From NCBI RefSeq assembly GCF_900110605.1, contig NZ_FOFI01000004.1, forward strand, positions 124,001-188,000: a DNA stretch of 64,000 nucleotides, written 5' to 3'. Below the pieces are notes generated by a model that searched no databases, was not told the origin of the DNA, and saw only the letters and a program-made list of their open reading frames with translations. The stretch is from Epilithonimonas lactis (GTDB lineage: Bacteria > Bacteroidota > Bacteroidia > Flavobacteriales > Weeksellaceae). Positions 1 to 64,000 of this stretch are shown piece after piece. The position numbers and the translations under genes are program-made. The stretch's first letter is position 1; each line of letters begins with the position of its first letter.

Positions 1-2
1 AA

Positions 3-977
3 GTTTCCAACAAGATCCACGAAAGAAAATCTGAGTTGATCGCCGTGATCGAATCTGAGCAATTGGAAAATCTCGAGAAGAAAACCAAGATCATCGAGGA
101 ACTAAAAACACTTGCAAAGCCAGAATCCATCAACCATACTTATTGGCAACAAGCGATAAAGAGAGTAGAAGACCTTCGTACCGAGTTCCTTAAATTGGGA
201 CCAGTTCCGAAGAAAGTTTCCAATCAGAACTGGACAGATTTCAAAGTGGTTTTGAGAGAGTTCAACACCGGAAAAAATGATTTCTATAAAAATCTGAAAG
301 GTTCACAAATTCATAATCTTGAAGCAAAACAAGGCCTGATAAAAACCGCTCAGGACAATATGAATTCTGAAGATTGGGATATTGTGGTGCCACTTTTCAA
401 AAAACTGCAGGAAGACTGGAAAACCATCGGTCACGTTCCAAGGAGCCAAGCGAACAAAGTTTGGGACGATTTCCGTGATGCCTGCAATACATTCTTCAAA
501 AATTACAGAGAGAAAAATAACGCAACGGGCGATAACTGGAAGGAAAATTACAAAAGCAAAAAGGCACTTCTTGAAGACCTCAAAGCTTTGACAGACGAGG
601 AAGGTTCTGTGGAGAAAATCGAGACTATCAAAAACGCTTGGAATGCGATTGGTAAAGTTCCGAAGGATAAATTGTCCATCAATACGGAATTCAACAAAAC
701 ACTTAGAGAGAAGTTGAAACTCAACAAGATCAATGAGTTCGATCTGAAAGAGGAAAACCTTTCTGAAAGCCAGTTGACAGACAAAGCGAGAAAGATCAAA
801 AATCAGGTTGCCGATCTGGAATCAGAGATTGTGCAGCTTGAGAACAACTTGTCATTCTTTGGTACTGCAACGCGTGATAATCCTCTATTGAAAGACACTT
901 ACGAAAAATTAGACAGCAAAAAAGAACAGTTGGAAAGTTTGAAACTTTCGCTTCATAATATTATTGCTGGAGAATAA
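3..977 (+). CDS. DUF349 repeat protein, 5' truncated by the window
   Basis: The frame is open from base 3, so the gene begins outside the window; an internal TTG at 36 is not needed as a start. The visible part has three DUF349-type helical repeats of about 70 residues, each with a W...(I/L)G.VP core (LGPVPK, IGHVPR, IGKVPK), followed by a coiled-coil tail rich in E, K, L and Q in the last 60 residues. DUF349 proteins are cytoplasmic helical proteins of unsettled function; Bacteroidota versions usually exceed 600 residues, so roughly half is missing. There is no signal peptide or catalytic motif in what is visible. A strong terminator follows directly. The family call is confident; the role is unknown. 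Confidence 0.85.
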   Translation, partial: VSNKIHERKSELIAVIESEQLENLEKKTKIIEELKTLAKPESINHTYWQQAIKRVEDLRTEFLKLGPVPKKVSNQNWTDFKVVLREFNTGKNDFYKNLKGSQIHNLEAKQGLIKTAQDNMNSEDWDIVVPLFKKLQEDWKTIGHVPRSQANKVWDDFRDACNTFFKNYREKNNATGDNWKENYKSKKALLEDLKALTDEEGSVEKIETIKNAWNAIGKVPKDKLSINTEFNKTLREKLKLNKINEFDLKEENLSESQLTDKARKIKNQVADLESEIVQLENNLSFFGTATRDNPLLKDTYEKLDSKKEQLESLKLSLHNIIAGE

Positions 978-999
978 ACAAGTTTATGTAAATCATAGA

Positions 1000-1026
1000 A
1001 ATCCCCTTTCGTAGGGGATTTTTTTG
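1000..1026 (+). terminator. Rho-independent terminator after the DUF349 gene
   Basis: Stem AATCCCC/GGGGATT with a 7-nt loop, followed by a run of T; it starts 22 nt after the DUF349 stop codon. Confidence 0.85.
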
Positions 1027-1128
1027 TTTAGTGCTTCAATGTAAATCATTATTAATACTCAAATTCAAAATAATAAAAGATATCTTCTAAAAAATTAATA
1101 TTTTTATGACCGTTTTTAAATCTGAATT

Positions 1129-2988
1129 ATGTTGAAAAAGTACTTATTTATATTATCTGCATTCCCAATTTTTAGCCTTGCTCAGGCTCCGGCGGAATAT
1201 TACTCTGGGACAGAAGATTTGTCAGGTTATGCTTTGAAGACCAAGCTTCACAATATTATCTCTACGAAGACATTCAATTATCATTATGATGATTTGAAAA
1301 CATTATATGGACAGACAGATCTTGATAAGTATTATGATTATGGTGCAGATAACACAACTTATTTATTAGATATCTATTCAAATAATCCGACTGGGACAAC
1401 TGCGTATCATTATACACTAAACAACATTATTGGAAGTGCAAATGCAGAAGGACTTGGATGGAATCGTGAGCATATGATGCCGCAAAGTTCCTTCAATAAT
1501 GCCTATCCGATGTATTCCGATTTGTTTTTCGTAATTCCGACCGACGCGAGGATCAACCAGTTGAGAAGCAATTATCCTTATGGAAAAGCAGGTTCAACGG
1601 TATATTACAATTTTACCAACGGATCAAAACAAGCTTTAAACGGAACGCCTAATGCGACTTACACAGGCAGAGTTTATGAGCCCGTTGATGAGTTCAAAGG
1701 CGATGTTGCAAGGTCTCTTTTGTATTTTGCCGTTCGATATGAAGGGAAATTAGGAAACTTCAATTTCACCACCAATGCGAACGACCCAACAAAAGACCAA
1801 AATCCTTTGGACGGAAGTGAAGAGAAAGCTTACGAAAATTGGTACATCGCGATGCTTCTTGATTGGCATCAGCAAGATCCGGTTTCGCAAAGAGAGATTG
1901 ATAGGAATAATTCGGTTTTCAATATTCAAAAAAATAGGAATCCATTTGTTGATCATCCGGAATGGGTAAGCACTATCTGGAATCAAACTTCGAATAATGT
2001 GGTGCCGGCAGCACCTTCTTCACTTTTATTAGCGAGAAATTCTGCTTATTTTGTGAACTTGACTTGGCAAGCTAATTCAGAATCTGATGTTATTGGTTAT
2101 AGAATATATCAGGATAATGTTTTGGTGGCGACTTCAAAGACCAATTCAGTTTCGATTGACCATTTGACTCCAGGAACGAGCTATAATTTCACTGTTAAAG
2201 CCTACGATAATTCTTATCTGGAAAGTCCGCAAAGCAATACTTTGAATGTTACAACTTTAGCAACCGATGTTTTTGCGAGAGACCTTCAAATCGTTAAATA
2301 TCTCGAAGGAACGGGCAACAACAAAGCTTTTGAGATTGCCAACAGAACTGGTCACGCTATTGATCTGGAAAAATACAAGTTGGGAATCCAATTGAAAATT
2401 AGCAATTATTTTTTTGGAGAACCAACGGAATTGGAAGGAAAGATAGAAGATAACCAAAGTTTTGTGGTCATCAACCCAAATGCGAACTTCAGTTGTTTTG
2501 ATGTTTCGAATGCAAAATTTGTTAGTAACGCTCCAGCTCTTACTTTCACAGGAGCAAATTATGTAGAATTATCTTATAAGTCAACTACAATTGACGCGGT
2601 AGGAAGCAAAGGCGTTGACAATACGAACGCAAACAAATCCCTTTACAGAAATGCAAATGTCATCAATCCAACATCAACTTTCGATAGTGCGGAATGGACC
2701 GCTTACGCATCAGATTATTGTTTGAATCTTGGAACATTGGTGGTGAATGATGTTAAAAATAAAATTAATGAGATCAGTATTTATCCAAATCCAGTGGCGG
2801 ATGTCCTCAACATCAATGGTGATGTGGGTAAAGTTAAATCAGCTAAAATATATGACCTGTCTGGAAAATTAATAAAAAATATTAATGATCCATTTATTAA
2901 TAAGAAATCGATCAACGTTAGCTCATTGTTTCCAAATACTTATATCTTGAACATCGACGGAAGATCTATAAAATTCATCAAAAGATAG
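1129..2988 (+). CDS. Secreted endonuclease I family nuclease with fibronectin III and T9SS sorting domain
   Basis: The 619-residue protein starts with a signal peptide (MLKKYLFILSAFPIFSLAQ). Residues about 25-290 resemble the endonuclease I family (NucM/EndA type, non-specific extracellular DNase/RNase), including the signature NREHMMPQS near residue 119, where the histidine is the expected general base, and a metal-binding asparagine region downstream. A fibronectin type III domain follows (about 293-375), then a beta-rich region resembling a lamin-tail domain (about 380-515), and a T9SS Type A sorting domain at the end (IYPNPVADVLNI ... about 545-619). It is therefore predicted to be exported by the Sec system and then secreted or anchored at the cell surface by T9SS. 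A likely role is scavenging extracellular nucleic acid. It is a single-gene unit with its own terminator. Confidence 0.88.
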   Translation: MLKKYLFILSAFPIFSLAQAPAEYYSGTEDLSGYALKTKLHNIISTKTFNYHYDDLKTLYGQTDLDKYYDYGADNTTYLLDIYSNNPTGTTAYHYTLNNIIGSANAEGLGWNREHMMPQSSFNNAYPMYSDLFFVIPTDARINQLRSNYPYGKAGSTVYYNFTNGSKQALNGTPNATYTGRVYEPVDEFKGDVARSLLYFAVRYEGKLGNFNFTTNANDPTKDQNPLDGSEEKAYENWYIAMLLDWHQQDPVSQREIDRNNSVFNIQKNRNPFVDHPEWVSTIWNQTSNNVVPAAPSSLLLARNSAYFVNLTWQANSESDVIGYRIYQDNVLVATSKTNSVSIDHLTPGTSYNFTVKAYDNSYLESPQSNTLNVTTLATDVFARDLQIVKYLEGTGNNKAFEIANRTGHAIDLEKYKLGIQLKISNYFFGEPTELEGKIEDNQSFVVINPNANFSCFDVSNAKFVSNAPALTFTGANYVELSYKSTTIDAVGSKGVDNTNANKSLYRNANVINPTSTFDSAEWTAYASDYCLNLGTLVVNDVKNKINEISIYPNPVADVLNINGDVGKVKSAKIYDLSGKLIKNINDPFINKKSINVSSLFPNTYILNIDGRSIKFIKR

Positions 2989-3014
2989 AATTGGATTTTC
3001 TCAAAATATGATTT

Positions 3015-3043
3015 AAAAAGCCTTTAAAAATTGGCTTTTTTTT
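3015..3043 (+). terminator. Terminator after the secreted nuclease
   Basis: Stem AAAAAGCC/GGCTTTTT with a 10-nt loop, followed by further T, 27 nt after the stop codon. Confidence 0.75.
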
Positions 3044-3092
3044 ATTTGATGACCTTCTTATCCTGTGGTATTAATTTTATGTAAAAAATTCG

Positions 3093-3100
3093 TAAATTTG
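3093..3100 (+). promoter_or_regulatory. -7 promoter box (TAAATTTG) for purC-purF
   Basis: Exact match to the Bacteroidota -7 consensus TAnnTTTG, about 80 nt upstream of purC. That leaves a leader of roughly 75 nt. I see no purine or PRPP riboswitch core in this leader. Confidence 0.6.
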
Positions 3101-3179
3101 TGCGTAAATCTAATCAGTAAAAAAGTTTGAACGGAAATCGTCGTGAAAGCGAATTCTGTTTGAAAAAATGAAAGTCATT

Positions 3180-3902
3180 ATGAGTCAAAAGAAAGAAATG
3201 CTTTACGAAGGTAAGGCTAAACAGGTTTTTGCTACAGACAAGCCTGACGAAGTTGTTGTACGTTACAAAGATGATGCTACAGCCTTCAATGCACAGAAGC
3301 GTGGACAGTTCGATAGAAAAGGCGAATTGAACAATGCAATTTCTACACTTATTTTCGGATATCTTGCAGAAAAGGGAATTCCAACGCACTTCATCGCAAA
3401 ACTGGATGACAGAGAGCAGCTGGTAAAAAAAGTGGACATCATTCCTTTGGAAATGGTCGTTCGTAACTATGTTGCTGGAAGTATGGCTCAGAGATTGGGC
3501 GTGGAAGAAGGACTTAAATCGCCAGTCACTATTTTTGATCTTTGTTTCAAAAGAGACGACCTTGGAGATCCGTTAATCAACGATCATCACGCAGTTTTCC
3601 TTGGTGCAGCCACTTATGATGAACTAAACGAAATGTACGCTTTGACAGATAAGATCAACCAACTTTTGATCGACCTGTTTGACAAAGCCAATGTGATCCT
3701 TGTAGATTTCAAGATCGAGTTGGGAAAAACCTCAGATGGCAAAATTGTTTTGGCAGATGAGATCTCTCCAGATACTTGCAGACTTTGGGACAAGGACACG
3801 ATGAAAAAGCTGGATAAAGATAGATTCAGAAGAGATCTGGGTGAAATCACAGAAGCTTACGTTGAGATCTACGACAGACTACAAACCGCTTTAGCTAAAT
3901 AA
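3180..3902 (+). CDS. purC: Phosphoribosylaminoimidazolesuccinocarboxamide synthase (SAICAR synthetase)
   Basis: PurC couples CAIR with aspartate using ATP in de novo purine synthesis. The 240-residue protein begins with the family's MLYEGKAKQVF segment, has the substrate region VVRNYVAGSM, and carries the C-terminal signature LADEISPDTCRLWDKD. I chose the ATG at 3180 because MSQKKEMLYEGKAK matches the usual family start; an in-frame ATG at 3168 would add four residues and cannot be excluded, since there is no clear ribosome binding site for either. purF follows after 16 nt in the same direction, so the two are very likely cotranscribed. Confidence 0.95.
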   Translation: MSQKKEMLYEGKAKQVFATDKPDEVVVRYKDDATAFNAQKRGQFDRKGELNNAISTLIFGYLAEKGIPTHFIAKLDDREQLVKKVDIIPLEMVVRNYVAGSMAQRLGVEEGLKSPVTIFDLCFKRDDLGDPLINDHHAVFLGAATYDELNEMYALTDKINQLLIDLFDKANVILVDFKIELGKTSDGKIVLADEISPDTCRLWDKDTMKKLDKDRFRRDLGEITEAYVEIYDRLQTALAK

Positions 3903-3918
3903 TCCAAAAACCAAATCA

Positions 3919-5442
3919 ATGGATTTAGAATTTCAAGAATATAGCACATTACCGAAATATGCTTTCCAAAACCGCTATCAGGAATTCGAAGAAACCAAGC
4001 ATCTTTCCAAAGAAGAAAAGGAAGCTCATTATCCTTTTGATAAAATGGAAGAGGAATGTGGCGTTTTTGGATTGCATTCTACAGAGAATCAAGACACCTT
4101 TTCGTTGTCACAGTTCGGACTTTTTGCTTTGCAGCACCGTGGCCAGGAAGCTTGTGGGATAGCTGTAGGGAACAACGGGAAGATCCATTCTGTGAAAGAT
4201 GAAGGTCTGGTTTTGGACGTTTTCAAATCGATAGAAGATCCTCAGCAGTATATGGGAAGCACCGTTATCGGTCACACCAGATATACAACTGCGGGAGATA
4301 AAAAGAAATATAATTTTCAACCGTTCTTTGCAAAGAATGAGTATGACCAGATCATCCTTTCCATCGCTCACAATGGGAATTTGACCAATGCCAAGCAACT
4401 TAGGAAAGAATTAGAAGATGAAGGCGTGGTTTTCCGTGCGACTTCTGACACCGAGGTTATCTTAAGATTAATTCAAAAAAATCTGGACCTTGGACTTCGT
4501 GGTGCCATCAAAGCGACGATGGAAAAAATCGAAGGTGCTTATTCCGTAGTTGGAATTACAAGAAACAAGTTTTTCGCTTTCCGAGATTTCAATGGGATCA
4601 GGCCTTTGGTTTTGGGTGCGATTGATGAAAATACCTTCGTTGTAGCTTCAGAGAGTTGTGCTTTGGATGGAGTAGGAGCGCAATACGTGCGTGATGTTTT
4701 GCCAGGCGAGATCATTTATACGAGTGATAATGAGAAAGGTCTGCAATCTTACATCGTGAAAGACGATTGTGTCAATAAAATCTGTGCTTTCGAGTATATT
4801 TATTTTGCAAGACCAGATTCTACATTGGAAGGAATCAACGTTCATGAAGTGCGTGAAAAATCCGGAATGAAAATTTGGGAGCAAGCGCCTGTGGATGCAG
4901 ATATTGTGATTGGTGTTCCAGACTCTGGCGTTCCTGCAGCGATTGGTTTTTCCAAGGCTTCGGGTATTCCATTCCGTCCAGTTTTGATCAAGAACAGATA
5001 TATTGGACGTTCGTTCATTATCCCTTCACAGGAAATGAGGGAACATTTGGTCAACCTAAAACTGAATCCAATTGTTTCTGAGATCAAAGGAAAAAGAGTT
5101 GTGATCATCGATGATTCTATCGTTCGTGGAACAACTTCCAAACGTTTGGTGAAAATCTTGAAAAACGCAGGTGTGAAGGAAATCCACTTCCGAAGTGTGT
5201 CTCCGCCAATTATTGCGCCGTGTTTTCTCGGAATTGATACACCAACAAAAGATGATCTGATCTCGGCCAATATGAATAAAGAAGAACTCAGAAAATATCT
5301 GGATGTTGACAGTTTAGAATTCCTAAGCGTTGATAATTTGATCAGTATTTTAGGTTCACCAGACCATTGTTTCGGTTGTTTTACAGAAAAGTATCCGGTG
5401 AAGAACCCAGACGAACTGGCATTTGTAGATCAAGGTGATTAG
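3919..5442 (+). CDS. purF: Amidophosphoribosyltransferase (glutamine PRPP amidotransferase)
   Basis: PurF transfers ammonia from glutamine to PRPP, the committed step of purine synthesis. The N-terminal nucleophile hydrolase domain should begin at Cys47 (CGVFG) after removal of an unusually long 46-residue leader; the leader is in frame and fits the reading frame well, but a start at Met43 would leave a short propeptide as in other PurFs. The PRPP loop is VVIIDDSIVRGTTSKR near residue 394. Four cysteines at about 289 (KICAFEY), 435 (APCF), 484 and 487 (CFGC) correspond to the 4Fe-4S ligands of the Bacillus-type enzyme. It is the second gene of the purC-purF unit and ends in a two-way terminator. 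Confidence 0.96.
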   Translation: MDLEFQEYSTLPKYAFQNRYQEFEETKHLSKEEKEAHYPFDKMEEECGVFGLHSTENQDTFSLSQFGLFALQHRGQEACGIAVGNNGKIHSVKDEGLVLDVFKSIEDPQQYMGSTVIGHTRYTTAGDKKKYNFQPFFAKNEYDQIILSIAHNGNLTNAKQLRKELEDEGVVFRATSDTEVILRLIQKNLDLGLRGAIKATMEKIEGAYSVVGITRNKFFAFRDFNGIRPLVLGAIDENTFVVASESCALDGVGAQYVRDVLPGEIIYTSDNEKGLQSYIVKDDCVNKICAFEYIYFARPDSTLEGINVHEVREKSGMKIWEQAPVDADIVIGVPDSGVPAAIGFSKASGIPFRPVLIKNRYIGRSFIIPSQEMREHLVNLKLNPIVSEIKGKRVVIIDDSIVRGTTSKRLVKILKNAGVKEIHFRSVSPPIIAPCFLGIDTPTKDDLISANMNKEELRKYLDVDSLEFLSVDNLISILGSPDHCFGCFTEKYPVKNPDELAFVDQGD

Positions 5443-5501
5443 ATTCTCAAATAACTAAGTTTGGAACTCATTAATTAAATAAACCAAACAATCAATAATA
5501 T

Positions 5502-5534
5502 AAAAAAGCAATTCAGATTTTGAATTGCTTTTTT
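5502..5534. terminator. Bidirectional terminator between purF and the phosphatase gene
   Basis: Near-perfect hairpin AAAAAAGCAATTCA ... TGAATTGCTTTTTT with a T run on both strands, placed between convergent genes. It overlaps the last bases of the phosphatase gene on the minus strand. Confidence 0.9.
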
Positions 5535-6399
5535 ATTTCAAAAACTTACGGATGTAGATTTCCCTTTGTTCTTCAGAGATTCCTAAAGCTTGATGGATGT
5601 AATTTTCCATCGAACCATATTTTTTGTGGATCTCATCAAAAGCGGTCTGGAGATATCGGCGTTCTATCCAGCTTGTTTTTTCCACCACACCAATGTCCAG
5701 TTTTGGATAAACGAAATGAAACGTATTGGCAAGACCCAATCTTTTGTTGATCACATTTTCCCGAAGGTCATTTGATAAAAGATATTCTTCAAAGATCACC
5801 TTATCATCAAACTTCAGGATCTTAAGGATCAATGCGGTGATCATTCCCGTTCGGTCTTTGCCAGCGGTACAATGGTAGAGTACAGGTTGGTCAGAATCCA
5901 GGATCTCATGGATAATTTGTTTGATGACCTCTGGATTTTCCGTGATGTAATCTGTGTAGAATCTCAGCATTCTTCTATCCGCATCTTCTTTGCTTATTTT
6001 TCCCTTCAGAGCTAGCTTTTTCGCACTCGCCATCTCATCATTTTTATCTTCGAAGGCTGGATAATTTTTATAGATGATGTTGTTCGGTAAATGATCGGTT
6101 TCCTTTTTGATCTCTTGTTTCGTTCTTAGATCGATCACTTTTTTGATGTTTAATTTTTCAAGATCATCGAAGCTTTTTGACTTCAATTGATGCAAGTTTC
6201 CACTTCTGTAGATCAGGCTGTCTTTCAGTACTTTGGATTGTGAGTTTTGCAATCCACCTAAAAATCTGAAATTATGGACTTTCTTTATTTCTATTTGGTT
6301 TTTCTCGCCAAGGTCGGAGAATTCGGGTTTGGAGTTGACGTGCGTTTTGCAGGATAATAGTAATGTGAGTGATATTAGTAAACCAAAATTTTTGACCAT
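5533..6399 (-). CDS. Tyrosine-protein phosphatase-like lipoprotein
   Basis: The 288-residue protein has a lipoprotein signal peptide ending in LLSC (Cys17), so it should be lipid-anchored in the envelope. The C-terminal half contains the phosphatase P-loop HCTAGKDRTG (pattern HCxxGxxR(T/S)), with the nucleophilic Cys and phosphate-binding Arg present, and the upstream FLGGLQNSQSKVLKDSLIYRSGNLHQL segment typical of the Y_phosphatase3 family of bacterial tyrosine/phosphoinositide phosphatases. The natural substrate cannot be told from sequence. It is a single gene with a -7-like box TATCTTTA on the minus strand at 6425-6432. The family call is strong; substrate specificity is open. Confidence 0.85.
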   Translation of the reverse strand: MVKNFGLLISLTLLLSCKTHVNSKPEFSDLGEKNQIEIKKVHNFRFLGGLQNSQSKVLKDSLIYRSGNLHQLKSKSFDDLEKLNIKKVIDLRTKQEIKKETDHLPNNIIYKNYPAFEDKNDEMASAKKLALKGKISKEDADRRMLRFYTDYITENPEVIKQIIHEILDSDQPVLYHCTAGKDRTGMITALILKILKFDDKVIFEEYLLSNDLRENVINKRLGLANTFHFVYPKLDIGVVEKTSWIERRYLQTAFDEIHKKYGSMENYIHQALGISEEQREIYIRKFLK

Positions 6400-6679
6400 A
6401 CAATCTTTGTTTTTGAAAATTATCTAAAGATAAACTATTTCTTGTCAGAAGTTAAATTTTCGACCTATTATGTCATGAATGTTAAATTTCTCACCATTTT
6501 AAAATTTTTTTTCTGATGGTTTATTAATGTAATTCTTCAATGTAATTATTTATTGTTTTAAAATCACAGTTCGTAATCTTATATTATTTAAATAATTGTA
6601 AATCAATTTGTTTATGTTTAGGATTAATGCAATTTTTACTTAAAAAATCATTGTTTAGTTTTGCTCTCAAACACAAATA
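6400..6679. other. AT-rich intergenic region between divergent genes
   Basis: The region separates the phosphatase gene (minus) and the three-gene secreted-protein operon (plus). It holds a promoter box for each side (minus 6425-6432; plus 6656-6663). No ORF, RNA gene or repeat was recognised in it. Confidence 0.6.
6656..6663 (+). promoter_or_regulatory. -7 promoter box (TAGTTTTG) for the three-gene secreted-protein operon
   Basis: Matches TAnnTTTG and lies 16 nt upstream of the first ATG. No comparable box was seen inside the operon, which supports one transcript for all three genes. Confidence 0.55.
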
Positions 6680-7513
6680 ATGATCAATATGCAAAAATGT
6701 ATAGGGAGCTTTTTCCTATTAAGCTGTCTCGTTTATTCCCAACAATTTTTTTCTCAAGTAGGTATCGGAACAAATAAACCCAATTCGACATTAGATGTCA
6801 ATGGGGATGTTGCGCTGCGTAACGAATTAAGTGTAGGTGGAACAGATCTGGCAAAAGGTAATCCTGGTGAAACGAATCAGGTCCTGGTTTCTCAAGGCGA
6901 AGGCCTGCCGCCAACCTGGAAGTATGTAAAAGCACCATTCGTAGAGGATGGTACTTATAAGTTGACGAACACTTATCTTAATGAATCCGAAGTAGGCATC
7001 ACAAACTTTTCCGCTGGCGTAGCTGGTGACGGTGTCAATACAAGTTCCATCGGAAGTGCGATCGACAGCAAGTGGACAAAAATACCCAATCTGTCAACAC
7101 AATTAGAATTGAAATTTGCCGAAAACAAATTGGTCTATCAAGTGCAGACCGGCGTGGAAATCGTGTCGTCTACCGCAGGAGGCAATGTAAAATTCTTATG
7201 CGGGATCTTCAAGGATAACAAATTGGTTGCACTGAGACCAGACAAAATCACTGCAGCGTACGCCAATACGCCGACCCAATACATGTTCACCTTGAATTAC
7301 AATGAGCTAAACGTTCCCATAGGCGTTTACACCATGGATGTGGCGTGCAGAAAAATTGAAACGACCAATGTCAACAACTATTTTGTCATCGGTTCCAATC
7401 TTCCAACTTACCAGTCTGGTGTTGTGACTGTTGCTAATACAAGTTCCAACAGTTTTGCACTGAAGTCTTTTTTCAAGATCGATATTACTCAACTAATCAC
7501 TTTTGCACCGTAA
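6680..7513 (+). CDS. Secreted protein with VGIGT/LDVNG N-terminal motif (operon member 1)
   Basis: A protein of 277 residues (274 from Met4) with a signal peptide ending near SQQFFSQ. Directly after the cleavage site comes QVGIGTNKPNSTLDVNGD, a motif common at the mature N-terminus of Bacteroidota surface proteins, then a short segment ending in QVLVSQGEGLPPTWK. The C-terminal 150 residues are predicted beta-strand-rich (possibly a jelly-roll of the TNF/C1q kind, by pattern only) and contain the CGIFKDNKL and VACRK motifs shared with the next two genes. There is no T9SS sorting domain and no lipoprotein cysteine. Function unknown; a surface or secreted structural/adhesive role is a guess. Confidence 0.75.
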   Translation: MINMQKCIGSFFLLSCLVYSQQFFSQVGIGTNKPNSTLDVNGDVALRNELSVGGTDLAKGNPGETNQVLVSQGEGLPPTWKYVKAPFVEDGTYKLTNTYLNESEVGITNFSAGVAGDGVNTSSIGSAIDSKWTKIPNLSTQLELKFAENKLVYQVQTGVEIVSSTAGGNVKFLCGIFKDNKLVALRPDKITAAYANTPTQYMFTLNYNELNVPIGVYTMDVACRKIETTNVNNYFVIGSNLPTYQSGVVTVANTSSNSFALKSFFKIDITQLITFAP

Positions 7514-7514
7514 C

Positions 7515-8345
7515 ATGAAAACAACTATCAATTTAATATTATTTTTAATAGCTTCTACTTTGCACGGTCAAGTTGGAGTGATGACGGAAAAGCCTCAAGC
7601 TGCCTTAGATGTCAATGGAGATTTTAACAAGAAGGGAAAACTTTTTTTGGATAATGATAATATCCTGTCGCCTGGTAAAACTGGTCAGGTGCTGGTTTCC
7701 CGAGGTCCAGGCGTTTCTCCCACATGGAAAGCTTTGAAGGTACCCGATTATGAGCAGTACAAATACTATTTGATATTCAATGATTCCTTTAGGGATTTCA
7801 ATACAGCTTCTAGCAATTCAGGTCAAGGCGTTTCTTTAGGCACCGCCACTTCTCCGGCTACGATCAGTACCGATCTTGTGAAGGGCGCGGATATTACAAA
7901 TCTGATCAATAACAAAGGCTTCAAAGAGATCACCGGTCTTGCAAATCCGTTTGTCGTCAATAGCTCGGAAAGCAAGGTTTATTTACAGTTCGAAACTGTG
8001 GTTCAACAAAATAATACCACTACTTTGGGGTCTAATCAAATGTATGCTTGTGGAATTTTTATAGATAATAAGTTGCAGAGTGCGAGACTCAATACATTAT
8101 TCACTTCCACAACAGCTGAAAGTACATTTTTGACCCACAACCAAATTGGTGGAGCATCCAATCTTGCGAAAGGCCAACATACTGTACGTGTTGCTTGTAC
8201 GAGATATACAACCGACAATAATGTTGTTTTGGGAATTGGAGTACCATCTACAACCGCTGTTAACAACTTAAATAATTTCATGACACAGGCTTCTCTGAAA
8301 GTTGATGTTTATGAAGTTCCACAAAACTTTACCGATATATTCTAG
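7515..8345 (+). CDS. Secreted protein with VGVMT/LDVNG N-terminal motif (operon member 2)
   Basis: The ATG at 7515 lies one base after the stop of the previous gene, which indicates translational coupling; it gives MKTTINLILFLIASTLHGQ, a clean signal peptide. The mature N-terminus QVGVMTEKPQAALDVNGDF and the linker QVLVSRGPGVSPTWK align with operon member 1. The C-terminal domain again has CGIFIDNKL (Cys near residue 179) and VACTRY (near 233). The protein has 276 residues with no sorting domain. It is a diverged duplicate of its neighbour; function unknown. Confidence 0.75.
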   Translation: MKTTINLILFLIASTLHGQVGVMTEKPQAALDVNGDFNKKGKLFLDNDNILSPGKTGQVLVSRGPGVSPTWKALKVPDYEQYKYYLIFNDSFRDFNTASSNSGQGVSLGTATSPATISTDLVKGADITNLINNKGFKEITGLANPFVVNSSESKVYLQFETVVQQNNTTTLGSNQMYACGIFIDNKLQSARLNTLFTSTTAESTFLTHNQIGGASNLAKGQHTVRVACTRYTTDNNVVLGIGVPSTTAVNNLNNFMTQASLKVDVYEVPQNFTDIF

Positions 8346-8350
8346 ATCCT

Positions 8351-9154
8351 ATGAAAACAATTTATACCTATATATTAGTCGTTGCCAGTTCATTATGTTA
8401 TTCTCAAGTTGGGATAAAGACTTTGACACCAGAAAAGACATTAGATGTCAATGGTGGACTTAATGTAAGAAAAGAACTGCGACTTAATGGAACCGATGTC
8501 GTGAAAGGCTCAGCAGGCACGGAAGGTCAGATCTTGAGCGTGACCGGGACCACACAACTGTCTGATGAATATAAGACGATCAAAGTTGCGGATGGTGCAG
8601 GGAGTTTGACCTACACTTATCTCAACACAACCACTGATAGGACCGGGGTCAAGTTTTCGGCAACTGGATCTACAAATCCTTATGTTTTAAATTCGGGATT
8701 CACAACGTCCACCAATACCACAACTGCAAATTGGGTCAAATTAACTGGCAATACAGACACTTTCAGCATTACAGACACTACGAAAAAGGCGAAAGCTGTA
8801 CTGTCTTTTCAGACCAATGCACAGATTGCAAGGAACAATCCCAGTGGGAATTACTCAGGGAGTTTTGCTTGTGGGATATTTGTCAAAAAAGGAACTGGAC
8901 CAGAAGAATTGAAAGCAGTAAGGTCTGAGGTTGTACGAGGTGTTAGTGGCTCTTACAAGATCTTCAACCTGAACGTCACATTGGACAAGTTGGACCCTGG
9001 CGTTTACACGGTCTCTGCGGCTTGCAGCAATCGAAATCTAGGTTCTGGTAATGGTCTTGTCAATCTAGGAGTGGGAACACCTGTAGATGCCACATTCATG
9101 AATCAAGATATGTCACAATCCACAATGACGGTGACTGTCCTGCAGCCATTTTAA
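8351..9154 (+). CDS. Secreted protein with VGIKT/LDVNG N-terminal motif (operon member 3)
   Basis: The 267-residue protein starts 5 nt after the previous stop. It has signal peptide MKTIYTYILVVASSLCYSQ, mature start QVGIKTLTPEKTLDVNGGL, and then GTDVVKGSAGTEGQILSV, which parallels GTDLAKGNPGETNQVLVS in member 1. The C-terminal half has the same cysteine pair (ACGIFVKKG and SAACSNRN). This is the last gene of the unit and is followed by a strong terminator. Repeated Thr/Ser/Asn-rich strands suggest an extracellular beta protein. Function unknown. Confidence 0.75.
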   Translation: MKTIYTYILVVASSLCYSQVGIKTLTPEKTLDVNGGLNVRKELRLNGTDVVKGSAGTEGQILSVTGTTQLSDEYKTIKVADGAGSLTYTYLNTTTDRTGVKFSATGSTNPYVLNSGFTTSTNTTTANWVKLTGNTDTFSITDTTKKAKAVLSFQTNAQIARNNPSGNYSGSFACGIFVKKGTGPEELKAVRSEVVRGVSGSYKIFNLNVTLDKLDPGVYTVSAACSNRNLGSGNGLVNLGVGTPVDATFMNQDMSQSTMTVTVLQPF

Positions 9155-9172
9155 ACATTAGCTAGTCATAAC

Positions 9173-9206
9173 AAAAGAGCAACATAATATCTATGTTGCT
9201 CTTTTT
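9173..9206. terminator. Terminator after the three-gene operon
   Basis: Hairpin AAAAGAGCAACATA/TATGTTGCTCTTTT with T runs on both strands, between convergent genes; it can serve both the operon and the PNGase F-like gene. Confidence 0.9.
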
Positions 9207-9227
9207 AGTTTATTGATAAGTGTTTGG

Positions 9228-10877
9228 TTATTGCTTCACAATTTTCTGTGTTGATGATTTTCCATCAGCAAAATCTATTTTCATTAGATAGACACCACTT
9301 TGCAATTTTGAAACATTGATCTTTGTAGAAGAATCTTCCAGTAATTGTTTTCCATCGATGCTAAAGATGGTCACCTTGGATACTTTTGAGCTTGTATCGA
9401 TGTTTACAAGATCTTTTGCAGGATTTGGATAGATGGATAGTTTTGATGATGATGACTCATCCGTTGCTAATCTGATCTGGCTGGAGTAGAGTGGTCCATA
9501 CCAAGTACTGCTTTGGTCATTTGTACATTTGGATTTGGCGTAGATTTCGTAGATCCAGTTCACATTGAGACCGCTTCTGGAGTCCTTCGGTTCATTCTCT
9601 ATGTCGCGGTAAACCTCTTGTCCTGCTGCAGTGAAAACATTTCTTCTTCCCCAAAGTGTTTGCCACTGATTGGTACTTCCAGATTCTTTCCATTCTGTAC
9701 TCACTGTAGTATCCAATTGGTTGGTGATTTTCAGGTCGTAAGGCGTTGCACAGATCACTTCTCCATTGCTTTGATTTTGGATATACATTGAAATTGGGAA
9801 ATAGCCTTGCTGTCCGGTGAAGATTGCTGTAGGAACATCAATTTTAATGGTGTGTGTGCCTGCAGAAAGATTTCCCAGATTGATATTTCTATTTGGGATC
9901 ACATCGCCAGGACACCAGTTATTCCATGATATCCAACCTCTCAATGTTTTGGCAGAAGTTCCATAGATTCCATTGCTTTGAGTATTGTATTTTCTGTAAT
10001 CTTCACAGTTCTTCCCACCAGGAATATATTGATTCACCAATTGATCATCGATATAAACATAATGTTCTCTCTTAACATATTCCTCTCCGCCAGTGTTAGA
10101 TCCGTGATTTGACGTGATCAGATGCAGACTTGCATTCGCTACAGGTTGATCTAAATTAAATGTCACAATTCTAGTCGTTTGTCCAGGAACGTCTGTTGCA
10201 TTGTAGTTATTCAGGTCCTTGCGGTAGGATAGAGGGAGAAGGAAGTTTTGAGTGGGAGTTACGCTTCCACTAGTGACAAATTCCAGATTTCCGCGGAAGA
10301 CATCGGTTCTGTCCGCACAGCCAGCAACTTGAGTGTTGGCAGCTGCTGAGTAACCATCTGCACGGAACTCGATCCAAAAATCATAAGTTGAGGACAAGGC
10401 AGAATCATGCAGAATATTAGAAATGTTATCAACTTTATAAGTGTAAGGTACTTCTGTGATTGCCGCATTTTTATTCATAAAAGGCGTAATGAATCGGCCT
10501 ATCTCAATCCTTTTGATGTCAGCCTGATCGAAAGTGTAGGTCGTGCTTCCTTTTGGAACAAGGACCAGGTTTACTCCAGCAATTCTGTCATAATTATCAC
10601 AAGCTGCTTTCAACGTGATATTCATGTTGACACTGCTTCCAATAGATGCGATCTCGGTTTCAGTCAGTTTTCTGGAAATGATGTCCTGCTCATAGGCGTG
10701 AAGTCGGATGGCTCCAGCTGGAATTTGAGAAAAGGCCTCAGGTGGCATGGTCTGTCCTTCACCTAAATAATGATACATGCTGTAGAATGGAACATCATTG
10801 AAAACAGATACATTCTGAGCTAGCAAAAGAGAATTCGTGAGCAATCCTGCGACGGCAAATAGTAGTTTTTTATTCAT
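9228..10877 (-). CDS. Peptide-N-glycosidase F family protein with T9SS sorting domain
   Basis: The 549-residue protein has signal peptide MNKKLLFAVAGLLTNSLLLAQ. Residues about 80-370 can be aligned by eye with PNGase F of Elizabethkingia: CDNYDR (93-98) with the catalytic-Asp segment, IEIGRFITPF (124-133) almost identical to EIGRFITPY, FWIEFR (167-172) with the second acidic site, EEYVKREH (265-272) with the Glu-Trp segment, and WCPGD (321-325). Asp97, Glu170 and Glu266 would be the three acidic active-site residues. Such enzymes remove N-glycans from glycoproteins. An N-terminal extension (about 22-80) resembles the longer PNGase F-II type. The C-terminus (about 475-549, IYPNPAKDLVNI) is a T9SS Type A domain, so it is probably secreted. 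Activity is inferred. Confidence 0.78.
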   Translation of the reverse strand: MNKKLLFAVAGLLTNSLLLAQNVSVFNDVPFYSMYHYLGEGQTMPPEAFSQIPAGAIRLHAYEQDIISRKLTETEIASIGSSVNMNITLKAACDNYDRIAGVNLVLVPKGSTTYTFDQADIKRIEIGRFITPFMNKNAAITEVPYTYKVDNISNILHDSALSSTYDFWIEFRADGYSAAANTQVAGCADRTDVFRGNLEFVTSGSVTPTQNFLLPLSYRKDLNNYNATDVPGQTTRIVTFNLDQPVANASLHLITSNHGSNTGGEEYVKREHYVYIDDQLVNQYIPGGKNCEDYRKYNTQSNGIYGTSAKTLRGWISWNNWCPGDVIPNRNINLGNLSAGTHTIKIDVPTAIFTGQQGYFPISMYIQNQSNGEVICATPYDLKITNQLDTTVSTEWKESGSTNQWQTLWGRRNVFTAAGQEVYRDIENEPKDSRSGLNVNWIYEIYAKSKCTNDQSSTWYGPLYSSQIRLATDESSSSKLSIYPNPAKDLVNIDTSSKVSKVTIFSIDGKQLLEDSSTKINVSKLQSGVYLMKIDFADGKSSTQKIVKQ

Positions 10878-10896
10878 ATTAGATTTATTATTCTAA

Positions 10897-10904
10897 CAAA
10901 TTTA
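10897..10904 (-). promoter_or_regulatory. -7 promoter box (TAAATTTG) for the PNGase F-like gene
   Basis: Minus-strand match to TAnnTTTG, 20 nt upstream of the start codon. Confidence 0.55.
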
Positions 10905-11038
10905 ATAAAATGTTATGAATATTGAATTTTAAATGTGAAATATCGAACTAATACTTTTAATATTTAACGATTCATTAATCCGCTCCTACGCTTGGTACTC
11001 GTGTATAAAAATACTATCTTTAGGAAAATTTACAAATT

Positions 11039-11935
11039 ATGATATATATAGGAATAATCGTATTCTTTGGTTTGATCACGCTTTTTGCTTCATTCTTTAC
11101 CGTGAAACAAGAGACGGCAGCGCTGGTGGAGCGTTTGGGTAAATTCCATTCTGCAAGACATGCGGGATTGCATCTGAAGATTCCATTCATCGATCAGATC
11201 TCAAAAAGAATGAATCTGAGAATACAACAATTGGATGTTTTGATAGACACCAAAACTTTGGATAATGTTTTTGTCAAAATGAAAATATCTGTCCAGTTCC
11301 AGGTCATCAGAAACCAAGTTGCAGATGCTTACTACAGATTGGAAAGTCCACATGACCAGATCACGTCCTACGTTTTTGATGTGGTGCGAGCAGAGGTGCC
11401 AAAACTAAAATTAGATGATGTTTTCCTTAAAAAAGATGATATTGCTGTCGCTGTGAAGGCAGAATTGCAAGAAGCGATGCAAAGTTATGGTTACGATATT
11501 ATCAAAGCTTTGGTCACAGACATCGATCCTGATGATCAGGTAAAACACGCCATGAACAGGATCAACGCTGCAGAACGTGAAAAAACCGCAGCCGAATATG
11601 AATCTGAAGCACAAAGGATCAGAATTGTAGCCGTTGCAAAAGCAGAAGCAGAATCCAAAAAATTACAAGGACAAGGGATTGCGGATCAAAGAAGAGAGAT
11701 AGCCAAAGGTCTGGAAGAATCTGTAAAAATGCTAAATGCTGCGGGTATCAGCGCGCACGAGGCTTCAGCCTTGATCGTTGTGACTCAGCATTATGACACT
11801 TTGCATTCTATCGGAGCCAACAACCGTTCGAATTTGGTATTGTTACCTAATTCACCTACAGCAGCAAGTTCGCTACTGAATGATCTGGTAACTTCTATGG
11901 CTGTTTCGAAGAAAATAGAAGATACAAATTTATAA
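11039..11935 (+). CDS. SPFH/band 7 (stomatin-like) membrane protein
   Basis: The 298-residue protein has one N-terminal membrane segment (residues 1-20) followed by a band 7 domain (VKQETAALVERLGKFHS ... LKIPFIDQISKRMNLRIQQLDV) and a coiled-coil tail rich in Ala, Glu and Lys (NAAEREKTAAEYESEAQRIR). Stomatin-like proteins assemble into large membrane rings and organise membrane microdomains or protease quality control. No NfeD partner lies next to it, and the neighbours do not suggest a specific client. It has its own terminator, and the upstream box TATCTTTA is one base off the -7 consensus. Confidence 0.92.
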   Translation: MIYIGIIVFFGLITLFASFFTVKQETAALVERLGKFHSARHAGLHLKIPFIDQISKRMNLRIQQLDVLIDTKTLDNVFVKMKISVQFQVIRNQVADAYYRLESPHDQITSYVFDVVRAEVPKLKLDDVFLKKDDIAVAVKAELQEAMQSYGYDIIKALVTDIDPDDQVKHAMNRINAAEREKTAAEYESEAQRIRIVAVAKAEAESKKLQGQGIADQRREIAKGLEESVKMLNAAGISAHEASALIVVTQHYDTLHSIGANNRSNLVLLPNSPTAASSLLNDLVTSMAVSKKIEDTNL

Positions 11936-11961
11936 AAGGTTAAAATTTGGATTAATAAGAT

Positions 11962-11987
11962 AAAGCCCGATTGTTCGGGCTTTTTTT
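11962..11987. terminator. Bidirectional terminator between the SPFH and AAA genes
   Basis: Hairpin AAAGCCCGA/TCGGGCTTT with a T run, between convergent genes; it just touches the end of the AAA gene. Confidence 0.88.
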
Positions 11988-13332
11988 ATGCTTCATCAGT
12001 ATTGAATCCGATTGGTCTGGTTATTTTTTCTTTCGCCTTGTAGGTTAAAAGTTCTTTTTTCAGCGCTTCGATCCGATTTGCAAAACGGTCATAAGAATTG
12101 TTTGTGGCTTCGAGGACAAATTGCTGAACATTGTTGAGATAATCATTCGTCAGTTTGGATGCAGATTCTTTGAATGAAGCTTCCAGAATTCCTGGATTGA
12201 TGGTGATATTCTCCGTCTTATTTTTCAGATAGGAGCTCCTAATTCTTTTCTTCAAAGCTTGGGTGAAGTCGACAATCATAGTGTTGGAGAAGACCTTCAT
12301 TTTCTCAGCAGTTTCTATCCAAAATGGAATCTGGTCTGCTTTATTTACTTTTAATATTTTTAATAAGGTCGCGTCATCGCTCAAGTTCTTCGTCATATTG
12401 TAAAGCAACATTTCCGAACGCTCGTGTAAGTTTGGTGGAAATATCGGGATCAAAACATCGAATCTTCCGGGCGCGATAATTTCAGGCTCTATGCCAGCAA
12501 GCTCTTTTGCAGAACCGATCATCAGTATATTTTCCTTTTCGAATTTTTCAATATTATGGAAGATGCAATCTTTAACTGCCTCATTGTCATTGTCAATGAT
12601 TTGATTTCCTGTTCTTTGCGTCATGATCTCATCAAAATTTTCAAGAAAAAGAATGATCTTGTTTTTCTTTAACATTCCAGAGAGATAGCTGTCAAATGTC
12701 GCGTTCTCATCATTTGGATTTGTTGATTTTAGCCGAGATTTCTGGATCTCAAAAAACTCGAAGTCAATCATTTCCGCAATTTTTTTTGCCCAAAAGATCT
12801 TGCCGCTTCCTGGTGGGCCGTAGACGATGATTCCTGCTGCCTTTTGGATTCCCCAATTCTTCGATTGTTCTGGATTGATGAATGGTTCCAGCATATCATA
12901 AATGTAGAAGAACAGATCTCTATAGCCCACAAAATCACGCTGGGTCAGTTTGGTCTTGTCGCCAAAATAATTATAAATAAACTGATAATTCCCACCAAGT
13001 TGATGATCGATCCCAAATGTTGAGACAGAAGATCTATAAAGGCCATTGTCATAGATATTAGGAACTTTATTCTTAATGATCTCCTCCACTTTTTCTGCAG
13101 GCTGATCTATTTTATCGGCAATTTGCGCAACGCTTTTTTCTTCTCGCAGATCATTGTCATATTTTTTTAGAAATTCCTGATTTTCTGTGGCAAAAGTTTC
13201 GAAATTTTGTGTAATATTAAGATTCGGAGAGAGGCAGGCTGATATTTCGAGGTCAAAATCCTGAATAAACTGTTTGAGGCTCTCTTCGGAAATGTCTAGT
13301 TTTTTGGAAAACTCGGTGATGTTTTGAAGCAT
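11986..13332 (-). CDS. AAA-family ATPase-like protein with degenerate Walker motifs
   Basis: A 448-residue cytoplasmic protein. An N-terminal helical region (1-150) precedes an AAA domain of the ATP-dependent metalloprotease/26S type. The Walker A motif is GPPGSGKIF (172-180), with Ile where Thr/Ser should follow the lysine. Walker B reads ILFLENFDEI (227-236) where LFIDEIDEI is usual, so the Asp is Glu231 and the catalytic Glu is Asn232. The sensor-1 segment is IGSAKE, lacking the usual Asn. The arginine-finger region EIIAPGRFD (near 290) is kept. It may bind nucleotide but is unlikely to hydrolyse it well. A C-terminal helical lid follows (about 300-448). It stands alone between convergent and divergent neighbours. 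Partner and role are unknown. Confidence 0.8.
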   Translation of the reverse strand: MLQNITEFSKKLDISEESLKQFIQDFDLEISACLSPNLNITQNFETFATENQEFLKKYDNDLREEKSVAQIADKIDQPAEKVEEIIKNKVPNIYDNGLYRSSVSTFGIDHQLGGNYQFIYNYFGDKTKLTQRDFVGYRDLFFYIYDMLEPFINPEQSKNWGIQKAAGIIVYGPPGSGKIFWAKKIAEMIDFEFFEIQKSRLKSTNPNDENATFDSYLSGMLKKNKIILFLENFDEIMTQRTGNQIIDNDNEAVKDCIFHNIEKFEKENILMIGSAKELAGIEPEIIAPGRFDVLIPIFPPNLHERSEMLLYNMTKNLSDDATLLKILKVNKADQIPFWIETAEKMKVFSNTMIVDFTQALKKRIRSSYLKNKTENITINPGILEASFKESASKLTNDYLNNVQQFVLEATNNSYDRFANRIEALKKELLTYKAKEKITRPIGFNTDEA

Positions 13333-13422
13333 GTTTTCGATGTTTGCATTTAATTTAACAAAAACTATACAAAATCAAAGTAACAATTGTTCTAATATCA
13401 AGACTTTTATATAAATATTTCT

Positions 13423-14322
13423 ATGGAAAAAATTCTGGAAGTTAAAAATCTGACCAAGCGATTCAAGCAGATCGCGGTCAACAATATTTCCTTCGATGTG
13501 GAGAAAGGGAATGTCTATGGTCTTTTGGGACCCAATGGAAGCGGTAAGTCTACCACATTTGGGATGTTGCTTTCGACCATCAATCCAACTTCTGGCAGCT
13601 GGAAATGGTTTGGGAAAGATGGAACCGATACCGATACTTTGAAACGAATTGGTGCGATCATAGAACAGCCCAATTTCTACCCTTATCTGAGCGCTGAGAA
13701 AAATCTTGAAATCGTTGCAACGATCAAAGGTGCTCCAAATAGTCGAATCGACAAGGTTTTGGAAACCGTTAATCTCTTAGCAAGAAAAAAAGATGCTTTT
13801 TCGACTTATTCTTTGGGAATGAAGCAGCGTTTGGCAATTGCATCGGCGCTATTGGCAAATCCAGAAGTATTGATCCTAGATGAGCCAACAAATGGTTTGG
13901 ACCCAGAAGGCATCATCCAGATCAGAGATATCATTAATTCGATTGCGAAGTCAGGGACAACGATCATTGTGGCAAGTCATCTTTTGGATGAGATCGAGAA
14001 GATCTGTAGCCACGTGATCGTTCTGAAGCACGGAACAGCGATCTATTCCGGTTCGGTCGATGCAATGAGCAACACCAAAGGTTTCTTTGAGTTGAGATCA
14101 GATGATAAAACTTTATTGATTTCCGCATTGAATGGATTGAATCTTTTCTCCAGCGTGAAAGAAAAAGACCAAATCGTCATTGCGCAGATTTCAGAAGATA
14201 TCTCAGCTTCAGAACTTAATAAGAAACTATTCGAAAAAGGCGTCTTCCTTTCGCATCTTACAAAGAAAAAAGAAAGTCTCGAAACTCAATTCCTAGAACT
14301 TGTAAAACAATCCAACTCATGA
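13423..14322 (+). CDS. ABC transporter ATP-binding protein
   Basis: The 299-residue nucleotide-binding subunit has Walker A GPNGSGKST (near residue 38), Q-loop EQPNFYP, signature YSLGMKQRL (near 128), Walker B VLILDEPTNGLD (near 148) and the switch histidine in VASHLLDEI. The C-terminal 80 residues are the extension typical of ABC-2 exporters of the BcrA/CcmA-like class. It overlaps the permease gene by 4 nt (ATGA), so the two form one exporter. The substrate cannot be inferred; drug/antimicrobial-peptide export and lipid export are both common for this class. Confidence 0.95.
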   Translation: MEKILEVKNLTKRFKQIAVNNISFDVEKGNVYGLLGPNGSGKSTTFGMLLSTINPTSGSWKWFGKDGTDTDTLKRIGAIIEQPNFYPYLSAEKNLEIVATIKGAPNSRIDKVLETVNLLARKKDAFSTYSLGMKQRLAIASALLANPEVLILDEPTNGLDPEGIIQIRDIINSIAKSGTTIIVASHLLDEIEKICSHVIVLKHGTAIYSGSVDAMSNTKGFFELRSDDKTLLISALNGLNLFSSVKEKDQIVIAQISEDISASELNKKLFEKGVFLSHLTKKKESLETQFLELVKQSNS

Positions 14323-15164
14323 TACGATTATTAAAATTAGAATATCTCAAAAATCTGAATTACAGGCCGTTCAAAATATTTGCACTTCTCTATTTCATCG
14401 TTTTGATTGGATTGCTGTTTATCGGATTGGTAGATTTTGACATCCTTGGGATGAAGATCAATTTGAAGGAACAAGGCATGTACAACTTTCCAGGCGTTTG
14501 GAACTTCACAACTTACATTGTTGGATTATTGAAAATCTTCCTTGGCTGTATCATTGTTTTCTCGATTTGTCAGGAATTTAGCAACAGAATGTTCAAGCAG
14601 AATCTCATCGATGGATTGAGTAGGGAAGAATTCATATTCTCAAAGCTTCTGACCATTTTGGTTTTCACCGGATTTTCAACTTTGCTGGTTTTCATTATCG
14701 GATTTATTTTAGGTAAAAGTTATTCGGCAACTCAGGAGAGCGATTTGATCTTCAAAGAGATCTATTTTATTTTCAACTATTTCTTGAAGCTATTCACCTT
14801 CTTTTCATTTTTAATGTTTTTATCAATTCTATTCAGGAAATCGATTTTTGTCTTTCTTGGATTTTTCATGGTGTGGTTTGGCGAAGGTATCTTGTCGGGA
14901 ATCGAGAAGTTCACGATGATGAAAAACTTCGACCCAAATGATAAAGCATCAATGACTATTAACAAAACTTATCTTACAGATTTTCTACCTTTGGAAAGTA
15001 TGTCAAAGCTAACTCCGAATCCGTTGATCAGAACCAAAATGGCAGAAATGTTCGGAATGCAATTCAAGTTTGAATATCCGTGGTCAAGTGTTGTATCATG
15101 TTTGATTTGGTCAGTTTTGTTCATCGCTGGAAGTTATTGGATCCTTAAGAAAAAAGATTGGTAG
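14319..15164 (+). CDS. ABC-2 type transporter permease
   Basis: A 281-residue membrane protein with about six hydrophobic segments (near residues 18-37, 60-85, 105-130, 145-165, 170-185 and 255-275) and a large extracytoplasmic loop between the last two. It has the layout of ABC-2 permeases that pair with a single-domain ATPase. Its start overlaps the stop of the ATP-binding subunit gene. The C-terminus ends in WILKKKDW, a charged tail common in the family. Confidence 0.88.
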   Translation: MIRLLKLEYLKNLNYRPFKIFALLYFIVLIGLLFIGLVDFDILGMKINLKEQGMYNFPGVWNFTTYIVGLLKIFLGCIIVFSICQEFSNRMFKQNLIDGLSREEFIFSKLLTILVFTGFSTLLVFIIGFILGKSYSATQESDLIFKEIYFIFNYFLKLFTFFSFLMFLSILFRKSIFVFLGFFMVWFGEGILSGIEKFTMMKNFDPNDKASMTINKTYLTDFLPLESMSKLTPNPLIRTKMAEMFGMQFKFEYPWSSVVSCLIWSVLFIAGSYWILKKKDW

Positions 15165-15271
15165 AATTGACTTTATTTAAAAAGGTTTAAATATTTGTAT
15201 TTTAAATAATTATAATAATTAAATTAAAGTTGAATTTAACATGATATACTCTGTTAGATTTTGATATTAAT

Positions 15272-15300
15272 AACCACTGAGAAAATTTTAAGTGGTTTTA
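15272..15300 (+). terminator. Probable terminator after the ABC exporter pair
   Basis: Stem AACCACT/AGTGGTT with a 12-nt loop and a short T-rich tail, about 107 nt after the permease stop. It is weaker than the others in the window. Confidence 0.55.
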
Positions 15301-15392
15301 TTATGTTAAATCGCAAACTAATCTGTTAAAAACCACCTTCAATAAAGGCTTTTTTAAGCTTCATTTTTAACCCAACTTTAACTTTTAAGGTG

Positions 15393-15422
15393 TTGATTTT
15401 AACATTAAAACGGATAATTTTG
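15393..15422 (+). promoter_or_regulatory. Complete promoter (TTG, 19 nt, TAATTTTG) for the BatC-like/BatD pair
   Basis: TTG at 15393-15395 and TAATTTTG at 15415-15422 with a 19-nt gap fit the Bacteroidota -33/-7 promoter. The box ends 5 nt before the ATG at 15428, so the transcript should be leaderless or nearly so. Confidence 0.65.
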
Positions 15423-15427
15423 TATCA

Positions 15428-16162
15428 ATGAATTTTAAGTTTACTCTAGCTCTGATTTTTGTCGTGATCTCTTCGCAATTCGTTCTTGCGCAGAAGAGTT
15501 ACAACGCATTGGTTTACGAAGGTAATAAGAAATTCGATGCGAAAGAATATGATGCTTCATCCAGCAAATATCTGGAAGCGATCGCAGAGAAGAACAGCAA
15601 TTATACAGCTCATTACAATCTTGGCAACGCGCTCTATAAAAGTAAAAAGTATGAGGAAGCCACCGCAGAATATGAGAAAGCGGCCAAATACACCAAGAGC
15701 AAGTACGAAAAAGCGGCAGCGCTCTACAACATGGGAAATGTTTCCATCCAGTCCAATAATCCAGAGAAAGCAGCCGACTATTACAAACAAGCCCTGAAAC
15801 AGGATCCATATAACGAAGCCATCCGTAAAAACTATGAGATCGCCATGCTGAAGGACAAAGAGAAAAAGGATCAGCAAGAACAAAAGCAGAACAAAGGAAA
15901 AGGCGGCGATCAGGACCAAAAGAACAAAGATGATTCTGATAAAGGCAATCAAAAAAAGAATCAACAAGACGGCAAAGGTGATGACCAGAAAGGGAAGGAC
16001 CAAGGCAAACCTAACCAGCCGAAAAAAGAAGAAAATAATATTCCAAAAGAAGCAGAAAGACAAATCCTGAAAGACATCGAGAACAGAGAGAAAGAAACTG
16101 CCAGACGAATTTTAAACAAAAAATCTAACTCTATGCCGCAAAGCAAGGAGAAAGATTGGTAA
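15428..16162 (+). CDS. TPR protein of the Bacteroides aerotolerance (Bat) type, BatC-like
   Basis: The 244-residue protein has a signal peptide ending near FVLAQ, then about three tetratricopeptide repeats (residues 25-130, for example AHYNLGNALYKSKKYEEATAEYEKA), then a very polar, low-complexity segment of K, Q, D and G (about 140-205) and a basic C-terminus. Bat-operon TPR proteins act in the periplasm with BatA/BatB/BatD, proteins linked to aerotolerance in Bacteroides. The stop codon is directly followed by the BatD start. batA and batB, which often precede it, are absent here: the gene has its own promoter after the ABC exporter. BatC or BatE would be equally reasonable names. Confidence 0.8.
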   Translation: MNFKFTLALIFVVISSQFVLAQKSYNALVYEGNKKFDAKEYDASSSKYLEAIAEKNSNYTAHYNLGNALYKSKKYEEATAEYEKAAKYTKSKYEKAAALYNMGNVSIQSNNPEKAADYYKQALKQDPYNEAIRKNYEIAMLKDKEKKDQQEQKQNKGKGGDQDQKNKDDSDKGNQKKNQQDGKGDDQKGKDQGKPNQPKKEENNIPKEAERQILKDIENREKETARRILNKKSNSMPQSKEKDW

Positions 16163-17899
16163 ATGATAAAGAAAAATTTATACATATTATTCCTATTAGC
16201 ATCGGCGTTTTCCTTTGCTCAGGTAAATCTTTACTCTGAGGTCAATACGCAGGAAACCCGTGTGAATGCGCCAATAACCTTCACGGTAGTCTTGGAGATC
16301 TTTGGTGAGGACCTGATCCAGGAAACGCCAGTCAAGCTTCCTGATCTGACCAAATTCGAATATGCCATTTCTTCTGAACAAAACACATTGATTGATCCCG
16401 TGAAAAAGATTAGGATTAACCAAATGGTCTATCAATTTATATTAAATCCAAGACAAACAGGAAATGTGAAAATTGGTTCCGCTTTGGTAAAGATCAACGG
16501 AAAAATGTACAAGACCGAGCCGATTGATATTTTTGTAAAAGAGGCTGAGAAAAAACCATTGGCGACCAACAATCCAGCAAAGAACATGTATCTCAACATG
16601 CAGCTGGAAGAAAGGGAGGTTTATAAAAATGAGCCAGCTGTGGTTGTACTGAAAGCGTTTTCAAGAAATGTTTCAAACTTCCGCCATCTGGAGCCTGCGA
16701 AATTCGAACCTGCGAGAAACCTTGCCATAAGATCCATCGCCAACTTCGATGAATCAATAGAGGATTCTGAGAATGATTATTCTGCGCAGATAGTTGGAAT
16801 GTTTGTCATCATCCCAAAAGTTTCTGGTGTGATGGAAGTTCCGCCGATGGAAGTTCCGTTTACCAATCATAAAAATGTTTTGGTTTCCAATAAAGCCAAA
16901 CTTAATGTAAAAAGATTGCCGGAAGGTGCGCCTGAAAATTTCAATAACGCTGTTGGAAAATACGATGTGAAGATCGAAATGATCGACAAAGGCAAAGAGA
17001 ATTTTGAGATCAACAAAGCCTTCAATATTTCTGTGAAACTTTCTGGCAACGGAAATCTTTCGCCAGCCATTGTTCCAAAGATTTTACCTTCTCCAGATTA
17101 TGAGGTCTTTGAACCGAAGATCATTAATAATTCGATTGCGACAGTGAATGGGATCGAAGGGAATGTGGAAGCACAATACGTCATCATCCCAAAGAAAAGA
17201 GGCGACTTGAGAATTGCGACGGAAGATTTTTCCTACTTTGATCCAAAAGAAGAAAAATATGTGGAGTTGGGTTCTAAGTTTCTAGCCTTAAACACCGTAA
17301 ATGCACAAGATATCGCCAACGCCAAAACAACTTTGCAAAAGGTAAACGAGTACACCAACAATGTTTTGGAAAAGGTGGATTCGCCTGTTTTGAGCACTCA
17401 AAAACTGAAGGTGAAAGAACATAAGGAGATCAGCTGGATGGTGATCTTCGGTAATCTTTTCATTGTAGGAAGTGGTGCAATGCTGTTCCTTTATTTTAAT
17501 AAAAAGATCAAAGACAAAAAGAAATTAGACGTTGAAAAGAAGAAAATCGCATCACGACCAATTGTCAATATTGCGGAAACCGAGGCGATCTTGAAAAACA
17601 ATGTTTCATTCGATGTAGATTCTCATTTCAATTATCTTCAAAGAACCATCGACGACGGCGAAACTTCACAGTTTTTCCAAGGTTTTGAAGATCTGAGAAC
17701 AGATGCAGATCAATATTGCAAGACCAGATATTCATCCGATTTTAAAGATTATTTAAAAAATAATTTTGGACAAGGTGCAGTCGAAAAATATAACCAACTG
17801 ATTACCAAAATTAATATCGAAAAATATTCGCCTTATTCTACCAAAGACAACCAAACCGAGCTTTTGAACGAAATAGAAGAAGTCTACAAAAAACTTTAG
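16163..17899 (+). CDS. batD: BatD family protein
   Basis: The 578-residue protein begins immediately after the BatC-like stop codon (no gap), so translation is coupled. It has a signal peptide (MIKKNLYILFLLASAFSFAQ), a long beta-rich periplasmic part with the BatD pattern (VNLYSEVNTQETRVNAPITFTV..., LPDLTKFEYAISSEQ), one membrane segment near residues 420-440 (WMVIFGNLFIVGSGAMLFLY) and a cytoplasmic helical tail. Bat proteins were defined by oxygen tolerance in Bacteroides; a MoxR/VWA chaperone-like complex is the usual context. Here only the TPR partner is adjacent. Confidence 0.88.
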   Translation: MIKKNLYILFLLASAFSFAQVNLYSEVNTQETRVNAPITFTVVLEIFGEDLIQETPVKLPDLTKFEYAISSEQNTLIDPVKKIRINQMVYQFILNPRQTGNVKIGSALVKINGKMYKTEPIDIFVKEAEKKPLATNNPAKNMYLNMQLEEREVYKNEPAVVVLKAFSRNVSNFRHLEPAKFEPARNLAIRSIANFDESIEDSENDYSAQIVGMFVIIPKVSGVMEVPPMEVPFTNHKNVLVSNKAKLNVKRLPEGAPENFNNAVGKYDVKIEMIDKGKENFEINKAFNISVKLSGNGNLSPAIVPKILPSPDYEVFEPKIINNSIATVNGIEGNVEAQYVIIPKKRGDLRIATEDFSYFDPKEEKYVELGSKFLALNTVNAQDIANAKTTLQKVNEYTNNVLEKVDSPVLSTQKLKVKEHKEISWMVIFGNLFIVGSGAMLFLYFNKKIKDKKKLDVEKKKIASRPIVNIAETEAILKNNVSFDVDSHFNYLQRTIDDGETSQFFQGFEDLRTDADQYCKTRYSSDFKDYLKNNFGQGAVEKYNQLITKINIEKYSPYSTKDNQTELLNEIEEVYKKL

Positions 17900-17920
17900 C
17901 AAATTTTCAAAAATATTTCA

Positions 17921-17928
17921 TATTTTTG
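17921..17928 (+). promoter_or_regulatory. -7 promoter box (TATTTTTG) for the MarC-family gene
   Basis: Exact TAnnTTTG match, 22 nt before the ATG and 21 nt after the batD stop; it suggests the MarC gene is not simply read through from bat. Confidence 0.55.
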
Positions 17929-17950
17929 CGAAATCTTTAAAATTTAAGTT

Positions 17951-18553
17951 ATGGAGTTTTTAGAAGAATTTTCGATCAAGGAAACGATGACCGCTTTTAT
18001 GGTTTTGTTCGCTGTTATTGATATTTTGGGTTCAGTACCAATTATCGTTTCGCTTCGTCAAAAATTCGGGAAGATAGAGTCGGAGAAGGCAGCGATTGTT
18101 GCCGGATTACTGATGATCTCGTTTCTTTTCATCGGGAATAATATTTTGAAATTCATTGGTGTAGATGTCAATTCATTTGCAATTGCAGGTGCTTTCGTTA
18201 TTTTCATCATCGCAATAGAAATGATCCTGGGGATAGAGATTCATAAAACGAACCAACCGCAAGCTGCATCTATTGTTCCTATCGCTTTTCCTTTGATCGC
18301 AGGCGCAGGAACGTTGACCACAACATTGTCATTGAGAGCAGAATATCACGATATCAACATTATCTGCGGGATTGTGCTCAACACGATTTTGGTCTATGCT
18401 GTTTTGAGATTAGCACCTTGGATAGAGAAAAAATTGGGAGAAGGATCACTTCAGGTTTTGCAAAAAGTTTTCGGAATTATCCTCTTGGCGATCTCTATTA
18501 AATTATTTACCGCTAACTTTGCACAGCTATTTCAGAACTATATTCATTTTTAA
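17951..18553 (+). CDS. MarC family integral membrane protein
   Basis: A 200-residue protein with six predicted membrane helices and the MarC/UPF0056 signatures FAVIDILGSVPI near the start and PIAFPLIAGAGTLTTTL in the middle. The family was once linked to multiple antibiotic resistance, but that role was not upheld and the transported substrate is unknown. A 64-residue membrane protein follows 12 nt later and is probably cotranscribed. Confidence 0.93.
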   Translation: MEFLEEFSIKETMTAFMVLFAVIDILGSVPIIVSLRQKFGKIESEKAAIVAGLLMISFLFIGNNILKFIGVDVNSFAIAGAFVIFIIAIEMILGIEIHKTNQPQAASIVPIAFPLIAGAGTLTTTLSLRAEYHDINIICGIVLNTILVYAVLRLAPWIEKKLGEGSLQVLQKVFGIILLAISIKLFTANFAQLFQNYIHF

Positions 18554-18565
18554 AATTTCATCAGA

Positions 18566-18760
18566 ATGAAAACATTTTATAAAGTATTCTTGGCCGTTTT
18601 TATCTTCTCAATTGCAGTTAGTCTTTATGCGCTGGATTGGCAAGCAGGATTTATGGACGATGAGAATACGAAATTCATATTTTCTATCTCAGCTGGGATA
18701 TTGGGAATCATTGTCGTTTACATTCTTCATCTTTGGAGTAAATTGGCAGAGAAAAAATAA
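18566..18760 (+). CDS. Small two-helix membrane protein
   Basis: 64 residues with two hydrophobic segments (about 5-24 and 38-57) separated by an acidic loop (DWQAGFMDDENTK). No known family was recognised. It lies 12 nt downstream of the MarC gene and before a strong terminator, which supports it as the last gene of that unit. Confidence 0.7.
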   Translation: MKTFYKVFLAVFIFSIAVSLYALDWQAGFMDDENTKFIFSISAGILGIIVVYILHLWSKLAEKK

Positions 18761-18762
18761 AG

Positions 18763-18794
18763 AAAAACGCTTCGAACTTCGAAGCGTTTTTTTT
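18763..18794. terminator. Bidirectional terminator between convergent genes
   Basis: Perfect hairpin AAAAACGCTTCGAA/TTCGAAGCGTTTTT plus extra T, 2 nt after the small membrane-protein stop. Confidence 0.92.
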
Positions 18795-18795
18795 A

Positions 18796-19035
18796 TCAAT
18801 TAAGTTCCGATAATGTGTTTCTCAGGAACTGGATGCTAAGTTTGTTGATCTTATGCTGCGTATGGACGTTGTCCCACTGAGCCAGGATTTCCTCGACTAT
18901 TTCGTCATCACATTCGTACTTGTCCTCGTCATCAAACATCACGGAAGTTGCAAAATGGATCATCTCCTCTTTGCTGATCTTGTCTTCCAGAAATCTGTCG
19001 CAGATCTTTATTAATTCTGTTCGGGTTATGTTCAT
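18796..19035 (-). CDS. Small acidic hypothetical protein (79 aa)
   Basis: 79 residues with no signal peptide or membrane segment; the middle is strongly acidic (MFDDEDKYECDDEIVEE). Predicted helical throughout. It reads like a small soluble conserved protein; the size and acidity resemble bacteriocin-type immunity proteins, but no toxin gene is nearby and no motif supports it. The ATG start is followed by a normal coding pattern, and the gene is bounded by a terminator and by a palindromic repeat, so it is likely real. Function unknown. Confidence 0.65.
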   Translation of the reverse strand: MNITRTELIKICDRFLEDKISKEEMIHFATSVMFDDEDKYECDDEIVEEILAQWDNVHTQHKINKLSIQFLRNTLSELN

Positions 19036-19040
19036 TTATT

Positions 19041-19138
19041 TAAATATTTGGGCAGCTATTTCCGCCTTCCGTTCCCAATCTTTTTGCCTAAGCTTTTCCC
19101 ACAGCAAAAAAGGATTTCCACTCAAGTCGGGCTGCAAT
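19041..19138 (+). repeat. Dispersed palindromic element, copy A
   Basis: About 98 bp starting TTTGGGCAGCTATTTCCG and ending GTCGGGCTGC. The outer arms CAGC...CCG and CGG.GCTG can pair, and an inner helix AATCTTTTTG/CAAAAA..GATT closes a loop of about 17 nt. It is related to copies at 27.6, 33.4 and 42.8 kb and lies between two minus-strand genes. Confidence 0.75.
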
Positions 19139-19161
19139 GTGTCATTCCAATTCGGTGGTGA

Positions 19162-20919
19162 TTACCTATCATAAAGTTTCTCATACAGATCATTGAAACG
19201 CTCTTTCACCACTTTTCTTTTCAACTTCAAAGTAGGAGTGAGCAAACCATTGTTTTCGGTCCAGACTTCTGGCGTCAACTCGATTTTTTTGACTTGTTCC
19301 CACTTGCCGAGATGTGCATTTATTTTTTCAAGTTCTTTTTGGATCTCATCTTTCAGTTCTTTGGAATTTGCAATCTCTTCAGGTGAAGTTCCGATATTGA
19401 TCTTATTCTTAGAAGCCCAACTTTTTGCATATTCGAAATCCGGTTGAACAAGCGCGGTCGGCATTTTTTCGCCATCACCAACCACCATTATTTGCTCGAT
19501 GAATTGTGAAGCTTTTGCCAAATTTTCAATTACTTGCGGCGCGACATATTTTCCGCCCGATGTTTTGAACATTTCTTTCTTTCTGTCTGTGATGAAAAGG
19601 AAATTATCCTCATCCAACATTCCGATATCACCAGTTTTAAAATAACCGTCGTCCGTAAAGGCTTCCTTGGTTTTCTCCTCATCTTTGTAGTAACCTTGCG
19701 TGACAGTCGGACCTTTCACCGTGATCTCACCATCTTCCTGGATCTTCACCTCGATGTTTTCAATCGGTCTTCCCACGGAGCCGATCTTGGTATGACCAAA
19801 ACTGTTGACCGCAATCACTGGCGAAGTTTCCGTCAAGCCATAACCTTCCAGGATCGGAATTCCTGCGGCGTGAAACATCGTGTTCAGTCTTTTGGATAAT
19901 GCTGCAGAACCAGAGACCAATGTGATCAGATTTCCACCCAAACCTTCTCTCCATTTGCTGAAGACCAATTTGTCCGCAATGATATGTGACAAGGATTTTG
20001 AACTTCCCAATTTATATTTCTCTGCAACCTTAAGTGACCACAGGAATATTTTAGCTTTAATTCCGCCGGATTCTGTTCCTCTCTTGTTGATCGCATCAAA
20101 AACCTTTTCGATCATTCTTGGAACGACTGTCAAATATTGAGGTTTCACTTCTTTCAGATTTTCACTCAACTTCTCATTGCTTTCGGCAAAATAAATAGAA
20201 ATTCCGTTGGTCGTGAACAGGTAGAGAATCATTCGTTCGTAAACGTGACACAGCGGAAGAAAACTCAAAGCTCTGTTTTTCGAATCTTTATGTGGCACTC
20301 TGTCTTCACATCCTAGAACATCGGAAACGATATTTTTGTGAGTCAGCATCACACCTTTTGGTCTTCCAGTTGTTCCGGAAGTATAAATGATGGAAGCCAA
20401 TTCATCCTCAGAAATCGAATCTTTGATATCATCAACTTCTTTTTGATTGTCATTTTCTTTTCCTAGGTCAAAGAGTTCTTTCCAATTTTTTGCGCCAGAA
20501 ACATCATCAAAAGTGAAAATTTCTTTTAGATCAGGAAGTTGGTCCTTGATCGAATTGATTTTCTCGAACAATTTTTCATCGGAAACAATACAAACCTTGG
20601 AATCAGAATTTTCAAGATTGTACACACAATCCTCACTTGATATTGATGGATAAATTGGAACCGTAACCAATCCAACTTGTAATGCAGCCTGATCAAAAAA
20701 ACACCATTCTACACGATTGGTAGAAGTAATGAGCGCTATTTTATCACCTTTTTTCAAGCCATATTTCAGAAGAGCTCTGGAAAGCTGATTGGTAATATCG
20801 ATATATTGATCCGTTGACACTTTTTCCCATTTCCCATTTCTTTTGTCACAGACAAAATCATCTTTCTCGAAATTGGCTTTCGAATAGTGAGGAATGTCGA
20901 AAATCCTTTTTACTTCCAT
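19162..20919 (-). CDS. Long-chain fatty-acid CoA ligase (AMP-binding), tandem copy 1
   Basis: Activates fatty acids to acyl-CoA with ATP. I chose the ATG at 20919 (MEVKRIFDIPHYSK), which matches the paralogue next door (MNVKRIFDFSAL); an upstream in-frame start at 20961 would add 14 unrelated residues. The 585-residue protein has the AMP-binding P-loop IIYTSGTTGRPKG, the GYGLTETSP motif, the GYFKTGDIGMLDEDNFLFITDRKKEMFKTSGGK hinge/AMP segment in several parts, and the C-terminal catalytic lysine in TPTLKLKRK. It belongs to the FAA1/FadD15-like group. It lies downstream of a near-duplicate separated by about 100 nt with a terminator, so each copy may be expressed separately. Confidence 0.93.
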   Translation of the reverse strand: MEVKRIFDIPHYSKANFEKDDFVCDKRNGKWEKVSTDQYIDITNQLSRALLKYGLKKGDKIALITSTNRVEWCFFDQAALQVGLVTVPIYPSISSEDCVYNLENSDSKVCIVSDEKLFEKINSIKDQLPDLKEIFTFDDVSGAKNWKELFDLGKENDNQKEVDDIKDSISEDELASIIYTSGTTGRPKGVMLTHKNIVSDVLGCEDRVPHKDSKNRALSFLPLCHVYERMILYLFTTNGISIYFAESNEKLSENLKEVKPQYLTVVPRMIEKVFDAINKRGTESGGIKAKIFLWSLKVAEKYKLGSSKSLSHIIADKLVFSKWREGLGGNLITLVSGSAALSKRLNTMFHAAGIPILEGYGLTETSPVIAVNSFGHTKIGSVGRPIENIEVKIQEDGEITVKGPTVTQGYYKDEEKTKEAFTDDGYFKTGDIGMLDEDNFLFITDRKKEMFKTSGGKYVAPQVIENLAKASQFIEQIMVVGDGEKMPTALVQPDFEYAKSWASKNKINIGTSPEEIANSKELKDEIQKELEKINAHLGKWEQVKKIELTPEVWTENNGLLTPTLKLKRKVVKERFNDLYEKLYDR

Positions 20920-20986
20920 AGTTTTATAACTTACGTTCTTAGCAAATATAATTATTTCCAAATATTACGACTGTTAATTATTGTAT

Positions 20987-21013
20987 AAAAAAAGCTATCC
21001 AAAGGATAGCTTT
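20987..21013 (-). terminator. Terminator between the tandem acyl-CoA synthetase genes
   Basis: On the minus strand: stem AAAGCTATCC/GGATAGCTTT, 3-nt loop, then a T run. It ends the upstream (second) ligase gene. Confidence 0.88.
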
Positions 21014-21016
21014 CCA

Positions 21017-22783
21017 TTATTTGTACATTCTGTCGTAGAGATCTTGGAATTCTGACTTGATCGCTTTTCTTTTGAGCTTAAGCGTCGGCGTGAGAAGACC
21101 GTCGTCTATGGTCCAGATTTTAGGTGTCAATTCTATTTTCTTGATTTGTTCCCACTTGCCAAGATGTTGATTTATTTTCTCAATTTCTTGTTCTATTCTC
21201 GATTTGATTGCAGGATCTGCTGCAATTGCTTTGTGAGATTCAGCCACTTTCACATTATGAAGATCTGCCCAGTTTTTGGCATAAGCAAAGTCGGGTTGTA
21301 CCAATGCACACGGCATTTTCTCACCATCACCAACGACCATGATCTGCTCGATGAACTTCGAAGCTTTGGCCAAATTTTCTATCACCTGAGGCGCTATGAA
21401 TTTTCCACCAGACGTTTTGAACATTTCCTTTTTTCGATCTGTGATGAACAAGAAATTATCTTCGTCCAACATTCCGATGTCACCAGTTTTGAAGTAACCA
21501 TCACTGGTAAAAGCTTCTTTGGTTTTTTCCTCATCTTGGTAGTAGCCTTCGAACACAGAAGGTCCTTTTACCACGATTTCGCCGTCTGACTCGATTCTCA
21601 CTTTCAGATTTTCTAAATGGATTCCGACGGATCCGGCTTTCACTTTTCCAAAACTATTAACGGAGATCACAGGTGAAGTTTCCGTCAATCCATAACCTTC
21701 CAAAATGGGGATTCCAGCAGCGTGGAACATCACGTTCAATCTTTTTGACAATGCGGCAGATCCGGAAACCAAAGTGATTAAATTTCCACCCAGACCTTCT
21801 CTCCACTTTTTGAAGACCAATTTGTCGGCAATAGTGTGCATAAAGGTTTTTGGCTGGCCAATTTCGTATTTTTCAGCAATGCCCAGTGACCAAAGAAAGA
21901 TCTTTGATTTTATGCCACCAGAAGCAGTTCCTTTGTTATAAATAGAATCGTAAACTTTTTCCACCAATCTTGGAACGACTGTCATATATTGTGGTTTCAC
22001 TTCCTTCACATTTTCGCCGATCTTTTCGATGCTTTCAGCAAAATAAAGTGAGATCCCGTTGCTCATATAAATGTAGAAGATCATCCTTTCGAAAACGTGA
22101 CAGATTGGAAGGAAGCTTAAAGCTTTCAAATCTTTATAGTCCAGGCTTTTATCTTTTGGAACTCTTGGATTACTTGCAATGACGTTGGAAACCAAGTTAT
22201 TATGTGTCAAAGGAACACCTTTTGGTTTCCCTGTAGTTCCAGAAGTGTAAATAATAGTTGCAACATCCTCAGGATTGATGGCCTTCGCAAGATCATCAAC
22301 TTCATCTTGTGTAAGATCATTTTCGCCAAGGTCCATAATCTCATTCCAGCTCGGTGCACCATCTACATCATCAAATGTAAAGACACCAACTAGGGAAGGA
22401 ATCTGTGCTTTTGCATTCGTCAGTTTTTTATAGAGATCTTTGTCAGAAACAAAACAATATTTGATCTCGGAATTGTTGAAGATGTAAATATAATCTTCTT
22501 CAGAGATCGTTGGGTAAACTGGAACCGTGACCACACCGATTTGAGAGATCCCAAGATCCATTATCGCCCATTCCGTTCTGTTGTTTGCTGTGATAAGTCC
22601 AATTTTATCGCCAGGTTTGATGCCCAATTTTAAAAGTCCACGGGATATTTTATTCCCTTGATTCACGAATTCCATCGTAGAAGTTTTCATCCAATTGCCA
22701 TTTTTCTTGGTCACCAGGCAGTCTTCTTTGGGGAATTTTTCCAACGCCAGCGCAGAAAAATCAAATATTCTTTTAACGTTCAT
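21017..22783 (-). CDS. Long-chain fatty-acid CoA ligase (AMP-binding), tandem copy 2
   Basis: A 588-residue paralogue of the ligase immediately downstream, sharing long identical blocks (for example GLGGNLITLVSGSAALSKRL and MFHAAGIPILEGYGLTETSP). It has the P-loop IIYTSGTTGKPKG and the C-terminal lysine in TPTLKLKRK. Divergence between copies is highest in the N-terminal third and in the last 100 residues, which hints at different chain-length preference (inference). An acyl-CoA dehydrogenase gene is divergent across a 148-nt gap, so the three form a fatty-acid degradation cluster. Confidence 0.93.
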   Translation of the reverse strand: MNVKRIFDFSALALEKFPKEDCLVTKKNGNWMKTSTMEFVNQGNKISRGLLKLGIKPGDKIGLITANNRTEWAIMDLGISQIGVVTVPVYPTISEEDYIYIFNNSEIKYCFVSDKDLYKKLTNAKAQIPSLVGVFTFDDVDGAPSWNEIMDLGENDLTQDEVDDLAKAINPEDVATIIYTSGTTGKPKGVPLTHNNLVSNVIASNPRVPKDKSLDYKDLKALSFLPICHVFERMIFYIYMSNGISLYFAESIEKIGENVKEVKPQYMTVVPRLVEKVYDSIYNKGTASGGIKSKIFLWSLGIAEKYEIGQPKTFMHTIADKLVFKKWREGLGGNLITLVSGSAALSKRLNVMFHAAGIPILEGYGLTETSPVISVNSFGKVKAGSVGIHLENLKVRIESDGEIVVKGPSVFEGYYQDEEKTKEAFTSDGYFKTGDIGMLDEDNFLFITDRKKEMFKTSGGKFIAPQVIENLAKASKFIEQIMVVGDGEKMPCALVQPDFAYAKNWADLHNVKVAESHKAIAADPAIKSRIEQEIEKINQHLGKWEQIKKIELTPKIWTIDDGLLTPTLKLKRKAIKSEFQDLYDRMYK

Positions 22784-22931
22784 AAAATATCGTTGTTAAT
22801 ATTAAATTAAAATTGAGTTTACATTATCGTAAATATAATTTTTTTTTCTCAGATAACAAAATCCCGCATTTTCCTTTGATTTTTTGCCAAAAAGTTTATA
22901 TTTACGAACGAAAAATATAATAAAAAGACTT

Positions 22932-24074
22932 ATGGATTTCAATCTTACAGAAGAGCAACAAATGATACAACAGGCCGCAAGGGATTTTGCTCACGCAGAA
23001 CTTTTGCAAGGCGTCATCGAAAGAGATAACGAGCAGAAATTTCCTTACGATGCCGTGAAAAAGATGGGCGAGATGGGATTTTTGGGGATGATGGTGGACC
23101 CGAAATATGGTGGTGCTGGTTTGGATAGCATTTCTTACGTTTTAGCAATGGAAGAGATTGCCAAGATTGATGCGTCTGCTGCAGTGGTAATGTCGGTCAA
23201 CAACTCTTTGGTGTGTGCAGGAATCGAAAAATTTGCCAGCGAAGAACAAAAAATGAAATATCTAGTGCCGCTAGCAAGTGGTGAAGTGATTGGTGCCTTT
23301 GCATTATCCGAGCCAGAAGCAGGTTCTGATGCAACGTCGCAGTCAACCACCGCGGAAGACAAAGGTGATCACTATTTGTTGAACGGAACCAAAAACTGGA
23401 TCACTAATGGCGGAAACGCAACTTATTATGTTGTGATCGCACAAACGGATCCAGAGAAAAAACATAAAGGCATCAACGCTTTCATCGTAGAAAGAGGCTG
23501 GGAAGGTTTCCAGGTTGGGAAGAAAGAAGATAAATTAGGGATCAGAGGAAGTGACACACATTCTTTGATGTTCACAGATGTGAAAGTGCCTAAGGAAAAC
23601 AGAATTGGTGAAGACGGTTTCGGATTTGCGTTTGCAATGGCGGTCCTTAATGGCGGTAGAATCGGGATTGCTTCTCAGGCTTTGGGAATTGCTGCCGGCG
23701 CTTACGAATTGTCACTTAAATATGCTAAGGAAAGAAGATCTTTCGGTACAGAGATTATCAATCATCAGGCAATTGCTTTCAAACTGGCAGATATGCATGT
23801 GAATATTATGGCAGCGAGAATGTTGATCTACAAAGCGGCAGCTGAAAAAGACGAGGGCAAAGACATCTCAGAAAGTGGCGCTATGGCAAAATTGTACGCA
23901 TCTCAAGTAGCGATGGACACGACGATAGAAGCCGTTCAAATCCACGGCGGTTACGGCTATGTGAAAGAATATCATGTGGAAAGAATGATGCGTGATGCGA
24001 AGATCACTCAGATCTACGAAGGAACATCTGAAATTCAGAAAATTGTGATATCCAGAGCGATTTCTAAGAAATAA
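22932..24074 (+). CDS. Acyl-CoA dehydrogenase
   Basis: FAD enzyme for the first oxidation of beta-oxidation or short-chain acyl-CoA. The ATG at 22932 (MDFNLTEEQQMIQQAARDF) is the family's usual N-terminus; an upstream start at 22884 would add 16 residues without similarity. The 380-residue protein has the signatures FALSEPEAGSDA and GGYGYVKEYHVERMMRDAKI; the expected catalytic glutamate is in IYEGTSEIQK near the C-terminus (short/butyryl-chain position). It is divergent from the tandem CoA ligases. No electron-transfer flavoprotein gene is nearby. Confidence 0.95.
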   Translation: MDFNLTEEQQMIQQAARDFAHAELLQGVIERDNEQKFPYDAVKKMGEMGFLGMMVDPKYGGAGLDSISYVLAMEEIAKIDASAAVVMSVNNSLVCAGIEKFASEEQKMKYLVPLASGEVIGAFALSEPEAGSDATSQSTTAEDKGDHYLLNGTKNWITNGGNATYYVVIAQTDPEKKHKGINAFIVERGWEGFQVGKKEDKLGIRGSDTHSLMFTDVKVPKENRIGEDGFGFAFAMAVLNGGRIGIASQALGIAAGAYELSLKYAKERRSFGTEIINHQAIAFKLADMHVNIMAARMLIYKAAAEKDEGKDISESGAMAKLYASQVAMDTTIEAVQIHGGYGYVKEYHVERMMRDAKITQIYEGTSEIQKIVISRAISKK

Positions 24075-24096
24075 GGATTTCATCAAATAAAACTTT

Positions 24097-24124
24097 AAAC
24101 CTTTCTATTTTTAGAGAGGTTTTC
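24097..24124 (+). terminator. Probable terminator after acyl-CoA dehydrogenase
   Basis: Stem AAACCT/AGGTTT with a 14-nt loop and a short T tail; modest strength. Confidence 0.55.
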
Positions 24125-24173
24125 TTATAATTAATAAATGAAATATTAAATTTGCTTTTGTTTATTTTAATAG

Positions 24174-24779
24174 ATGTCAGAATTAAAGAAGATACGGGAA
24201 GGAAGGAATCTCACGCAGGAAGAATTGGCGGAAAAGTCTGGGATTTCCGTACGAACTATTCAACGAATCGAAGCCGGAACGGAACCAAAAGGTTATACGT
24301 TGAAAACTTTGGCTTCAACACTTGACATTTCTGAAAAAGAATTATTAATTCCAATTATTCAAACTGAAGAAATTAAAATTGAAGAACCTATTTTAATTAA
24401 TGAATTTGAAACTAAAAAACAAATTTCAATGGTAGAAGAAGTTGAAATTGTCAATTCAACTTTGATAAAAATCATCAACCTTTCTTCACTTCCTTTTGCT
24501 TGGTTTCCGATTGCTAATTTTCTACCACCTTTGTTGATTATGATTTTTACTAAAGAGAAATCCCAAGTCGCCAAAGAAATCATATCGCTTCAAATATTTT
24601 TAGCCATTGTTTCGCCAATCATTTTTTTAATTGTTGCTTTCTTAAAACTCGGTTCTGCATCTGTAATGATAACGATGGTCGGCTTAACACTCGCAAACGT
24701 TTTCATTATTCTAAGAAATACTTATGAAATTGATAAGAGACAAGGTCTTCGCTATAAGCTGAATTTCAATATTATATAA
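24174..24779 (+). CDS. XRE-family regulator with C-terminal membrane domain
   Basis: 201 residues. Residues 4-58 form a helix-turn-helix of the Cro/C1 type (LTQEELAEKSGISVRTIQRIEAGT). A Glu/Ile/Lys linker (about 60-95) leads to three or four hydrophobic segments (about 105-130, 135-160, 165-185). Membrane-tethered XRE proteins of this kind are common in Bacteroidota; the signal sensed is unknown. No operator or regulated neighbour is evident; the serine hydrolase gene follows 87 nt later and could be a target. Confidence 0.85.
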   Translation: MSELKKIREGRNLTQEELAEKSGISVRTIQRIEAGTEPKGYTLKTLASTLDISEKELLIPIIQTEEIKIEEPILINEFETKKQISMVEEVEIVNSTLIKIINLSSLPFAWFPIANFLPPLLIMIFTKEKSQVAKEIISLQIFLAIVSPIIFLIVAFLKLGSASVMITMVGLTLANVFIILRNTYEIDKRQGLRYKLNFNII

Positions 24780-24866
24780 GAATAAACGGCGATTGTCGGG
24801 TTTTTGTCGGGTTGTTTTTTTTAATTTAATTCTACAAATTCTGAATCTTTGTCAAAAATAATTTCA

Positions 24867-26333
24867 ATGACAACAAGGTTCTACTTTAGCATTTTCATTC
24901 TCTTCTTTTCTCTGGGAAATCTACAAGCTCAAATTGATAAAAATTCCCCATTATTTTTAGAACTCAAGAAACAAGACAGCCTGTTTTTCGAACGTGGTTT
25001 TAATAATTGCGACATCGCTTATCTGGAAAAAACGATTGACGAAAATCTGAAATTCTATCACGATAACGGCGGTTTCCAAGACAAGAAATTGTTTATGGAA
25101 AGAACGAAACAAAACATCTGCGGAAATCCAAACCAAAAGCCGATTCGCAAAGTGATAGAAAATAGTCTGGAAGTTTTTCCTTTGTATAATAATGGCGAAT
25201 TGTACGGCGCGATTCAAACCGGAGAACATCAGTTTTTTATCCGTGAAAAAGGTAAAGATGATGTTTTAGGCGGACAAGCAAAATTCACGTCAGTCTGGAC
25301 GAAAAAAAACGGAAATTGGTTGATGAGTGACGTTCTCAGCTACGACCACGGCAATCCAAGTCAAACAAAATTGGCAGACGATCTCGAAAAATTAATCAAA
25401 GACAACCACATTCCAACTTTAGGTTTAGGCGTCATCGAAGATGGAAAATTAACCCAAATAAAAGTTTACGGAAAATTAAATGATAAAACTTCAGCTTCCT
25501 ACAATTCACTTTTCAATGTAGCGTCATTAACAAAACCTGTGACCGCAATGACGGTTTTACGCTTAATAAGTCTCGGAAAATGGAGTCTGGATGAACCGCT
25601 TTACAAGTATTTTACAGATCCAGATATCGCGAATGATCCTCGAAATAAAAAGTTGACTGCAAGATTGGTTTTGAGTCATCAAACCGGTTTACCAAATTGG
25701 CGTTGGATGAATAAGAACAACAAACTCAATTTTGAATTTGAACCTGGAACGAAATATCAATATTCGGGTGAAGGTTTTGAATATTTAAGGAAAGCGGTTG
25801 AAAAGAAGTTTAATAAAAGTCTGGAAGAATTGGCAAAAGAATATGTTTTCCAACCAATTGGAATGAGCGACACAAGTTACATTTGGAATGAAAAAAAGAT
25901 GGCCGATAAAATTGTGGTCGGTTATGATAAAGAAGGAAAACCATATGATGTTGTAAAGAATAAAACCGCAAGTGCCGCAGATGATTTGGTGACTTCGGTG
26001 GAGGATTATAGTAAATTCTTAGTTGCCATTATGAACAATGATCTACTTTCCAAAGAAGTCTTTGAAGCGATGAAAACCAAACAGGTTGAAACCAAAAAGA
26101 ACAAATATTTCGGACTCGGTTTTGAGATCTATGACCTGAGAAATAACGATATCGCTTTGTCTCATGGTGGTTCGGATAATGGTGTCAACACGATTGCTTT
26201 TATTTTACCCAAAACCAAACAAGGTCTTGTGATCTTTACCAATGTGGATGATGGTTATAAAGTGTATGAATCTATTTTGAATCAATACTTTGGAGAAGTG
26301 GGAAAAAAGATTGTAGAAATTGAGACGAATTAA
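24867..26333 (+). CDS. Serine hydrolase, beta-lactamase/class C-like, with DUF4440-like N-terminal domain
   Basis: From the ATG at 24867 (an upstream TTG at 24849 is not needed) the 488-residue protein has a signal peptide MTTRFYFSIFILFFSLGNLQAQ, a DUF4440/NTF2-like domain (about 28-165, ending WTKKNGNWLMSDVLSYDHG), and a serine beta-lactamase-fold domain (about 175-488). The SxxK motif is SLTK (Ser220, Lys223), the second motif is YSG (Tyr299) and the third region is SHGGSDNG near 430. Such proteins are usually esterases or D-amino peptidases rather than true beta-lactamases. Predicted periplasmic or secreted. Confidence 0.88.
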   Translation: MTTRFYFSIFILFFSLGNLQAQIDKNSPLFLELKKQDSLFFERGFNNCDIAYLEKTIDENLKFYHDNGGFQDKKLFMERTKQNICGNPNQKPIRKVIENSLEVFPLYNNGELYGAIQTGEHQFFIREKGKDDVLGGQAKFTSVWTKKNGNWLMSDVLSYDHGNPSQTKLADDLEKLIKDNHIPTLGLGVIEDGKLTQIKVYGKLNDKTSASYNSLFNVASLTKPVTAMTVLRLISLGKWSLDEPLYKYFTDPDIANDPRNKKLTARLVLSHQTGLPNWRWMNKNNKLNFEFEPGTKYQYSGEGFEYLRKAVEKKFNKSLEELAKEYVFQPIGMSDTSYIWNEKKMADKIVVGYDKEGKPYDVVKNKTASAADDLVTSVEDYSKFLVAIMNNDLLSKEVFEAMKTKQVETKKNKYFGLGFEIYDLRNNDIALSHGGSDNGVNTIAFILPKTKQGLVIFTNVDDGYKVYESILNQYFGEVGKKIVEIETN

Positions 26334-26369
26334 AAATCAAATGATAATTATAGTTAAGAAAAATTTAAC

Positions 26370-26388
26370 TGTAACTATTTTTGTTACA
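26370..26388. promoter_or_regulatory. Inverted-repeat operator TGTAA-N9-TTACA upstream of the Rrf2 gene
   Basis: TGTAA at 26370-26374 and TTACA at 26384-26388 with a 9-nt spacer; the half-sites extend to TGTAAC/GTTACA. The site overlaps the -33 TTG of the promoter, as expected for autorepression. The same arrangement recurs at 26846-26864. Confidence 0.65.
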
Positions 26389-26410
26389 TTTAATATTATT
26401 TATAAATTTG
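26381..26410 (+). promoter_or_regulatory. Complete promoter (TTG, 19 nt, TAAATTTG) for the Rrf2 regulator
   Basis: TTG 26381-26383 and TAAATTTG 26403-26410. The box ends 7 nt before the ATG at 26418, so the 5' leader should be only a few bases. Confidence 0.7.
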
Positions 26411-26417
26411 CACCATT

Positions 26418-26828
26418 ATGAACAACACAAGATTTGCAACCGCCATCCATATCATGACCCTTCTCGCGAAAGATCCGCAGGAATGGCTGACGTCTGATTG
26501 GTTGGCAGGAAGCATTAACGTGAATCCTGTGGTCATACGTAAAGAATTGGGTAATCTGAAAAAATCTGGTCTTGTGGAAAGCCGACAAGGGAAAGACGGA
26601 GGCGTAAGGATTAGTAAAAATCCTGAAGAAGTCAATGTTGCAGAGATCTATCAAGCCATAAAAAATTCCGAAGTTCTCGGTAAGAAAAATCAAAATCCTA
26701 ATCCGCTTTGCAGCGTAGGGAAGGACATCAATAAAAATCTGAATGTCTTATTTTCTGAGACCGATGATCTGGTTTTCGAATTTTTGAAGAACAAAAAGTT
26801 ATCGGATTTTATGGATCAATTCGATTAA
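26418..26828 (+). CDS. Rrf2 family transcriptional regulator (YwnA-like)
   Basis: A 136-residue winged-helix repressor of the Rrf2 family: N-terminal NTRFATAIHIMTLLA, recognition region INVNPVVIRKELGNLKKSGLVESRQGKDGG (about 36-64), and a C-terminal dimerisation helix. It has only one cysteine (in NPLCSVG), so it lacks the three-Cys cluster of NsrR/IscR; it resembles the cluster-free YwnA type. Next to it is an NAD(P)-binding protein like YwnB, a pairing known from Bacillus. The matching inverted repeats in front of both genes suggest that it represses itself and its neighbour. The inducing signal is unknown (thiol or electrophile stress is plausible). Confidence 0.88.
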   Translation: MNNTRFATAIHIMTLLAKDPQEWLTSDWLAGSINVNPVVIRKELGNLKKSGLVESRQGKDGGVRISKNPEEVNVAEIYQAIKNSEVLGKKNQNPNPLCSVGKDINKNLNVLFSETDDLVFEFLKNKKLSDFMDQFD

Positions 26829-26845
26829 AAAAATTTAATATAAAA

Positions 26846-26864
26846 TGTAACAAAATACATTACA
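26846..26864. promoter_or_regulatory. Inverted-repeat operator TGTAA-N9-TTACA upstream of the NAD(P)-binding protein gene
   Basis: TGTAA 26846-26850 and TTACA 26860-26864, 9-nt spacer, 29 nt upstream of the next ATG. Geometry is identical to the site at 26370-26388. Confidence 0.65.
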
Positions 26865-26892
26865 ATTCATTTAATAATTAATATATAAAATT

Positions 26893-27546
26893 ATGAGCAA
26901 AAAAGTAGCAGTGATCGGAGCAACAGGCTTCGTAGGAAAACAAGTCGTAAACGAACTATCAACCAGAGGTTACGTGGTAAACGCCATCGCAAGAGACAGT
27001 TCGAAAGTGGAGGAGAAGGACAACGTGAGTGCTATCAGCGCAGATGTAAACAATGTGGAAGAATTGGCGAAAGTTTTGGAAGGCAATGATGCGGTGATCA
27101 ACACCTTCAACGCAGGTTGGACGAATCCAAATCTTTACAACGACTTTCTAAACGGTAGCAAAAACATCGAGAAAGCTGTGGAGGAGTCAGGCGTGAAGAG
27201 ATTCATTACCGTTGGTGGCGCAGGAAGTCTGTTCATCGATGGAAACCAATTGGTGGACGGTCCGGATTTCCCTACAGACATCAAACCAGGCGCAACGGCA
27301 GCCAGAGATTATCTGAACGAGATCAAAAAGAATGAAATTTTAGATTGGACATTTTTCTCTCCAGCAATCGAAATGCACCCAGGAACAGCTGGCGTGAGAA
27401 AAGGAACATACAGAACGGCTTTGGAAAATCCAGTTTTTGACGCGGACGGCAGAAGCATCCTTTCTGTGGAAGATGTGGCTGTGGCCTTGGTAGACGAATT
27501 GGAGCAAAACAATTTTGTGAAACAACGTTTTACGGCTGCTTATTAA
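26893..27546 (+). CDS. NAD(P)-binding Rossmann protein (NmrA/YwnB-like)
   Basis: A 217-residue protein of the atypical short-chain dehydrogenase class: dinucleotide loop GATGFVGKQ at residues 9-17, then VNAIARD, and a FSPAIEM region in the C-terminal half. It lacks the YxxxK catalytic pair in the usual place, as in NmrA-type sensors and flavin-reductase-like proteins. It lies 64 nt after the Rrf2 regulator and behind its own copy of the inverted repeat. A redox or quinone-related role is likely but unproven. Confidence 0.85.
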   Translation: MSKKVAVIGATGFVGKQVVNELSTRGYVVNAIARDSSKVEEKDNVSAISADVNNVEELAKVLEGNDAVINTFNAGWTNPNLYNDFLNGSKNIEKAVEESGVKRFITVGGAGSLFIDGNQLVDGPDFPTDIKPGATAARDYLNEIKKNEILDWTFFSPAIEMHPGTAGVRKGTYRTALENPVFDADGRSILSVEDVAVALVDELEQNNFVKQRFTAAY

Positions 27547-27555
27547 TATTTGAAT

Positions 27556-27647
27556 GATTTGGGCAGCTATTTCCGTCCTCCATTCCCGCTATTTTTGCCA
27601 GGCTAATCCAGCCACAAAAAATGAGCTCCATTCAGGCCGGGCTGCGG
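27556..27647 (+). repeat. Dispersed palindromic element, copy B
   Basis: About 92 bp from TTTGGGCAGCTATTTCCG to GGCCGGGCTGC. Compared with copy A the inner helix has changed on both sides (AATC/GATT in A, GCTA/GAGC in B), so pairing is kept at the outer positions. It sits 10 nt after the NmrA-like gene's stop. Confidence 0.75.
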
Positions 27648-27686
27648 TGATTAGTTCAAATAGAGCATTAGCAGTTCTTATTAAAC

Positions 27687-27722
27687 AAAACTCTTTCGGT
27701 TCAAACTGAAGGGGTTTTTTAA
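27687..27722 (+). terminator. Terminator following repeat copy B
   Basis: Hairpin AACTCTTTCGGTT, loop CAA, ACTGAAGGGGTT (with G-T pairs), then T6. It probably ends the transcript from the NmrA-like gene, which would then include repeat B in its 3' end. Confidence 0.65.
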
Positions 27723-27751
27723 TTGTTGTTTGAAATTTTTATAGATTCACT

Positions 27752-28228
27752 TCAGTAGTCATAGATATCAACTAGTTTTATCTCTCTAGGAATTGTTAGT
27801 GATTCTATCTTCTTTTTGAAATCATTTAATTTTAAATTCTTTAAAACATAGTTTTTATCGGTATTCAAAATCCAATAATCTTTCACTTTTTCATCAGGAA
27901 TTTCATAGCCATCCAAACTATCATTCGGATTTCGCTTTTTCAAGCCTTGTCTTTCTGCAATGATAAATTCTTGGTAAGTATTTACTTTAATAACTTTAGA
28001 GGGAATTATTGCAATTTCATTGTTCCATCCATTACTTGGAGCTATGAAAACTTCGTGCGCGGAATTCCTATAAAGATTGTAACCTCCTGTTAAATCTTTA
28101 GTGAAATCCTGCACACCAGGTCCTAAGCCAAAAGAAAAGAAAGCTGTTCGCGAACTCCTTGCAAATCCTATTATTAGTATTAATAAAGCTATTCCTAAAA
28201 AGAATAGTAAGAGTTTTTTGGTCTGCAT
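27752..28228 (-). CDS. Hypothetical membrane-anchored protein (158 aa)
   Basis: 158 residues with one N-terminal hydrophobic segment (about 5-22) followed by a soluble domain with no motif I recognise. It starts 9 nt after the end of hutU on the same strand and is therefore probably the last gene of that unit. Base composition is AT-rich, unlike hutU. Function unknown. Confidence 0.65.
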   Translation of the reverse strand: MQTKKLLLFFLGIALLILIIGFARSSRTAFFSFGLGPGVQDFTKDLTGGYNLYRNSAHEVFIAPSNGWNNEIAIIPSKVIKVNTYQEFIIAERQGLKKRNPNDSLDGYEIPDEKVKDYWILNTDKNYVLKNLKLNDFKKKIESLTIPREIKLVDIYDY

Positions 28229-28237
28229 TCTTTTTGA

Positions 28238-30223
28238 TTAAAATAAATTATCATCCACAAAATTCGGCAACGTCACCTTCAAATTCGGTTCAGCTTCCAT
28301 TGCTCTTTTAATCGCAAAAACGGCACCTTCATTTCTTGCCCAGCTTCTTCGCGAAATTCCGTTGTTGACGTCCCAGAAAAGCATTGATTTTAATCTTCTG
28401 TCGGAATCATCGCTACCATCGAGCAACATCCCGAAACCACCGTTGATCACTTCTCCCCAGCCAACGCCTCCACCGTTGTGGATGCTCACCCAGGTTGCCC
28501 CACGGAAACTGTCGCCAATCACATTGTGAATCGCCATATCTGCCGTAAATCTTGAGCCGTCATAAATATTGGAAGTTTCTCTGTACGGCGAATCCGTCCC
28601 CGAAACATCGTGATGGTCTCTTCCCAAAACCACAGCTCCGATTTCTCCGTTGGCAATGGCCTTGTTGAAGGCTTCAGCGATTTTCATTCTGCCTTCTGCA
28701 TCGGCGTATAGAATTCTCGCCTGCGAACCAACGACCAGATTGTTTTCCTGAGCACCTTTGATCCACGTGATATTGTCTTTCATCTGTTGCTGGATTTCTT
28801 CCGGCGACGTTTTAATCATAGCCTCTAAAACCGCACACGCAATATCATCCGTTTTCTGCAGATCTTCCGGTTTTCCGCTGGTGCAAACCCAACGGAACGG
28901 CCCGAAACCGTAATCAAAACACATCGGTCCCATAATATCCTGAACGTAGCTTGGGTATTTGAACTCTCTACCAATCGTAGGGTTTTCTGACATTACATCA
29001 GCTCCGGCTCTGGAAGCTTCGAGTAAAAAGGCATTTCCGTAATCGAAAAAATAGGTTCCTTTCGCAGTATGTCTGTTGATGGCGGAAGCGTGTCTTCTCA
29101 AGGTTTCCTGAACTTTTTCTTTGAACAGTTCAGGGTTTTCTGCCATCATCGTATTCGATTCCTCAAAGGTCTGTCCAACCGGATAATAACCACCCGCCCA
29201 CGGATTGTGAAGTGAAGTCTGGTCTGAACCGATATCGATTCTTAAATTTTCTTTATCAAATTTCTCCCAAATATCAACGATGTTTCCAAGGTAAGCCAGA
29301 GAAACCGTTTCCTGATTTTCCTGAGCTTTTCTAACTCTCGCCACCAGTTCATCCAGATTTTCGTGAATTTCATTCACCCATTTCTGTTCGTGACGGATTT
29401 TGGTAATCTTGGGATTCACTTCCGCAATCACCGTAATGCACCCTGCAATATTTCCGGCTTTTGGCTGAGCGCCGGACATTCCGCCCAAACCTGAAGTTAC
29501 GAATAGTCCGCCTTTCGGTTCTTTATTGATTTTTCTGAAAGCATTCAAAACGGTAATCGTTGTTCCGTGCACAATTCCCTGCGGACCGATGTACATATAA
29601 GATCCGGCGGTCATTTGTCCGTACTGCGAAACACCCAGCGCATTGAATTTTTCCCAGTCATCCGGCTTGGAGTAATTTGGAATCATCATTCCGTTGGTCA
29701 CCACCACTCTCGGCGCATCTTTGTGCGAAGGAAACAATCCCATCGGATGACCGGAATACATTGTCAACGTCTGTCCGTCTGTCATCTCAGATAGATATTT
29801 CATTGTCAGAAGATACTGCGCCCAGTTGCTGAACACCGCACCATTTCCACCATAAGTAATGAGTTCGTGCGGATGTTGCGCCACGGCATAATCGAGATTG
29901 TTCTGAATCATCAGCATAATCGCTTTTGCCTGCTCAGATTTTCCGGGATATTCGGCAATATCTCTTGCTTTCATCTCGTAATCGGGACGGAAGCGGTACA
30001 TATAAATTCTGCCATATTTTTCCAGTTCTTCCCTGAATTCCGATAACAATTCTGCATGGAATTTAGGTTCGAAATAGCGCAAAGCGTTTTTCAGAGCGAG
30101 TTTTCTTTCTTCGTCTGACAGGATTTCTTTACGTTTCGGAGCGTGGTTGATGTGGGTTTCGTATGGTTTTGGCTGAGGAAGTTGGTTGGGAATTCCTTGT
30201 TGGATTTGCTGTTGGAAAGTCAT
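28238..30223 (-). CDS. hutU: Urocanate hydratase (urocanase)
   Basis: Converts urocanate to imidazolone propionate in histidine breakdown, with NAD+ as tightly bound electrophile. The 661-residue protein has the family blocks TYGGNGAVFSNWAQYLLTMKYL, MYSGHPMGLFPSH, QYGQMTAGSYMYIGPQGIVHG in shorter overlapping parts, and FRWVCTSGKPEDL, where the conserved active-site Cys lies near residue 456. It belongs to the longer Bacteroidota form; the Pseudomonas enzyme has about 560 residues. Other hut genes (hutH, hutI, hutG/ftcD) are not in the window. The gene is clearly richer in G+C than its neighbours (62% in 28441-28500 by count). Its start codon overlaps the preceding stop by one base (TAATG). 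Confidence 0.97.
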   Translation of the reverse strand: MTFQQQIQQGIPNQLPQPKPYETHINHAPKRKEILSDEERKLALKNALRYFEPKFHAELLSEFREELEKYGRIYMYRFRPDYEMKARDIAEYPGKSEQAKAIMLMIQNNLDYAVAQHPHELITYGGNGAVFSNWAQYLLTMKYLSEMTDGQTLTMYSGHPMGLFPSHKDAPRVVVTNGMMIPNYSKPDDWEKFNALGVSQYGQMTAGSYMYIGPQGIVHGTTITVLNAFRKINKEPKGGLFVTSGLGGMSGAQPKAGNIAGCITVIAEVNPKITKIRHEQKWVNEIHENLDELVARVRKAQENQETVSLAYLGNIVDIWEKFDKENLRIDIGSDQTSLHNPWAGGYYPVGQTFEESNTMMAENPELFKEKVQETLRRHASAINRHTAKGTYFFDYGNAFLLEASRAGADVMSENPTIGREFKYPSYVQDIMGPMCFDYGFGPFRWVCTSGKPEDLQKTDDIACAVLEAMIKTSPEEIQQQMKDNITWIKGAQENNLVVGSQARILYADAEGRMKIAEAFNKAIANGEIGAVVLGRDHHDVSGTDSPYRETSNIYDGSRFTADMAIHNVIGDSFRGATWVSIHNGGGVGWGEVINGGFGMLLDGSDDSDRRLKSMLFWDVNNGISRRSWARNEGAVFAIKRAMEAEPNLKVTLPNFVDDNLF

Positions 30224-30654
30224 TATATCGTTGATGGTTGTTTGTTGATAGTTGATGGATTTTTTATCGTTTTAAAGATATTTAAAATGAAAAATACAAA
30301 ACCAATGATTGTTAATAGAATTAGAACTCTACTTTCTGCATCGATACTGAGCAAAAAGTAGTTTGCAATAAATATAGTGAAATGTGTTAATGAATAAATG
30401 AAATCTGTAAATCTTCGAAGTATAAAAATAATAAAATAGCCTAATAGATATATTGGATATGTAAAAATGAATACAGAAGAGTTGTAAATAGGGTTTTTCA
30501 AAATACCATCAATATCAATGCCTCCAAAGTTTATCCTTCTATTGACACCGTAAGTTCCAATTACACTTTCCGTTGAAAAAGAATAAAGTATAATTAATAA
30601 TAAAATTGGAAAGAGGAATACGAAAAACAGATATTTTGTAAAAACTTTTCTCAT
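30223..30654 (-). CDS. Hypothetical membrane protein (143 aa) upstream of hutU
   Basis: 143 residues with three or four hydrophobic segments (about 8-26, 60-80, 86-105, 110-130). Its stop overlaps the hutU start by one base. The last dozen residues (NPSTINKQPSTI) are encoded by a repetitive GTTGATGG-type stretch, and the preceding 29 bp resemble its own upstream region, so the true 3' end may simply run through the hutU promoter. No family recognised. Confidence 0.55.
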   Translation of the reverse strand: MRKVFTKYLFFVFLFPILLLIILYSFSTESVIGTYGVNRRINFGGIDIDGILKNPIYNSSVFIFTYPIYLLGYFIIFILRRFTDFIYSLTHFTIFIANYFLLSIDAESRVLILLTIIGFVFFILNIFKTIKNPSTINKQPSTI

Positions 30655-30723
30655 ATTGAAGTTTCGATTTTCAAAGTTTTAAAGATATTCAATTTGAAAA
30701 ATATATTGTAATGAAATAAGAAA

Positions 30724-30850
30724 AAATTCCCCTCCTCTGGAGGAGAGAAATTTGAAATTGTAAATTTCAGATTTCGGGGGTGGTCAATTGTGCTGAACCA
30801 CCCCGTCTTCTCCCTTTGGTCGAATCCACCCCTCCAGAGGAGGGGAATTT
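30724..30850. repeat. Hairpin-rich repeat at the 3' side of the DUF559 gene
   Basis: A perfect 20-bp inverted repeat (30724-30743 and 30831-30850), each arm itself a small hairpin CCTCC-N3-GGAGG. Between the arms is a second inverted repeat CGGGG.TGGT/ACCACCCCG. The right part (30797-30850) is a module that recurs upstream of the DUF559 gene. The right arm includes the first two bases of the DUF559 stop codon. Confidence 0.8.
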
Positions 30851-31265
30851 AACATCCGTAATTTTCGATGATGTAATTTTCCAATTCTTTCATTACCAAA
30901 GCCAAATTATTCTTTATATCAAAATCTGTAACTCTGAATATTTTCAAATTCAAAGATTCCAGATAAGTTTGTATGATTCCATCATAAACTTCTTTCTCAT
31001 CGTGACTTGAACCATCGATTTCGATAATTAATCCGAGCGTTTTAACATAAAAATCGACGATATAGTTTCCAATAATTCTTTGTCTGTCAAAATCTATGTT
31101 ATGAAATGTTCTTGCTCGAACTTGCTTCCAGAAAAGAACTTCACTTAGGATTCCAGCTTTTCTTTTTCCGGGTAAAAGCTTTTTGAGGTGAGAATTGTAG
31201 GGTAGGTGTTCAACGAAGTTCCTGCGGATGGGAACTCCGTGGATTTGGGTTAGGACTTCATTCAT
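30849..31265 (-). CDS. DUF559 endonuclease domain protein
   Basis: From the ATG at 31265 (MNEVLTQIHGVPIRRNF) the protein has 138 residues; an upstream in-frame start at 31298 lies inside the repeat module and is less likely. The order LPYNSHLKKLLPGKRKAGILSEVLFW ... FDRQRIIGNYIVDFYVKTLGLIIEIDGSSH is the DUF559 pattern: a PD-(D/E)XK-type nuclease fold related to Vsr, with likely catalytic Asp in YIVDFY, and Glu and Asp in IEIDG. It is framed on both sides by near-identical repeat modules, suggesting a mobile or selfish unit. The biochemical role of DUF559 proteins is unclear. Confidence 0.85.
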   Translation of the reverse strand: MNEVLTQIHGVPIRRNFVEHLPYNSHLKKLLPGKRKAGILSEVLFWKQVRARTFHNIDFDRQRIIGNYIVDFYVKTLGLIIEIDGSSHDEKEVYDGIIQTYLESLNLKIFRVTDFDIKNNLALVMKELENYIIENYGC

Positions 31266-31285
31266 TTGTTTGTGTTTTTTGAGTG

Positions 31286-31341
31286 ACCACCCCGTCAAAA
31301 ATTCTTCGAATTTTAGTCGCCCCTCCAGAGGAGGTGAATTT
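31286..31341. repeat. Second copy of the DUF559-flanking module (5' side)
   Basis: Begins ACCACCCCGTC, contains hairpin AAAATTC-TTC-GAATTTT, and ends CCTCCAGAGGAGGTGAATTT (19 of 20 bases equal to 30831-30850). It is a direct repeat of 30797-30850, so the DUF559 gene lies between two like-oriented copies. Confidence 0.8.
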
Positions 31342-31421
31342 TAAACTTCATTTAATTAATTTTAGGATTAGGGTTTATTAGAATCTAATTTATGAAATTT
31401 CTTAGAACAATTTCTATAACT

Positions 31422-31429
31422 TATATTTG
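31422..31429 (+). promoter_or_regulatory. -7 promoter box (TATATTTG) for the thioesterase gene
   Basis: Exact TAnnTTTG match, 47 nt upstream of the ATG. Confidence 0.55.
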
Positions 31430-31476
31430 CACCTTCAGAAAACGATTCCAGTACACAATTATATAGCTATCAAGAA

Positions 31477-31872
31477 ATGAATTACGAAGATAAAATCCAG
31501 CAATCGGAAACGCGTGTTTTCAAAGTGGTTTTCCCGAATACAACCAATCATCATAACACGATGTTTGGCGGGAAAGTAATGGAAATGATGGATGAAGTGG
31601 CTTTTATGACGGCAACTAGATTTGCAAGAAAGTCTTTTGTGACCGTAAGTTGTGACAGAATTGATTTCAAAAAACCAATTCCAGCTGATACAATTGTTGA
31701 ACTTGTTGGTCGAATAAAATACGTCGGGAACACGAGCGTGAAAGTAAATGTAGAGATTTTCGTGGAAGAAATGTACAATGATACGCGTGAAAAAGCAGTT
31801 TCAGGCGATTTTACTCTGGTAGCTATTGACGAAAATAAAAAGCCTTCCAGAATATTTAGAGACTTAAATTAA
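31477..31872 (+). CDS. Acyl-CoA thioesterase, hot-dog fold
   Basis: A 131-residue protein of the YciA/BACH class: NHHNTMFGGKVMEMMDEVAFMTATRFA contains the expected HxxxxFGGxxxxxxD pattern, with the catalytic Asp in MMDEVA. It hydrolyses acyl-CoA esters in the cytoplasm; chain-length preference is not visible. It is a single-gene unit with its own promoter and terminator. Confidence 0.92.
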   Translation: MNYEDKIQQSETRVFKVVFPNTTNHHNTMFGGKVMEMMDEVAFMTATRFARKSFVTVSCDRIDFKKPIPADTIVELVGRIKYVGNTSVKVNVEIFVEEMYNDTREKAVSGDFTLVAIDENKKPSRIFRDLN

Positions 31873-31878
31873 AAAATA

Positions 31879-31903
31879 AAAGCTTACCGATTTGGTAAGC
31901 TTT
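31879..31903. terminator. Bidirectional terminator between the thioesterase gene and the acidic-protein gene
   Basis: Perfect stem AAAGCTTACC/GGTAAGCTTT, 5-nt loop, between convergent genes. Confidence 0.85.
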
Positions 31904-31908
31904 GTTGT

Positions 31909-32199
31909 TTATTCTACGATGTCGTCGTTTTCTTCTTCGTGGTCATCTTCATTGTCGCTCGTGCTGTAATAATTGTTTTCTTCGTCCGGAAGTTGATTGG
32001 TAACCTGGTCGAAGTTGTCATCATCTTCAGCGCCCGGAACGTCTAGTCCGAATGGCATTTCGTCGTTCACCTGACTTGGATTTCTGATTGGATTTCCGTC
32101 GCCGTCAATCGGAATATGCTCTTCTCTGTTGAAAATGTCCTCACCTGGATTGTAATCCAAATCTTCCAAATTTTTTTCGATGTTATCTTCTGGTGTCAT
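31909..32199 (-). CDS. Small highly acidic hypothetical protein (96 aa)
   Basis: Starting at the ATG at 32199 (MTPEDNIEKNLEDLDYNPGED) the product has 96 residues, rich in D, E and N, and probably disordered; the tail is DNEDDHEEENDDIVE. A longer start at 32298 would overlap the dehydrogenase gene by 20 bases and has a poor N-terminus, so I reject it. No signal peptide, membrane segment or known domain. Function unknown. Confidence 0.65.
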   Translation of the reverse strand: MTPEDNIEKNLEDLDYNPGEDIFNREEHIPIDGDGNPIRNPSQVNDEMPFGLDVPGAEDDDNFDQVTNQLPDEENNYYSTSDNEDDHEEENDDIVE

Positions 32200-32278
32200 A
32201 ATATTTATTTTTTGGTTGATTGAAGATAGACAAATATGATTCCAAGCTTTGCTTTTGACAGATTTATTTTGATGAAAT

Positions 32279-33256
32279 TTAATCTTCGTAAACTTCAAGA
32301 TTCACGCAAGTCGGCATTTTTTCGCCTTTGGAAAATGCAACTACGTTCTCTGCCGCCAATCTTGCCATTCCGCTTCTGGCTTCCAAAGTTGCAGAACCAA
32401 TGTGAGGCAGAACACAAACGTTTGGAAGTCCTAACAATGGACTGTCTTTCTGCATCGGTTCCGGATTGGTAACATCAAGACCTGCGCCCCAGATTTTTCC
32501 TGAAATCAAAGCTTCAAACAAATCTTTTTCATTGTGGAAACCACCTCTTGCGGTGTTTATAAAAATCAGATTCTCTTTCATTTTTTCGAAAACTGATGTG
32601 TTAAAAAGGTCAGCTTGTTCTGGTGTGAAATTGGCGTGAATGCTGATGATGTCCGAGTTTTCCACCAATTCGTCAAAAGAAACATATTTTGCATCGAGTT
32701 CTTTTTCAGCTTCTTCGTTGTGGCTTCTGTTGTGGTAGGTGATGTTCATTCCGAAAGCGGCTTTACATTTTTCAGCCATTTCAAAACCTATTCTTCCAAG
32801 TCCTAAAACGCCTAAAGTTTTTTCGTAAAGTTCCTGACCGAGTTCTTCAAGTGGGTCGAATTCTTTCCAGTTGCCGGATTTTACTTTTGCCGTGTTGTAG
32901 TTTACTTTTCTGGAAACCATTTGCATCAGTAGAAATGCGACGTCGGAAGTAGCGCGGCTCAAAACGTCTGGCGTGTTTCCAACTGCGATTTTTCGTTTAG
33001 TTGCTTCTTCGATATCTACTTGGTCGAAGCCTACGGAGAATAGGGCGATTGCTTTTACATTAGGGCAGGCGTCGAAGAATTCTTTGTCATATTTGTTCTT
33101 TCCGCCGACACTTAGGATGATGTCTGCTTGTTGGCAGCTTTCCAGCCATTCTTCGTGGGTTGGATTTTCTGTTTCCGGGAAAATGATATCTAAATTTCCG
33201 TCTTTCAAAATCTGAATCCCATTGTCCGGAATTCTTTTGTTTACAAATACTTTCAT
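32279..33256 (-). CDS. D-isomer-specific 2-hydroxyacid dehydrogenase
   Basis: A 325-residue NAD(P)-dependent enzyme. NAD-binding loop GLGRIGFEMA (about 155-164), the substrate Arg in INTARGG (near 237), Glu in the GLDVTNPEP region (near 265) and His in VLPHIGSAT (near 287) give the complete Arg-Glu-His set. It resembles glyoxylate/hydroxypyruvate reductases and D-glycerate dehydrogenases; SerA is less likely because there is no regulatory ACT domain and no adjacent serC. Confidence 0.93.
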   Translation of the reverse strand: MKVFVNKRIPDNGIQILKDGNLDIIFPETENPTHEEWLESCQQADIILSVGGKNKYDKEFFDACPNVKAIALFSVGFDQVDIEEATKRKIAVGNTPDVLSRATSDVAFLLMQMVSRKVNYNTAKVKSGNWKEFDPLEELGQELYEKTLGVLGLGRIGFEMAEKCKAAFGMNITYHNRSHNEEAEKELDAKYVSFDELVENSDIISIHANFTPEQADLFNTSVFEKMKENLIFINTARGGFHNEKDLFEALISGKIWGAGLDVTNPEPMQKDSPLLGLPNVCVLPHIGSATLEARSGMARLAAENVVAFSKGEKMPTCVNLEVYED

Positions 33257-33310
33257 TTCTTATTTTTATTTAAGATTTAATTTAATGTCAAACGTTCTTT
33301 TGTACCGAAA

Positions 33311-33431
33311 CCCGCAGCCCGACTTGAACGGAAATCCTTTTTTGCGTGTACTCTCGTTCTATTTAATGTCAAATCGTCGAGCAAAAAAGATTGGGAGTGG
33401 AAGGCGGATAAAGCTGCCCAAATATTTAAAT
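33311..33431 (-). repeat. Dispersed palindromic element, copy C
   Basis: Minus-strand copy, about 120 bp. Read on the minus strand it starts TTTAAATATTTGGGCAGC and ends GTCGGGCTGCGGG. The inner helix AATCTTTTTTGC/GCAAAAAAGGATT matches copy A, but its loop is longer (about 40 nt). It lies between the hydroxyacid dehydrogenase and DedA genes, both on the minus strand. Confidence 0.75.
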
Positions 33432-33434
33432 GCA

Positions 33435-33460
33435 AAAAACCGGAAAGTAACTCCGGTTTT
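33435..33460 (-). terminator. Terminator of the DedA gene
   Basis: Minus-strand hairpin AAAACCGGAG/CTTTCCGGTTTT followed by a T run, 29 nt after the DedA stop and directly before repeat copy C. Confidence 0.8.
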
Positions 33461-33488
33461 ATATGTTTTGCTGATATTTCAATGTTGA

Positions 33489-34172
33489 TTAATCAATTTT
33501 CGTTGGTCTTTCTTTATCCTTAGTGAAAAAGAACTTGATAATGATAGGCAAAGTTGTGACCAAAACGATGACCAAAACGATGATTTCTAATTTTTTCTTC
33601 AAATCGATGCCGAACTGGTCCATAAATAATTTGTCCAGATAATGTCCTGCAAAAATCATTGTGAATGACCACGCAAACGCGCCGATGATGTTGTAGTAGA
33701 AGAATTTCTTCTTGTCCATTTTAACAATTCCCGCAACGATTGGTGCAAATGTTCTCACGATTGGTAAAAATCTCGCCAGGATAACAGCCACAGTTCCGTG
33801 GTCTTCGAAGAAATCGTGTGCCTTGAAAAGGTATTTTTTCTTGAATAGGAAAGTGTCTTTTCGCTCGTACAACAACGGTCCACTTTTGTAACCAAACCAA
33901 TAGCCAATCTCGTTTCCGATGATGGCTGCAACTGCAACGGCGGTCGCTAGAATCGTTGTGTCCAGAAAATCTGAACCTGTAGTTCCGAAAGTGGTGTCGA
34001 TGATTTTAACGGCGTAAATCCCTGATATAAAGAGTAAACTGTCGCCCGGCAAAAAGAAACCTACAAAAAGTCCTGTCTCTGCGAAAATGATAAATAAAAT
34101 AAGCCAAAAACCTCCCATTTTAATGTAAAATTCGGGGTTGAGTAGGTCTTTCCAGCTTTCGAAATGTTCCAT
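33489..34172 (-). CDS. DedA family membrane protein
   Basis: A 227-residue membrane protein with about five hydrophobic segments. It has the DedA/SNARE-associated core: ETGLFVGFFLPGDSLLF near the N-terminus and RFLPIVRTFAPIVAGI in the middle (conserved F.R..P..R pattern). DedA proteins are flippase-type membrane proteins needed for envelope homeostasis, in several species for undecaprenyl phosphate or phospholipid flipping. It is a single-gene unit with terminator and promoter. Confidence 0.94.
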   Translation of the reverse strand: MEHFESWKDLLNPEFYIKMGGFWLILFIIFAETGLFVGFFLPGDSLLFISGIYAVKIIDTTFGTTGSDFLDTTILATAVAVAAIIGNEIGYWFGYKSGPLLYERKDTFLFKKKYLFKAHDFFEDHGTVAVILARFLPIVRTFAPIVAGIVKMDKKKFFYYNIIGAFAWSFTMIFAGHYLDKLFMDQFGIDLKKKLEIIVLVIVLVTTLPIIIKFFFTKDKERPTKID

Positions 34173-34188
34173 AGTTTTCTGTCTTGCG

Positions 34189-34196
34189 CAAAGATA
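34189..34196 (-). promoter_or_regulatory. -7 promoter box (TATCTTTG) for the DedA gene
   Basis: Exact TAnnTTTG match on the minus strand, 17 nt upstream of the ATG. Confidence 0.55.
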
Positions 34197-34248
34197 TTAA
34201 AAGGAATTTGAATTAATCGGCTTAATGTAAAAATTAGGAATATTTAAC

Positions 34249-35529
34249 TCAAAGGTCATATTTGTCTTTCCATTTATCCTTCAGCTGTTCGCGGATTTTT
34301 TTCTCCGTTGAGTTGTTGGCAGGATTGTAGAAAGTGGTTCCAGTAATTTCGCCTGGGAGAAATTCTAAATCCACAAAATTGCCTTCGTAGGAATGTGCGT
34401 ACTGATAATCTTTTCCATAATCCAGATTTTTCATCAGCTTGGTCGGCGCATTTCTGAGGTGAAGTGGAACTGGCAGGTTTCCGGTTTTCTTCACAAAAGC
34501 CATTGCTTCATTGATAGCATTGTAAGTTGAATTGCTTTTCGGGGAAACCGCGAGATAAACGGCAGTTTCGCTCAAAATAATTCTTGCTTCTGGATTTCCG
34601 ATGACATTGATGGCTTGAAAACAAGTGTTTGCCATCACTAATGCGTTCGGATTTGCTAAGCCAATATCCTCTGCAGCCAAAATCATCATTCTTCTTGCAA
34701 TGAATTTGATATCTTCGCCACCAACCAACATTCTGGCGAGCCAATATACGGCGCCGTTTGGGTCGGAGCCACGCATCGATTTGATGAATGCTGAGATGAT
34801 GTCGTAATGTTGTTCACCATTTTTGTCGTACAAGGCCATATTTTCCTGAAGAACAGAAAGTACATCTTTGTTGGAAATTTTATTTTTCTTGGCGGATTTG
34901 AATTGATTCAGAACCAATTCTATTGAGTTAATCAACTTTCTTGCGTCACCTCCGGAATATTGGATGAAGGCTTCTTTTTCCTCGAGGAAGAATTTGGTTT
35001 GGTTAAGCTCATTATATTTTGAAACCGCAATATCAGCGAGTTCTTCTAACTTTTCAAACGTCAAAGCTTTCAAAATGTAAACCTGAGTTCTGGAAAGTAA
35101 AGCGGAAACCACTTCGAAACTTGGATTTTCCGTAGTTGCGCCAATCAAAGTTATCCAACCTTTTTCCACTGCGTGAAGTAATGAATCCTGTTGAGATTTG
35201 TTGAATCTGTGAATCTCATCAATGAATAGAATTGGACTTCTTCCGGAAAAGAGGTTTTGCTTTTTAGCTTCGTCGATGATATCACGAACGTCCTTCACGC
35301 CTGCAGAAACGGCTGATAATTTGTAGAATTTTCGTCCTGAACTTTCTGATATGATTTCAGCCAGAGTTGTTTTCCCTGTTCCCGGCGGTCCCCAAAAAAT
35401 GAGAGAATTAAGCGTGTCGTTGTCCATCATTCTTTTGATGGTTCCGGATTTTCCAGTGAGATGTTCTTGTCCCAAAACATCATCCAAAGTTTTTGGACGT
35501 AGGATTTCGGCAAGTGGAGAATTGTTCAT
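34249..35529 (-). CDS. rarA: Replication-associated recombination protein RarA (MgsA), AAA ATPase
   Basis: A 426-residue clamp-loader-like ATPase that acts at stalled forks. It has Walker A GPPGTGKTT (near residue 46), Walker B ILFIDEIHRF (near 97), sensor-1 GATTENPSF and an arginine finger in ALLSR. The C-terminal MgsA domain (about 240-420) contains the typical MRGSDPNGAVYWLARML. All ATPase motifs are intact, in contrast with the AAA protein at 12-13.3 kb. Confidence 0.96.
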   Translation of the reverse strand: MNNSPLAEILRPKTLDDVLGQEHLTGKSGTIKRMMDNDTLNSLIFWGPPGTGKTTLAEIISESSGRKFYKLSAVSAGVKDVRDIIDEAKKQNLFSGRSPILFIDEIHRFNKSQQDSLLHAVEKGWITLIGATTENPSFEVVSALLSRTQVYILKALTFEKLEELADIAVSKYNELNQTKFFLEEKEAFIQYSGGDARKLINSIELVLNQFKSAKKNKISNKDVLSVLQENMALYDKNGEQHYDIISAFIKSMRGSDPNGAVYWLARMLVGGEDIKFIARRMMILAAEDIGLANPNALVMANTCFQAINVIGNPEARIILSETAVYLAVSPKSNSTYNAINEAMAFVKKTGNLPVPLHLRNAPTKLMKNLDYGKDYQYAHSYEGNFVDLEFLPGEITGTTFYNPANNSTEKKIREQLKDKWKDKYDL

Positions 35530-35533
35530 ATTT

Positions 35534-35541
35534 CAAAATTA
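35534..35541 (-). promoter_or_regulatory. -7 promoter box (TAATTTTG) for rarA
   Basis: Exact TAnnTTTG match on the minus strand, ending 4 nt before the rarA start codon; it implies a leaderless mRNA. Confidence 0.55.
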
Positions 35542-35664
35542 CGGAAATTAAATACTTTTCAAAACCAATAGATTAGATTTAAATTTTATTTAATGAAAAA
35601 TGATTAATATTTATTGTTTATCAATAAATATTTTTTGATATTTGTATTGTTAAAATAATTACAA

Positions 35665-36198
35665 ATGAAAACAAAAACAATTCTTTCGATTCTGAATGTC
35701 CTTGCTTGGATTGCATTCATCGGTTTGTGCATCAAGACCGGCACTTTGATATTTAATTTGATTTTCGGTTTGTTTATGAGTCCAGATAGTTTGAGGGATT
35801 CTTATTCGATCATCAATCTTTCTGATTTGGCCAAAAATAATCCTACTGAATATCTTTCTCTAATGTCACTCTTGATTTTTGTTTCCGGATTGCAGGCTTA
35901 CCTGTTTTTTCTGACAACACGGTTATTTGAAAAAATAAATATCGAAAATCCCTTTACAGAAGTGGTTTCCCAATTGATTGCGCGAATAAGTTACACCGCT
36001 TTTGAGATTGGGATTTTGAGTATCATTACACAAAACTATGCCGAGAGATTGCTTAAGAAAGGATTGTTTTTACCAGACATCGGGGAGTTTGTGAACTCAT
36101 CTTCAGAGTTTATTTTTCTTGCCGGAATCATCTATGTCATCGCTCAAATCTTCAAAAGAGGAATCGAGTTACAGAACGAAAACGACCTAACCATCTAA
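35665..36198 (+). CDS. DUF2975 family membrane protein
   Basis: A 177-residue protein with four predicted membrane helices (about 8-30, 65-90, 105-125, 140-160), the layout of DUF2975. A small HTH gene starts 3 nt after its stop; DUF2975 membrane proteins paired with a YozG-like HTH regulator are a recurrent module in many bacteria. The module is regulatory or stress-related, of unknown function. Confidence 0.82.
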   Translation: MKTKTILSILNVLAWIAFIGLCIKTGTLIFNLIFGLFMSPDSLRDSYSIINLSDLAKNNPTEYLSLMSLLIFVSGLQAYLFFLTTRLFEKINIENPFTEVVSQLIARISYTAFEIGILSIITQNYAERLLKKGLFLPDIGEFVNSSSEFIFLAGIIYVIAQIFKRGIELQNENDLTI

Positions 36199-36201
36199 GC
36201 T

Positions 36202-36405
36202 ATGCCGATAATCGTAAACCTGGACGTGATGATGGCCAAACGAAAAATGTCATTGAACGAGCTATCCGAAAAAGTAGACCTTACGCTATCTAATCTTTCC
36301 ATTTTGAAAACGGGAAAAGCGAAAGCTGTGCGATTTTCTACATTGGAAGCTATTTGCGAAGCTTTGGATTGCCAACCTGCTGATATTTTGGAATATAGAA
36401 AATAA
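36202..36405 (+). CDS. Small XRE-family HTH regulator (YozG-like)
   Basis: 67 residues forming a compact Cro/C1-type HTH (LNELSEKVDLTLSNLSILKTGKAKAVRFSTLEAICEALDCQPADIL in parts), with no other domain. It lies 3 nt downstream of the DUF2975 gene and is presumably translated from the same mRNA. A strong terminator follows. Confidence 0.88.
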   Translation: MPIIVNLDVMMAKRKMSLNELSEKVDLTLSNLSILKTGKAKAVRFSTLEAICEALDCQPADILEYRK

Positions 36406-36436
36406 ATGATTGCATCAGATTTTCCAATATCCATAG

Positions 36437-36464
36437 GCCTCTACATTTAGTAGGGGCTTTTTTT
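36437..36464 (+). terminator. Terminator after the DUF2975/HTH pair
   Basis: Stem GCCTCTAC/GTAGGGGC (one G-T pair), 5-nt loop, then T7. Confidence 0.8.
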
Positions 36465-36638
36465 GTATTTTCAAAATAATAAATTTTGGAAAAAATGTTG
36501 AGTATTTGGCATTGATATTGAATTAATTTTCTTAATTTTAAAAAATAATAATAGATATTTTAAATAATCTTCAAAAATACTTAGTTATGCTGCTTGAATA
36601 CGAATAGATAAATTTTTAACCATATAAAAAAAGGACTT

Positions 36639-37352
36639 ATGAAAAATTCAATTGTTTTTTTATTAAAAATTAGTGTTTTTTCTCCTCTTCTGTTTTTTTC
36701 CCAAGTAGGGATTAATACAACAAATCCGCAGGCTACACTGGACGTCAACGGAAATGTGAAAATTCGTGTGATTCCAGAGACACCTACCTTGCCTGGCTAC
36801 AAGATCTTGGCGATAAACGAAGGTAGTTTTGAAGTGACCAATGTGAGTCCTTCCTTATTCAGCAGTTCCAATAATGGGACGGTTTCCAAAGCCAGTTCAA
36901 GTGCTGGCCTATCATTATTAAGCTTAGACGTCGGCTTATTTAATAATTCCTGGAATATTGTTAAGTTCGAAAATGTGGAAATCAACTCCACGAATTACAC
37001 CACGACTACAGCCGACTTCTATTACACTGTGCCAAGTGCCGGAAAATACTTTATCAGCTACCATTTCAAAAATAATACAGCTCTATCTCTTTCAATAGCG
37101 ACCAATGCTCAAATTGGTATTCTCCGAACGCCTACAACTGGTAATTCTGTTTTGATAGATTCCAGAAATTTGAATGCTATAGGTATCGCTCTGGTCGGAA
37201 ACTACTATTTTGAAAATATCGATTCCGTCTATCAGCTCCAAGCTGGTGATAAGATCAGATTCGTTTACAATAAAGGTGGCTTGGTGAATCTTGGTTTGGG
37301 ATTGCTTTCTAATTCTTCCGGATCTAATATTATTTATAAAGTTTCCGATTAA
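36639..37352 (+). CDS. Secreted protein with VGINT/LDVNG N-terminal motif (unlinked fourth relative)
   Basis: A 237-residue protein with a signal peptide ending PLLFFSQ, then QVGINTTNPQATLDVNGN, the same mature N-terminus as the three-gene operon at 6.7-9.15 kb. The C-terminal half (about 110-237) is beta-rich (TADFYYTVPSAGKYFISYHFKN, LQAGDKIRFVYNKGG) and resembles a C1q/TNF-like jelly-roll more clearly than the others; it lacks the CGIF/AC cysteine pair. No T9SS domain. Function unknown; surface structure or adhesion is a guess. Confidence 0.72.
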   Translation: MKNSIVFLLKISVFSPLLFFSQVGINTTNPQATLDVNGNVKIRVIPETPTLPGYKILAINEGSFEVTNVSPSLFSSSNNGTVSKASSSAGLSLLSLDVGLFNNSWNIVKFENVEINSTNYTTTTADFYYTVPSAGKYFISYHFKNNTALSLSIATNAQIGILRTPTTGNSVLIDSRNLNAIGIALVGNYYFENIDSVYQLQAGDKIRFVYNKGGLVNLGLGLLSNSSGSNIIYKVSD

Positions 37353-37470
37353 TAAGAAAATTGAGCTATATCGTCAACACCTTTAATTATTCGACTATTC
37401 AAAAAAAAAATTTTTAATATCAGTTTATTACTAGTTTCTATCAATAAAAATCATATCATTTCAATAAAGA

Positions 37471-37499
37471 AAACCACTGAGCATTCAGTGGTTTTTTTT
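37471..37499. terminator. Terminator between the fourth secreted protein and the subtilase gene
   Basis: Stem AAACCACTGA/TCAGTGGTTT, 4-nt loop, then T run; about 120 nt after the stop of the plus-strand gene. Confidence 0.8.
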
Positions 37500-37564
37500 G
37501 ATTCTTGTCATGCAGAATTTTATACAGTATTTCAAAATAGGAGCTAAAAAACAGCTCTTTGTTA

Positions 37565-39172
37565 TTATTCTTTGATGAATTTTTCTATGATTTCCTGATT
37601 GCCAGTTTTGATTTTTAAAATATAATTGCCTTTTGAAAGCTGAGAAACATTGATGTTATTCTTGGTCTCAGTTCTGATAAGCCTTCCTAAAAAATCAAAG
37701 ATCTCTACCGATTGTATTGATTTGTCTAAAGAAATGTTGATCACATCTCTCACTGGATTTGGATATATCTTTACTTGAGTTTTCTTAATTTCTCCTGATG
37801 AAAGCGTTTCATATGTTTTATAAAAATTTAGAATGCCATAACCTCTTTGGGGTGATGTATTTGGATATAAAGAGGCATTCTGTCTTAATCTGTTTTTGAT
37901 CTCCTCTCTGGAAGTTGTACTTGGTAAAGATTGCAAAAGACACGCAACACCACCTGCGGCAAGCGGATTTGAAAGCGATGTTCCACTGGCTTGCGTTACA
38001 TTGTCACCATAAACGGTAGCAGTTGCTAATCCTCGTGCACTTGCGTCAGGCTTTATAACACCAGATGCGTTTGGACCGTATGAAGAAAAAGAAGCTGCAG
38101 CACCTTGGGAATCTACCGCACCAATACTGAAAACTTTCTCATTATCTGCTGGTGTGATGATGTAATGCCAATCATTGTTGCCTTCGTTTCCTGCTGCAAA
38201 GGTCACAAAAATCCCTTTTTCCGTCGCGATCTGTGCACCTCGTGCGATGAAAGACGTTGTTCCGTTCATATCAGCGTAAGTGTAATCATATCGGCTGTCA
38301 TCAAATTGATAATATCCAAGTGACGTTGTGATCACATCTACACCTTTTCTATCTGCTTCTTCGGCAGCTTCTATCCAATAGAGTTGCTCTTCAGGAATCT
38401 CATTTCCACCATCTTCTGTGGCATAAAGATAAAAATCTGCATCTGGCGCAGTACCAACAAACTGATTGTCAATATATCCGCCAATTGTTCCAAGACAAAT
38501 GGAGCCATGCGTGTTCAGAGAAGTGTTGTAGATGTCTGTGTTTTTACTGATGAAATTATAGCCGCCTTTGATCTTTCCATTATCCCTAAGTCGCTTGAAT
38601 GCCGTTCCGGTATTGACAGTCGGAAATCCAGTATCGATTACGGCGATCGTCATGCCTGTTCCGGTAAATCCTGCTACATGAAGCGCCCTGATATTGACCT
38701 GATTGATCTGTGCCAATCCCTGCCCATAATTGAAAGTGGTCAATATATCCCGACTGGAAATTGTTTGGTCAAATTCTTTGAATTTTTCAATTTTCTCATT
38801 TCTTTTTCCACCATTTGGATTTCTAACAAAACTTTCCACGTGATCCACATAGCTTTGTTGTGATAAAGTCTGGATCTGAGCGGAAGTTGCATTCACGGCC
38901 ACGCCATTCAACCATTTGGAGTAATCGGTGACCTCAAATCCAAGATTCTGAATATTAGCAATGTAGCTTTGTTCAATCGGCGCATCCTGGTCCACAAGCG
39001 AAATCCCAAGATTAGTTCGTCTGTCGAGCGATTTCTGGGTCAGTTCCGAAAGTGGGTTAGAATAGAAGGCTGCCTTGTTGGGTTTATCTTTGAAGAAAAT
39101 AAAAACCAGTTCGGTTTGGGCCGTTGCTATCAAAGAAAAACTGACCGACAAAATTGTAAAGATTTTTCTCAC
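37565..39172 (-). CDS. Secreted subtilisin-like serine peptidase (S8) with T9SS sorting domain
   Basis: I chose the GTG at 39172, which yields a standard signal peptide (RKIFTILSVSFSLIATAQ); the in-frame ATG at 39238 would put 22 extra residues in front of it. The 535-residue protein has an inhibitor-like propeptide (about 20-110), then the S8 triad: Asp in AVIDTGF (near 180), His in NTHGS (near 222) and Ser in GTSLSNP (near 399). The C-terminus (about 465-535, IYPNPVRDVINI) is a T9SS Type A domain. It should be a cell-surface or secreted protease with a role in nutrient acquisition. Confidence 0.9.
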   Translation of the reverse strand: MRKIFTILSVSFSLIATAQTELVFIFFKDKPNKAAFYSNPLSELTQKSLDRRTNLGISLVDQDAPIEQSYIANIQNLGFEVTDYSKWLNGVAVNATSAQIQTLSQQSYVDHVESFVRNPNGGKRNEKIEKFKEFDQTISSRDILTTFNYGQGLAQINQVNIRALHVAGFTGTGMTIAVIDTGFPTVNTGTAFKRLRDNGKIKGGYNFISKNTDIYNTSLNTHGSICLGTIGGYIDNQFVGTAPDADFYLYATEDGGNEIPEEQLYWIEAAEEADRKGVDVITTSLGYYQFDDSRYDYTYADMNGTTSFIARGAQIATEKGIFVTFAAGNEGNNDWHYIITPADNEKVFSIGAVDSQGAAASFSSYGPNASGVIKPDASARGLATATVYGDNVTQASGTSLSNPLAAGGVACLLQSLPSTTSREEIKNRLRQNASLYPNTSPQRGYGILNFYKTYETLSSGEIKKTQVKIYPNPVRDVINISLDKSIQSVEIFDFLGRLIRTETKNNINVSQLSKGNYILKIKTGNQEIIEKFIKE

Positions 39173-39314
39173 GTTTTGGTAATTTGGATTTTTTAAACTG
39201 ATAAATAAATGTAAATTTACAAAATAATGTTTTTGCATTTGAAATCGTTTTCAATAAATATCAATACCAATATTGAATGTCGTTTCAGATGCCTTTAAAA
39301 ATAAATATTTGATT

Positions 39315-40442
39315 ATGAAGAAAATCCAAATGGTCGATCTACAAAGCCAGTATTATAAAATAAAAAGTGAAGTTGACAATGCAGTTCTCAATGTAATGGA
39401 TTCTGCGGCTTTTATAAATGGTCCGGAAGTCAAATCTTTCCAGGCCGATCTGGAAAGTTATTTGGATGTAAAACACGTGATCCCTTGTGCCAATGGGACA
39501 GACGCGCTTCAAATTGCATTGATGGCTTTGGACCTAAAAGAGGGTGATGAAGTCATCACAGCAGATTTTACATTTGCTGCAACTGTAGAAGTGATTCATC
39601 TATTAAAATTAAAATCAGTTTTAGTTGATGTTGATTACAACACGTTCACAATCGATACGGAAGCGATCAAAAAAGCAATCACGCCAAAAACAAAAGCAAT
39701 CATTCCAGTTCATATTTTTGGACAATGTGGAAACATGGAAGAAATCCTGAAAATCGCAAAAGAACACAACCTATATGTCATCGAAGATAATGCGCAGGCA
39801 ATCGGTGCAGATTTTATTTTCTCAGACGGAACCGAAAAGAAATCCGGAACAATGGGAACAATTGGAACAACGTCATTTTTCCCTTCCAAAAATCTTGGAT
39901 GCTACGGCGACGGCGGCGCAATTTTCACCAATGATGATGAGTTGGCGCACAGACTAAGAGGAATCGTGAATCATGGCATGTACGAACGATATTACCATGA
40001 CGAAGTCGGTGTCAATTCTAGACTGGACAGTATTCAGGCGGCGGTTTTAAGAAAGAAATTGCCAAACCTTGATTCTTACAACGAGGCTAGACGAAAAGCA
40101 GCGGATTATTATGACGAAGCTTTTTCTGGAAACGAAAATATCCTTACTCCAAAAAGAGCGGAATATTCAACACACGTTTTTCATCAATACACATTGAGAA
40201 TTACCAATGGAAAACGCAACGAGTTACAGCAATATCTTACCGAAAAAGAAATTCCTGCAATGATCTATTATCCTGTGGCGCTTAGAAAACAAAAAGCTTA
40301 CTTCCAGGAAAGTGATCCGGCAGATTTCATCAATACCGATAAATTGTTGGATGAAGTGATTTCTCTACCAATGCACACAGAATTGGATGAGGAGCAATTG
40401 AAATATATTACGGATTCTGTTTTGGAGTTTTTCCTTAAGTAA
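39315..40442 (+). CDS. DegT/DnrJ/EryC1/StrS family aminotransferase
   Basis: A 375-residue PLP enzyme that transaminates keto sugars on nucleotide diphosphates. The ATG at 39315 (MKKIQMVDLQSQY) is the family's usual start; an upstream TTG at 39273 is not supported. The PLP lysine is in SFFPSKNLGCYGDGG; the phosphate-binding CANGTDALQIAL and VIEDNAQAIGA are also present. galE follows after 34 nt, so the pair may supply an amino sugar for surface polysaccharide. The exact sugar is unknown. Confidence 0.93.
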   Translation: MKKIQMVDLQSQYYKIKSEVDNAVLNVMDSAAFINGPEVKSFQADLESYLDVKHVIPCANGTDALQIALMALDLKEGDEVITADFTFAATVEVIHLLKLKSVLVDVDYNTFTIDTEAIKKAITPKTKAIIPVHIFGQCGNMEEILKIAKEHNLYVIEDNAQAIGADFIFSDGTEKKSGTMGTIGTTSFFPSKNLGCYGDGGAIFTNDDELAHRLRGIVNHGMYERYYHDEVGVNSRLDSIQAAVLRKKLPNLDSYNEARRKAADYYDEAFSGNENILTPKRAEYSTHVFHQYTLRITNGKRNELQQYLTEKEIPAMIYYPVALRKQKAYFQESDPADFINTDKLLDEVISLPMHTELDEEQLKYITDSVLEFFLK

Positions 40443-40476
40443 ATAAAAAAAACAAAAAAAATACAAATTTTAATTA

Positions 40477-41496
40477 ATGTCAATACTTGTAACAGGTGGC
40501 CTCGGCTACATCGGTTCACACACAGTTGTAGAATTGATCAACAATAATTTTGAAGTCATCATTGTGGATGATCTTTCAAATTCGGAAAAATTTATTCTTA
40601 ATAATATCGAGGAAATCACTGGCAAACGTCCAATTTTCTATCCGTTCGATCTGACCAGAAAAGAATTATTGACTCAGGTTTTTGAGGCGCATAACATCGA
40701 AGGTTGTATCAACTTTGCGGCCTTCAAAGCAGTGGGAGAGAGCATGGAGAAGCCGTTGGATTATTATGAGAACAATCTTTTCTCTTTGATCAATATCCTT
40801 CAGGAGTTCAGAAAAAGAAATATTTCGAACTTCATTTTCAGTTCTTCCTGTACCGTTTATGGTCAAGCGGACGAAATGCCGATCGATGAAAATACACCTT
40901 TGAAAGAACCAGAATCTTCCTACGGAAAAACCAAACAAATGGGCGAGGAGATCCTAAAAGATTTCTCAAAAGCTTATCAGAAAAGAGTTACTTTATTACG
41001 ATATTTCAATCCAATTGGTGCGCATCCCTCAGCTTTGTTGGGTGAATTACCCTCTGGAATTCCAAATAATCTCGTTCCTTACGTGACTCAAACGGCAGCT
41101 GGAATCAGAGAAAAATTGAGCATTTGGGGGGACGATTATCCAACAGAAGATGGAACTGCGGTTCGTGATTACATCTATGTTTTGGATCTGGCAAAAGCGC
41201 ACGTTGCCGCCCTCAAAAAATTATTGAATTCTCAAGAAGAAACCGTTCTTGATATTTATAATCTTGGAACAGGAAAGGGCTCATCAGTTTTAGAAGTGGT
41301 GAAAGCTTTCGAATTAGCAAATGATGTAGCCATTCCGTATCAGATCTGTCCAAGAAGGGAAGGTGATATCACAATCGCTTACGCCAATGCAGACAAGGCC
41401 GAAAAAGAATTAGGCTGGAAATCCGAAACCACTTTGGAAGAATCGCTCAGAACCACTTGGGAATGGCAGAAGTATTTGAAAGAAAGAACGCATTAA
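40477..41496 (+). CDS. galE: UDP-glucose 4-epimerase
   Basis: A 339-residue extended SDR enzyme interconverting UDP-glucose and UDP-galactose. It has the NAD loop GGLGYIGSH (residues 7-15), the catalytic Ser in FSSSCTVYG, and YGKTK with the catalytic Tyr/Lys pair; the C-terminal half contains the typical RDYIYVLDLAKAHVAAL. Length and motifs are standard. Likely cotranscribed with the upstream aminotransferase. Confidence 0.95.
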   Translation: MSILVTGGLGYIGSHTVVELINNNFEVIIVDDLSNSEKFILNNIEEITGKRPIFYPFDLTRKELLTQVFEAHNIEGCINFAAFKAVGESMEKPLDYYENNLFSLINILQEFRKRNISNFIFSSSCTVYGQADEMPIDENTPLKEPESSYGKTKQMGEEILKDFSKAYQKRVTLLRYFNPIGAHPSALLGELPSGIPNNLVPYVTQTAAGIREKLSIWGDDYPTEDGTAVRDYIYVLDLAKAHVAALKKLLNSQEETVLDIYNLGTGKGSSVLEVVKAFELANDVAIPYQICPRREGDITIAYANADKAEKELGWKSETTLEESLRTTWEWQKYLKERTH

Positions 41497-41503
41497 TACA
41501 ATC

Positions 41504-41532
41504 AAAACCAATCATTACGATTGGTTTTTTTT
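41504..41532. terminator. Bidirectional terminator after galE
   Basis: Stem AAAACCAATC/GATTGGTTTT, then T run, between convergent genes. Confidence 0.88.
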
Positions 41533-42185
41533 TATTTGCATTTCTCAGCAAAACTGAAAATACTGTGCAAACTCACTTCCGAAAAACTCTTGGATTTGAT
41601 CTTCGAAGCATTTATCATCGCTTTCGCCAGAACCGACGTTGGCAAAGGCTGTTGACTTTTGAAAAGTCCCAATTTGTTGACAAATTTCAAAGCTTTCAAT
41701 CCGAAAACCTCGCCACTTCTGTCAGAGTTTTTGCGTTCCAACATTCCCGGTTTGAAGAAGGTCGTTTTCTCGAATTTCAGATTCTTGATGGCTTCCTCAA
41801 GTTCGCCTTTCATACGCGAATAGAAAATTTTAGAATCAGGACTTGCGCCATAAGAAGACACCAAAACAAAATCCTCCACTTGATTTTCCTTCGCCGCTTT
41901 CGCAAAATTATATTGATAGTCGTAATCGATTTTCCACTGATTGTCCTTGCTTCCTGCAGACTTCAAAGTCGTTCCCAGACAGGCAAACGCCACATCACCT
42001 TTCACGAGATGTTTCCATTCTTCCGGTCGGTCAAAGTCTACGATGTGTGCGGTAATTTTTTCATTATGAAAATCAGAACGGCGTCGAACAAAAATATCGA
42101 TCTGCTCAAATTCCGGGTCATGCGAAAGTTGATCCACAAGATCTTTCCCCGTTGCGCCAGTTGCGCCAATTACCAAAGCCTTCAT
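41532..42185 (-). CDS. NAD(P)-binding Rossmann protein (HTATIP2/NmrA-like)
   Basis: A 217-residue atypical SDR with the N-terminal loop GATGATGKDLV, then FVRRRSDFHNEK and the VSSYGASP motif typical of the HTATIP2/oxidoreductase group. The substrate is unknown. It ends at the galE terminator and starts 42 nt before the end of idi, on the same strand. Confidence 0.87.
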   Translation of the reverse strand: MKALVIGATGATGKDLVDQLSHDPEFEQIDIFVRRRSDFHNEKITAHIVDFDRPEEWKHLVKGDVAFACLGTTLKSAGSKDNQWKIDYDYQYNFAKAAKENQVEDFVLVSSYGASPDSKIFYSRMKGELEEAIKNLKFEKTTFFKPGMLERKNSDRSGEVFGLKALKFVNKLGLFKSQQPLPTSVLAKAMINASKIKSKSFSEVSLHSIFSFAEKCK

Positions 42186-42227
42186 AATTTTAAGATTTGA
42201 TAATAAAGTTAAGTAATATTTTCGGGA

Positions 42228-42737
42228 TTAATTCAACTGGTTGCGATATTCCGCCCAAATGATCTTGAACCACTCCGTAAAATGCTCAGGATTCTCAGTA
42301 ATTTCCTTTTCAAGGTCTTGGATAGAAACATAGCGGATCTCAGAAACTTCATCCAAATTCAAAGCAAATTCTCCCGAGAAATTTCCTGTAAAAACATGAT
42401 CCAACTCGTGTTCCCAAAGTCCTTCGCCTACATCCGCTTTGTAGATAAAATGGAATTTTTCCGTCAACTCACAATCGATTCCCAATTCCTCTTTCGTGCG
42501 TCTTTTGGCACCGTCCAGATAAGATTCGTTCAGGCGAGGATGCGAGCAACAAGCGTTCGTCCATTGGTTTGGCGAGTGGTATTTTTGGTTGGCGCGTTTC
42601 TGTAAAAGCATTTCGCCTTGGTCATTGAAAAGAAACACAGAAAATGCACGATGCAAAAGCCCATTTTCGTGCGCCTGCATTTTTTCCATTTGCCCCAAAA
42701 CATCATCGTTCGGATTTACCAATACCACTTTTTCCAT
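42228..42737 (-). CDS. idi: Isopentenyl-diphosphate delta-isomerase, type 1
   Basis: A 169-residue Nudix-fold enzyme that interconverts IPP and DMAPP for isoprenoid synthesis. The catalytic Cys is in TNACCSHPR (near residue 66) and the catalytic Glu in the RTKEELGI Nudix segment; the His metal ligands are in HRAFSV and CSHP. Length and motifs fit type 1. The promoter box lies only 4 nt before the ATG. Confidence 0.95.
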   Translation of the reverse strand: MEKVVLVNPNDDVLGQMEKMQAHENGLLHRAFSVFLFNDQGEMLLQKRANQKYHSPNQWTNACCSHPRLNESYLDGAKRRTKEELGIDCELTEKFHFIYKADVGEGLWEHELDHVFTGNFSGEFALNLDEVSEIRYVSIQDLEKEITENPEHFTEWFKIIWAEYRNQLN

Positions 42738-42741
42738 AGCA

Positions 42742-42749
42742 CAAAAATA
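42742..42749 (-). promoter_or_regulatory. -7 promoter box (TATTTTTG) for idi
   Basis: Exact TAnnTTTG on the minus strand, ending 4 nt before the start codon; a leaderless transcript is expected. Confidence 0.55.
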
Positions 42750-42766
42750 AGGATTTTAAATGTAAT

Positions 42767-42882
42767 TATTTGGAGCTAATCCCGCTTTCCACTATATCTT
42801 TTTTGTTTTTAGAATGTTTTGTCATCCAAATTAGGATTTGCATAAAAACAAAAAAGGATGCCGTTGCAATCGGGGCTATGGG
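42767..42882 (+). repeat. Dispersed palindromic element, divergent copy D
   Basis: About 116 bp. It starts TATTTGGAGCTAATCCCG and ends ATCGGGGCTATGG; AGC...CCCG pairs with CGGG.GCT. The inner helix is ATCTTTTTTGTTTTTA/TAAAAACAAAAAAGGAT, 15-16 bp. It follows the plan of copies A-C but with different bases in the outer arms. Confidence 0.7.
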
Positions 42883-42952
42883 ATTTGTCGGAAGTAGGAA
42901 TTTTCAAAATAAAGATTAAAATTATCTAGAAAAATAAATAACCATAAAGTTT

Positions 42953-43010
42953 GTCATTCCGTAGGAATATAAACCTAACTGTCGAGATTCCTACGGAATG
43001 ACAACATTGT
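42953..43010. repeat. 18-bp perfect inverted repeat (GTCATTCCGTAGGAAT type)
   Basis: TTGTCATTCCGTAGGAAT at 42953-42970 is the exact reverse complement of 42993-43010, with a 22-nt spacer. It looks like a REP/MITE-type palindrome that could fold into a long hairpin. Only this one copy lies in the window. Confidence 0.8.
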
Positions 43011-43030
43011 GTCTGAATTACAGTTTCCGA

Positions 43031-43094
43031 TAAAACTCTAAAACTCTAAAACTCTAAAACTCTAAAACTCTAAAACTCTCAAACTCCCAAACTC
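43031..43094. repeat. Tandem 8-bp repeat (TAAAACTC) at the 3' end of rsmA
   Basis: Six perfect TAAAACTC units (43031-43078) followed by two degenerate units (TCAAACTC, CCAAACTC; 43079-43094). The degenerate units encode the last codons and the stop of rsmA on the minus strand. Confidence 0.9.
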
Positions 43095-43858
43095 GACTTC
43101 CATTCATTCGTAAAATCAATAAAATCTGCTACAGACAATTCCTCTGCGCGAATATCAAGAAAACGATGAGAACTCATAGCTTCAGGAATTCCCAAAACTT
43201 TCAAAGAATTGCTCATTTTCTTCCGTCTTTGTCCAAATCCAGCTTTCACGATTTGTTTGAAGAGAACTTCATTTCCTTCCAATCCAGGTTTTAGATTTCG
43301 CTTCATTCGGATAACGCCCGATTTTACTTTTGGTGGCGGATTGAACACATTTTCGTGAACCGTGAAAAGATATTCCACATCATAATAAGCCTGAACCAAA
43401 ACCGACAAAATTCCGTAATCTTTCGTCCTTGGAACGCCGGAAGTTCGCTCGGCAACTTCCTTCTGGAACATTCCGCTCATTTCGGGAACATACTGGAAAT
43501 TGTCAATGATTTTAAATAAAATCTGAGATGAAATATTATATGGAAAATTCCCAATCACTGCCAGTTCTTCGCCACCAAAAACCGCTGGAATATCAGTTTT
43601 CAAAAAGTCGCCAACGAAATGCTGTTCTTCTAATTTTGGATAATGTTTTTTAAGATAATCGATGGACTCGTTATCGATTTCGGCAACGTAGGTTTCAACG
43701 TCCTTTTCAAGAAGGAATTTTGTGAGAACGCCCATTCCTGGTCCCACTTCCAAAACTTTTTTGTAACCTTCTAAAGAAAGCGAATCTACAATGTCACGTG
43801 CGATATTCTGGTCTGTAAGAAAATGCTGACCAAGGTGTTTTTTTGCTCTAACGTCCAA
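43079..43858 (-). CDS. rsmA: 16S rRNA (adenine1518/1519-N6)-dimethyltransferase
   Basis: KsgA/RsmA dimethylates two adjacent adenines in helix 45 of 16S rRNA. The 259-residue protein has LGQHFLTDQNIARDIVD at the N-terminus, SAM motif I VLEVGPGMGVLT, and motif IV GNFPYNISSQ (N-F-P-Y instead of the more usual N-L-P-Y). The last residues (SSLGV) are encoded by degenerate units of the adjoining 8-bp tandem repeat. Its promoter box lies 13 nt before the ATG. Confidence 0.96.
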   Translation of the reverse strand: MDVRAKKHLGQHFLTDQNIARDIVDSLSLEGYKKVLEVGPGMGVLTKFLLEKDVETYVAEIDNESIDYLKKHYPKLEEQHFVGDFLKTDIPAVFGGEELAVIGNFPYNISSQILFKIIDNFQYVPEMSGMFQKEVAERTSGVPRTKDYGILSVLVQAYYDVEYLFTVHENVFNPPPKVKSGVIRMKRNLKPGLEGNEVLFKQIVKAGFGQRRKKMSNSLKVLGIPEAMSSHRFLDIRAEELSVADFIDFTNEWKSSLGV

Positions 43859-43871
43859 TTCCGATTTTTTG

Positions 43872-43879
43872 CAAAGATA
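43872..43879 (-). promoter_or_regulatory. -7 promoter box (TATCTTTG) for rsmA
   Basis: Exact TAnnTTTG match on the minus strand, 13 nt before the start codon. Confidence 0.55.
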
Positions 43880-43945
43880 AGGTAATTTATAAGTATTTTT
43901 AAAGACATAAAAATTTCGTGCTAAAGTCTTATAATCTTTATCAAA

Positions 43946-44431
43946 TTGAGAAACTTACTTCTACTACTAATTTTAATTCCAGCATTATGGAAAACACAAA
44001 TCAATGACCAAAACATTAGATTAAAAGTACTGCGTAAAAATATCATTGGTAAAGAATTTATTTTTGGAAATTGGAATGAGAAAGGTGGAACAGAAACTCA
44101 TTTAAAATATTTAGGCAAAGTAAAAACTCATGATAGGAAAATTTACAAATTTATGAACTCGGTTTGGGTCTGGGGATTGTCAAAAAGAGCTACGAACAGA
44201 ATATTAATCTTTAATGAAAAAAATCAATATCTAGGAAACTATAATGTGTCTGTTACTCTTGATTTACCAACTGAGCTGCACAATGGAATTTTGATTTTTA
44301 GAAATTTTGATTCGAACTGTGATAAAAACGTTGCATCTAAAATTAATCTGAAAAATGGTTTGCCAAAAGAATTTTTCAGAGAATGTAAAAATAAATCTGG
44401 AGATATTTACAGTTTTGATGGAAGCAATTAA
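43946..44431 (+). CDS. Hypothetical secreted protein (161 aa), TTG start
   Basis: The frame has no upstream ATG after the stop codon at 43922; the TTG at 43946 gives MRNLLLLLILIPALWKTQ, a signal peptide. The mature part has a repeated WNEKGG/WVWG aromatic pattern and two Cys (CDKN, CKNK) but no domain I recognise. It ends with a 4-nt overlap with the convergent lactonase-type gene. Probably a real envelope or secreted protein of unknown function. Confidence 0.6.
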   Translation: MRNLLLLLILIPALWKTQINDQNIRLKVLRKNIIGKEFIFGNWNEKGGTETHLKYLGKVKTHDRKIYKFMNSVWVWGLSKRATNRILIFNEKNQYLGNYNVSVTLDLPTELHNGILIFRNFDSNCDKNVASKINLKNGLPKEFFRECKNKSGDIYSFDGSN

Positions 44432-45552
44432 TACATCTTCGTCTTCACACAAGTCACGTTTTTAATAGCAACTGGTTTCCCCACTTTTTTCAACAATCCG
44501 GTTTCCAGATTTCTTTTGAAAACCGTTACGTTTTGAGAGTTAACATTCGTCACAATAATGAATTTCCCAGTTTCATCTATCGCAAAAGTTCTTGGATGTT
44601 TTCCTTTCACAGATTGATATCCGATAGATTCCAAAGTTCCATCTTCCTTGATTTTAAAAATCGCAATATTATTTTCTTTGCCTCTGTTGCTGGCGTAAAG
44701 GAATTTTCCGTCTGGCGAAATATGAACATCGGAACTTTCAAAACCTTCTTTGATTTTGTCTGTGTGCGTCGCAACTCTCTGGATTTCTTTCAGTTTGTTT
44801 TCCGAGAAATCGTAAACCGAAATCATTCCAGCCAATTCTTCAATCGAGTAGGCCAATTTACCGTCTTTGCTGAACGTGATATGTCTTGGTCCGCTTCCAG
44901 GTTTTGTGTTGATAAATGTACTCTGACTGTCTATCAAAGGTTGTTTCTGAGTGGCATCAAATGGATATTGTAAAATTTTGTCAGCGCCCAAATCTGCAAT
45001 GAGCACAGTCTTGTAATCTGGCGAGAAAACTGCAGAATGCGTGTGCGCTTTGTCCTGTCTTTTTGGGTCGACACCGCTTCCTTCTGTGAATGTAAAATGT
45101 TGCGCTATCGAATCGATTTTTCCATTGTCAAGAATTGGAAAAACTGAAATCGTTGGAATGTTGTAGGTCGCATTAATGAGCCATTTTCCACTTTTATCAA
45201 CATTCACATAAACAGGATTTTCACCACCAGTTTTTTGTTGATTCAGGAATGTTAAAGTTTTTTTGTCCGCATCAAAAGCGAAAGCACTTACTGTTCCGCT
45301 TGGCATTTTGGCGTCGGATGAGGCGTAAACATATTTTCCATCATTGGAAACTGTGATGTAGCCTGGATTGATGACATCCGACGATGAAGCTACTTTGGTC
45401 AATTTTCCACTTTCTGTGTCTAGCTCATAAACATAAACCGCTTCGGAACCTTTGTCCCAATTGTAAGAACCGAAGAAAACAAATTCTCGCTGTGAAAAAA
45501 CTGTATTATAGATCAGAACTATAAACAGGAAGGATAGTCTTTTAATTGTCAT
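44428..45552 (-). CDS. Lactonase-family seven-bladed beta-propeller protein, copy 1
   Basis: A 374-residue protein with a signal peptide (SFLFIVLIYNTVFSQ). The remainder matches the 6-phosphogluconolactonase/YkgB-like family: repeated blade motifs such as VSNDGKYVYASS, HTHSAVFSPDYKTVLIADLG, GSGPRHITFSKDGK, VHISPDGKFLYASNRG and HPRTFAID. Export signals argue against a role in the cytoplasmic pentose pathway; an extracytoplasmic lactone hydrolase or binding protein is more likely. A paralogue lies at 48.8-49.9 kb. Confidence 0.86.
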   Translation of the reverse strand: MTIKRLSFLFIVLIYNTVFSQREFVFFGSYNWDKGSEAVYVYELDTESGKLTKVASSSDVINPGYITVSNDGKYVYASSDAKMPSGTVSAFAFDADKKTLTFLNQQKTGGENPVYVNVDKSGKWLINATYNIPTISVFPILDNGKIDSIAQHFTFTEGSGVDPKRQDKAHTHSAVFSPDYKTVLIADLGADKILQYPFDATQKQPLIDSQSTFINTKPGSGPRHITFSKDGKLAYSIEELAGMISVYDFSENKLKEIQRVATHTDKIKEGFESSDVHISPDGKFLYASNRGKENNIAIFKIKEDGTLESIGYQSVKGKHPRTFAIDETGKFIIVTNVNSQNVTVFKRNLETGLLKKVGKPVAIKNVTCVKTKMY

Positions 45553-45668
45553 TTTTATTTATTAAGTAACTATCCATTACCAGAAGTTATGCCAGTAATG
45601 GATTGGAATTATGATTTGCAGATTACGATCTTCTACTATCAATCAAATTCGTTAAAAAACAATTTGAT

Positions 45669-45872
45669 CTAACGGATGAATGGTAGAATCTCATTGTAAG
45701 ATTTCCCTACAATGATCCCATACAATGATAGACAAAATAAAATAAAAACCACTAAAAGTGTAATGGGCTTATACCGGAATTCTGTTCCTCTTTTTTGACA
45801 TATTCTGTAATAAAATATAGTCCCAGCTAAAAAGATGGAAGAAAAGGCTAGAATCAAATAATTGACAGACAT
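45669..45872 (-). CDS. Small membrane protein (67 aa)
   Basis: 67 residues with two hydrophobic helices (about 3-22 and 38-58) and a basic loop between them. No family recognised. It starts 9 nt after the stop of the 88-residue membrane-protein gene on the same strand, so the two form a small unit. Confidence 0.65.
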   Translation of the reverse strand: MSVNYLILAFSSIFLAGTIFYYRICQKRGTEFRYKPITLLVVFILFCLSLYGIIVGKSYNEILPFIR

Positions 45873-45881
45873 GAAAAAATA

Positions 45882-46148
45882 TTAATTGGCGTTTTCTTTT
45901 TTGTCGAAAGCTACTGTGAAAGTTTTATAGAGGCCAGCTAGAAAAAATAAAGCCGCAGTACCGATCAATCCGATATATTCTACGATCCAACCGATGAGAA
46001 TTGCTACAATATGAATTTTCCCGTTTGGTTGTACTTTGAACATCTCTCCAGATGCTATATAGATTGCAAATCCAGTGAAAGCGATAAGCCAAATTGCGGC
46101 ATAAACAAAATCTAAAGGATTTTTTGAAAGTTCATAGTTTTTAAACAT
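45882..46148 (-). CDS. Small membrane protein (88 aa)
   Basis: 88 residues with two clear hydrophobic helices (about 15-33 and 46-72), the second containing a Gly-rich LIGTAALFFLAGL. No known domain. First gene of a two-gene unit with the 67-residue protein; a long AT-rich gap separates it from the DUF5686 gene. Confidence 0.68.
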   Translation of the reverse strand: MFKNYELSKNPLDFVYAAIWLIAFTGFAIYIASGEMFKVQPNGKIHIVAILIGWIVEYIGLIGTAALFFLAGLYKTFTVAFDKKENAN

Positions 46149-46421
46149 GGTTCTTAATTTTAATTGGTTATATAATATTTTATTTACGTAGATATTTTAC
46201 AAACATCACAGTAATGCTAATATACAAAAGTTATAAGAAATATGTAAATTAAATTTATGTAATTTATACTAGAACCAATGTTTTCTAATCAAATTGAGGT
46301 TTTTACGTACTTAAAGATGATTATTCTACTAAATATTTGCAATTAAAATGGAAACTAATATAATCAATTTCATTGGTCAAATATTTCCTGTTTTTTAGGA
46401 AAATTGAAAGAATCCAAGTCA

Positions 46422-48725
46422 TTAAAAATTCGCCTGAAAACCAAACTGAACACCAAATTTTCTAACCTCGGAAGTCGCAGAAGTATTATGATTAAGATAA
46501 TTTCCTCTCCAGTTGAAATCCAATCTCAACAATCTGAAATTCCCCCAACCAATATTCTCAATTCCGAAACCATATTCGTAATAAGGTTTGTTTGGAGCGC
46601 TAAGGTTCAGATTTCCTGCATTCATAGAAATAGTTTCTGGTTTCAAACTTCCAATTCCTGAGCGGAAAAAGGCAACTTCACGTAGTTTTAGTTTTTTAAT
46701 CAATGGAATCTGAGACAAGATTTTTCCATTGAAGTGATGTTCCAAAAACATCACGGCGTAGGAATCTGCCACGAACTCGTAATAATTCATCAAAGAAAAA
46801 ACACCTCTCACCAAACCGTAAGATTGGTTGGCAGGCATTACATTTTGCAAAGCGAGTGGAAGAGCATCGAAGTTTTTACCAACTTCTACATTGGCAAACA
46901 AGCGTCCCCAGTTTCCTAATATCACCGGCTGATAATAATAGAACTGTAGTTTGTTGTAATTATAATCAGAATTGAAAACGCCACCCATACCTTTTGTATA
47001 TTTTAAAATTAATGATGGATTGGTCGCCAAAGCTGTCATTTCGTACCTATCAACGCCATATGTTGAGAATTTGATTCCGGGTCTGAAAATCAATGTTGTG
47101 GTGAATCTTGTATCATTGAGGTCTGTTCTCAAAACACCGCCTCTATAATAATTGATGTTAAACAAATTAGAATCTGCCGATTTTATATTCTGAGTGGTTG
47201 CATCCAATCTCACCTGAAAGTTTTTCCAAGGTTCGATGCTTGTAAAAATATTGGTCTGATTCACGGAACTCATAGAGGTCGTTTCGCCGCTGTTCAGAAC
47301 CGAAGAAGAAGCGAATGACCTGGTCATAATTCCCTCATCCGTCGTCAACTGAACCCCAAGTTGCAAAACATCTTTTCTGTAGCCCGCACCGATCATAAAT
47401 CGGTTTTCCTTATTGAACATATATTTGGCCTCACCACCGAATTTCCATTTTTGATCACGGAAACCGTAAGCCGTGTAACCTTGGATTCTCCACATATCAT
47501 TTTTACCGTGATACGTTCTGAAACCGCCTCTCAGTCTTACACCTTCGATATCATTGTAACCAAAGGACTGGAAAATATTTCCGATGTCAATGCCGTTGCC
47601 GATGTGAAAATATCCGGAATTACCAATCTCGACAATCTTCACGATCTTTTTGTACTTTGGATTATCAGCAAGTTCATCATACATTTTATAGATGTTCTGG
47701 TCACTTTCTGTCAATGCTTCGGTTCTGTTGGTCTGCCAGTAGTTTTCGTCCTTTGCTACCATTTCGTCTTCGGGAATGACGATTTTGTTTAGAAAATCAT
47801 CGGTGATGCCTTTGTCAAATTCGTAGTCAGAATAGTTGGCGACGCGTCTGGCTATGATGGATTTCGCTTTGTCTTTATCATTTGTAACAAGATTGATCGT
47901 CGTTTCATTTCTTGTTGGGATGAATGTGGAATCGTCCGGATTGTCAAACTCAAGGTCTGTTGCAATTTTCTTAACGAAATTGATGTTAATTTTTTTGTTG
48001 GTTTCCATTTCCACTTTCATCACATTGTACTTGTCCATCGAAATGTAAAGTCTGCCTTTCAGCGCAAGAGCCTCAGGGTTTTTTGGCGTGAATCTGATCT
48101 CGTAACTTCTCACGGTATTGACCTCGATCGTGTCTGTGATATTATAATCAAATACGCCGAAACCATCTGTGGAAACAGGACTTACAAAGCCAATATTCAG
48201 ATAATTGATCGTGTTATCATAAATATTGATGTCCTTGTACATATTCTGGATCGTTTTGGAAACAATCTGATTGTTCTTCAATCCAGAAAGTCGTGTCGCC
48301 AAAAGGTCTTTACGCTCTTTTTTCGGGTCGTTTTTTCCGTACGTTTCGAAAATGCTTTCGGTGATGAAAACCGGTAAAACCGCTTTGCCAGCGATTTCTG
48401 AAGAATCATTGTATTTGAAGATGATGGAGTCCATTCCTTTGAAAGCTCTTTTCTTTGTGAAAGCGCTGTCGATATTATCCAGGCGGAAATCTATCTTTTC
48501 GTAGGTTTTGTATTTGTAATCTTTGTGGAGAAGCAATCCGTTGGATTTTTTCTTTTTCCAAACCTCACGCATAATGGCGTAAGCAGGATTTTCCTTTTTG
48601 TTCTTATATTTTTTTACGCCTTGGATCACGACGTTTTCGATTTCGTTTTCTTTGTCAGTCTGCGAAAAAAGCAAACTGGTGACAAATATTAGGAAAAAAG
48701 AGAGAATAAATTTTTTATCAAGCAT
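46422..48725 (-). CDS. DUF5686 family outer membrane beta-barrel protein
   Basis: From the ATG at 48725 (MLDKKFILSFFLIFVTSLLFSQ) the product has 767 residues; upstream ATGs at 48734 and 48737 are possible. After the signal peptide a soluble region (about 25-330) is followed by alternating amphipathic strands and a C-terminal Phe (FGVQFGFQANF), as in outer-membrane barrels. The pattern FVKKIATDLEFDNPDDSTFIPTRNETTINL fits the DUF5686 family of Bacteroidota, which often also has a carboxypeptidase-like N-terminal domain; that domain is missing here. Function unknown; a transport or envelope-assembly role is a guess. Confidence 0.82.
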   Translation of the reverse strand: MLDKKFILSFFLIFVTSLLFSQTDKENEIENVVIQGVKKYKNKKENPAYAIMREVWKKKKSNGLLLHKDYKYKTYEKIDFRLDNIDSAFTKKRAFKGMDSIIFKYNDSSEIAGKAVLPVFITESIFETYGKNDPKKERKDLLATRLSGLKNNQIVSKTIQNMYKDINIYDNTINYLNIGFVSPVSTDGFGVFDYNITDTIEVNTVRSYEIRFTPKNPEALALKGRLYISMDKYNVMKVEMETNKKININFVKKIATDLEFDNPDDSTFIPTRNETTINLVTNDKDKAKSIIARRVANYSDYEFDKGITDDFLNKIVIPEDEMVAKDENYWQTNRTEALTESDQNIYKMYDELADNPKYKKIVKIVEIGNSGYFHIGNGIDIGNIFQSFGYNDIEGVRLRGGFRTYHGKNDMWRIQGYTAYGFRDQKWKFGGEAKYMFNKENRFMIGAGYRKDVLQLGVQLTTDEGIMTRSFASSSVLNSGETTSMSSVNQTNIFTSIEPWKNFQVRLDATTQNIKSADSNLFNINYYRGGVLRTDLNDTRFTTTLIFRPGIKFSTYGVDRYEMTALATNPSLILKYTKGMGGVFNSDYNYNKLQFYYYQPVILGNWGRLFANVEVGKNFDALPLALQNVMPANQSYGLVRGVFSLMNYYEFVADSYAVMFLEHHFNGKILSQIPLIKKLKLREVAFFRSGIGSLKPETISMNAGNLNLSAPNKPYYEYGFGIENIGWGNFRLLRLDFNWRGNYLNHNTSATSEVRKFGVQFGFQANF

Positions 48726-48790
48726 CGATTTCATCAAGCATTAACTATTAGTAACTGTTTTTTGTTTTGAATATTGTTTTAATGTGAAAG

Positions 48791-49903
48791 CTATTTGCCT
48801 TTTTCATAAAATATGACATTCACAGGACTGCAAACCGGAATAGATTTTCCAGTTGCTGTGAGCAATCCGGTTTTTAGATCACGGGTAAAAATATTGATTC
48901 GGTTGGTGTCCTGATTCGCGATCAGTACCAATTTGTTGTTTGGGCTGATGGTAAAGTTTCTGGGATTTCGGCCAATGGTTTTCGTTTGTTGGATCTTCTT
49001 TACCGTTCCATCTTTTTTTCTTTTGAAAACGGTGATGTCATCTGCATCATCACGATTCGTAACATAGACAAATCTTTCATTATTAGACAGATGAATGTCT
49101 GCCGCACGGAAATTAAATCTAACTTTTCGTGACAACAAGGTTTCTTCCTGGATCAATTCAATCTTACCTTCATTGAAACTTAAAACAGACAAGTCACCAC
49201 TCAATTCCTGAACAAGATAAATCAATTTTCCTGTTTTATCAAATGCAATATGTCTTGGTCCAGAGCCTTTTTTCGCATCAAACTCTCCAGCTTTTTCTAA
49301 AACTTTTTCGTCTATTTTATTATATTTAAAGACATAGATCTTGTCCAATCCAAGATCGGTCGCCAAAACATATTGATGGTCCGGAGAAAATTGAACCTGA
49401 TGAATGTGCGATTTTTCCTGACGTTTCGGATTCAAACCAACACCTTCGAATTTGATATTCTGAAAAACATCGGATAATTTACCATCCACATAACGTTTGA
49501 AAACATCGATGCTTCCGCCGGAATAGTTGGCTGTGATGACATTTTCTTCGTCAGAGATCAGAAAAGCTGGGTCTTCGCCTTGGGTTTTCTTTTGGTCTTT
49601 TTTTATTAATTTTCCATCGGTTTCATCAATCGAAAAAGAAGTAACTGTACTTTTATCACCATCTTCGTTCACGGAGAAGAGAAATTTTTTGTCTGGACTT
49701 AAGCTCACAAAACTTGGATTGATGACGTTCTCTGTGTGGAATTTGAGATTGTAATCGTACGTATTCTCATCAAAATCAAAAATATAGATACCGCCACTCG
49801 TACACTTATCGCTATTGGTGTAAGTTCCTACGATGATGGTATTTTGAGCTGAGATGTTGGCCATAAAAATGATTGAAAAGATAAAGCTGTTCCAGATTTT
49901 CAT
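48791..49903 (-). CDS. Lactonase-family seven-bladed beta-propeller protein, copy 2
   Basis: A 370-residue protein with a signal peptide (SFIFSIIFMANISAQ), a paralogue of the propeller at 44.4-45.5 kb: HIHQVQFSPDHQYVLATDLGLDKIYVF, GSGPRHIAFDKTGKLIYLVQEL, DIHLSNNERFVYVTNRDD and GRNPRNFTISPNNK. The two copies share family motifs in every blade but differ widely elsewhere, so the duplication is not recent. It is separated from copy 1 by the DUF5686 gene and two small membrane-protein genes. Substrate unknown. Confidence 0.86.
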   Translation of the reverse strand: MKIWNSFIFSIIFMANISAQNTIIVGTYTNSDKCTSGGIYIFDFDENTYDYNLKFHTENVINPSFVSLSPDKKFLFSVNEDGDKSTVTSFSIDETDGKLIKKDQKKTQGEDPAFLISDEENVITANYSGGSIDVFKRYVDGKLSDVFQNIKFEGVGLNPKRQEKSHIHQVQFSPDHQYVLATDLGLDKIYVFKYNKIDEKVLEKAGEFDAKKGSGPRHIAFDKTGKLIYLVQELSGDLSVLSFNEGKIELIQEETLLSRKVRFNFRAADIHLSNNERFVYVTNRDDADDITVFKRKKDGTVKKIQQTKTIGRNPRNFTISPNNKLVLIANQDTNRINIFTRDLKTGLLTATGKSIPVCSPVNVIFYEKGK

Positions 49904-50011
49904 TCTAAAAGTGATGGGAAAATGTAAATTTTCCGCGAATTTATTACATATAAAATTAAGCCAAACGATATTTGTGATTAATTAACTTTAATTGATCTAA
50001 TTGTCACGGGA

Positions 50012-50043
50012 TTTGCATTAATCGATTTCGAAATTTAATTTTG
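50012..50043 (+). promoter_or_regulatory. Complete promoter (TTTG, 20 nt, TAATTTTG) for ung
   Basis: TTTG 50012-50015 and TAATTTTG 50036-50043; the box ends 13 nt before the ATG at 50057. Confidence 0.65.
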
Positions 50044-50056
50044 CAAAAATCTTGCT

Positions 50057-50701
50057 ATGACCTGGACCGAAGTTCTGAAACCGATTAAAGAAAGTTCTTA
50101 TTTTATCAACCTTTGGGAGAATGTGAAACTGGAATTTAATTCTAAAAAATGTTTTCCACCAACAAAGCAGATCTTCCGTGCTTTGGAATTGACGGAATTT
50201 GAAGATATTAAGGTCGTAATCATCGGGCAAGATCCATATCATAATGATGGGCAGGCCAACGGACTTTGTTTTTCAGTTTCTGAAAACGTGAAAGCGCCAC
50301 CATCGCTCAAAAATATTTTCATCGAATTGAAAGATGATATTGGCATAGAAAGGAAAAGTAATGATTTGCAAGACTGGGCAAAGCAAGGCGTTCTCCTTCT
50401 GAATGCGACTTTGACCGTGCAGGCTCACGAACCCAATTCTCACAAAAATATCGGCTGGGAAACGTTTACGGATTTTATCATCAAACAAATTTCGGATCAA
50501 AAAGAAAATGTGGTCTTCGTACTTTGGGGCGCATTTGCACAAAAAAAGGCCTCGCTGATAGACGAGACCAAGCATTTTATTATACAATCCGCACATCCTT
50601 CACCATTTTCTGTTTACAGAGGATTTTTCGGAAGTCATCCTTTTTCAAAGATCAATAATTATCTTAAGGAAAAAGGGAAAGAGCCGATTAATTGGGGATA
50701 A
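50057..50701 (+). CDS. ung: Uracil-DNA glycosylase, family 1
   Basis: A 214-residue base-excision repair enzyme that removes uracil from DNA. It has the water-activating GQDPYH motif (Asp59) with NDGQANGLCFSV after it, LLNATLTVQAHEPNSH, and the HPSPFSVYRGFFGSHPFS loop (His180) that inserts into DNA. Length and motifs are typical of family 1. Confidence 0.96.
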   Translation: MTWTEVLKPIKESSYFINLWENVKLEFNSKKCFPPTKQIFRALELTEFEDIKVVIIGQDPYHNDGQANGLCFSVSENVKAPPSLKNIFIELKDDIGIERKSNDLQDWAKQGVLLLNATLTVQAHEPNSHKNIGWETFTDFIIKQISDQKENVVFVLWGAFAQKKASLIDETKHFIIQSAHPSPFSVYRGFFGSHPFSKINNYLKEKGKEPINWG

Positions 50702-50735
50702 CTAGGTTAAAGAGTTGGAGAGTTTGAAAGAAGAT

Positions 50736-51158
50736 CTAATTTTCTTTTTCGTATTTGAAGCTGACTGTTTCCGGCTCTTCTTTGCCTCCAGGCTGTGGTT
50801 TCAATTCCGTTAATGTAAATTTGTAGCCAGAAAAACTGAAAGAATTGGAAACATTTTTCGGACCGAAATCTCTGGTTGCAACTTGGAAATTAGCTTTTTG
50901 ATTTCCAGACGTGGCTTCAACATTGATTATCGCAATGCCTTCCCAAACACAGGTGACATCCACAGGGCAGCGACTTTCCTCCACGACATCTTTAAAGTGA
51001 AGACTCACGTTAGAATTAGGAATTTTACTTTGTTTTTCCAAGCCGATCACAACAGTTTTATTAGTTGCATTAGCTGTCTCAGACTGGGAAGTTTGTGTTT
51101 TGCAATTGCTCATTAATAATAAAAGAGGAATGCAGAAAAAGGTTTTAATGTTCATCAT
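50736..51158 (-). CDS. Small lipoprotein of unknown function
   Basis: About 139 residues with a lipoprotein signal peptide (from MNIKTFFCIPLLLLMSNC, lipobox Cys19 counting from the second Met). The mature part has two further Cys in CPVDVTCVWEG, a pattern seen in small envelope lipoproteins of Bacteroidota, and a beta-rich C-terminal half. Function unknown. It starts 9 nt after the DUF456 gene stop on the same strand, so the two probably share a transcript. Confidence 0.75.
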   Translation of the reverse strand: MMNIKTFFCIPLLLLMSNCKTQTSQSETANATNKTVVIGLEKQSKIPNSNVSLHFKDVVEESRCPVDVTCVWEGIAIINVEATSGNQKANFQVATRDFGPKNVSNSFSFSGYKFTLTELKPQPGGKEEPETVSFKYEKEN

Positions 51159-51167
51159 TTTGATTTT

Positions 51168-51656
51168 TTAAAAGAAAATATAGTATCCAACTACCAAAAA
51201 CATGGCCAATCCAACCATTAAGTTGAATCCAGTTCCGTAGATGAATCCTACGAATGCACCTTTCATAGAGTTGAGTGCTTTTCTGGTGTCGCTCATGTCG
51301 TGAAGCAATTCTCCGAGGAAAACGCCTAACAACATTCCTATTAAAAAGCCAAAAGGAATCGGTATGAAGATCAGTCCGACGATGGTCCCTACAAATGAAC
51401 CGATACTTCCGTAGCGCGTTCCACCATATTTTTTGTTGGTCTTTGCCGGAATGACGTAATTCAAAACGGTTGAAACAATTGTCAAGAGTACAAATATCCA
51501 GACGTAGATCATCGGCATATCGTTCTCTGTCCCGAATTTGAAGATCAAAAGTCCGCAGAGACTTAATAATAATCCCGGCAAAACGGGAAGAAAAGTTCCC
51601 AATAGACCGATGAAGAGCAGCGCTAGTGAGACAATGTTGATTAATGTTGGATCCAA
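51168..51656 (-). CDS. DUF456 family membrane protein
   Basis: A 162-residue protein with about five hydrophobic segments and the Gly-rich DUF456 segments LGTFLPVLPGLLLSLCGLLIF and GSFVGTIVGLIF...GFLIGMLLGVFLGEL. The glycine-zipper-like repeats suggest tight helix packing in the inner membrane. Function unknown. Upstream of a small lipoprotein gene on the same strand. Confidence 0.88.
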   Translation of the reverse strand: MDPTLINIVSLALLFIGLLGTFLPVLPGLLLSLCGLLIFKFGTENDMPMIYVWIFVLLTIVSTVLNYVIPAKTNKKYGGTRYGSIGSFVGTIVGLIFIPIPFGFLIGMLLGVFLGELLHDMSDTRKALNSMKGAFVGFIYGTGFNLMVGLAMFLVVGYYIFF

Positions 51657-51713
51657 TTTTATAATTTTATTAAAAATACAATATTCAGAGTAAAGTAGAA
51701 AATTTATTATCCT

Positions 51714-51721
51714 TAAATTTG
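51714..51721 (+). promoter_or_regulatory. -7 promoter box (TAAATTTG) for the MscS gene
   Basis: Exact TAnnTTTG match, 17 nt before the ATG. Confidence 0.55.
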
Positions 51722-51738
51722 TTGCTTATTATTAGACT

Positions 51739-52992
51739 ATGAAGGACGAACTCAAAGATTACAAAGATTTTCTGCAACAGATCAGCGACAAGATCCATTT
51801 CTTTTGTAAGGATTTTTTGCCGAACGAGTTTGTTTTGTCTGGTCAGATCTTTGTGAAGTTTGTATTTTTTATCGGACTCATATTTTTGTTGGCATTTTTG
51901 CTGAGAAATTTGATCAACCTGATCTTCCGATTCTTTTTTGATAAGGAGAAATATCCTGTGATGAAGTCGATCTATAAAGCGAAAGTTACCAATTCGGTTG
52001 CCAATATTTTCGCTTTGGGATTTGGGAACTATGCACTGTTCTCCATTTTCTACAGACATCCAAAAAGTTTTGTTTTCCTGGAAAGATTGGTAGGTTTTCT
52101 CATCGTCTTGACGATTGCCAACATGGCTTTCCGATTTATCCGCGTTCTACAAACTTATTATGAGATCAAAAAAGATTATTATAAAATATTAGCAATCAAT
52201 TCCATAACGCAAACGGTAAAGATATTCGGGATTTTCATTTTTACCGTCATTGCGATCTGTGTGATCTTCGGCATTGGTAGTAGCACGGTTTTAGGAAGTT
52301 TAGGAGCCATTACAGCGGTGATTGTTTTGATTTTCCGCGACACGATATTGGGTTTTGTGACGGGAATTCATGTTGCAACATCCAAGAATCTGAAACCTGG
52401 AGATTGGGTTGCCATTCCAAAATATAATATCGAAGGAAACATCGAAGGCATCGACCTTCTGACAACCAAGATCAAGAATTTTGACAAAACCATTTCAACG
52501 ATTCCAACTTACGATCTTTTGACCACCGAAATCAAAAATTATCAGGTCATTTCCGACGGCAACACAAGGCGCATCAAAAAATCCATCATGTTCAATATGA
52601 AATCTCTGAAGTTCGTGGACGATGATCTGATGGCACGTTTGAAGAAGATCAATCTGATCAAAACCTACCTTGGTTTGAAAGAAAAAGAAATCGAGGACGA
52701 GAAAAATTCTATCGAAAATCCGGATGAGATCATCAACGGAACTCAGCTGACAAACATTGGTGTTTTCCGAAAATATGTTCAGAATTATCTTAATAATAAT
52801 GATCAAATCGATCAGAAGGAAATCATCCTTGTGAGACAACTTCAAAGTATGCCGGAAGGTTTGCCATTGGAGATCTATTGTTTCGCAACCGAAGCTGACA
52901 CGGAGAAGTATGAGAATATCCAGTCCGATATTTTTGACCATCTGTTATCAGCGGCCAAAGAATTTGAACTCGATGTGGTTCAGAAAGCTTAA
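51739..52992 (+). CDS. Mechanosensitive ion channel, MscS family
   Basis: A 417-residue membrane protein with four to five N-terminal helices (about 35-60, 85-105, 115-140, 155-185), the last with the Gly/Ala pattern of the MscS pore helix ([33 protein letters not shown]) and then the beta-domain sequence [29 protein letters not shown]. The C-terminal cytoplasmic part is longer than in E. coli MscS. It relieves turgor on osmotic downshock. pdxJ follows after 38 nt and may be cotranscribed. Confidence 0.93.
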
Positions 52993-53030
52993 TCAATATC
53001 AATCAATCATCATTTATCAATAATAAAATC

Positions 53031-53750
53031 ATGACAAAATTAAGTGTCAACATCAATAAAATTGCAACGCTCAGAAATGCTAGAGGAGGCGATGTTCCAA
53101 GTGTAACCCAAGTAGCTGTAGATCTGGAAAGATTTGGAGCGCAGGGAATCACTATTCACCCCAGACCAGACGAGAGACATATCACTAGAAAAGACGTTTA
53201 CGACCTGAAACCTTTGGTGAAAACGGAATTCAATATCGAAGGAAATCCGCACAGACCATTCATCGATATGGTTTTGGAAGTAAAACCTGAGCAAGTGACA
53301 TTGGTTCCGGATGCTGATAACGCCATTACATCCAACGCTGGTTGGGATTGTGAGAAGAATCTTGATTTCCTGAAATCTGTAATCTCGGAATTCAAAAATG
53401 CTGGAATCAGAACGTCTATTTTCCTTGACCCAAATCCAGAAATGGTGAAATTTGCGGCGGAAACAGGCACAGACAGGATTGAACTTTATACAGAAGCTTA
53501 CGCAACCAATTATCCTAAAGATAAAGAAAAGGCCATCAAATCATATGTTGATACAGCAATTGAAGCGGAGAAGTTTGGTTTGGGAATCAACGCTGGTCAC
53601 GATCTTAGTTTGGATAATCTAAAATATTTCTCAGACAACATCCCGAATCTTTTAGAAGTTTCAATCGGTCACGCTTTGATTTCGGAAGCACTGTATCTTG
53701 GATTGGAAAATACGGTTCAGGCTTATTTGAAGAGATTGGCGAAATGGTAG
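53031..53750 (+). CDS. pdxJ: Pyridoxine 5'-phosphate synthase
   Basis: A 239-residue TIM-barrel enzyme that condenses deoxyxylulose 5-phosphate with 3-amino-2-oxopropyl phosphate to form pyridoxine 5'-phosphate. It has [16 protein letters not shown] at the N-terminus, [12 protein letters not shown], and the C-terminal [11 protein letters not shown] and [12 protein letters not shown]. Start and length match the family. A 99-residue membrane-protein gene begins one base after its stop. Confidence 0.96.
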
Positions 53751-53751
53751 A

Positions 53752-54051
53752 ATGAATGAGTTCAAATCTTTCGTAAAATCTAGAAAAATAGAGCTAATTC
53801 TTTCAGCAATTTATGTTGGAATAGGGACTTTAGCCGTTTGCTCAATTTATCCTAAAGATTTGTTCTATGGAAATTGGTCTTTAGTTGTATTGTTAATTAC
53901 ATTTCCAGTGACAATTATTAGTTTTGGATATAGATATGCAGAAGCAGATTCTCTATTACCAGTTTTTGTGATTCAGTTTGTGATGTTTATTATAACATAT
54001 CTAATTTTAATATCATCTTTATTTAAATCTGTTTTTAAAATTAAAAAATAA
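53752..54051 (+). CDS. Small membrane protein (99 aa) after pdxJ
   Basis: 99 residues with three hydrophobic helices (about 15-33, 42-60, 70-92). The ATG lies one base after the pdxJ stop, which supports translation coupling. A hydrolase gene follows after 24 nt. No family recognised; function unknown. Confidence 0.7.
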   Translation: MNEFKSFVKSRKIELILSAIYVGIGTLAVCSIYPKDLFYGNWSLVVLLITFPVTIISFGYRYAEADSLLPVFVIQFVMFIITYLILISSLFKSVFKIKK

Positions 54052-54075
54052 ATTAAGTTTTCTTTTAAAAATAAA

Positions 54076-54852
54076 ATGGAAATCCTACACTCAAAATTAT
54101 ACGGAGAAGAAAGAACAGAAACGCCACTTTTGGTATTCCACGGATTGTTCGGAATGCTGGACAATTGGGGAAGTTTCGGAAAAGAATTTGGAGAATTGAT
54201 GCCAACACACGTGATCGACCTTAGAAATCACGGCCGCAGTTTTCATTCAGATTCAATGTCGCACGATGATCTGGCTAATGACATTCTGAATTATATGGAA
54301 TTTCATAAAATAGAAAAAGCCAATCTTCTCGGACATTCGCTTGGCGGGAAAGCAGTGATGCAATTCGCAATCAAATTCCCAGAAAAGCTGAACAAGCTGA
54401 TAGTGGTCGATATTTCTCCGAAAGCTTATCCGCCGCATCATCAGGGAATTATCAAAGCGCTTCAAACGGTTGATTTCGAAACTGTAACTTCCAGACAGGA
54501 TGTTGAGAAAGTTTTGGGAGAATATATTCACGAGAAATTTGTGATCCAGTTTTTGATGAAGAATCTTTATTGGACCGAGGATAAGAATTTAGCTTGGCGA
54601 TTCAACCTCAATACTTTGGCGGAAAAATATACGGAGTTTGTTTCCAATGCGATAAAATTTGGTGTTTTCAAAGGACCAACGTTGTTCGTTGCCGGCGCCA
54701 ATTCCAATTACATTTTGCCACAGGATGAACTCTTGATCAGACAGCAATTTCCGGATTCCAAAATCATTAAGATCGCCAACGCAGAACATTGGGTCCAGGC
54801 CAACAATCCTGTAGATTTCAACGCAGCGGTCAAAGATTTTCTTTTATCATAG
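54076..54852 (+). CDS. Alpha/beta hydrolase (YbfF-like esterase)
   Basis: A 258-residue cytoplasmic hydrolase. Oxyanion segment VFHGLFGMLDNW, DLRNHGRS, nucleophile elbow GHSLGG (Ser near residue 92), and a C-terminal NAEHWVQ with the likely catalytic His. The order resembles YbfF, a short-chain acyl esterase. Substrate unknown. Confidence 0.9.
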   Translation: MEILHSKLYGEERTETPLLVFHGLFGMLDNWGSFGKEFGELMPTHVIDLRNHGRSFHSDSMSHDDLANDILNYMEFHKIEKANLLGHSLGGKAVMQFAIKFPEKLNKLIVVDISPKAYPPHHQGIIKALQTVDFETVTSRQDVEKVLGEYIHEKFVIQFLMKNLYWTEDKNLAWRFNLNTLAEKYTEFVSNAIKFGVFKGPTLFVAGANSNYILPQDELLIRQQFPDSKIIKIANAEHWVQANNPVDFNAAVKDFLLS

Positions 54853-54925
54853 ATAATGACATATTAATTCAGATTTGATAATGGTACAAGCCTTGTATTA
54901 TCGGATCTGAATTAAAATTATCTTT

Positions 54926-55867
54926 ATGAAATGGAAGTTATCGATCATCCTGATCCTTTGTTTAACGTTTTTCAAATCTCAGACTACCATTTCCGAAGTT
55001 TCGAAAATTCCCGATGTTACCTATAAAACGTCAGATTCCATCGACCATAAACTGGATATCTACCTTCCCGAACGATCAAATAAAAAATTTCCCGTTCTCG
55101 TCTTCCTTCACGGTGGCGGCTGGATTGGCGGCGACAAAGCCTTTCCGGAAAAGTTCTATATGAATGATTTCATTCTGAAATTTGTTCAAAATGGTTACGC
55201 CGTAGTCAGCGTCAACTATACGTTATTAGATAAAAATACCAATTTCCCAAAACCTATTGAAGATTCAAAAGAAGCAGTACGATGGATTCGGGCAAATGCT
55301 GACAAATACAATTTTGATGAGAAAAATATAGGACTTTGGGGCGCTTCCGCAGGCGCACAGATCGGGATGGTCGCGGCCTATTCGGATGACAGTAAGTTTT
55401 CTGAACACAGCAATTTTCCTTCTCAATCTGCAAAGGTCAATTACGTAATTGATTATTTCGGTCCATCTGACTTGAACAAACTTCTAAGAACCGAAGAAGC
55501 TGACTTCAAAATTTTCATTTTCAAACTGATCTTTCCGAAGATCTACACAATGCGCAACGATATGATCAGAGGCTTTACGACGAAAGATATCAAAGAACAA
55601 AAACAAGAAGCGATTGATGGTCTTAAAATCTATTCGCCAGTGACTTACATTAACCAAAGTTCGGTTCCGACTTTGATGATTCACGGTAACAAAGACCGGA
55701 TCGTTCCATATTCCCAATCCGAAATTCTTAAGAAAAAACTAGATGAAAATAATGTCAAAAATGAACTCATTCCCATCGATAAAGGAAATCACGGCCTAAA
55801 TGAAGAAGCTGGACACCAATTGATGATGGAAAAAACATTGGAGTTTATGAAACAGAACACGCATTAA
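54926..55867 (+). CDS. Secreted alpha/beta hydrolase (esterase/lipase, BD-FAE type)
   Basis: A 313-residue protein with a signal peptide (MKWKLSIILILCLTFFKSQ). It has FLHGGGWIGGDK (HGGG oxyanion motif), nucleophile elbow GASAGAQIG (Ser near residue 141), and HGNKDRIVPYSQSE and GNHGL with the catalytic Asp and His. It resembles the hormone-sensitive lipase/feruloyl-esterase-like group. Predicted to be exported. No carbohydrate-utilisation genes are close, so its substrate is open. Confidence 0.88.
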   Translation: MKWKLSIILILCLTFFKSQTTISEVSKIPDVTYKTSDSIDHKLDIYLPERSNKKFPVLVFLHGGGWIGGDKAFPEKFYMNDFILKFVQNGYAVVSVNYTLLDKNTNFPKPIEDSKEAVRWIRANADKYNFDEKNIGLWGASAGAQIGMVAAYSDDSKFSEHSNFPSQSAKVNYVIDYFGPSDLNKLLRTEEADFKIFIFKLIFPKIYTMRNDMIRGFTTKDIKEQKQEAIDGLKIYSPVTYINQSSVPTLMIHGNKDRIVPYSQSEILKKKLDENNVKNELIPIDKGNHGLNEEAGHQLMMEKTLEFMKQNTH

Positions 55868-55918
55868 TTTCCTGATAGATTTCAATATCCGAATAAGAGA
55901 TTTTTTATAGAATTGAAT

Positions 55919-55926
55919 TATCTTTG
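55919..55926 (+). promoter_or_regulatory. -7 promoter box (TATCTTTG) before the 84-aa membrane-protein gene
   Basis: Exact TAnnTTTG match, 12 nt before the ATG at 55939; probably the promoter for the following three-gene run. Confidence 0.55.
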
Positions 55927-55938
55927 TAAAAATCTTTA

Positions 55939-56193
55939 ATGAAAAAATACCAGGAGACTATTTACAAGGTCATTTTGTTTTTTTCGGTTCTTGTCAATCT
56001 TTTTTTGATAGGACTTTTATTTTTTGTTCTGAAGGATTCATTTTCCGGAGCAGGAGATTACTTCCTGGAGGGCAAAAGTTTCTGGTATTTCGTAGGGATT
56101 ATCGCAGTTTATTCTATTGCAAACTTTATTTTATTGATTCAGAACTTCAAAAAGAATTCTGATATCCAACCTCAAATTTCCGACGTAGAATGA
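55939..56193 (+). CDS. Small membrane protein (84 aa)
   Basis: 84 residues with two hydrophobic helices (about 8-31 and 48-68). Its stop overlaps the start of the epimerase gene by 4 nt (ATGA), so the two are coupled. No family recognised. Confidence 0.72.
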   Translation: MKKYQETIYKVILFFSVLVNLFLIGLLFFVLKDSFSGAGDYFLEGKSFWYFVGIIAVYSIANFILLIQNFKKNSDIQPQISDVE

Positions 56194-57200
56194 TATTGAT
56201 CACAGGTGGCACAGGGATTTTAGGACGGGTAATTGCTTTGGAACTTCTCAAAAAAGGACAGAACGTTCGCGCCACAAAACGCAGCTCCAGTAATTTGCCG
56301 GAAGTCAAAGATTCTTATAAATTCTATACTGATCGACCAGATTTTTATTTTGATCAAATAGAGTGGGTCGATATTGATTTTGATGACCAAGATTCCCTGG
56401 AAAACGCTTTGAAAGATGTGGATGAAGTGTATCATTGCGCCGCGAAGGTCAGCTTCAATCCTAGTGCAGCGAAGGAATTGTACCGAAATAATTCTGAAGC
56501 AACAGAGAAATTACTCTTCGCGATCGATCCAGATAAGGTCAAAAAGTTTCTTTTCGTAAGTTCCATCGCAGTTCTTGATGGTTATAATGACAAAGGTGAA
56601 ATGGACGAAAACTCCGATTTCAACGAGAAGTTAGACCATTCCAATTATGCGATCTCTAAATATCTTTCCGAAATGGAAGTCTGGCGCGCATCTGCAGAAG
56701 GTTTGAATACGATTATCATCAATCCTGGCTTAATTATCGGATCTGGAAACTGGAATCACAGCAGCGGAAAACTATTCAAAGAGATGTCGAATGGATTTAC
56801 TTTTCCAGGGTCGACAGCTTATGTTGATGTGAGAGATGTCGCAAAAATTGCTGTTGAATTGATGGAAAGATCAATTTTCGGACAACGTTTCATTTTGACC
56901 TCAGAAGTTGTAAAATACAAATATATGGCGGATAAAGTTCGAAAGACTTTTGGAAAGACGCCAGCAAAATTAATATCAAATTCGATCTTAGATATTCTTC
57001 CATTTTTCTCTGTGATCTTCGGCTGGTTCATTCCAATTTTGAAATTAGCCAACAGAACAAATGTTGAAACGATCAAGTCAGATTCGAAGATCACCAACAA
57101 CAAAATTCGTGAGACTTTGAATTACGAATTCATTCCGATAGATGAAAGTGTAGATTTCCATCTTAAAAATTATGCACAAAGCATATCAAAATCCAATTAA
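56190..57200 (+). CDS. NAD-dependent epimerase/dehydratase family protein
   Basis: A 336-residue extended SDR: nucleotide loop GGTGILGRVIA (residues 5-15), VYHCAAKVSF, FVSSIAVLDG and YAISKYLSE with the YxxxK pair. The C-terminal part has a hydrophobic stretch (about 265-290) unusual for cytosolic epimerases. The pattern resembles dihydroflavonol-4-reductase-like proteins. The next gene, an acyl-CoA ligase, starts at its last base, so an acyl- or lipid-linked substrate is plausible but unproven. Confidence 0.88.
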   Translation: MILITGGTGILGRVIALELLKKGQNVRATKRSSSNLPEVKDSYKFYTDRPDFYFDQIEWVDIDFDDQDSLENALKDVDEVYHCAAKVSFNPSAAKELYRNNSEATEKLLFAIDPDKVKKFLFVSSIAVLDGYNDKGEMDENSDFNEKLDHSNYAISKYLSEMEVWRASAEGLNTIIINPGLIIGSGNWNHSSGKLFKEMSNGFTFPGSTAYVDVRDVAKIAVELMERSIFGQRFILTSEVVKYKYMADKVRKTFGKTPAKLISNSILDILPFFSVIFGWFIPILKLANRTNVETIKSDSKITNNKIRETLNYEFIPIDESVDFHLKNYAQSISKSN

Positions 57201-58960
57201 TGAACATTACGGAATTTCTGAACAAGAACACCAAACGATTTCCACAGAAAGCAGCTGTGGGTTTCAAAAAAGATAATGAATGGAAGGAACTGACTTGGAT
57301 GAGATTCAAGCAGATGGTTTTCCGCACTGCCAACGCCTTGGTAGAGGCTGGTGTGAAGGAGAATGATAAAGTGGCGATCTACGCAGACAACTCTCCGGAA
57401 TGGATCATTATGGATGTTGCCACACTTGCAATTGGTGCGGTTACAGTTCCTGTCTATTCCACAAACGGCGCCGATCAGGTAGAATATATCATTAACCACG
57501 CAGAGCCGAAAATCATTTTGACAGGCGACCAAGAGCAGTACGAAACCTGTCATCAATTATTAGGTAAAACTACTGGTGTCGAACAGATTATCGCTGCTAA
57601 AAAGAATTTTACTTTAAAGGATAATTCCATATTTCTATCAGACTTTATAGAGAAAGCTTCAGATAAATTCAAGATTGTAGAAAGGTCAGATGAAGATCTG
57701 GCGACAATAATCTACACATCCGGAACATCTGGAATTCCGAAAGGTGTGATGCTGACGCACGGCAACTTCCAAAAAGCATTTGACGCGCACATTGACTTTT
57801 TTGATTTCAAGGATTTTGAGAAAGAACAATCATTGGCATTTTTACCACTCAGCCACGTTTTCGAAAGATGTTGGACCTTGTTCTGCTTTTCAGTTGGTGC
57901 TAAAGTCAGCTTTCTGGAGAATCCAAAGTTGATCGCAAACGCTTTACAGGAAGTAAAACCTACGACGATGTGTTCTGTCCCGAGATTCTATCAGAAGATC
58001 TATGCAGGCATCAACGAAATGCTTGTGACAGCCTCTCCAACCAAGAAAAAAATCTTCGCTTGGGCGATTGAAACAGGAACTCAAGTTTCGGAAAGAAAAA
58101 GAGATCAGCAAAATATTCCTTTTTTATTAAATCAAAAATATAAGATTGCGAACGCTTTGGTTTTCAATAAAATCAAAACAAAATTGGGCGGCAGACTTTG
58201 GTTTATGCCTTGCGGTGGTGCGTCTATTTCTAAGGAAGTGACGCAATTTTTCGATGCGATGGGAATTCATATCACCGTAGGTTATGGGATGACGGAAACT
58301 ACTGCGACCATCACGGCTTTTCCTTTTACAAAATACAAATACGGAACAGCAGGAAAACTGATCGGCGATTCTCAAATCAAAATCGGAGATAATGAAGAAA
58401 TTTTGGTGAAAGGAAGCGGTATAATGAAAGGTTACTACAAAAATCCAGAAGAAACAGCGAAGATTTTTACAGAAGACGGTTGGATGAAAACTGGTGATGC
58501 AGGTGTTTTGGATAATGAAGGAAATCTGACCATCACAGATAGGATCAAAGATTTAATGAAAACTTCCAACGGAAAATACATTGCGCCGCAACCAATCGAG
58601 AATATGTTTTCCAACAACAGTTACATCAATCAAATCTTATTGATCGCGGATGACAAACCTTTTGTTTCTGCTTTGATCGTTCCGAATTTTGAAACTTTGG
58701 AAGAGAAGGTGAAAACTCTTGGCATCACATTCACCAATTGGAAAGAAGTTGTAGAAAACGAAAAAGTACAGGCTTTCTACCAAAAACTAATTGATGACAT
58801 CCAGGTGAATCTCTCTGGTTTTGAGAAAATTAAAAAGTTTATCTTGATGCCGGCCGATTTTGAGATCCAAAGCGGAGAGATCACACCCACCTTAAAAATT
58901 AAAAGAAATATTGTTCTCGAAAAATATGCAGGGAAAATCAATATGATTTATAATAAATAG
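57200..58960 (+). CDS. AMP-dependent long-chain acyl-CoA synthetase, third paralogue
   Basis: A 586-residue ligase sharing one base with the preceding stop (TAATG). P-loop IIYTSGTSGIPKG, the VGYGMTETTAT motif, GWMKTGDAGVLDNEGNLTITDRIKDL, and the C-terminal TPTLKIKRN with the catalytic lysine. It is more distant from the tandem pair at 19-23 kb than those are from each other. Operon context with the epimerase suggests a joint lipid-related role. Confidence 0.93.
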   Translation: MNITEFLNKNTKRFPQKAAVGFKKDNEWKELTWMRFKQMVFRTANALVEAGVKENDKVAIYADNSPEWIIMDVATLAIGAVTVPVYSTNGADQVEYIINHAEPKIILTGDQEQYETCHQLLGKTTGVEQIIAAKKNFTLKDNSIFLSDFIEKASDKFKIVERSDEDLATIIYTSGTSGIPKGVMLTHGNFQKAFDAHIDFFDFKDFEKEQSLAFLPLSHVFERCWTLFCFSVGAKVSFLENPKLIANALQEVKPTTMCSVPRFYQKIYAGINEMLVTASPTKKKIFAWAIETGTQVSERKRDQQNIPFLLNQKYKIANALVFNKIKTKLGGRLWFMPCGGASISKEVTQFFDAMGIHITVGYGMTETTATITAFPFTKYKYGTAGKLIGDSQIKIGDNEEILVKGSGIMKGYYKNPEETAKIFTEDGWMKTGDAGVLDNEGNLTITDRIKDLMKTSNGKYIAPQPIENMFSNNSYINQILLIADDKPFVSALIVPNFETLEEKVKTLGITFTNWKEVVENEKVQAFYQKLIDDIQVNLSGFEKIKKFILMPADFEIQSGEITPTLKIKRNIVLEKYAGKINMIYNK

Positions 58961-59094
58961 AATCAAAAACTAAATCCTGTGTAATAAATAATATTGTTAC
59001 GATAGTTTTTATCAAATTCTTGACGTTACAAATATTTTTAGAATTGATTAAATTTACAAGCCTTATAATAAGAATCTAATTTGAAGTTTTATAA

Positions 59095-61953
59095 ATGAAT
59101 ACACAACAATTCGTAAATCGCCACATCAGCCTTAATGAGTCTGATAAAGCGGAAATGCTAAAGAAAGTAGGAGCAGCGAGTATTGAAGAACTGATCTCAC
59201 AAACCATTCCGGATGCCATCAGACTGGAGAAAGATCTGGACATCTCGGAGCCACTTTCCGAGTATGAGATGCTTTTACATTCCAAAGAGTTGGCATCTAA
59301 AAACCTGAATTTCGACAACTATATCGGTTTTGGATACCACAATACCATTTTGCCTTCTCCGATCCAGAGAAATATCCTGGAGAATCCGAGCTGGTACACG
59401 GCTTACACGCCTTACCAGGCTGAGATCGCACAGGGGAGATTAGAAGCTTTGCTTAATTTTCAGACTGTAGTTTCCGATCTGACTGGTTTTCCTTTGGCAA
59501 ATGCCTCTCTTCTTGACGAATCTACCGCTGCTGCAGAAGCAATGCATATGTTCTTCAACAACAGAACGAAAGATCAAAAGAAAGCCAATGCAACTAAGTT
59601 TTTTATCTCAGATCTAGTTCTTCCACAAACAGTTTCTGTTCTTAAAACAAAAGCGGAAGGTCTTGGTATTGATATCATTGTAGGCAATCACAGCAACCAT
59701 CAGTTCAATGATTCTTACTATGGTGTTTTACTGCAATATCCAGGGAAAAACGGAATTGTTTTAGACTATACAGAAAATATCACTTACTATAAAGAATTCA
59801 ATCTTCAGGTAGTTGTTGCTTGTGATCCAATGGCTTTGGTAAAGCTAAAATCTCCGGCTGATATGGGCGCAGATTGTGCGGTTGGAACTTCCCAAAGATT
59901 TGGGATTCCGATGGGTTATGGTGGTCCTCACGCCGCTTTCTTCACTTGTAAAGAAGATTATAAAAGAGATATTCCAGGAAGGATCATTGGGGTTTCTCAG
60001 GATATGTACGGTAAACGTGCGTTGAGAATGGCGCTTCAAACCAGAGAGCAGCACATCAAGAGAGAAAGAGCAACTTCCAACATCTGTACAGCTCAAGTGC
60101 TTCTTGCAGTGATGGCTGGTATGTATGCTGTTTATCACGGACCTAAAGGTTTGAATTTTATTGCTGACCAGATCCATTATAAAACCAATGCTTTGGGCGA
60201 TGCGCTGAAAGTTTTAGGTTATGATATTGTTGACGAGCCAGTTTTTGATACTGTTAAATTCAGATTGCACGAGGAAGAAAAATCATCTTTGAGAATGAAA
60301 ATGAGAGACCAGAAGATCAATCTTAATTATTTCTCTCAAGGCATCATTAGTATTTCCATCAATGAAACAACGACAGTTGACAAACTAAACCATTTGATCG
60401 AAGCTTTTGCTCAGTTCAAAGGGAAACAAGGTTACAAAGTAACTTTGAAAGAAGAATATTCTATCCCAGCTGAATTGTTGAGAGAAGATAAAATTCTTGA
60501 AGAAGAAGTCTTCAACAAATACCATACTGAAACAGAGTTGATGCGTTACATCAAACGTCTGGAAAGAAAAGATCTTTCATTGACGCATTCGATGATCTCG
60601 CTTGGTTCTTGTACAATGAAACTGAACGCAGCCACTCAAATGATCCCATTATCTTGGGGAGAATGGGGAAGTGTTCACCCATTTGTACCAACAGATCAGG
60701 CTGGCGGATATCAGGAAATGATCAAAGAATTGGAGAAAGACCTGGCTGAGATCACTGGTTTCGCAGGAACTTCTCTTCAACCAAATTCTGGTGCGCAAGG
60801 CGAGTATGCTGGACTAATGGTCATCAGAGAATATCATAAAAACAGAGGCGAAGGTCACAGAAATATCGTTCTCATTCCTCAGTCTGCACACGGAACCAAT
60901 CCGGCTTCCGCAGCGATGGCAGGAATGAAAATTGTGGTTGTTAAAAATCTTGAAAATGGAGAGATCGATTTTGAAGATTTCAAAGCGAAAACGGAATTGC
61001 ATTCTGAGAATTTATCTTGCATCATGATCACTTATCCGTCCACTTACGGATTCTTCGATGCGAATATCAAAGAAATTACAAAACTGACGCACGAGCACGG
61101 TGGACAAGTCTACATGGATGGCGCGAATATGAATGCACAGGTTGGATTTACAAGTCCTGGAAATATCGGGGCAGACGTTTGTCACCTGAATCTTCACAAA
61201 ACTTTCGCAATTCCTCACGGTGGAGGTGGACCTGGTGTTGGCCCGATCTGTGTGGCGGAGCATTTGGTTCCATTCTTACCTACCAATGCGAACATCTCGA
61301 TCGTTGGAAAAGAAGCTATTGAAGGGATCTCTGCAGCACCTTACGGTTCTGGATTGATCTTGAATATCTCTTATGCTTATATCAAAATGTTGGGAACTTC
61401 AGGTTTGAAAAAAGCAACCGAACATGCAATCCTTAATGCTAACTATTTAAAAGAAATCTTAGCTGAGCATTTTCCGATCCTTTATGCAAATGACAAAGGC
61501 AGAGTAGCACACGAGTGTATCGTGGACTTCCGTCAGTTCAAATCTTTGGGAATTGAAGTGGCTGATATCGCGAAACGTTTGATGGATTATGGTTTCCACG
61601 CGCCAACAGTGAGTTTCCCTGTAGCAGGAACATTGATGATAGAACCAACCGAGTCTGAAAACAAAGATGAGATCGATAGATTTGCAGAAGCATTGATCAA
61701 CATCAAAAAAGAAATTGATGAGATTGCAAATGGCGACGCAGACAGAGAAAACAATGTCTTGAAAAATGCGCCTCACACCGAGCAATTGGTGATTTCAGAT
61801 TCTTGGGACAAACCTTACGGCAGAGAGAAGGCAGCTTATCCATTAGAATGGGTGAGAACGCATAAATTCTTTGCTACGGTTGCCAGAATCGATGAAGCGT
61901 ATGGTGACAGAAACTTGATTTGTACTTGTGAGCCGATTGAAGCTTATATGTAA
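59095..61953 (+). CDS. gcvP: Glycine dehydrogenase (decarboxylating), glycine cleavage P protein
   Basis: A 952-residue single-chain PLP enzyme that decarboxylates glycine and transfers the aminomethyl group to GcvH. The N-terminal half carries the pseudo-P1 domain (YTAYTPYQAEIAQGRLEALLNFQT); the C-terminal half has the PLP lysine in HLNLHKTFAIPHGGGGPG (Lys702). gcvT and gcvH are not nearby, which is common in Bacteroidota. No glycine riboswitch is seen in the 134-nt upstream gap. Confidence 0.97.
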   Translation: MNTQQFVNRHISLNESDKAEMLKKVGAASIEELISQTIPDAIRLEKDLDISEPLSEYEMLLHSKELASKNLNFDNYIGFGYHNTILPSPIQRNILENPSWYTAYTPYQAEIAQGRLEALLNFQTVVSDLTGFPLANASLLDESTAAAEAMHMFFNNRTKDQKKANATKFFISDLVLPQTVSVLKTKAEGLGIDIIVGNHSNHQFNDSYYGVLLQYPGKNGIVLDYTENITYYKEFNLQVVVACDPMALVKLKSPADMGADCAVGTSQRFGIPMGYGGPHAAFFTCKEDYKRDIPGRIIGVSQDMYGKRALRMALQTREQHIKRERATSNICTAQVLLAVMAGMYAVYHGPKGLNFIADQIHYKTNALGDALKVLGYDIVDEPVFDTVKFRLHEEEKSSLRMKMRDQKINLNYFSQGIISISINETTTVDKLNHLIEAFAQFKGKQGYKVTLKEEYSIPAELLREDKILEEEVFNKYHTETELMRYIKRLERKDLSLTHSMISLGSCTMKLNAATQMIPLSWGEWGSVHPFVPTDQAGGYQEMIKELEKDLAEITGFAGTSLQPNSGAQGEYAGLMVIREYHKNRGEGHRNIVLIPQSAHGTNPASAAMAGMKIVVVKNLENGEIDFEDFKAKTELHSENLSCIMITYPSTYGFFDANIKEITKLTHEHGGQVYMDGANMNAQVGFTSPGNIGADVCHLNLHKTFAIPHGGGGPGVGPICVAEHLVPFLPTNANISIVGKEAIEGISAAPYGSGLILNISYAYIKMLGTSGLKKATEHAILNANYLKEILAEHFPILYANDKGRVAHECIVDFRQFKSLGIEVADIAKRLMDYGFHAPTVSFPVAGTLMIEPTESENKDEIDRFAEALINIKKEIDEIANGDADRENNVLKNAPHTEQLVISDSWDKPYGREKAAYPLEWVRTHKFFATVARIDEAYGDRNLICTCEPIEAYM

Positions 61954-62279
61954 TAATAGAAATTAGACTTTAGGTATTAGAACTTAGATTTTTACTTTAA
62001 AGTTTGTTTTTGGAATTGAATAAAAAACCTCTCAAATAATTGAGAGGTTTTTTTTATGTTTTATTTTAATCCATCTAACAGATTAATTCCGTGGTAGTTT
62101 AACCTATAAAAACATCAAATGTTATGTTTTGAATAATTATAAATAATAAGGTTTTATTTTTATTGGTATGGTAATTGGATAAGGGAATGCGCATCACCTA
62201 ATGAAAGGATGTTCAGGGTGATTGGTGTAATTAATCTAATTATACTTTTAATAAGTAAAACAATTTAAAATTATATTTT
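61954..62279. other. Intergenic region between gcvP and the OmpA-family gene
   Basis: 326 nt. It contains the gcvP terminator (62022-62055) and a probable leader of the OmpA-family gene. A GC-richer patch at about 62180-62225 can form ATCACC/GGTGAT with an 18-nt loop. A possible -7-like box TATACTTT lies at 62241-62248. No ORF of note was seen. Confidence 0.5.
62022..62055 (+). terminator. Terminator after gcvP
   Basis: Perfect stem AAAAAACCTCTCAA/TTGAGAGGTTTTTT, 4-nt loop, then T run. The same core stem occurs at 63767-63798. Confidence 0.9.
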
Positions 62280-63701
62280 ATGAAATCAAAATTAGCTATT
62301 TTGTCGTTGGCCTTGGCATGCCCGGCAGTGATGTTCTCGCAAGAAATGATGCAGACAACTTCAACGACTGAAACAACTCCTGTAGTAACAAAAGACGTCT
62401 CTCCAAGATTCAACAGCTGGTCTGTTTCCTTTGGTGGTGGTGTTCCATTGATGCAAAACGCCGACCTGAAGTCTATCAGCAATGGTAATACACTTGTTGG
62501 TTACTCTGCTTACTTCAGTATTGATAAAGCTCTTTCTCACTCTTTCGGATTGAAATTACAATACGACCGTGGTGAAACAAGACAAGGTTATTTCAATACA
62601 AAGGATGCAGCGCCAGCAAATGCAGCAGCAAACTTGCAAGTAGGTGGAAGAACTCAATATGATGCGATCTCATTATTGGGAGACATCAATTTGTCCAACC
62701 TGTTGAGAAGAGTAGATAGCGATGCAGATTACAGATGGGCGATCCACGGATACGCAGGTGTAGGAGTTTTAGCTTACAGAGCTTATCAAAAAGACGAATT
62801 CAGCCAAAGATTGATGACTGAAATTAAACCATTCAAATTCAATTCATTGTTCGGACAGGCTGGTGCAGGTTTGAAATACAAGATCAGCAATAGAGTAGAT
62901 ATCGAAGGTAGACTAATGTACGTCTTGACCGGAGATGATGCCTTTGATGGTGGCGGAACTGACCAGTACAGCGCAGTGAACAGAATCAGTGCTAAGAATT
63001 CTGATAATTTCTTCAACGGAACATTGGGTCTTACAGTACATTTAGGTAAACACAGTTCTAGCTTGATGTGGCATGATCCATTGGAAGAGGCTTACACCAA
63101 GATCGATGAATTGGAGACGAAAGTTGACAATATCCAATTGTGTAAAAGCGGAGATGCTGACAATGATGGCGTTTGCGACGACTGGGACAGACAGCTTGAT
63201 ACACCAGCAGGTGCGAGAGTTGACGGTGCAGGTGTAGCTTTGGACGTAGATATGGACGGCGTGATCGACCTAAACGATAAATGTGTGACTGTTCCAGGAC
63301 CAGTTGAAAACAACGGATGTCCAGTGACAAACACAGGTGGCGTTTCAACTGACGAAACTGCTGTAGCTGGTGTAGAATTCGATCTTAACTCAGATAGAAT
63401 CTTGCCAAGCAACACACCAATTCTAAACAATGCAGTAAACTATATCAACTCTACTAATGGTTCTTACACAATTGTAGGTGCTACCGATGCTAGAGGGACA
63501 GAGAGTTACAACCAGGCTCTATCAGAAAGAAGAGCAGGGAACGTAAAACAATATTTGATCACAAACGGTGCAAATGCTTCCAAATTGGATGTACAAGGAA
63601 ACGGTAAAATGGACCTTAAATATCCAGAATGTGATCCAGCATCAAAATGTCCTGAATGGAAAAACAAAGCAAATAGAAGAGTGTATTTTAAAGCAAAATA
63701 A
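62280..63701 (+). CDS. OmpA-family outer membrane protein
   Basis: A 473-residue protein with a signal peptide (MKSKLAILSLALACPAVMFSQ), an N-terminal beta-barrel (about 40-275), a short hinge with thrombospondin type-3-like calcium repeats (SGDADNDGVCDDWD and DVDMDGVIDLNDKC, about 293-345), and a C-terminal OmpA domain (about 365-473) with GATDARGTESYNQALSERRAGNVKQYL, which should bind peptidoglycan. It links outer membrane and cell wall. Likely an abundant porin-like or structural protein. Strong terminator downstream. Confidence 0.95.
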   Translation: MKSKLAILSLALACPAVMFSQEMMQTTSTTETTPVVTKDVSPRFNSWSVSFGGGVPLMQNADLKSISNGNTLVGYSAYFSIDKALSHSFGLKLQYDRGETRQGYFNTKDAAPANAAANLQVGGRTQYDAISLLGDINLSNLLRRVDSDADYRWAIHGYAGVGVLAYRAYQKDEFSQRLMTEIKPFKFNSLFGQAGAGLKYKISNRVDIEGRLMYVLTGDDAFDGGGTDQYSAVNRISAKNSDNFFNGTLGLTVHLGKHSSSLMWHDPLEEAYTKIDELETKVDNIQLCKSGDADNDGVCDDWDRQLDTPAGARVDGAGVALDVDMDGVIDLNDKCVTVPGPVENNGCPVTNTGGVSTDETAVAGVEFDLNSDRILPSNTPILNNAVNYINSTNGSYTIVGATDARGTESYNQALSERRAGNVKQYLITNGANASKLDVQGNGKMDLKYPECDPASKCPEWKNKANRRVYFKAK

Positions 63702-63722
63702 ATTTTACAATTCTAATTCGGA

Positions 63723-63749
63723 GGCTGCCACTTGTGGCAGTCTTTTTTT
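63723..63749 (+). terminator. Terminator after the OmpA-family gene
   Basis: Stem GGCTGCCAC/GTGGCAGTC with a tight TT loop, then T7, about 22 nt after the stop. Confidence 0.88.
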
Positions 63750-63766
63750 GATTGAATGATTGATAA

Positions 63767-63798
63767 ACAAAACCTCTCAAGTGATTGAGAGGTTTTGT
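63767..63798 (-). terminator. Terminator of the minus-strand gene at the window end
   Basis: Perfect 14-bp inverted repeat ACAAAACCTCTCAA/TTGAGAGGTTTTGT, 4-nt loop, 10 nt after the stop codon of the truncated gene. Confidence 0.8.
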
Positions 63799-63808
63799 TA
63801 TTAAGTTT

Positions 63809-64000
63809 TTACAACGGTGCTGGAGGCGGAACATCCGGCAATCCGCTTGGGGTATCATAGATGATGTAGTCGTTGTACTTGGCTTCATCCGTTTCGTAGA
63901 AGATATCCTGGCCTATGCCTGCATACTTTATGATCAATTGATAGAGGTTGTTCAATGCTTCGATTCGGTCTTCTGTGGCAACATCCCGGTCGGAGATTGC
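63809..64000 (-). CDS. C-terminal part of an unidentified protein, 5' truncated by the window
   Basis: An open frame of 63 codons plus stop runs off the end of the window. It encodes DRIEALNNLYQLIIKYAGIG, DIFYETDEAKYNDYIIYD and a Pro-rich end (LPDVPPPAPL). A terminator directly follows, supporting it as a real 3' end. No family recognised. Confidence 0.6.
   Translation of the reverse strand, partial: AISDRDVATEDRIEALNNLYQLIIKYAGIGQDIFYETDEAKYNDYIIYDTPSGLPDVPPPAPL

Follow-up and report, generated by a model that had tools for sequence, protein, structure and literature searches.

Between hutU (urocanate hydratase) and a thioesterase gene of Epilithonimonas lactis lies an intergenic unit in which an intact gene for a DUF559 nuclease is accompanied by three copies of a hairpin module and by no transposase (Table 1). 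The window, as the whole 64,000-nt stretch that was analysed is called here, corresponds to G000:C9:124001-188000 of a 4.09-Mb genome. Read in the orientation of the gene, the order is module, gene, module, inverted module. The original prediction had described two direct modules, both of which are present, and a third, inverted copy of a 20-bp end only. The inverted orientation stands, but this copy (M1) is a complete module, with its own central hairpin and its far end GGGGGTGGT at 30776-30784, so that the outer ends of the unit are inverted repeats. The modules had further been said to abut both ends of the gene. This holds on the stop side, where the stop codon shares 2 nt with M2, but not on the start side: the first start in the open frame, a TTG at 31298, overlaps M3, and the likely start of the gene is the ATG at 31265, 20 nt from that module. 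Between the unit and hutU there is a reading frame of 143 aa (30223-30654) that occurs in the window and in L078, is absent from L027-L031, and has no Pfam or NCBIfam match.

Table 1. Coordinates of the unit, its parts and its neighbours within the window
Feature	Position	Strand	Remarks
Whole unit: inverted module, module, DUF559 gene, module	30724..31341	.	618 bp; outermost modules in opposite orientation
DUF559 (PF04480) Vsr-like nuclease gene	30849..31265	-	138 codons + stop; motif EIDGSSHD intact
Module M3, upstream of gene, inverted relative to gene	31286..31341	+	
Module M2, directly downstream of gene	30797..30850	+	Central hairpin tagged CGTC ... TCCA
Module M1, complete inverted copy, outer end of unit	30724..30784	-	
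M1 and M2 as inverted pair, 14-nt spacer	30729..30845	.	Shape of gene-less (MITE-like) copies
CCTCC-N3-GGAGG hairpin of M3	31322..31334	+	
CCTCC-N3-GGAGG hairpin of M2	30831..30843	+	Full palindrome 30829-30845
CCTCC-N3-GGAGG hairpin of M1	30731..30743	-	
hutU (urocanate hydratase), site neighbour downstream of unit	28238..30223	-	TIGR01228; used in empty-site test
Thioesterase gene, site neighbour on other side of unit	31477..31872	+	PF03061

The assignment of the gene to DUF559 was borne out (PF04480, E 1.7e-20, 73.3 bits against a Pfam gathering score of 20.6). PDB profiles matched the protein to 3hrl, named endonuclease-like (E 1.4e-15), and weakly to the mobile intron protein 3r3p (E 0.11), which we take to be I-Bth0305I. 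Among 20 aligned sequences E81 and D83 (alignment numbering) are invariant, H87 and D94 are conserved in at least 90%, and the core DFDRQRIIG-YIVDFYVK is identical; the AlphaFold model of the window protein has a pLDDT of 64.8, a moderate confidence. To judge by its sequence, the window protein thus has the predicted nuclease fold and the catalytic motif of DUF559. According to a Caulobacter study (PMC12907096), VsrA, which has a DUF559 domain, is required for an SOS response when a cytosine methyltransferase is missing, a phenotype that would fit DUF559 as an active DNA nuclease; mismatch repair is the role proposed there for VsrA. The window genome has one small DUF559 gene and a second PF04480 match of 23.5 bits (G000:C5:212741-213001), located towards the end of a 1344-aa frame, helicase-like by eye. 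In two relatives (L088, L103) the catalytic motif GSSHD is gone while the DUF559 gene still stands beside modules, as expected for decaying copies.

Starting from what is here termed the A end, the module reads ACCACCCC-GTC, a variable hairpin, (C)CACCCCTCC-N3-GGAGGGG and AATTT, with small departures. The 4.09 Mb contain 8 exact occurrences of CCTCC-N3-GGAGG, against none for the reversed-pattern control, and three of the eight fall inside the unit. The 11-mer ACCACCCCGTC is by itself not enriched in the window genome when one mismatch is allowed (16 matches versus 46 for the reversed control). Each of its seven exact matches continues into the remainder of the module, and the nine one-mismatch matches comprise four modules, two of them decayed, and five non-modules. 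Further modules of this genome lie at C5:125202, C6:97345, C6:491044, C7:353715, C7:803494, C8:538707 and C8:585798, and decayed ones at C8:116387 and C8:116599; none of these dispersed copies coincides with a PF04480 match.

The middles of the modules had been described as differing, hairpin-forming sequences. They do differ in sequence, yet they are palindromic: the 149 modules of relatives contain 113 distinct middles of 12-32 nt with a median perfect stem of 7 bp, a perfect stem of at least 7 bp is found in 75 of these 113 as compared with 23 of 2260 shuffles, and for 78 of the 113 the fold falls within the bottom 5% of shuffles of that middle. Structure is kept while sequence changes. Of the 149 modules of relatives, 101 have the central hairpin between the tags CGTC (before it) and CCA (after it); in the window M2 has both tags, M3 has CGTC without CCA, and M1 has neither exactly. 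Predicted central stems span 3-14 bp and are 8 or 9 bp long in 38 of 148 cases, stem length alone being scored. A known RNA family as the identity of the module was dropped, as no Rfam match reached the gathering score, either in 12 loci or around the unit, where six weak matches were found (best E 0.03); the Rfam family whalefall-1 scored 18.7 and 16 bits on two modules, against a gathering score of 37.

Association of DUF559 genes with palindromes

Linkage was assessed by scanning genome contigs and keeping the best 80 of 187 stretches that encode a relative, with a module pattern that tolerates mismatches. In this set a module lies at most 330 nt upstream of the nuclease gene in 71 of 79 cases and downstream in 75 of 80; modules stand on both sides in 68 of 79 and on at least one side in 77 of 79. 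Flanks more than 800 nt away hold 15 modules in 472,945 bp. Framing of DUF559 genes by the module, as originally predicted, therefore recurs among relatives, and random placement is refuted. The upstream module is missing from L039, L069, L078, L090, L091, L093, L098 and L101, and the downstream one from L037, L049, L078, L097 and L101. The commonest layout, in the orientation of the gene, is a module running from hairpin to A end, the gene, and a module running from A end to hairpin; a gene-less version of the same layout, with spacers of 14-79 nt, was counted 26 times in the window and the 80 loci taken together. Tandem gene-less inverted pairs with nearly identical spacers, part of this count, occur beside the nuclease gene in L035 (4400-5000) and L043 (3261-4871).

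Nuclease and module also occur together at the level of whole genomes. Among 148 genomes of the family the DUF559 profile matches 63, of which 46 score at least 100 bits, and the module pattern is found in 57, the reversed control in none. Modules are present in 41 of the 46 genomes with a match of at least 100 bits versus 16 of the 102 others (Fisher 5.7e-18, kinship ignored). Copy number with and without the nuclease differs in the genus of the window (g1, p 0.0008) and in g3 (p 0.017), and shows no significant difference in g2 (p 0.15). Genomes without a strong nuclease match hold up to 13 modules (G387), and from the 16 of 102 it follows that modules persist or move without the nuclease; they outlive it or possess another motor. 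Strongly biased orientations were seen in G318 (24 module matches, 21 to 3) and G418 (13, 11 to 2), where arrays are possible.

The association is not confined to this module. PF04480 is present in 170 of 296 Bacteroidota genomes, from which 70 loci (L186-L255; 30 given and the next 41, less one at a contig edge) were taken from the top of the list by score, so that they do not form a random sample. Among these best-scoring loci, a hairpin with pyrimidine arms lies within 300 nt of the gene in 60 of the 68 with both flanks, and on both sides in 46 of 68. Near the genes 151 hairpins were counted in 41,560 bp, and far from them 10 in 106,999 bp (3.63 versus 0.093 per kb); eight of the 68 have no hairpin by the criterion used. 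Inverted matches scoring at least 40 were found between the two flanks of the same locus in 23 of 68 cases, versus 8 of 544 mismatched pairs. Other palindromes thus similarly surround most sampled DUF559 genes. The original idea of a nuclease-and-repeat unit without a transposase, recurrent at many sites, is upheld, but its restriction to this one module was too narrow.

Beyond the Bacteroidota, 12 of 43 plasmid-collection records matching an L204-type protein were inspected. They span Pseudomonadota, Cyanobacteriota and Deinococcota (Neisseria, two Azospirillum, two Sinorhizobium, Sphingomonas, Sphingobium, Methylobacterium, Deinococcus, Synechocystis, Pseudanabaena and E. coli), with the gene between sufB and sufC in Sphingomonas and between paaD and paaZ in Deinococcus. 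Hairpins number 19 in 7,200 bp near the gene versus 5 in 43,200 bp far from it (2.64 versus 0.116 per kb), and 10 of the 12 loci have at least one near hairpin. The excess is less marked in individual loci than in the total (Neisseria: 1 near, 2 far), and the E. coli and Pseudanabaena loci score 0, with C-rich palindromes of other stems seen by eye beside the gene.

These data bear on the possibility that the palindromes are moved by another enzyme, a RAYT or other transposase, the DUF559 gene being a captured passenger. Y1 (RAYT-type) genes are indeed present in 99 of the 148 family genomes, that of the window included, and such a motor would accommodate the modules that 16 of the 102 genomes lacking a strong nuclease match possess. 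Capture would not, however, predict that many different DUF559 genes each lie between palindromes of their own. Furthermore, of 20 fetched Y1 loci none has an A end anywhere and none a pyrimidine hairpin within 300 nt of the Y1 gene, a lone hairpin motif standing about 1.2 kb away in one, and G418 (13 modules) and G321 (3 modules) have nuclease and modules with no Y1 match. RAYT was dropped as the driver, its loci being without modules, and the passenger explanation as a whole is unlikely.

Occupied, empty and interrupted sites

The neighbours of the nuclease genes form 15 clusters among 76 testable upstream flanks and 14 among 77 testable downstream flanks, the window being included in both; the downstream cluster of the window accounts for 46 of the 77. 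The location of the window's unit is common to many Chryseobacterium, and at this hutU site the distribution looks largely vertical. Strictly vertical descent, which would have counted against the original prediction, is nevertheless not what the loci show, in view of the 15 upstream clusters and of the predicted empty sites, which exist. Thus, the element is absent at hutU from L139 and L143, and a solo module near L028 and L029 is missing in the window and in L027, L030 and L078. A single-hairpin scar was found as well: L147 has one hairpin and no gene between flanks of the filled type, and decayed hairpins are seen at hutU in L146, L152 and L155.

In E. coli the DUF559 gene ycjD is present in 3365 of 5426 genomes and lies between sapF and fabI in L268 and in K-12 MG1655; L269 and L270, which lack ycjD, have an efflux gene cluster next to sapF instead. 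A 44-nt module, which by eye flanks ycjD on one side only, recurs at a median of 18 places per genome having any, and at 20 in MG1655. Between rhaA and rhaD and between ytfR and ytfQ a module-bearing stretch is present in some colinear strains and missing in others. Two E. coli comparisons showed no target-site duplication by eye, and flanks also differ there. Filled and empty alleles differ beyond a clean insertion, by roughly 15-60 bp of flank at hutU and in E. coli, and no clean insertion boundaries emerged from these comparisons.

Insertions are also found in frame within coding genes. A type ISP DNA methyltransferase is interrupted by the unit at one hinge in L083, L086, L089, L094 and L106 (the type from PF18135 in L089, the only one of the five scanned). 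The reading frame is kept at both junctions of these inserts, and translation of the upstream module gives peptides such as KNSPPLEGCPQGGVV. In L101, gene-less modules lie in frame, one of them at the methyltransferase hinge, and a nuclease unit occupies a second site in the same gene. A methyltransferase query from which the insert had been removed matched in 79 of 296 Bacteroidota genomes; among 30 fetched loci the hinge is uninterrupted in 20, carries an insert with another DUF559 in one (L134), and is unreadable by the pattern used in nine.

Among the 70 Bacteroidota loci, 27 have the DUF559 domain in an open frame that extends 150 aa or more beyond it on one side, and 22 have it in one that extends 100 aa or more on both sides. 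Ten of the in-frame loci were scanned with NCBIfam for the identity of the host frame. LeuRS (L188, L241), MetH (L196), HisF (L250) and HsdR (L193) passed the curated cut-off, and PurL/PurQ-like (L202), HsdM (L207), RecB/AddA-like (L227, L233) and IcmF (L231) matches were strong but below it, these frames being mostly cut by the ends of the fetched stretch. For PurL, HisF and formylglutamate amidohydrolase (L251) the domain is joined to the host frame at just one of its ends. Four MetH-type frames (L196 by NCBIfam; L221, L223 and L236 by eye) share one insertion point for DUF559, a linker that precedes the cobalamin-binding part.

The roll of interrupted genes matters for the reading of DUF559 and its repeats as a defence or DNA-quality system, of Vsr-like repair or restriction, with recognition sites kept near the gene for regulation. 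HsdR, HsdM and DNA methyltransferases are among the host frames, and the SOS role and proposed mismatch repair of Caulobacter VsrA (PMC12907096) point the same way. LeuRS, MetH, HisF and IcmF frames carry insertions too, though, in-frame insertion is left unexplained by regulation, and PADLOC gave a single weak match (mREase_II, E 0.0096), which together make such a system decidedly improbable. That the modules merely terminate transcription in both directions or stabilise mRNA as hairpins, on either side of a housekeeping nuclease that stays in place, with nothing moving, deserves hardly any credence: the end hairpin with AATTT resembles an intrinsic terminator by eye and the location is common to many Chryseobacterium, but a terminator-only reading was rejected because gene-less copies are dispersed and polymorphic and relatives' units lie in frame within coding regions, and distant flanks are almost free of modules.

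Relation to known repeats and a proposed route of spread

Short palindromic repeats are widespread in bacterial genomes. The closest parallel in layout is with the REP/RAYT systems (REPtrons), in which one enzyme gene is likewise flanked by palindromic repeats and many gene-less repeats lie elsewhere, single or in inverted pairs. The enzyme of the window, by contrast, is a DUF559 nuclease and not an HUH tyrosine (Y1) transposase, GTAG, the tag by which REPs are defined in PMC3733652, is absent from all three window modules, and the RAYT-type loci found here are without modules. Relative to REPtrons, then, the layout is the same and the enzyme different.

A second parallel is with the CGTC-tagged REPs, whose anatomy of CGTC, hairpin and CCA is shared by the 101 of 149 modules, as compared with the published description only. 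According to PMC3733652, these repeats apparently have no dedicated transposase, include intragenic copies, and have stems of 8-9 bp, loops of 4-5 and complementary AT at the stem base. The CGTC hairpin found here differs in belonging to a module with a second palindrome, and stems here range from 3 to 14 bp rather than the published 8-9. The Rickettsia palindromic elements, described in PMC3733652 and PMC10969869 as palindromes in frame within protein-coding genes, resemble the in-frame coding insertions of relatives' units by description, but some of the inserts here also bear a nuclease gene.

With homing endonuclease genes the unit shares filled and empty alleles at the same site, and with the EDxHD homing endonucleases (I-Bth0305I) a possibly related nuclease core and a small gene inside host genes; the 3r3p match is weak (E 0.11), however, no intron or intein was seen, and dispersed repeats stand at the borders. 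The gene-less inverted pairs, a module and an inverted module separated by a spacer of 14-79 nt, are like MITEs, although the unit is without a DDE transposase. The literature searched, which contained few subscription journals, yielded no paper linking DUF559 to repeats.

In light of these relationships, the unit is probably (at roughly 0.7) a mobile element of the REPtron type, in which a nuclease gene lies between inverted two-hairpin modules and the scattered gene-less modules and pairs are its non-autonomous copies. The pairing of nuclease and hairpin repeat suggests an unrecognised kind of mobile DNA that is free of a transposase. We infer that the nuclease cuts at the module hairpins: what it recognises would be the module or the hairpin, perhaps as a single strand or a cruciform, and it would break or nick DNA at the module or at a target. 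Host repair would then fill the break with a copy of the unit or of a bare module, in the manner of homing and with no transposase involved. Perhaps essential genes retain only those insertions that keep the frame; the translated copies would be explained in this way.

A wider proposal is more tentative, and we would put it slightly short of even odds. It holds that DUF559 proteins may be nucleases dedicated to mobilising a superfamily of palindromic repeats that spans the bacteria and would include at least part of the CGTC repeats; this transposase-free class would spread by cuts and host repair, leave gene-less copies behind, and tolerate translation within essential proteins, LeuRS and MetH among them.

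For the mobile element proposed here, the pairing with DUF559 provides a testable role for a domain of unknown function and a candidate motor for such repeats. The in-frame copies would correspond to Rickettsia palindromic elements that bear a nuclease and, provided that the segment is retained in the protein, would amount to a counterpart of inteins that does without splicing. With ycjD and 20 module places, E. coli K-12 MG1655 makes the question directly testable.
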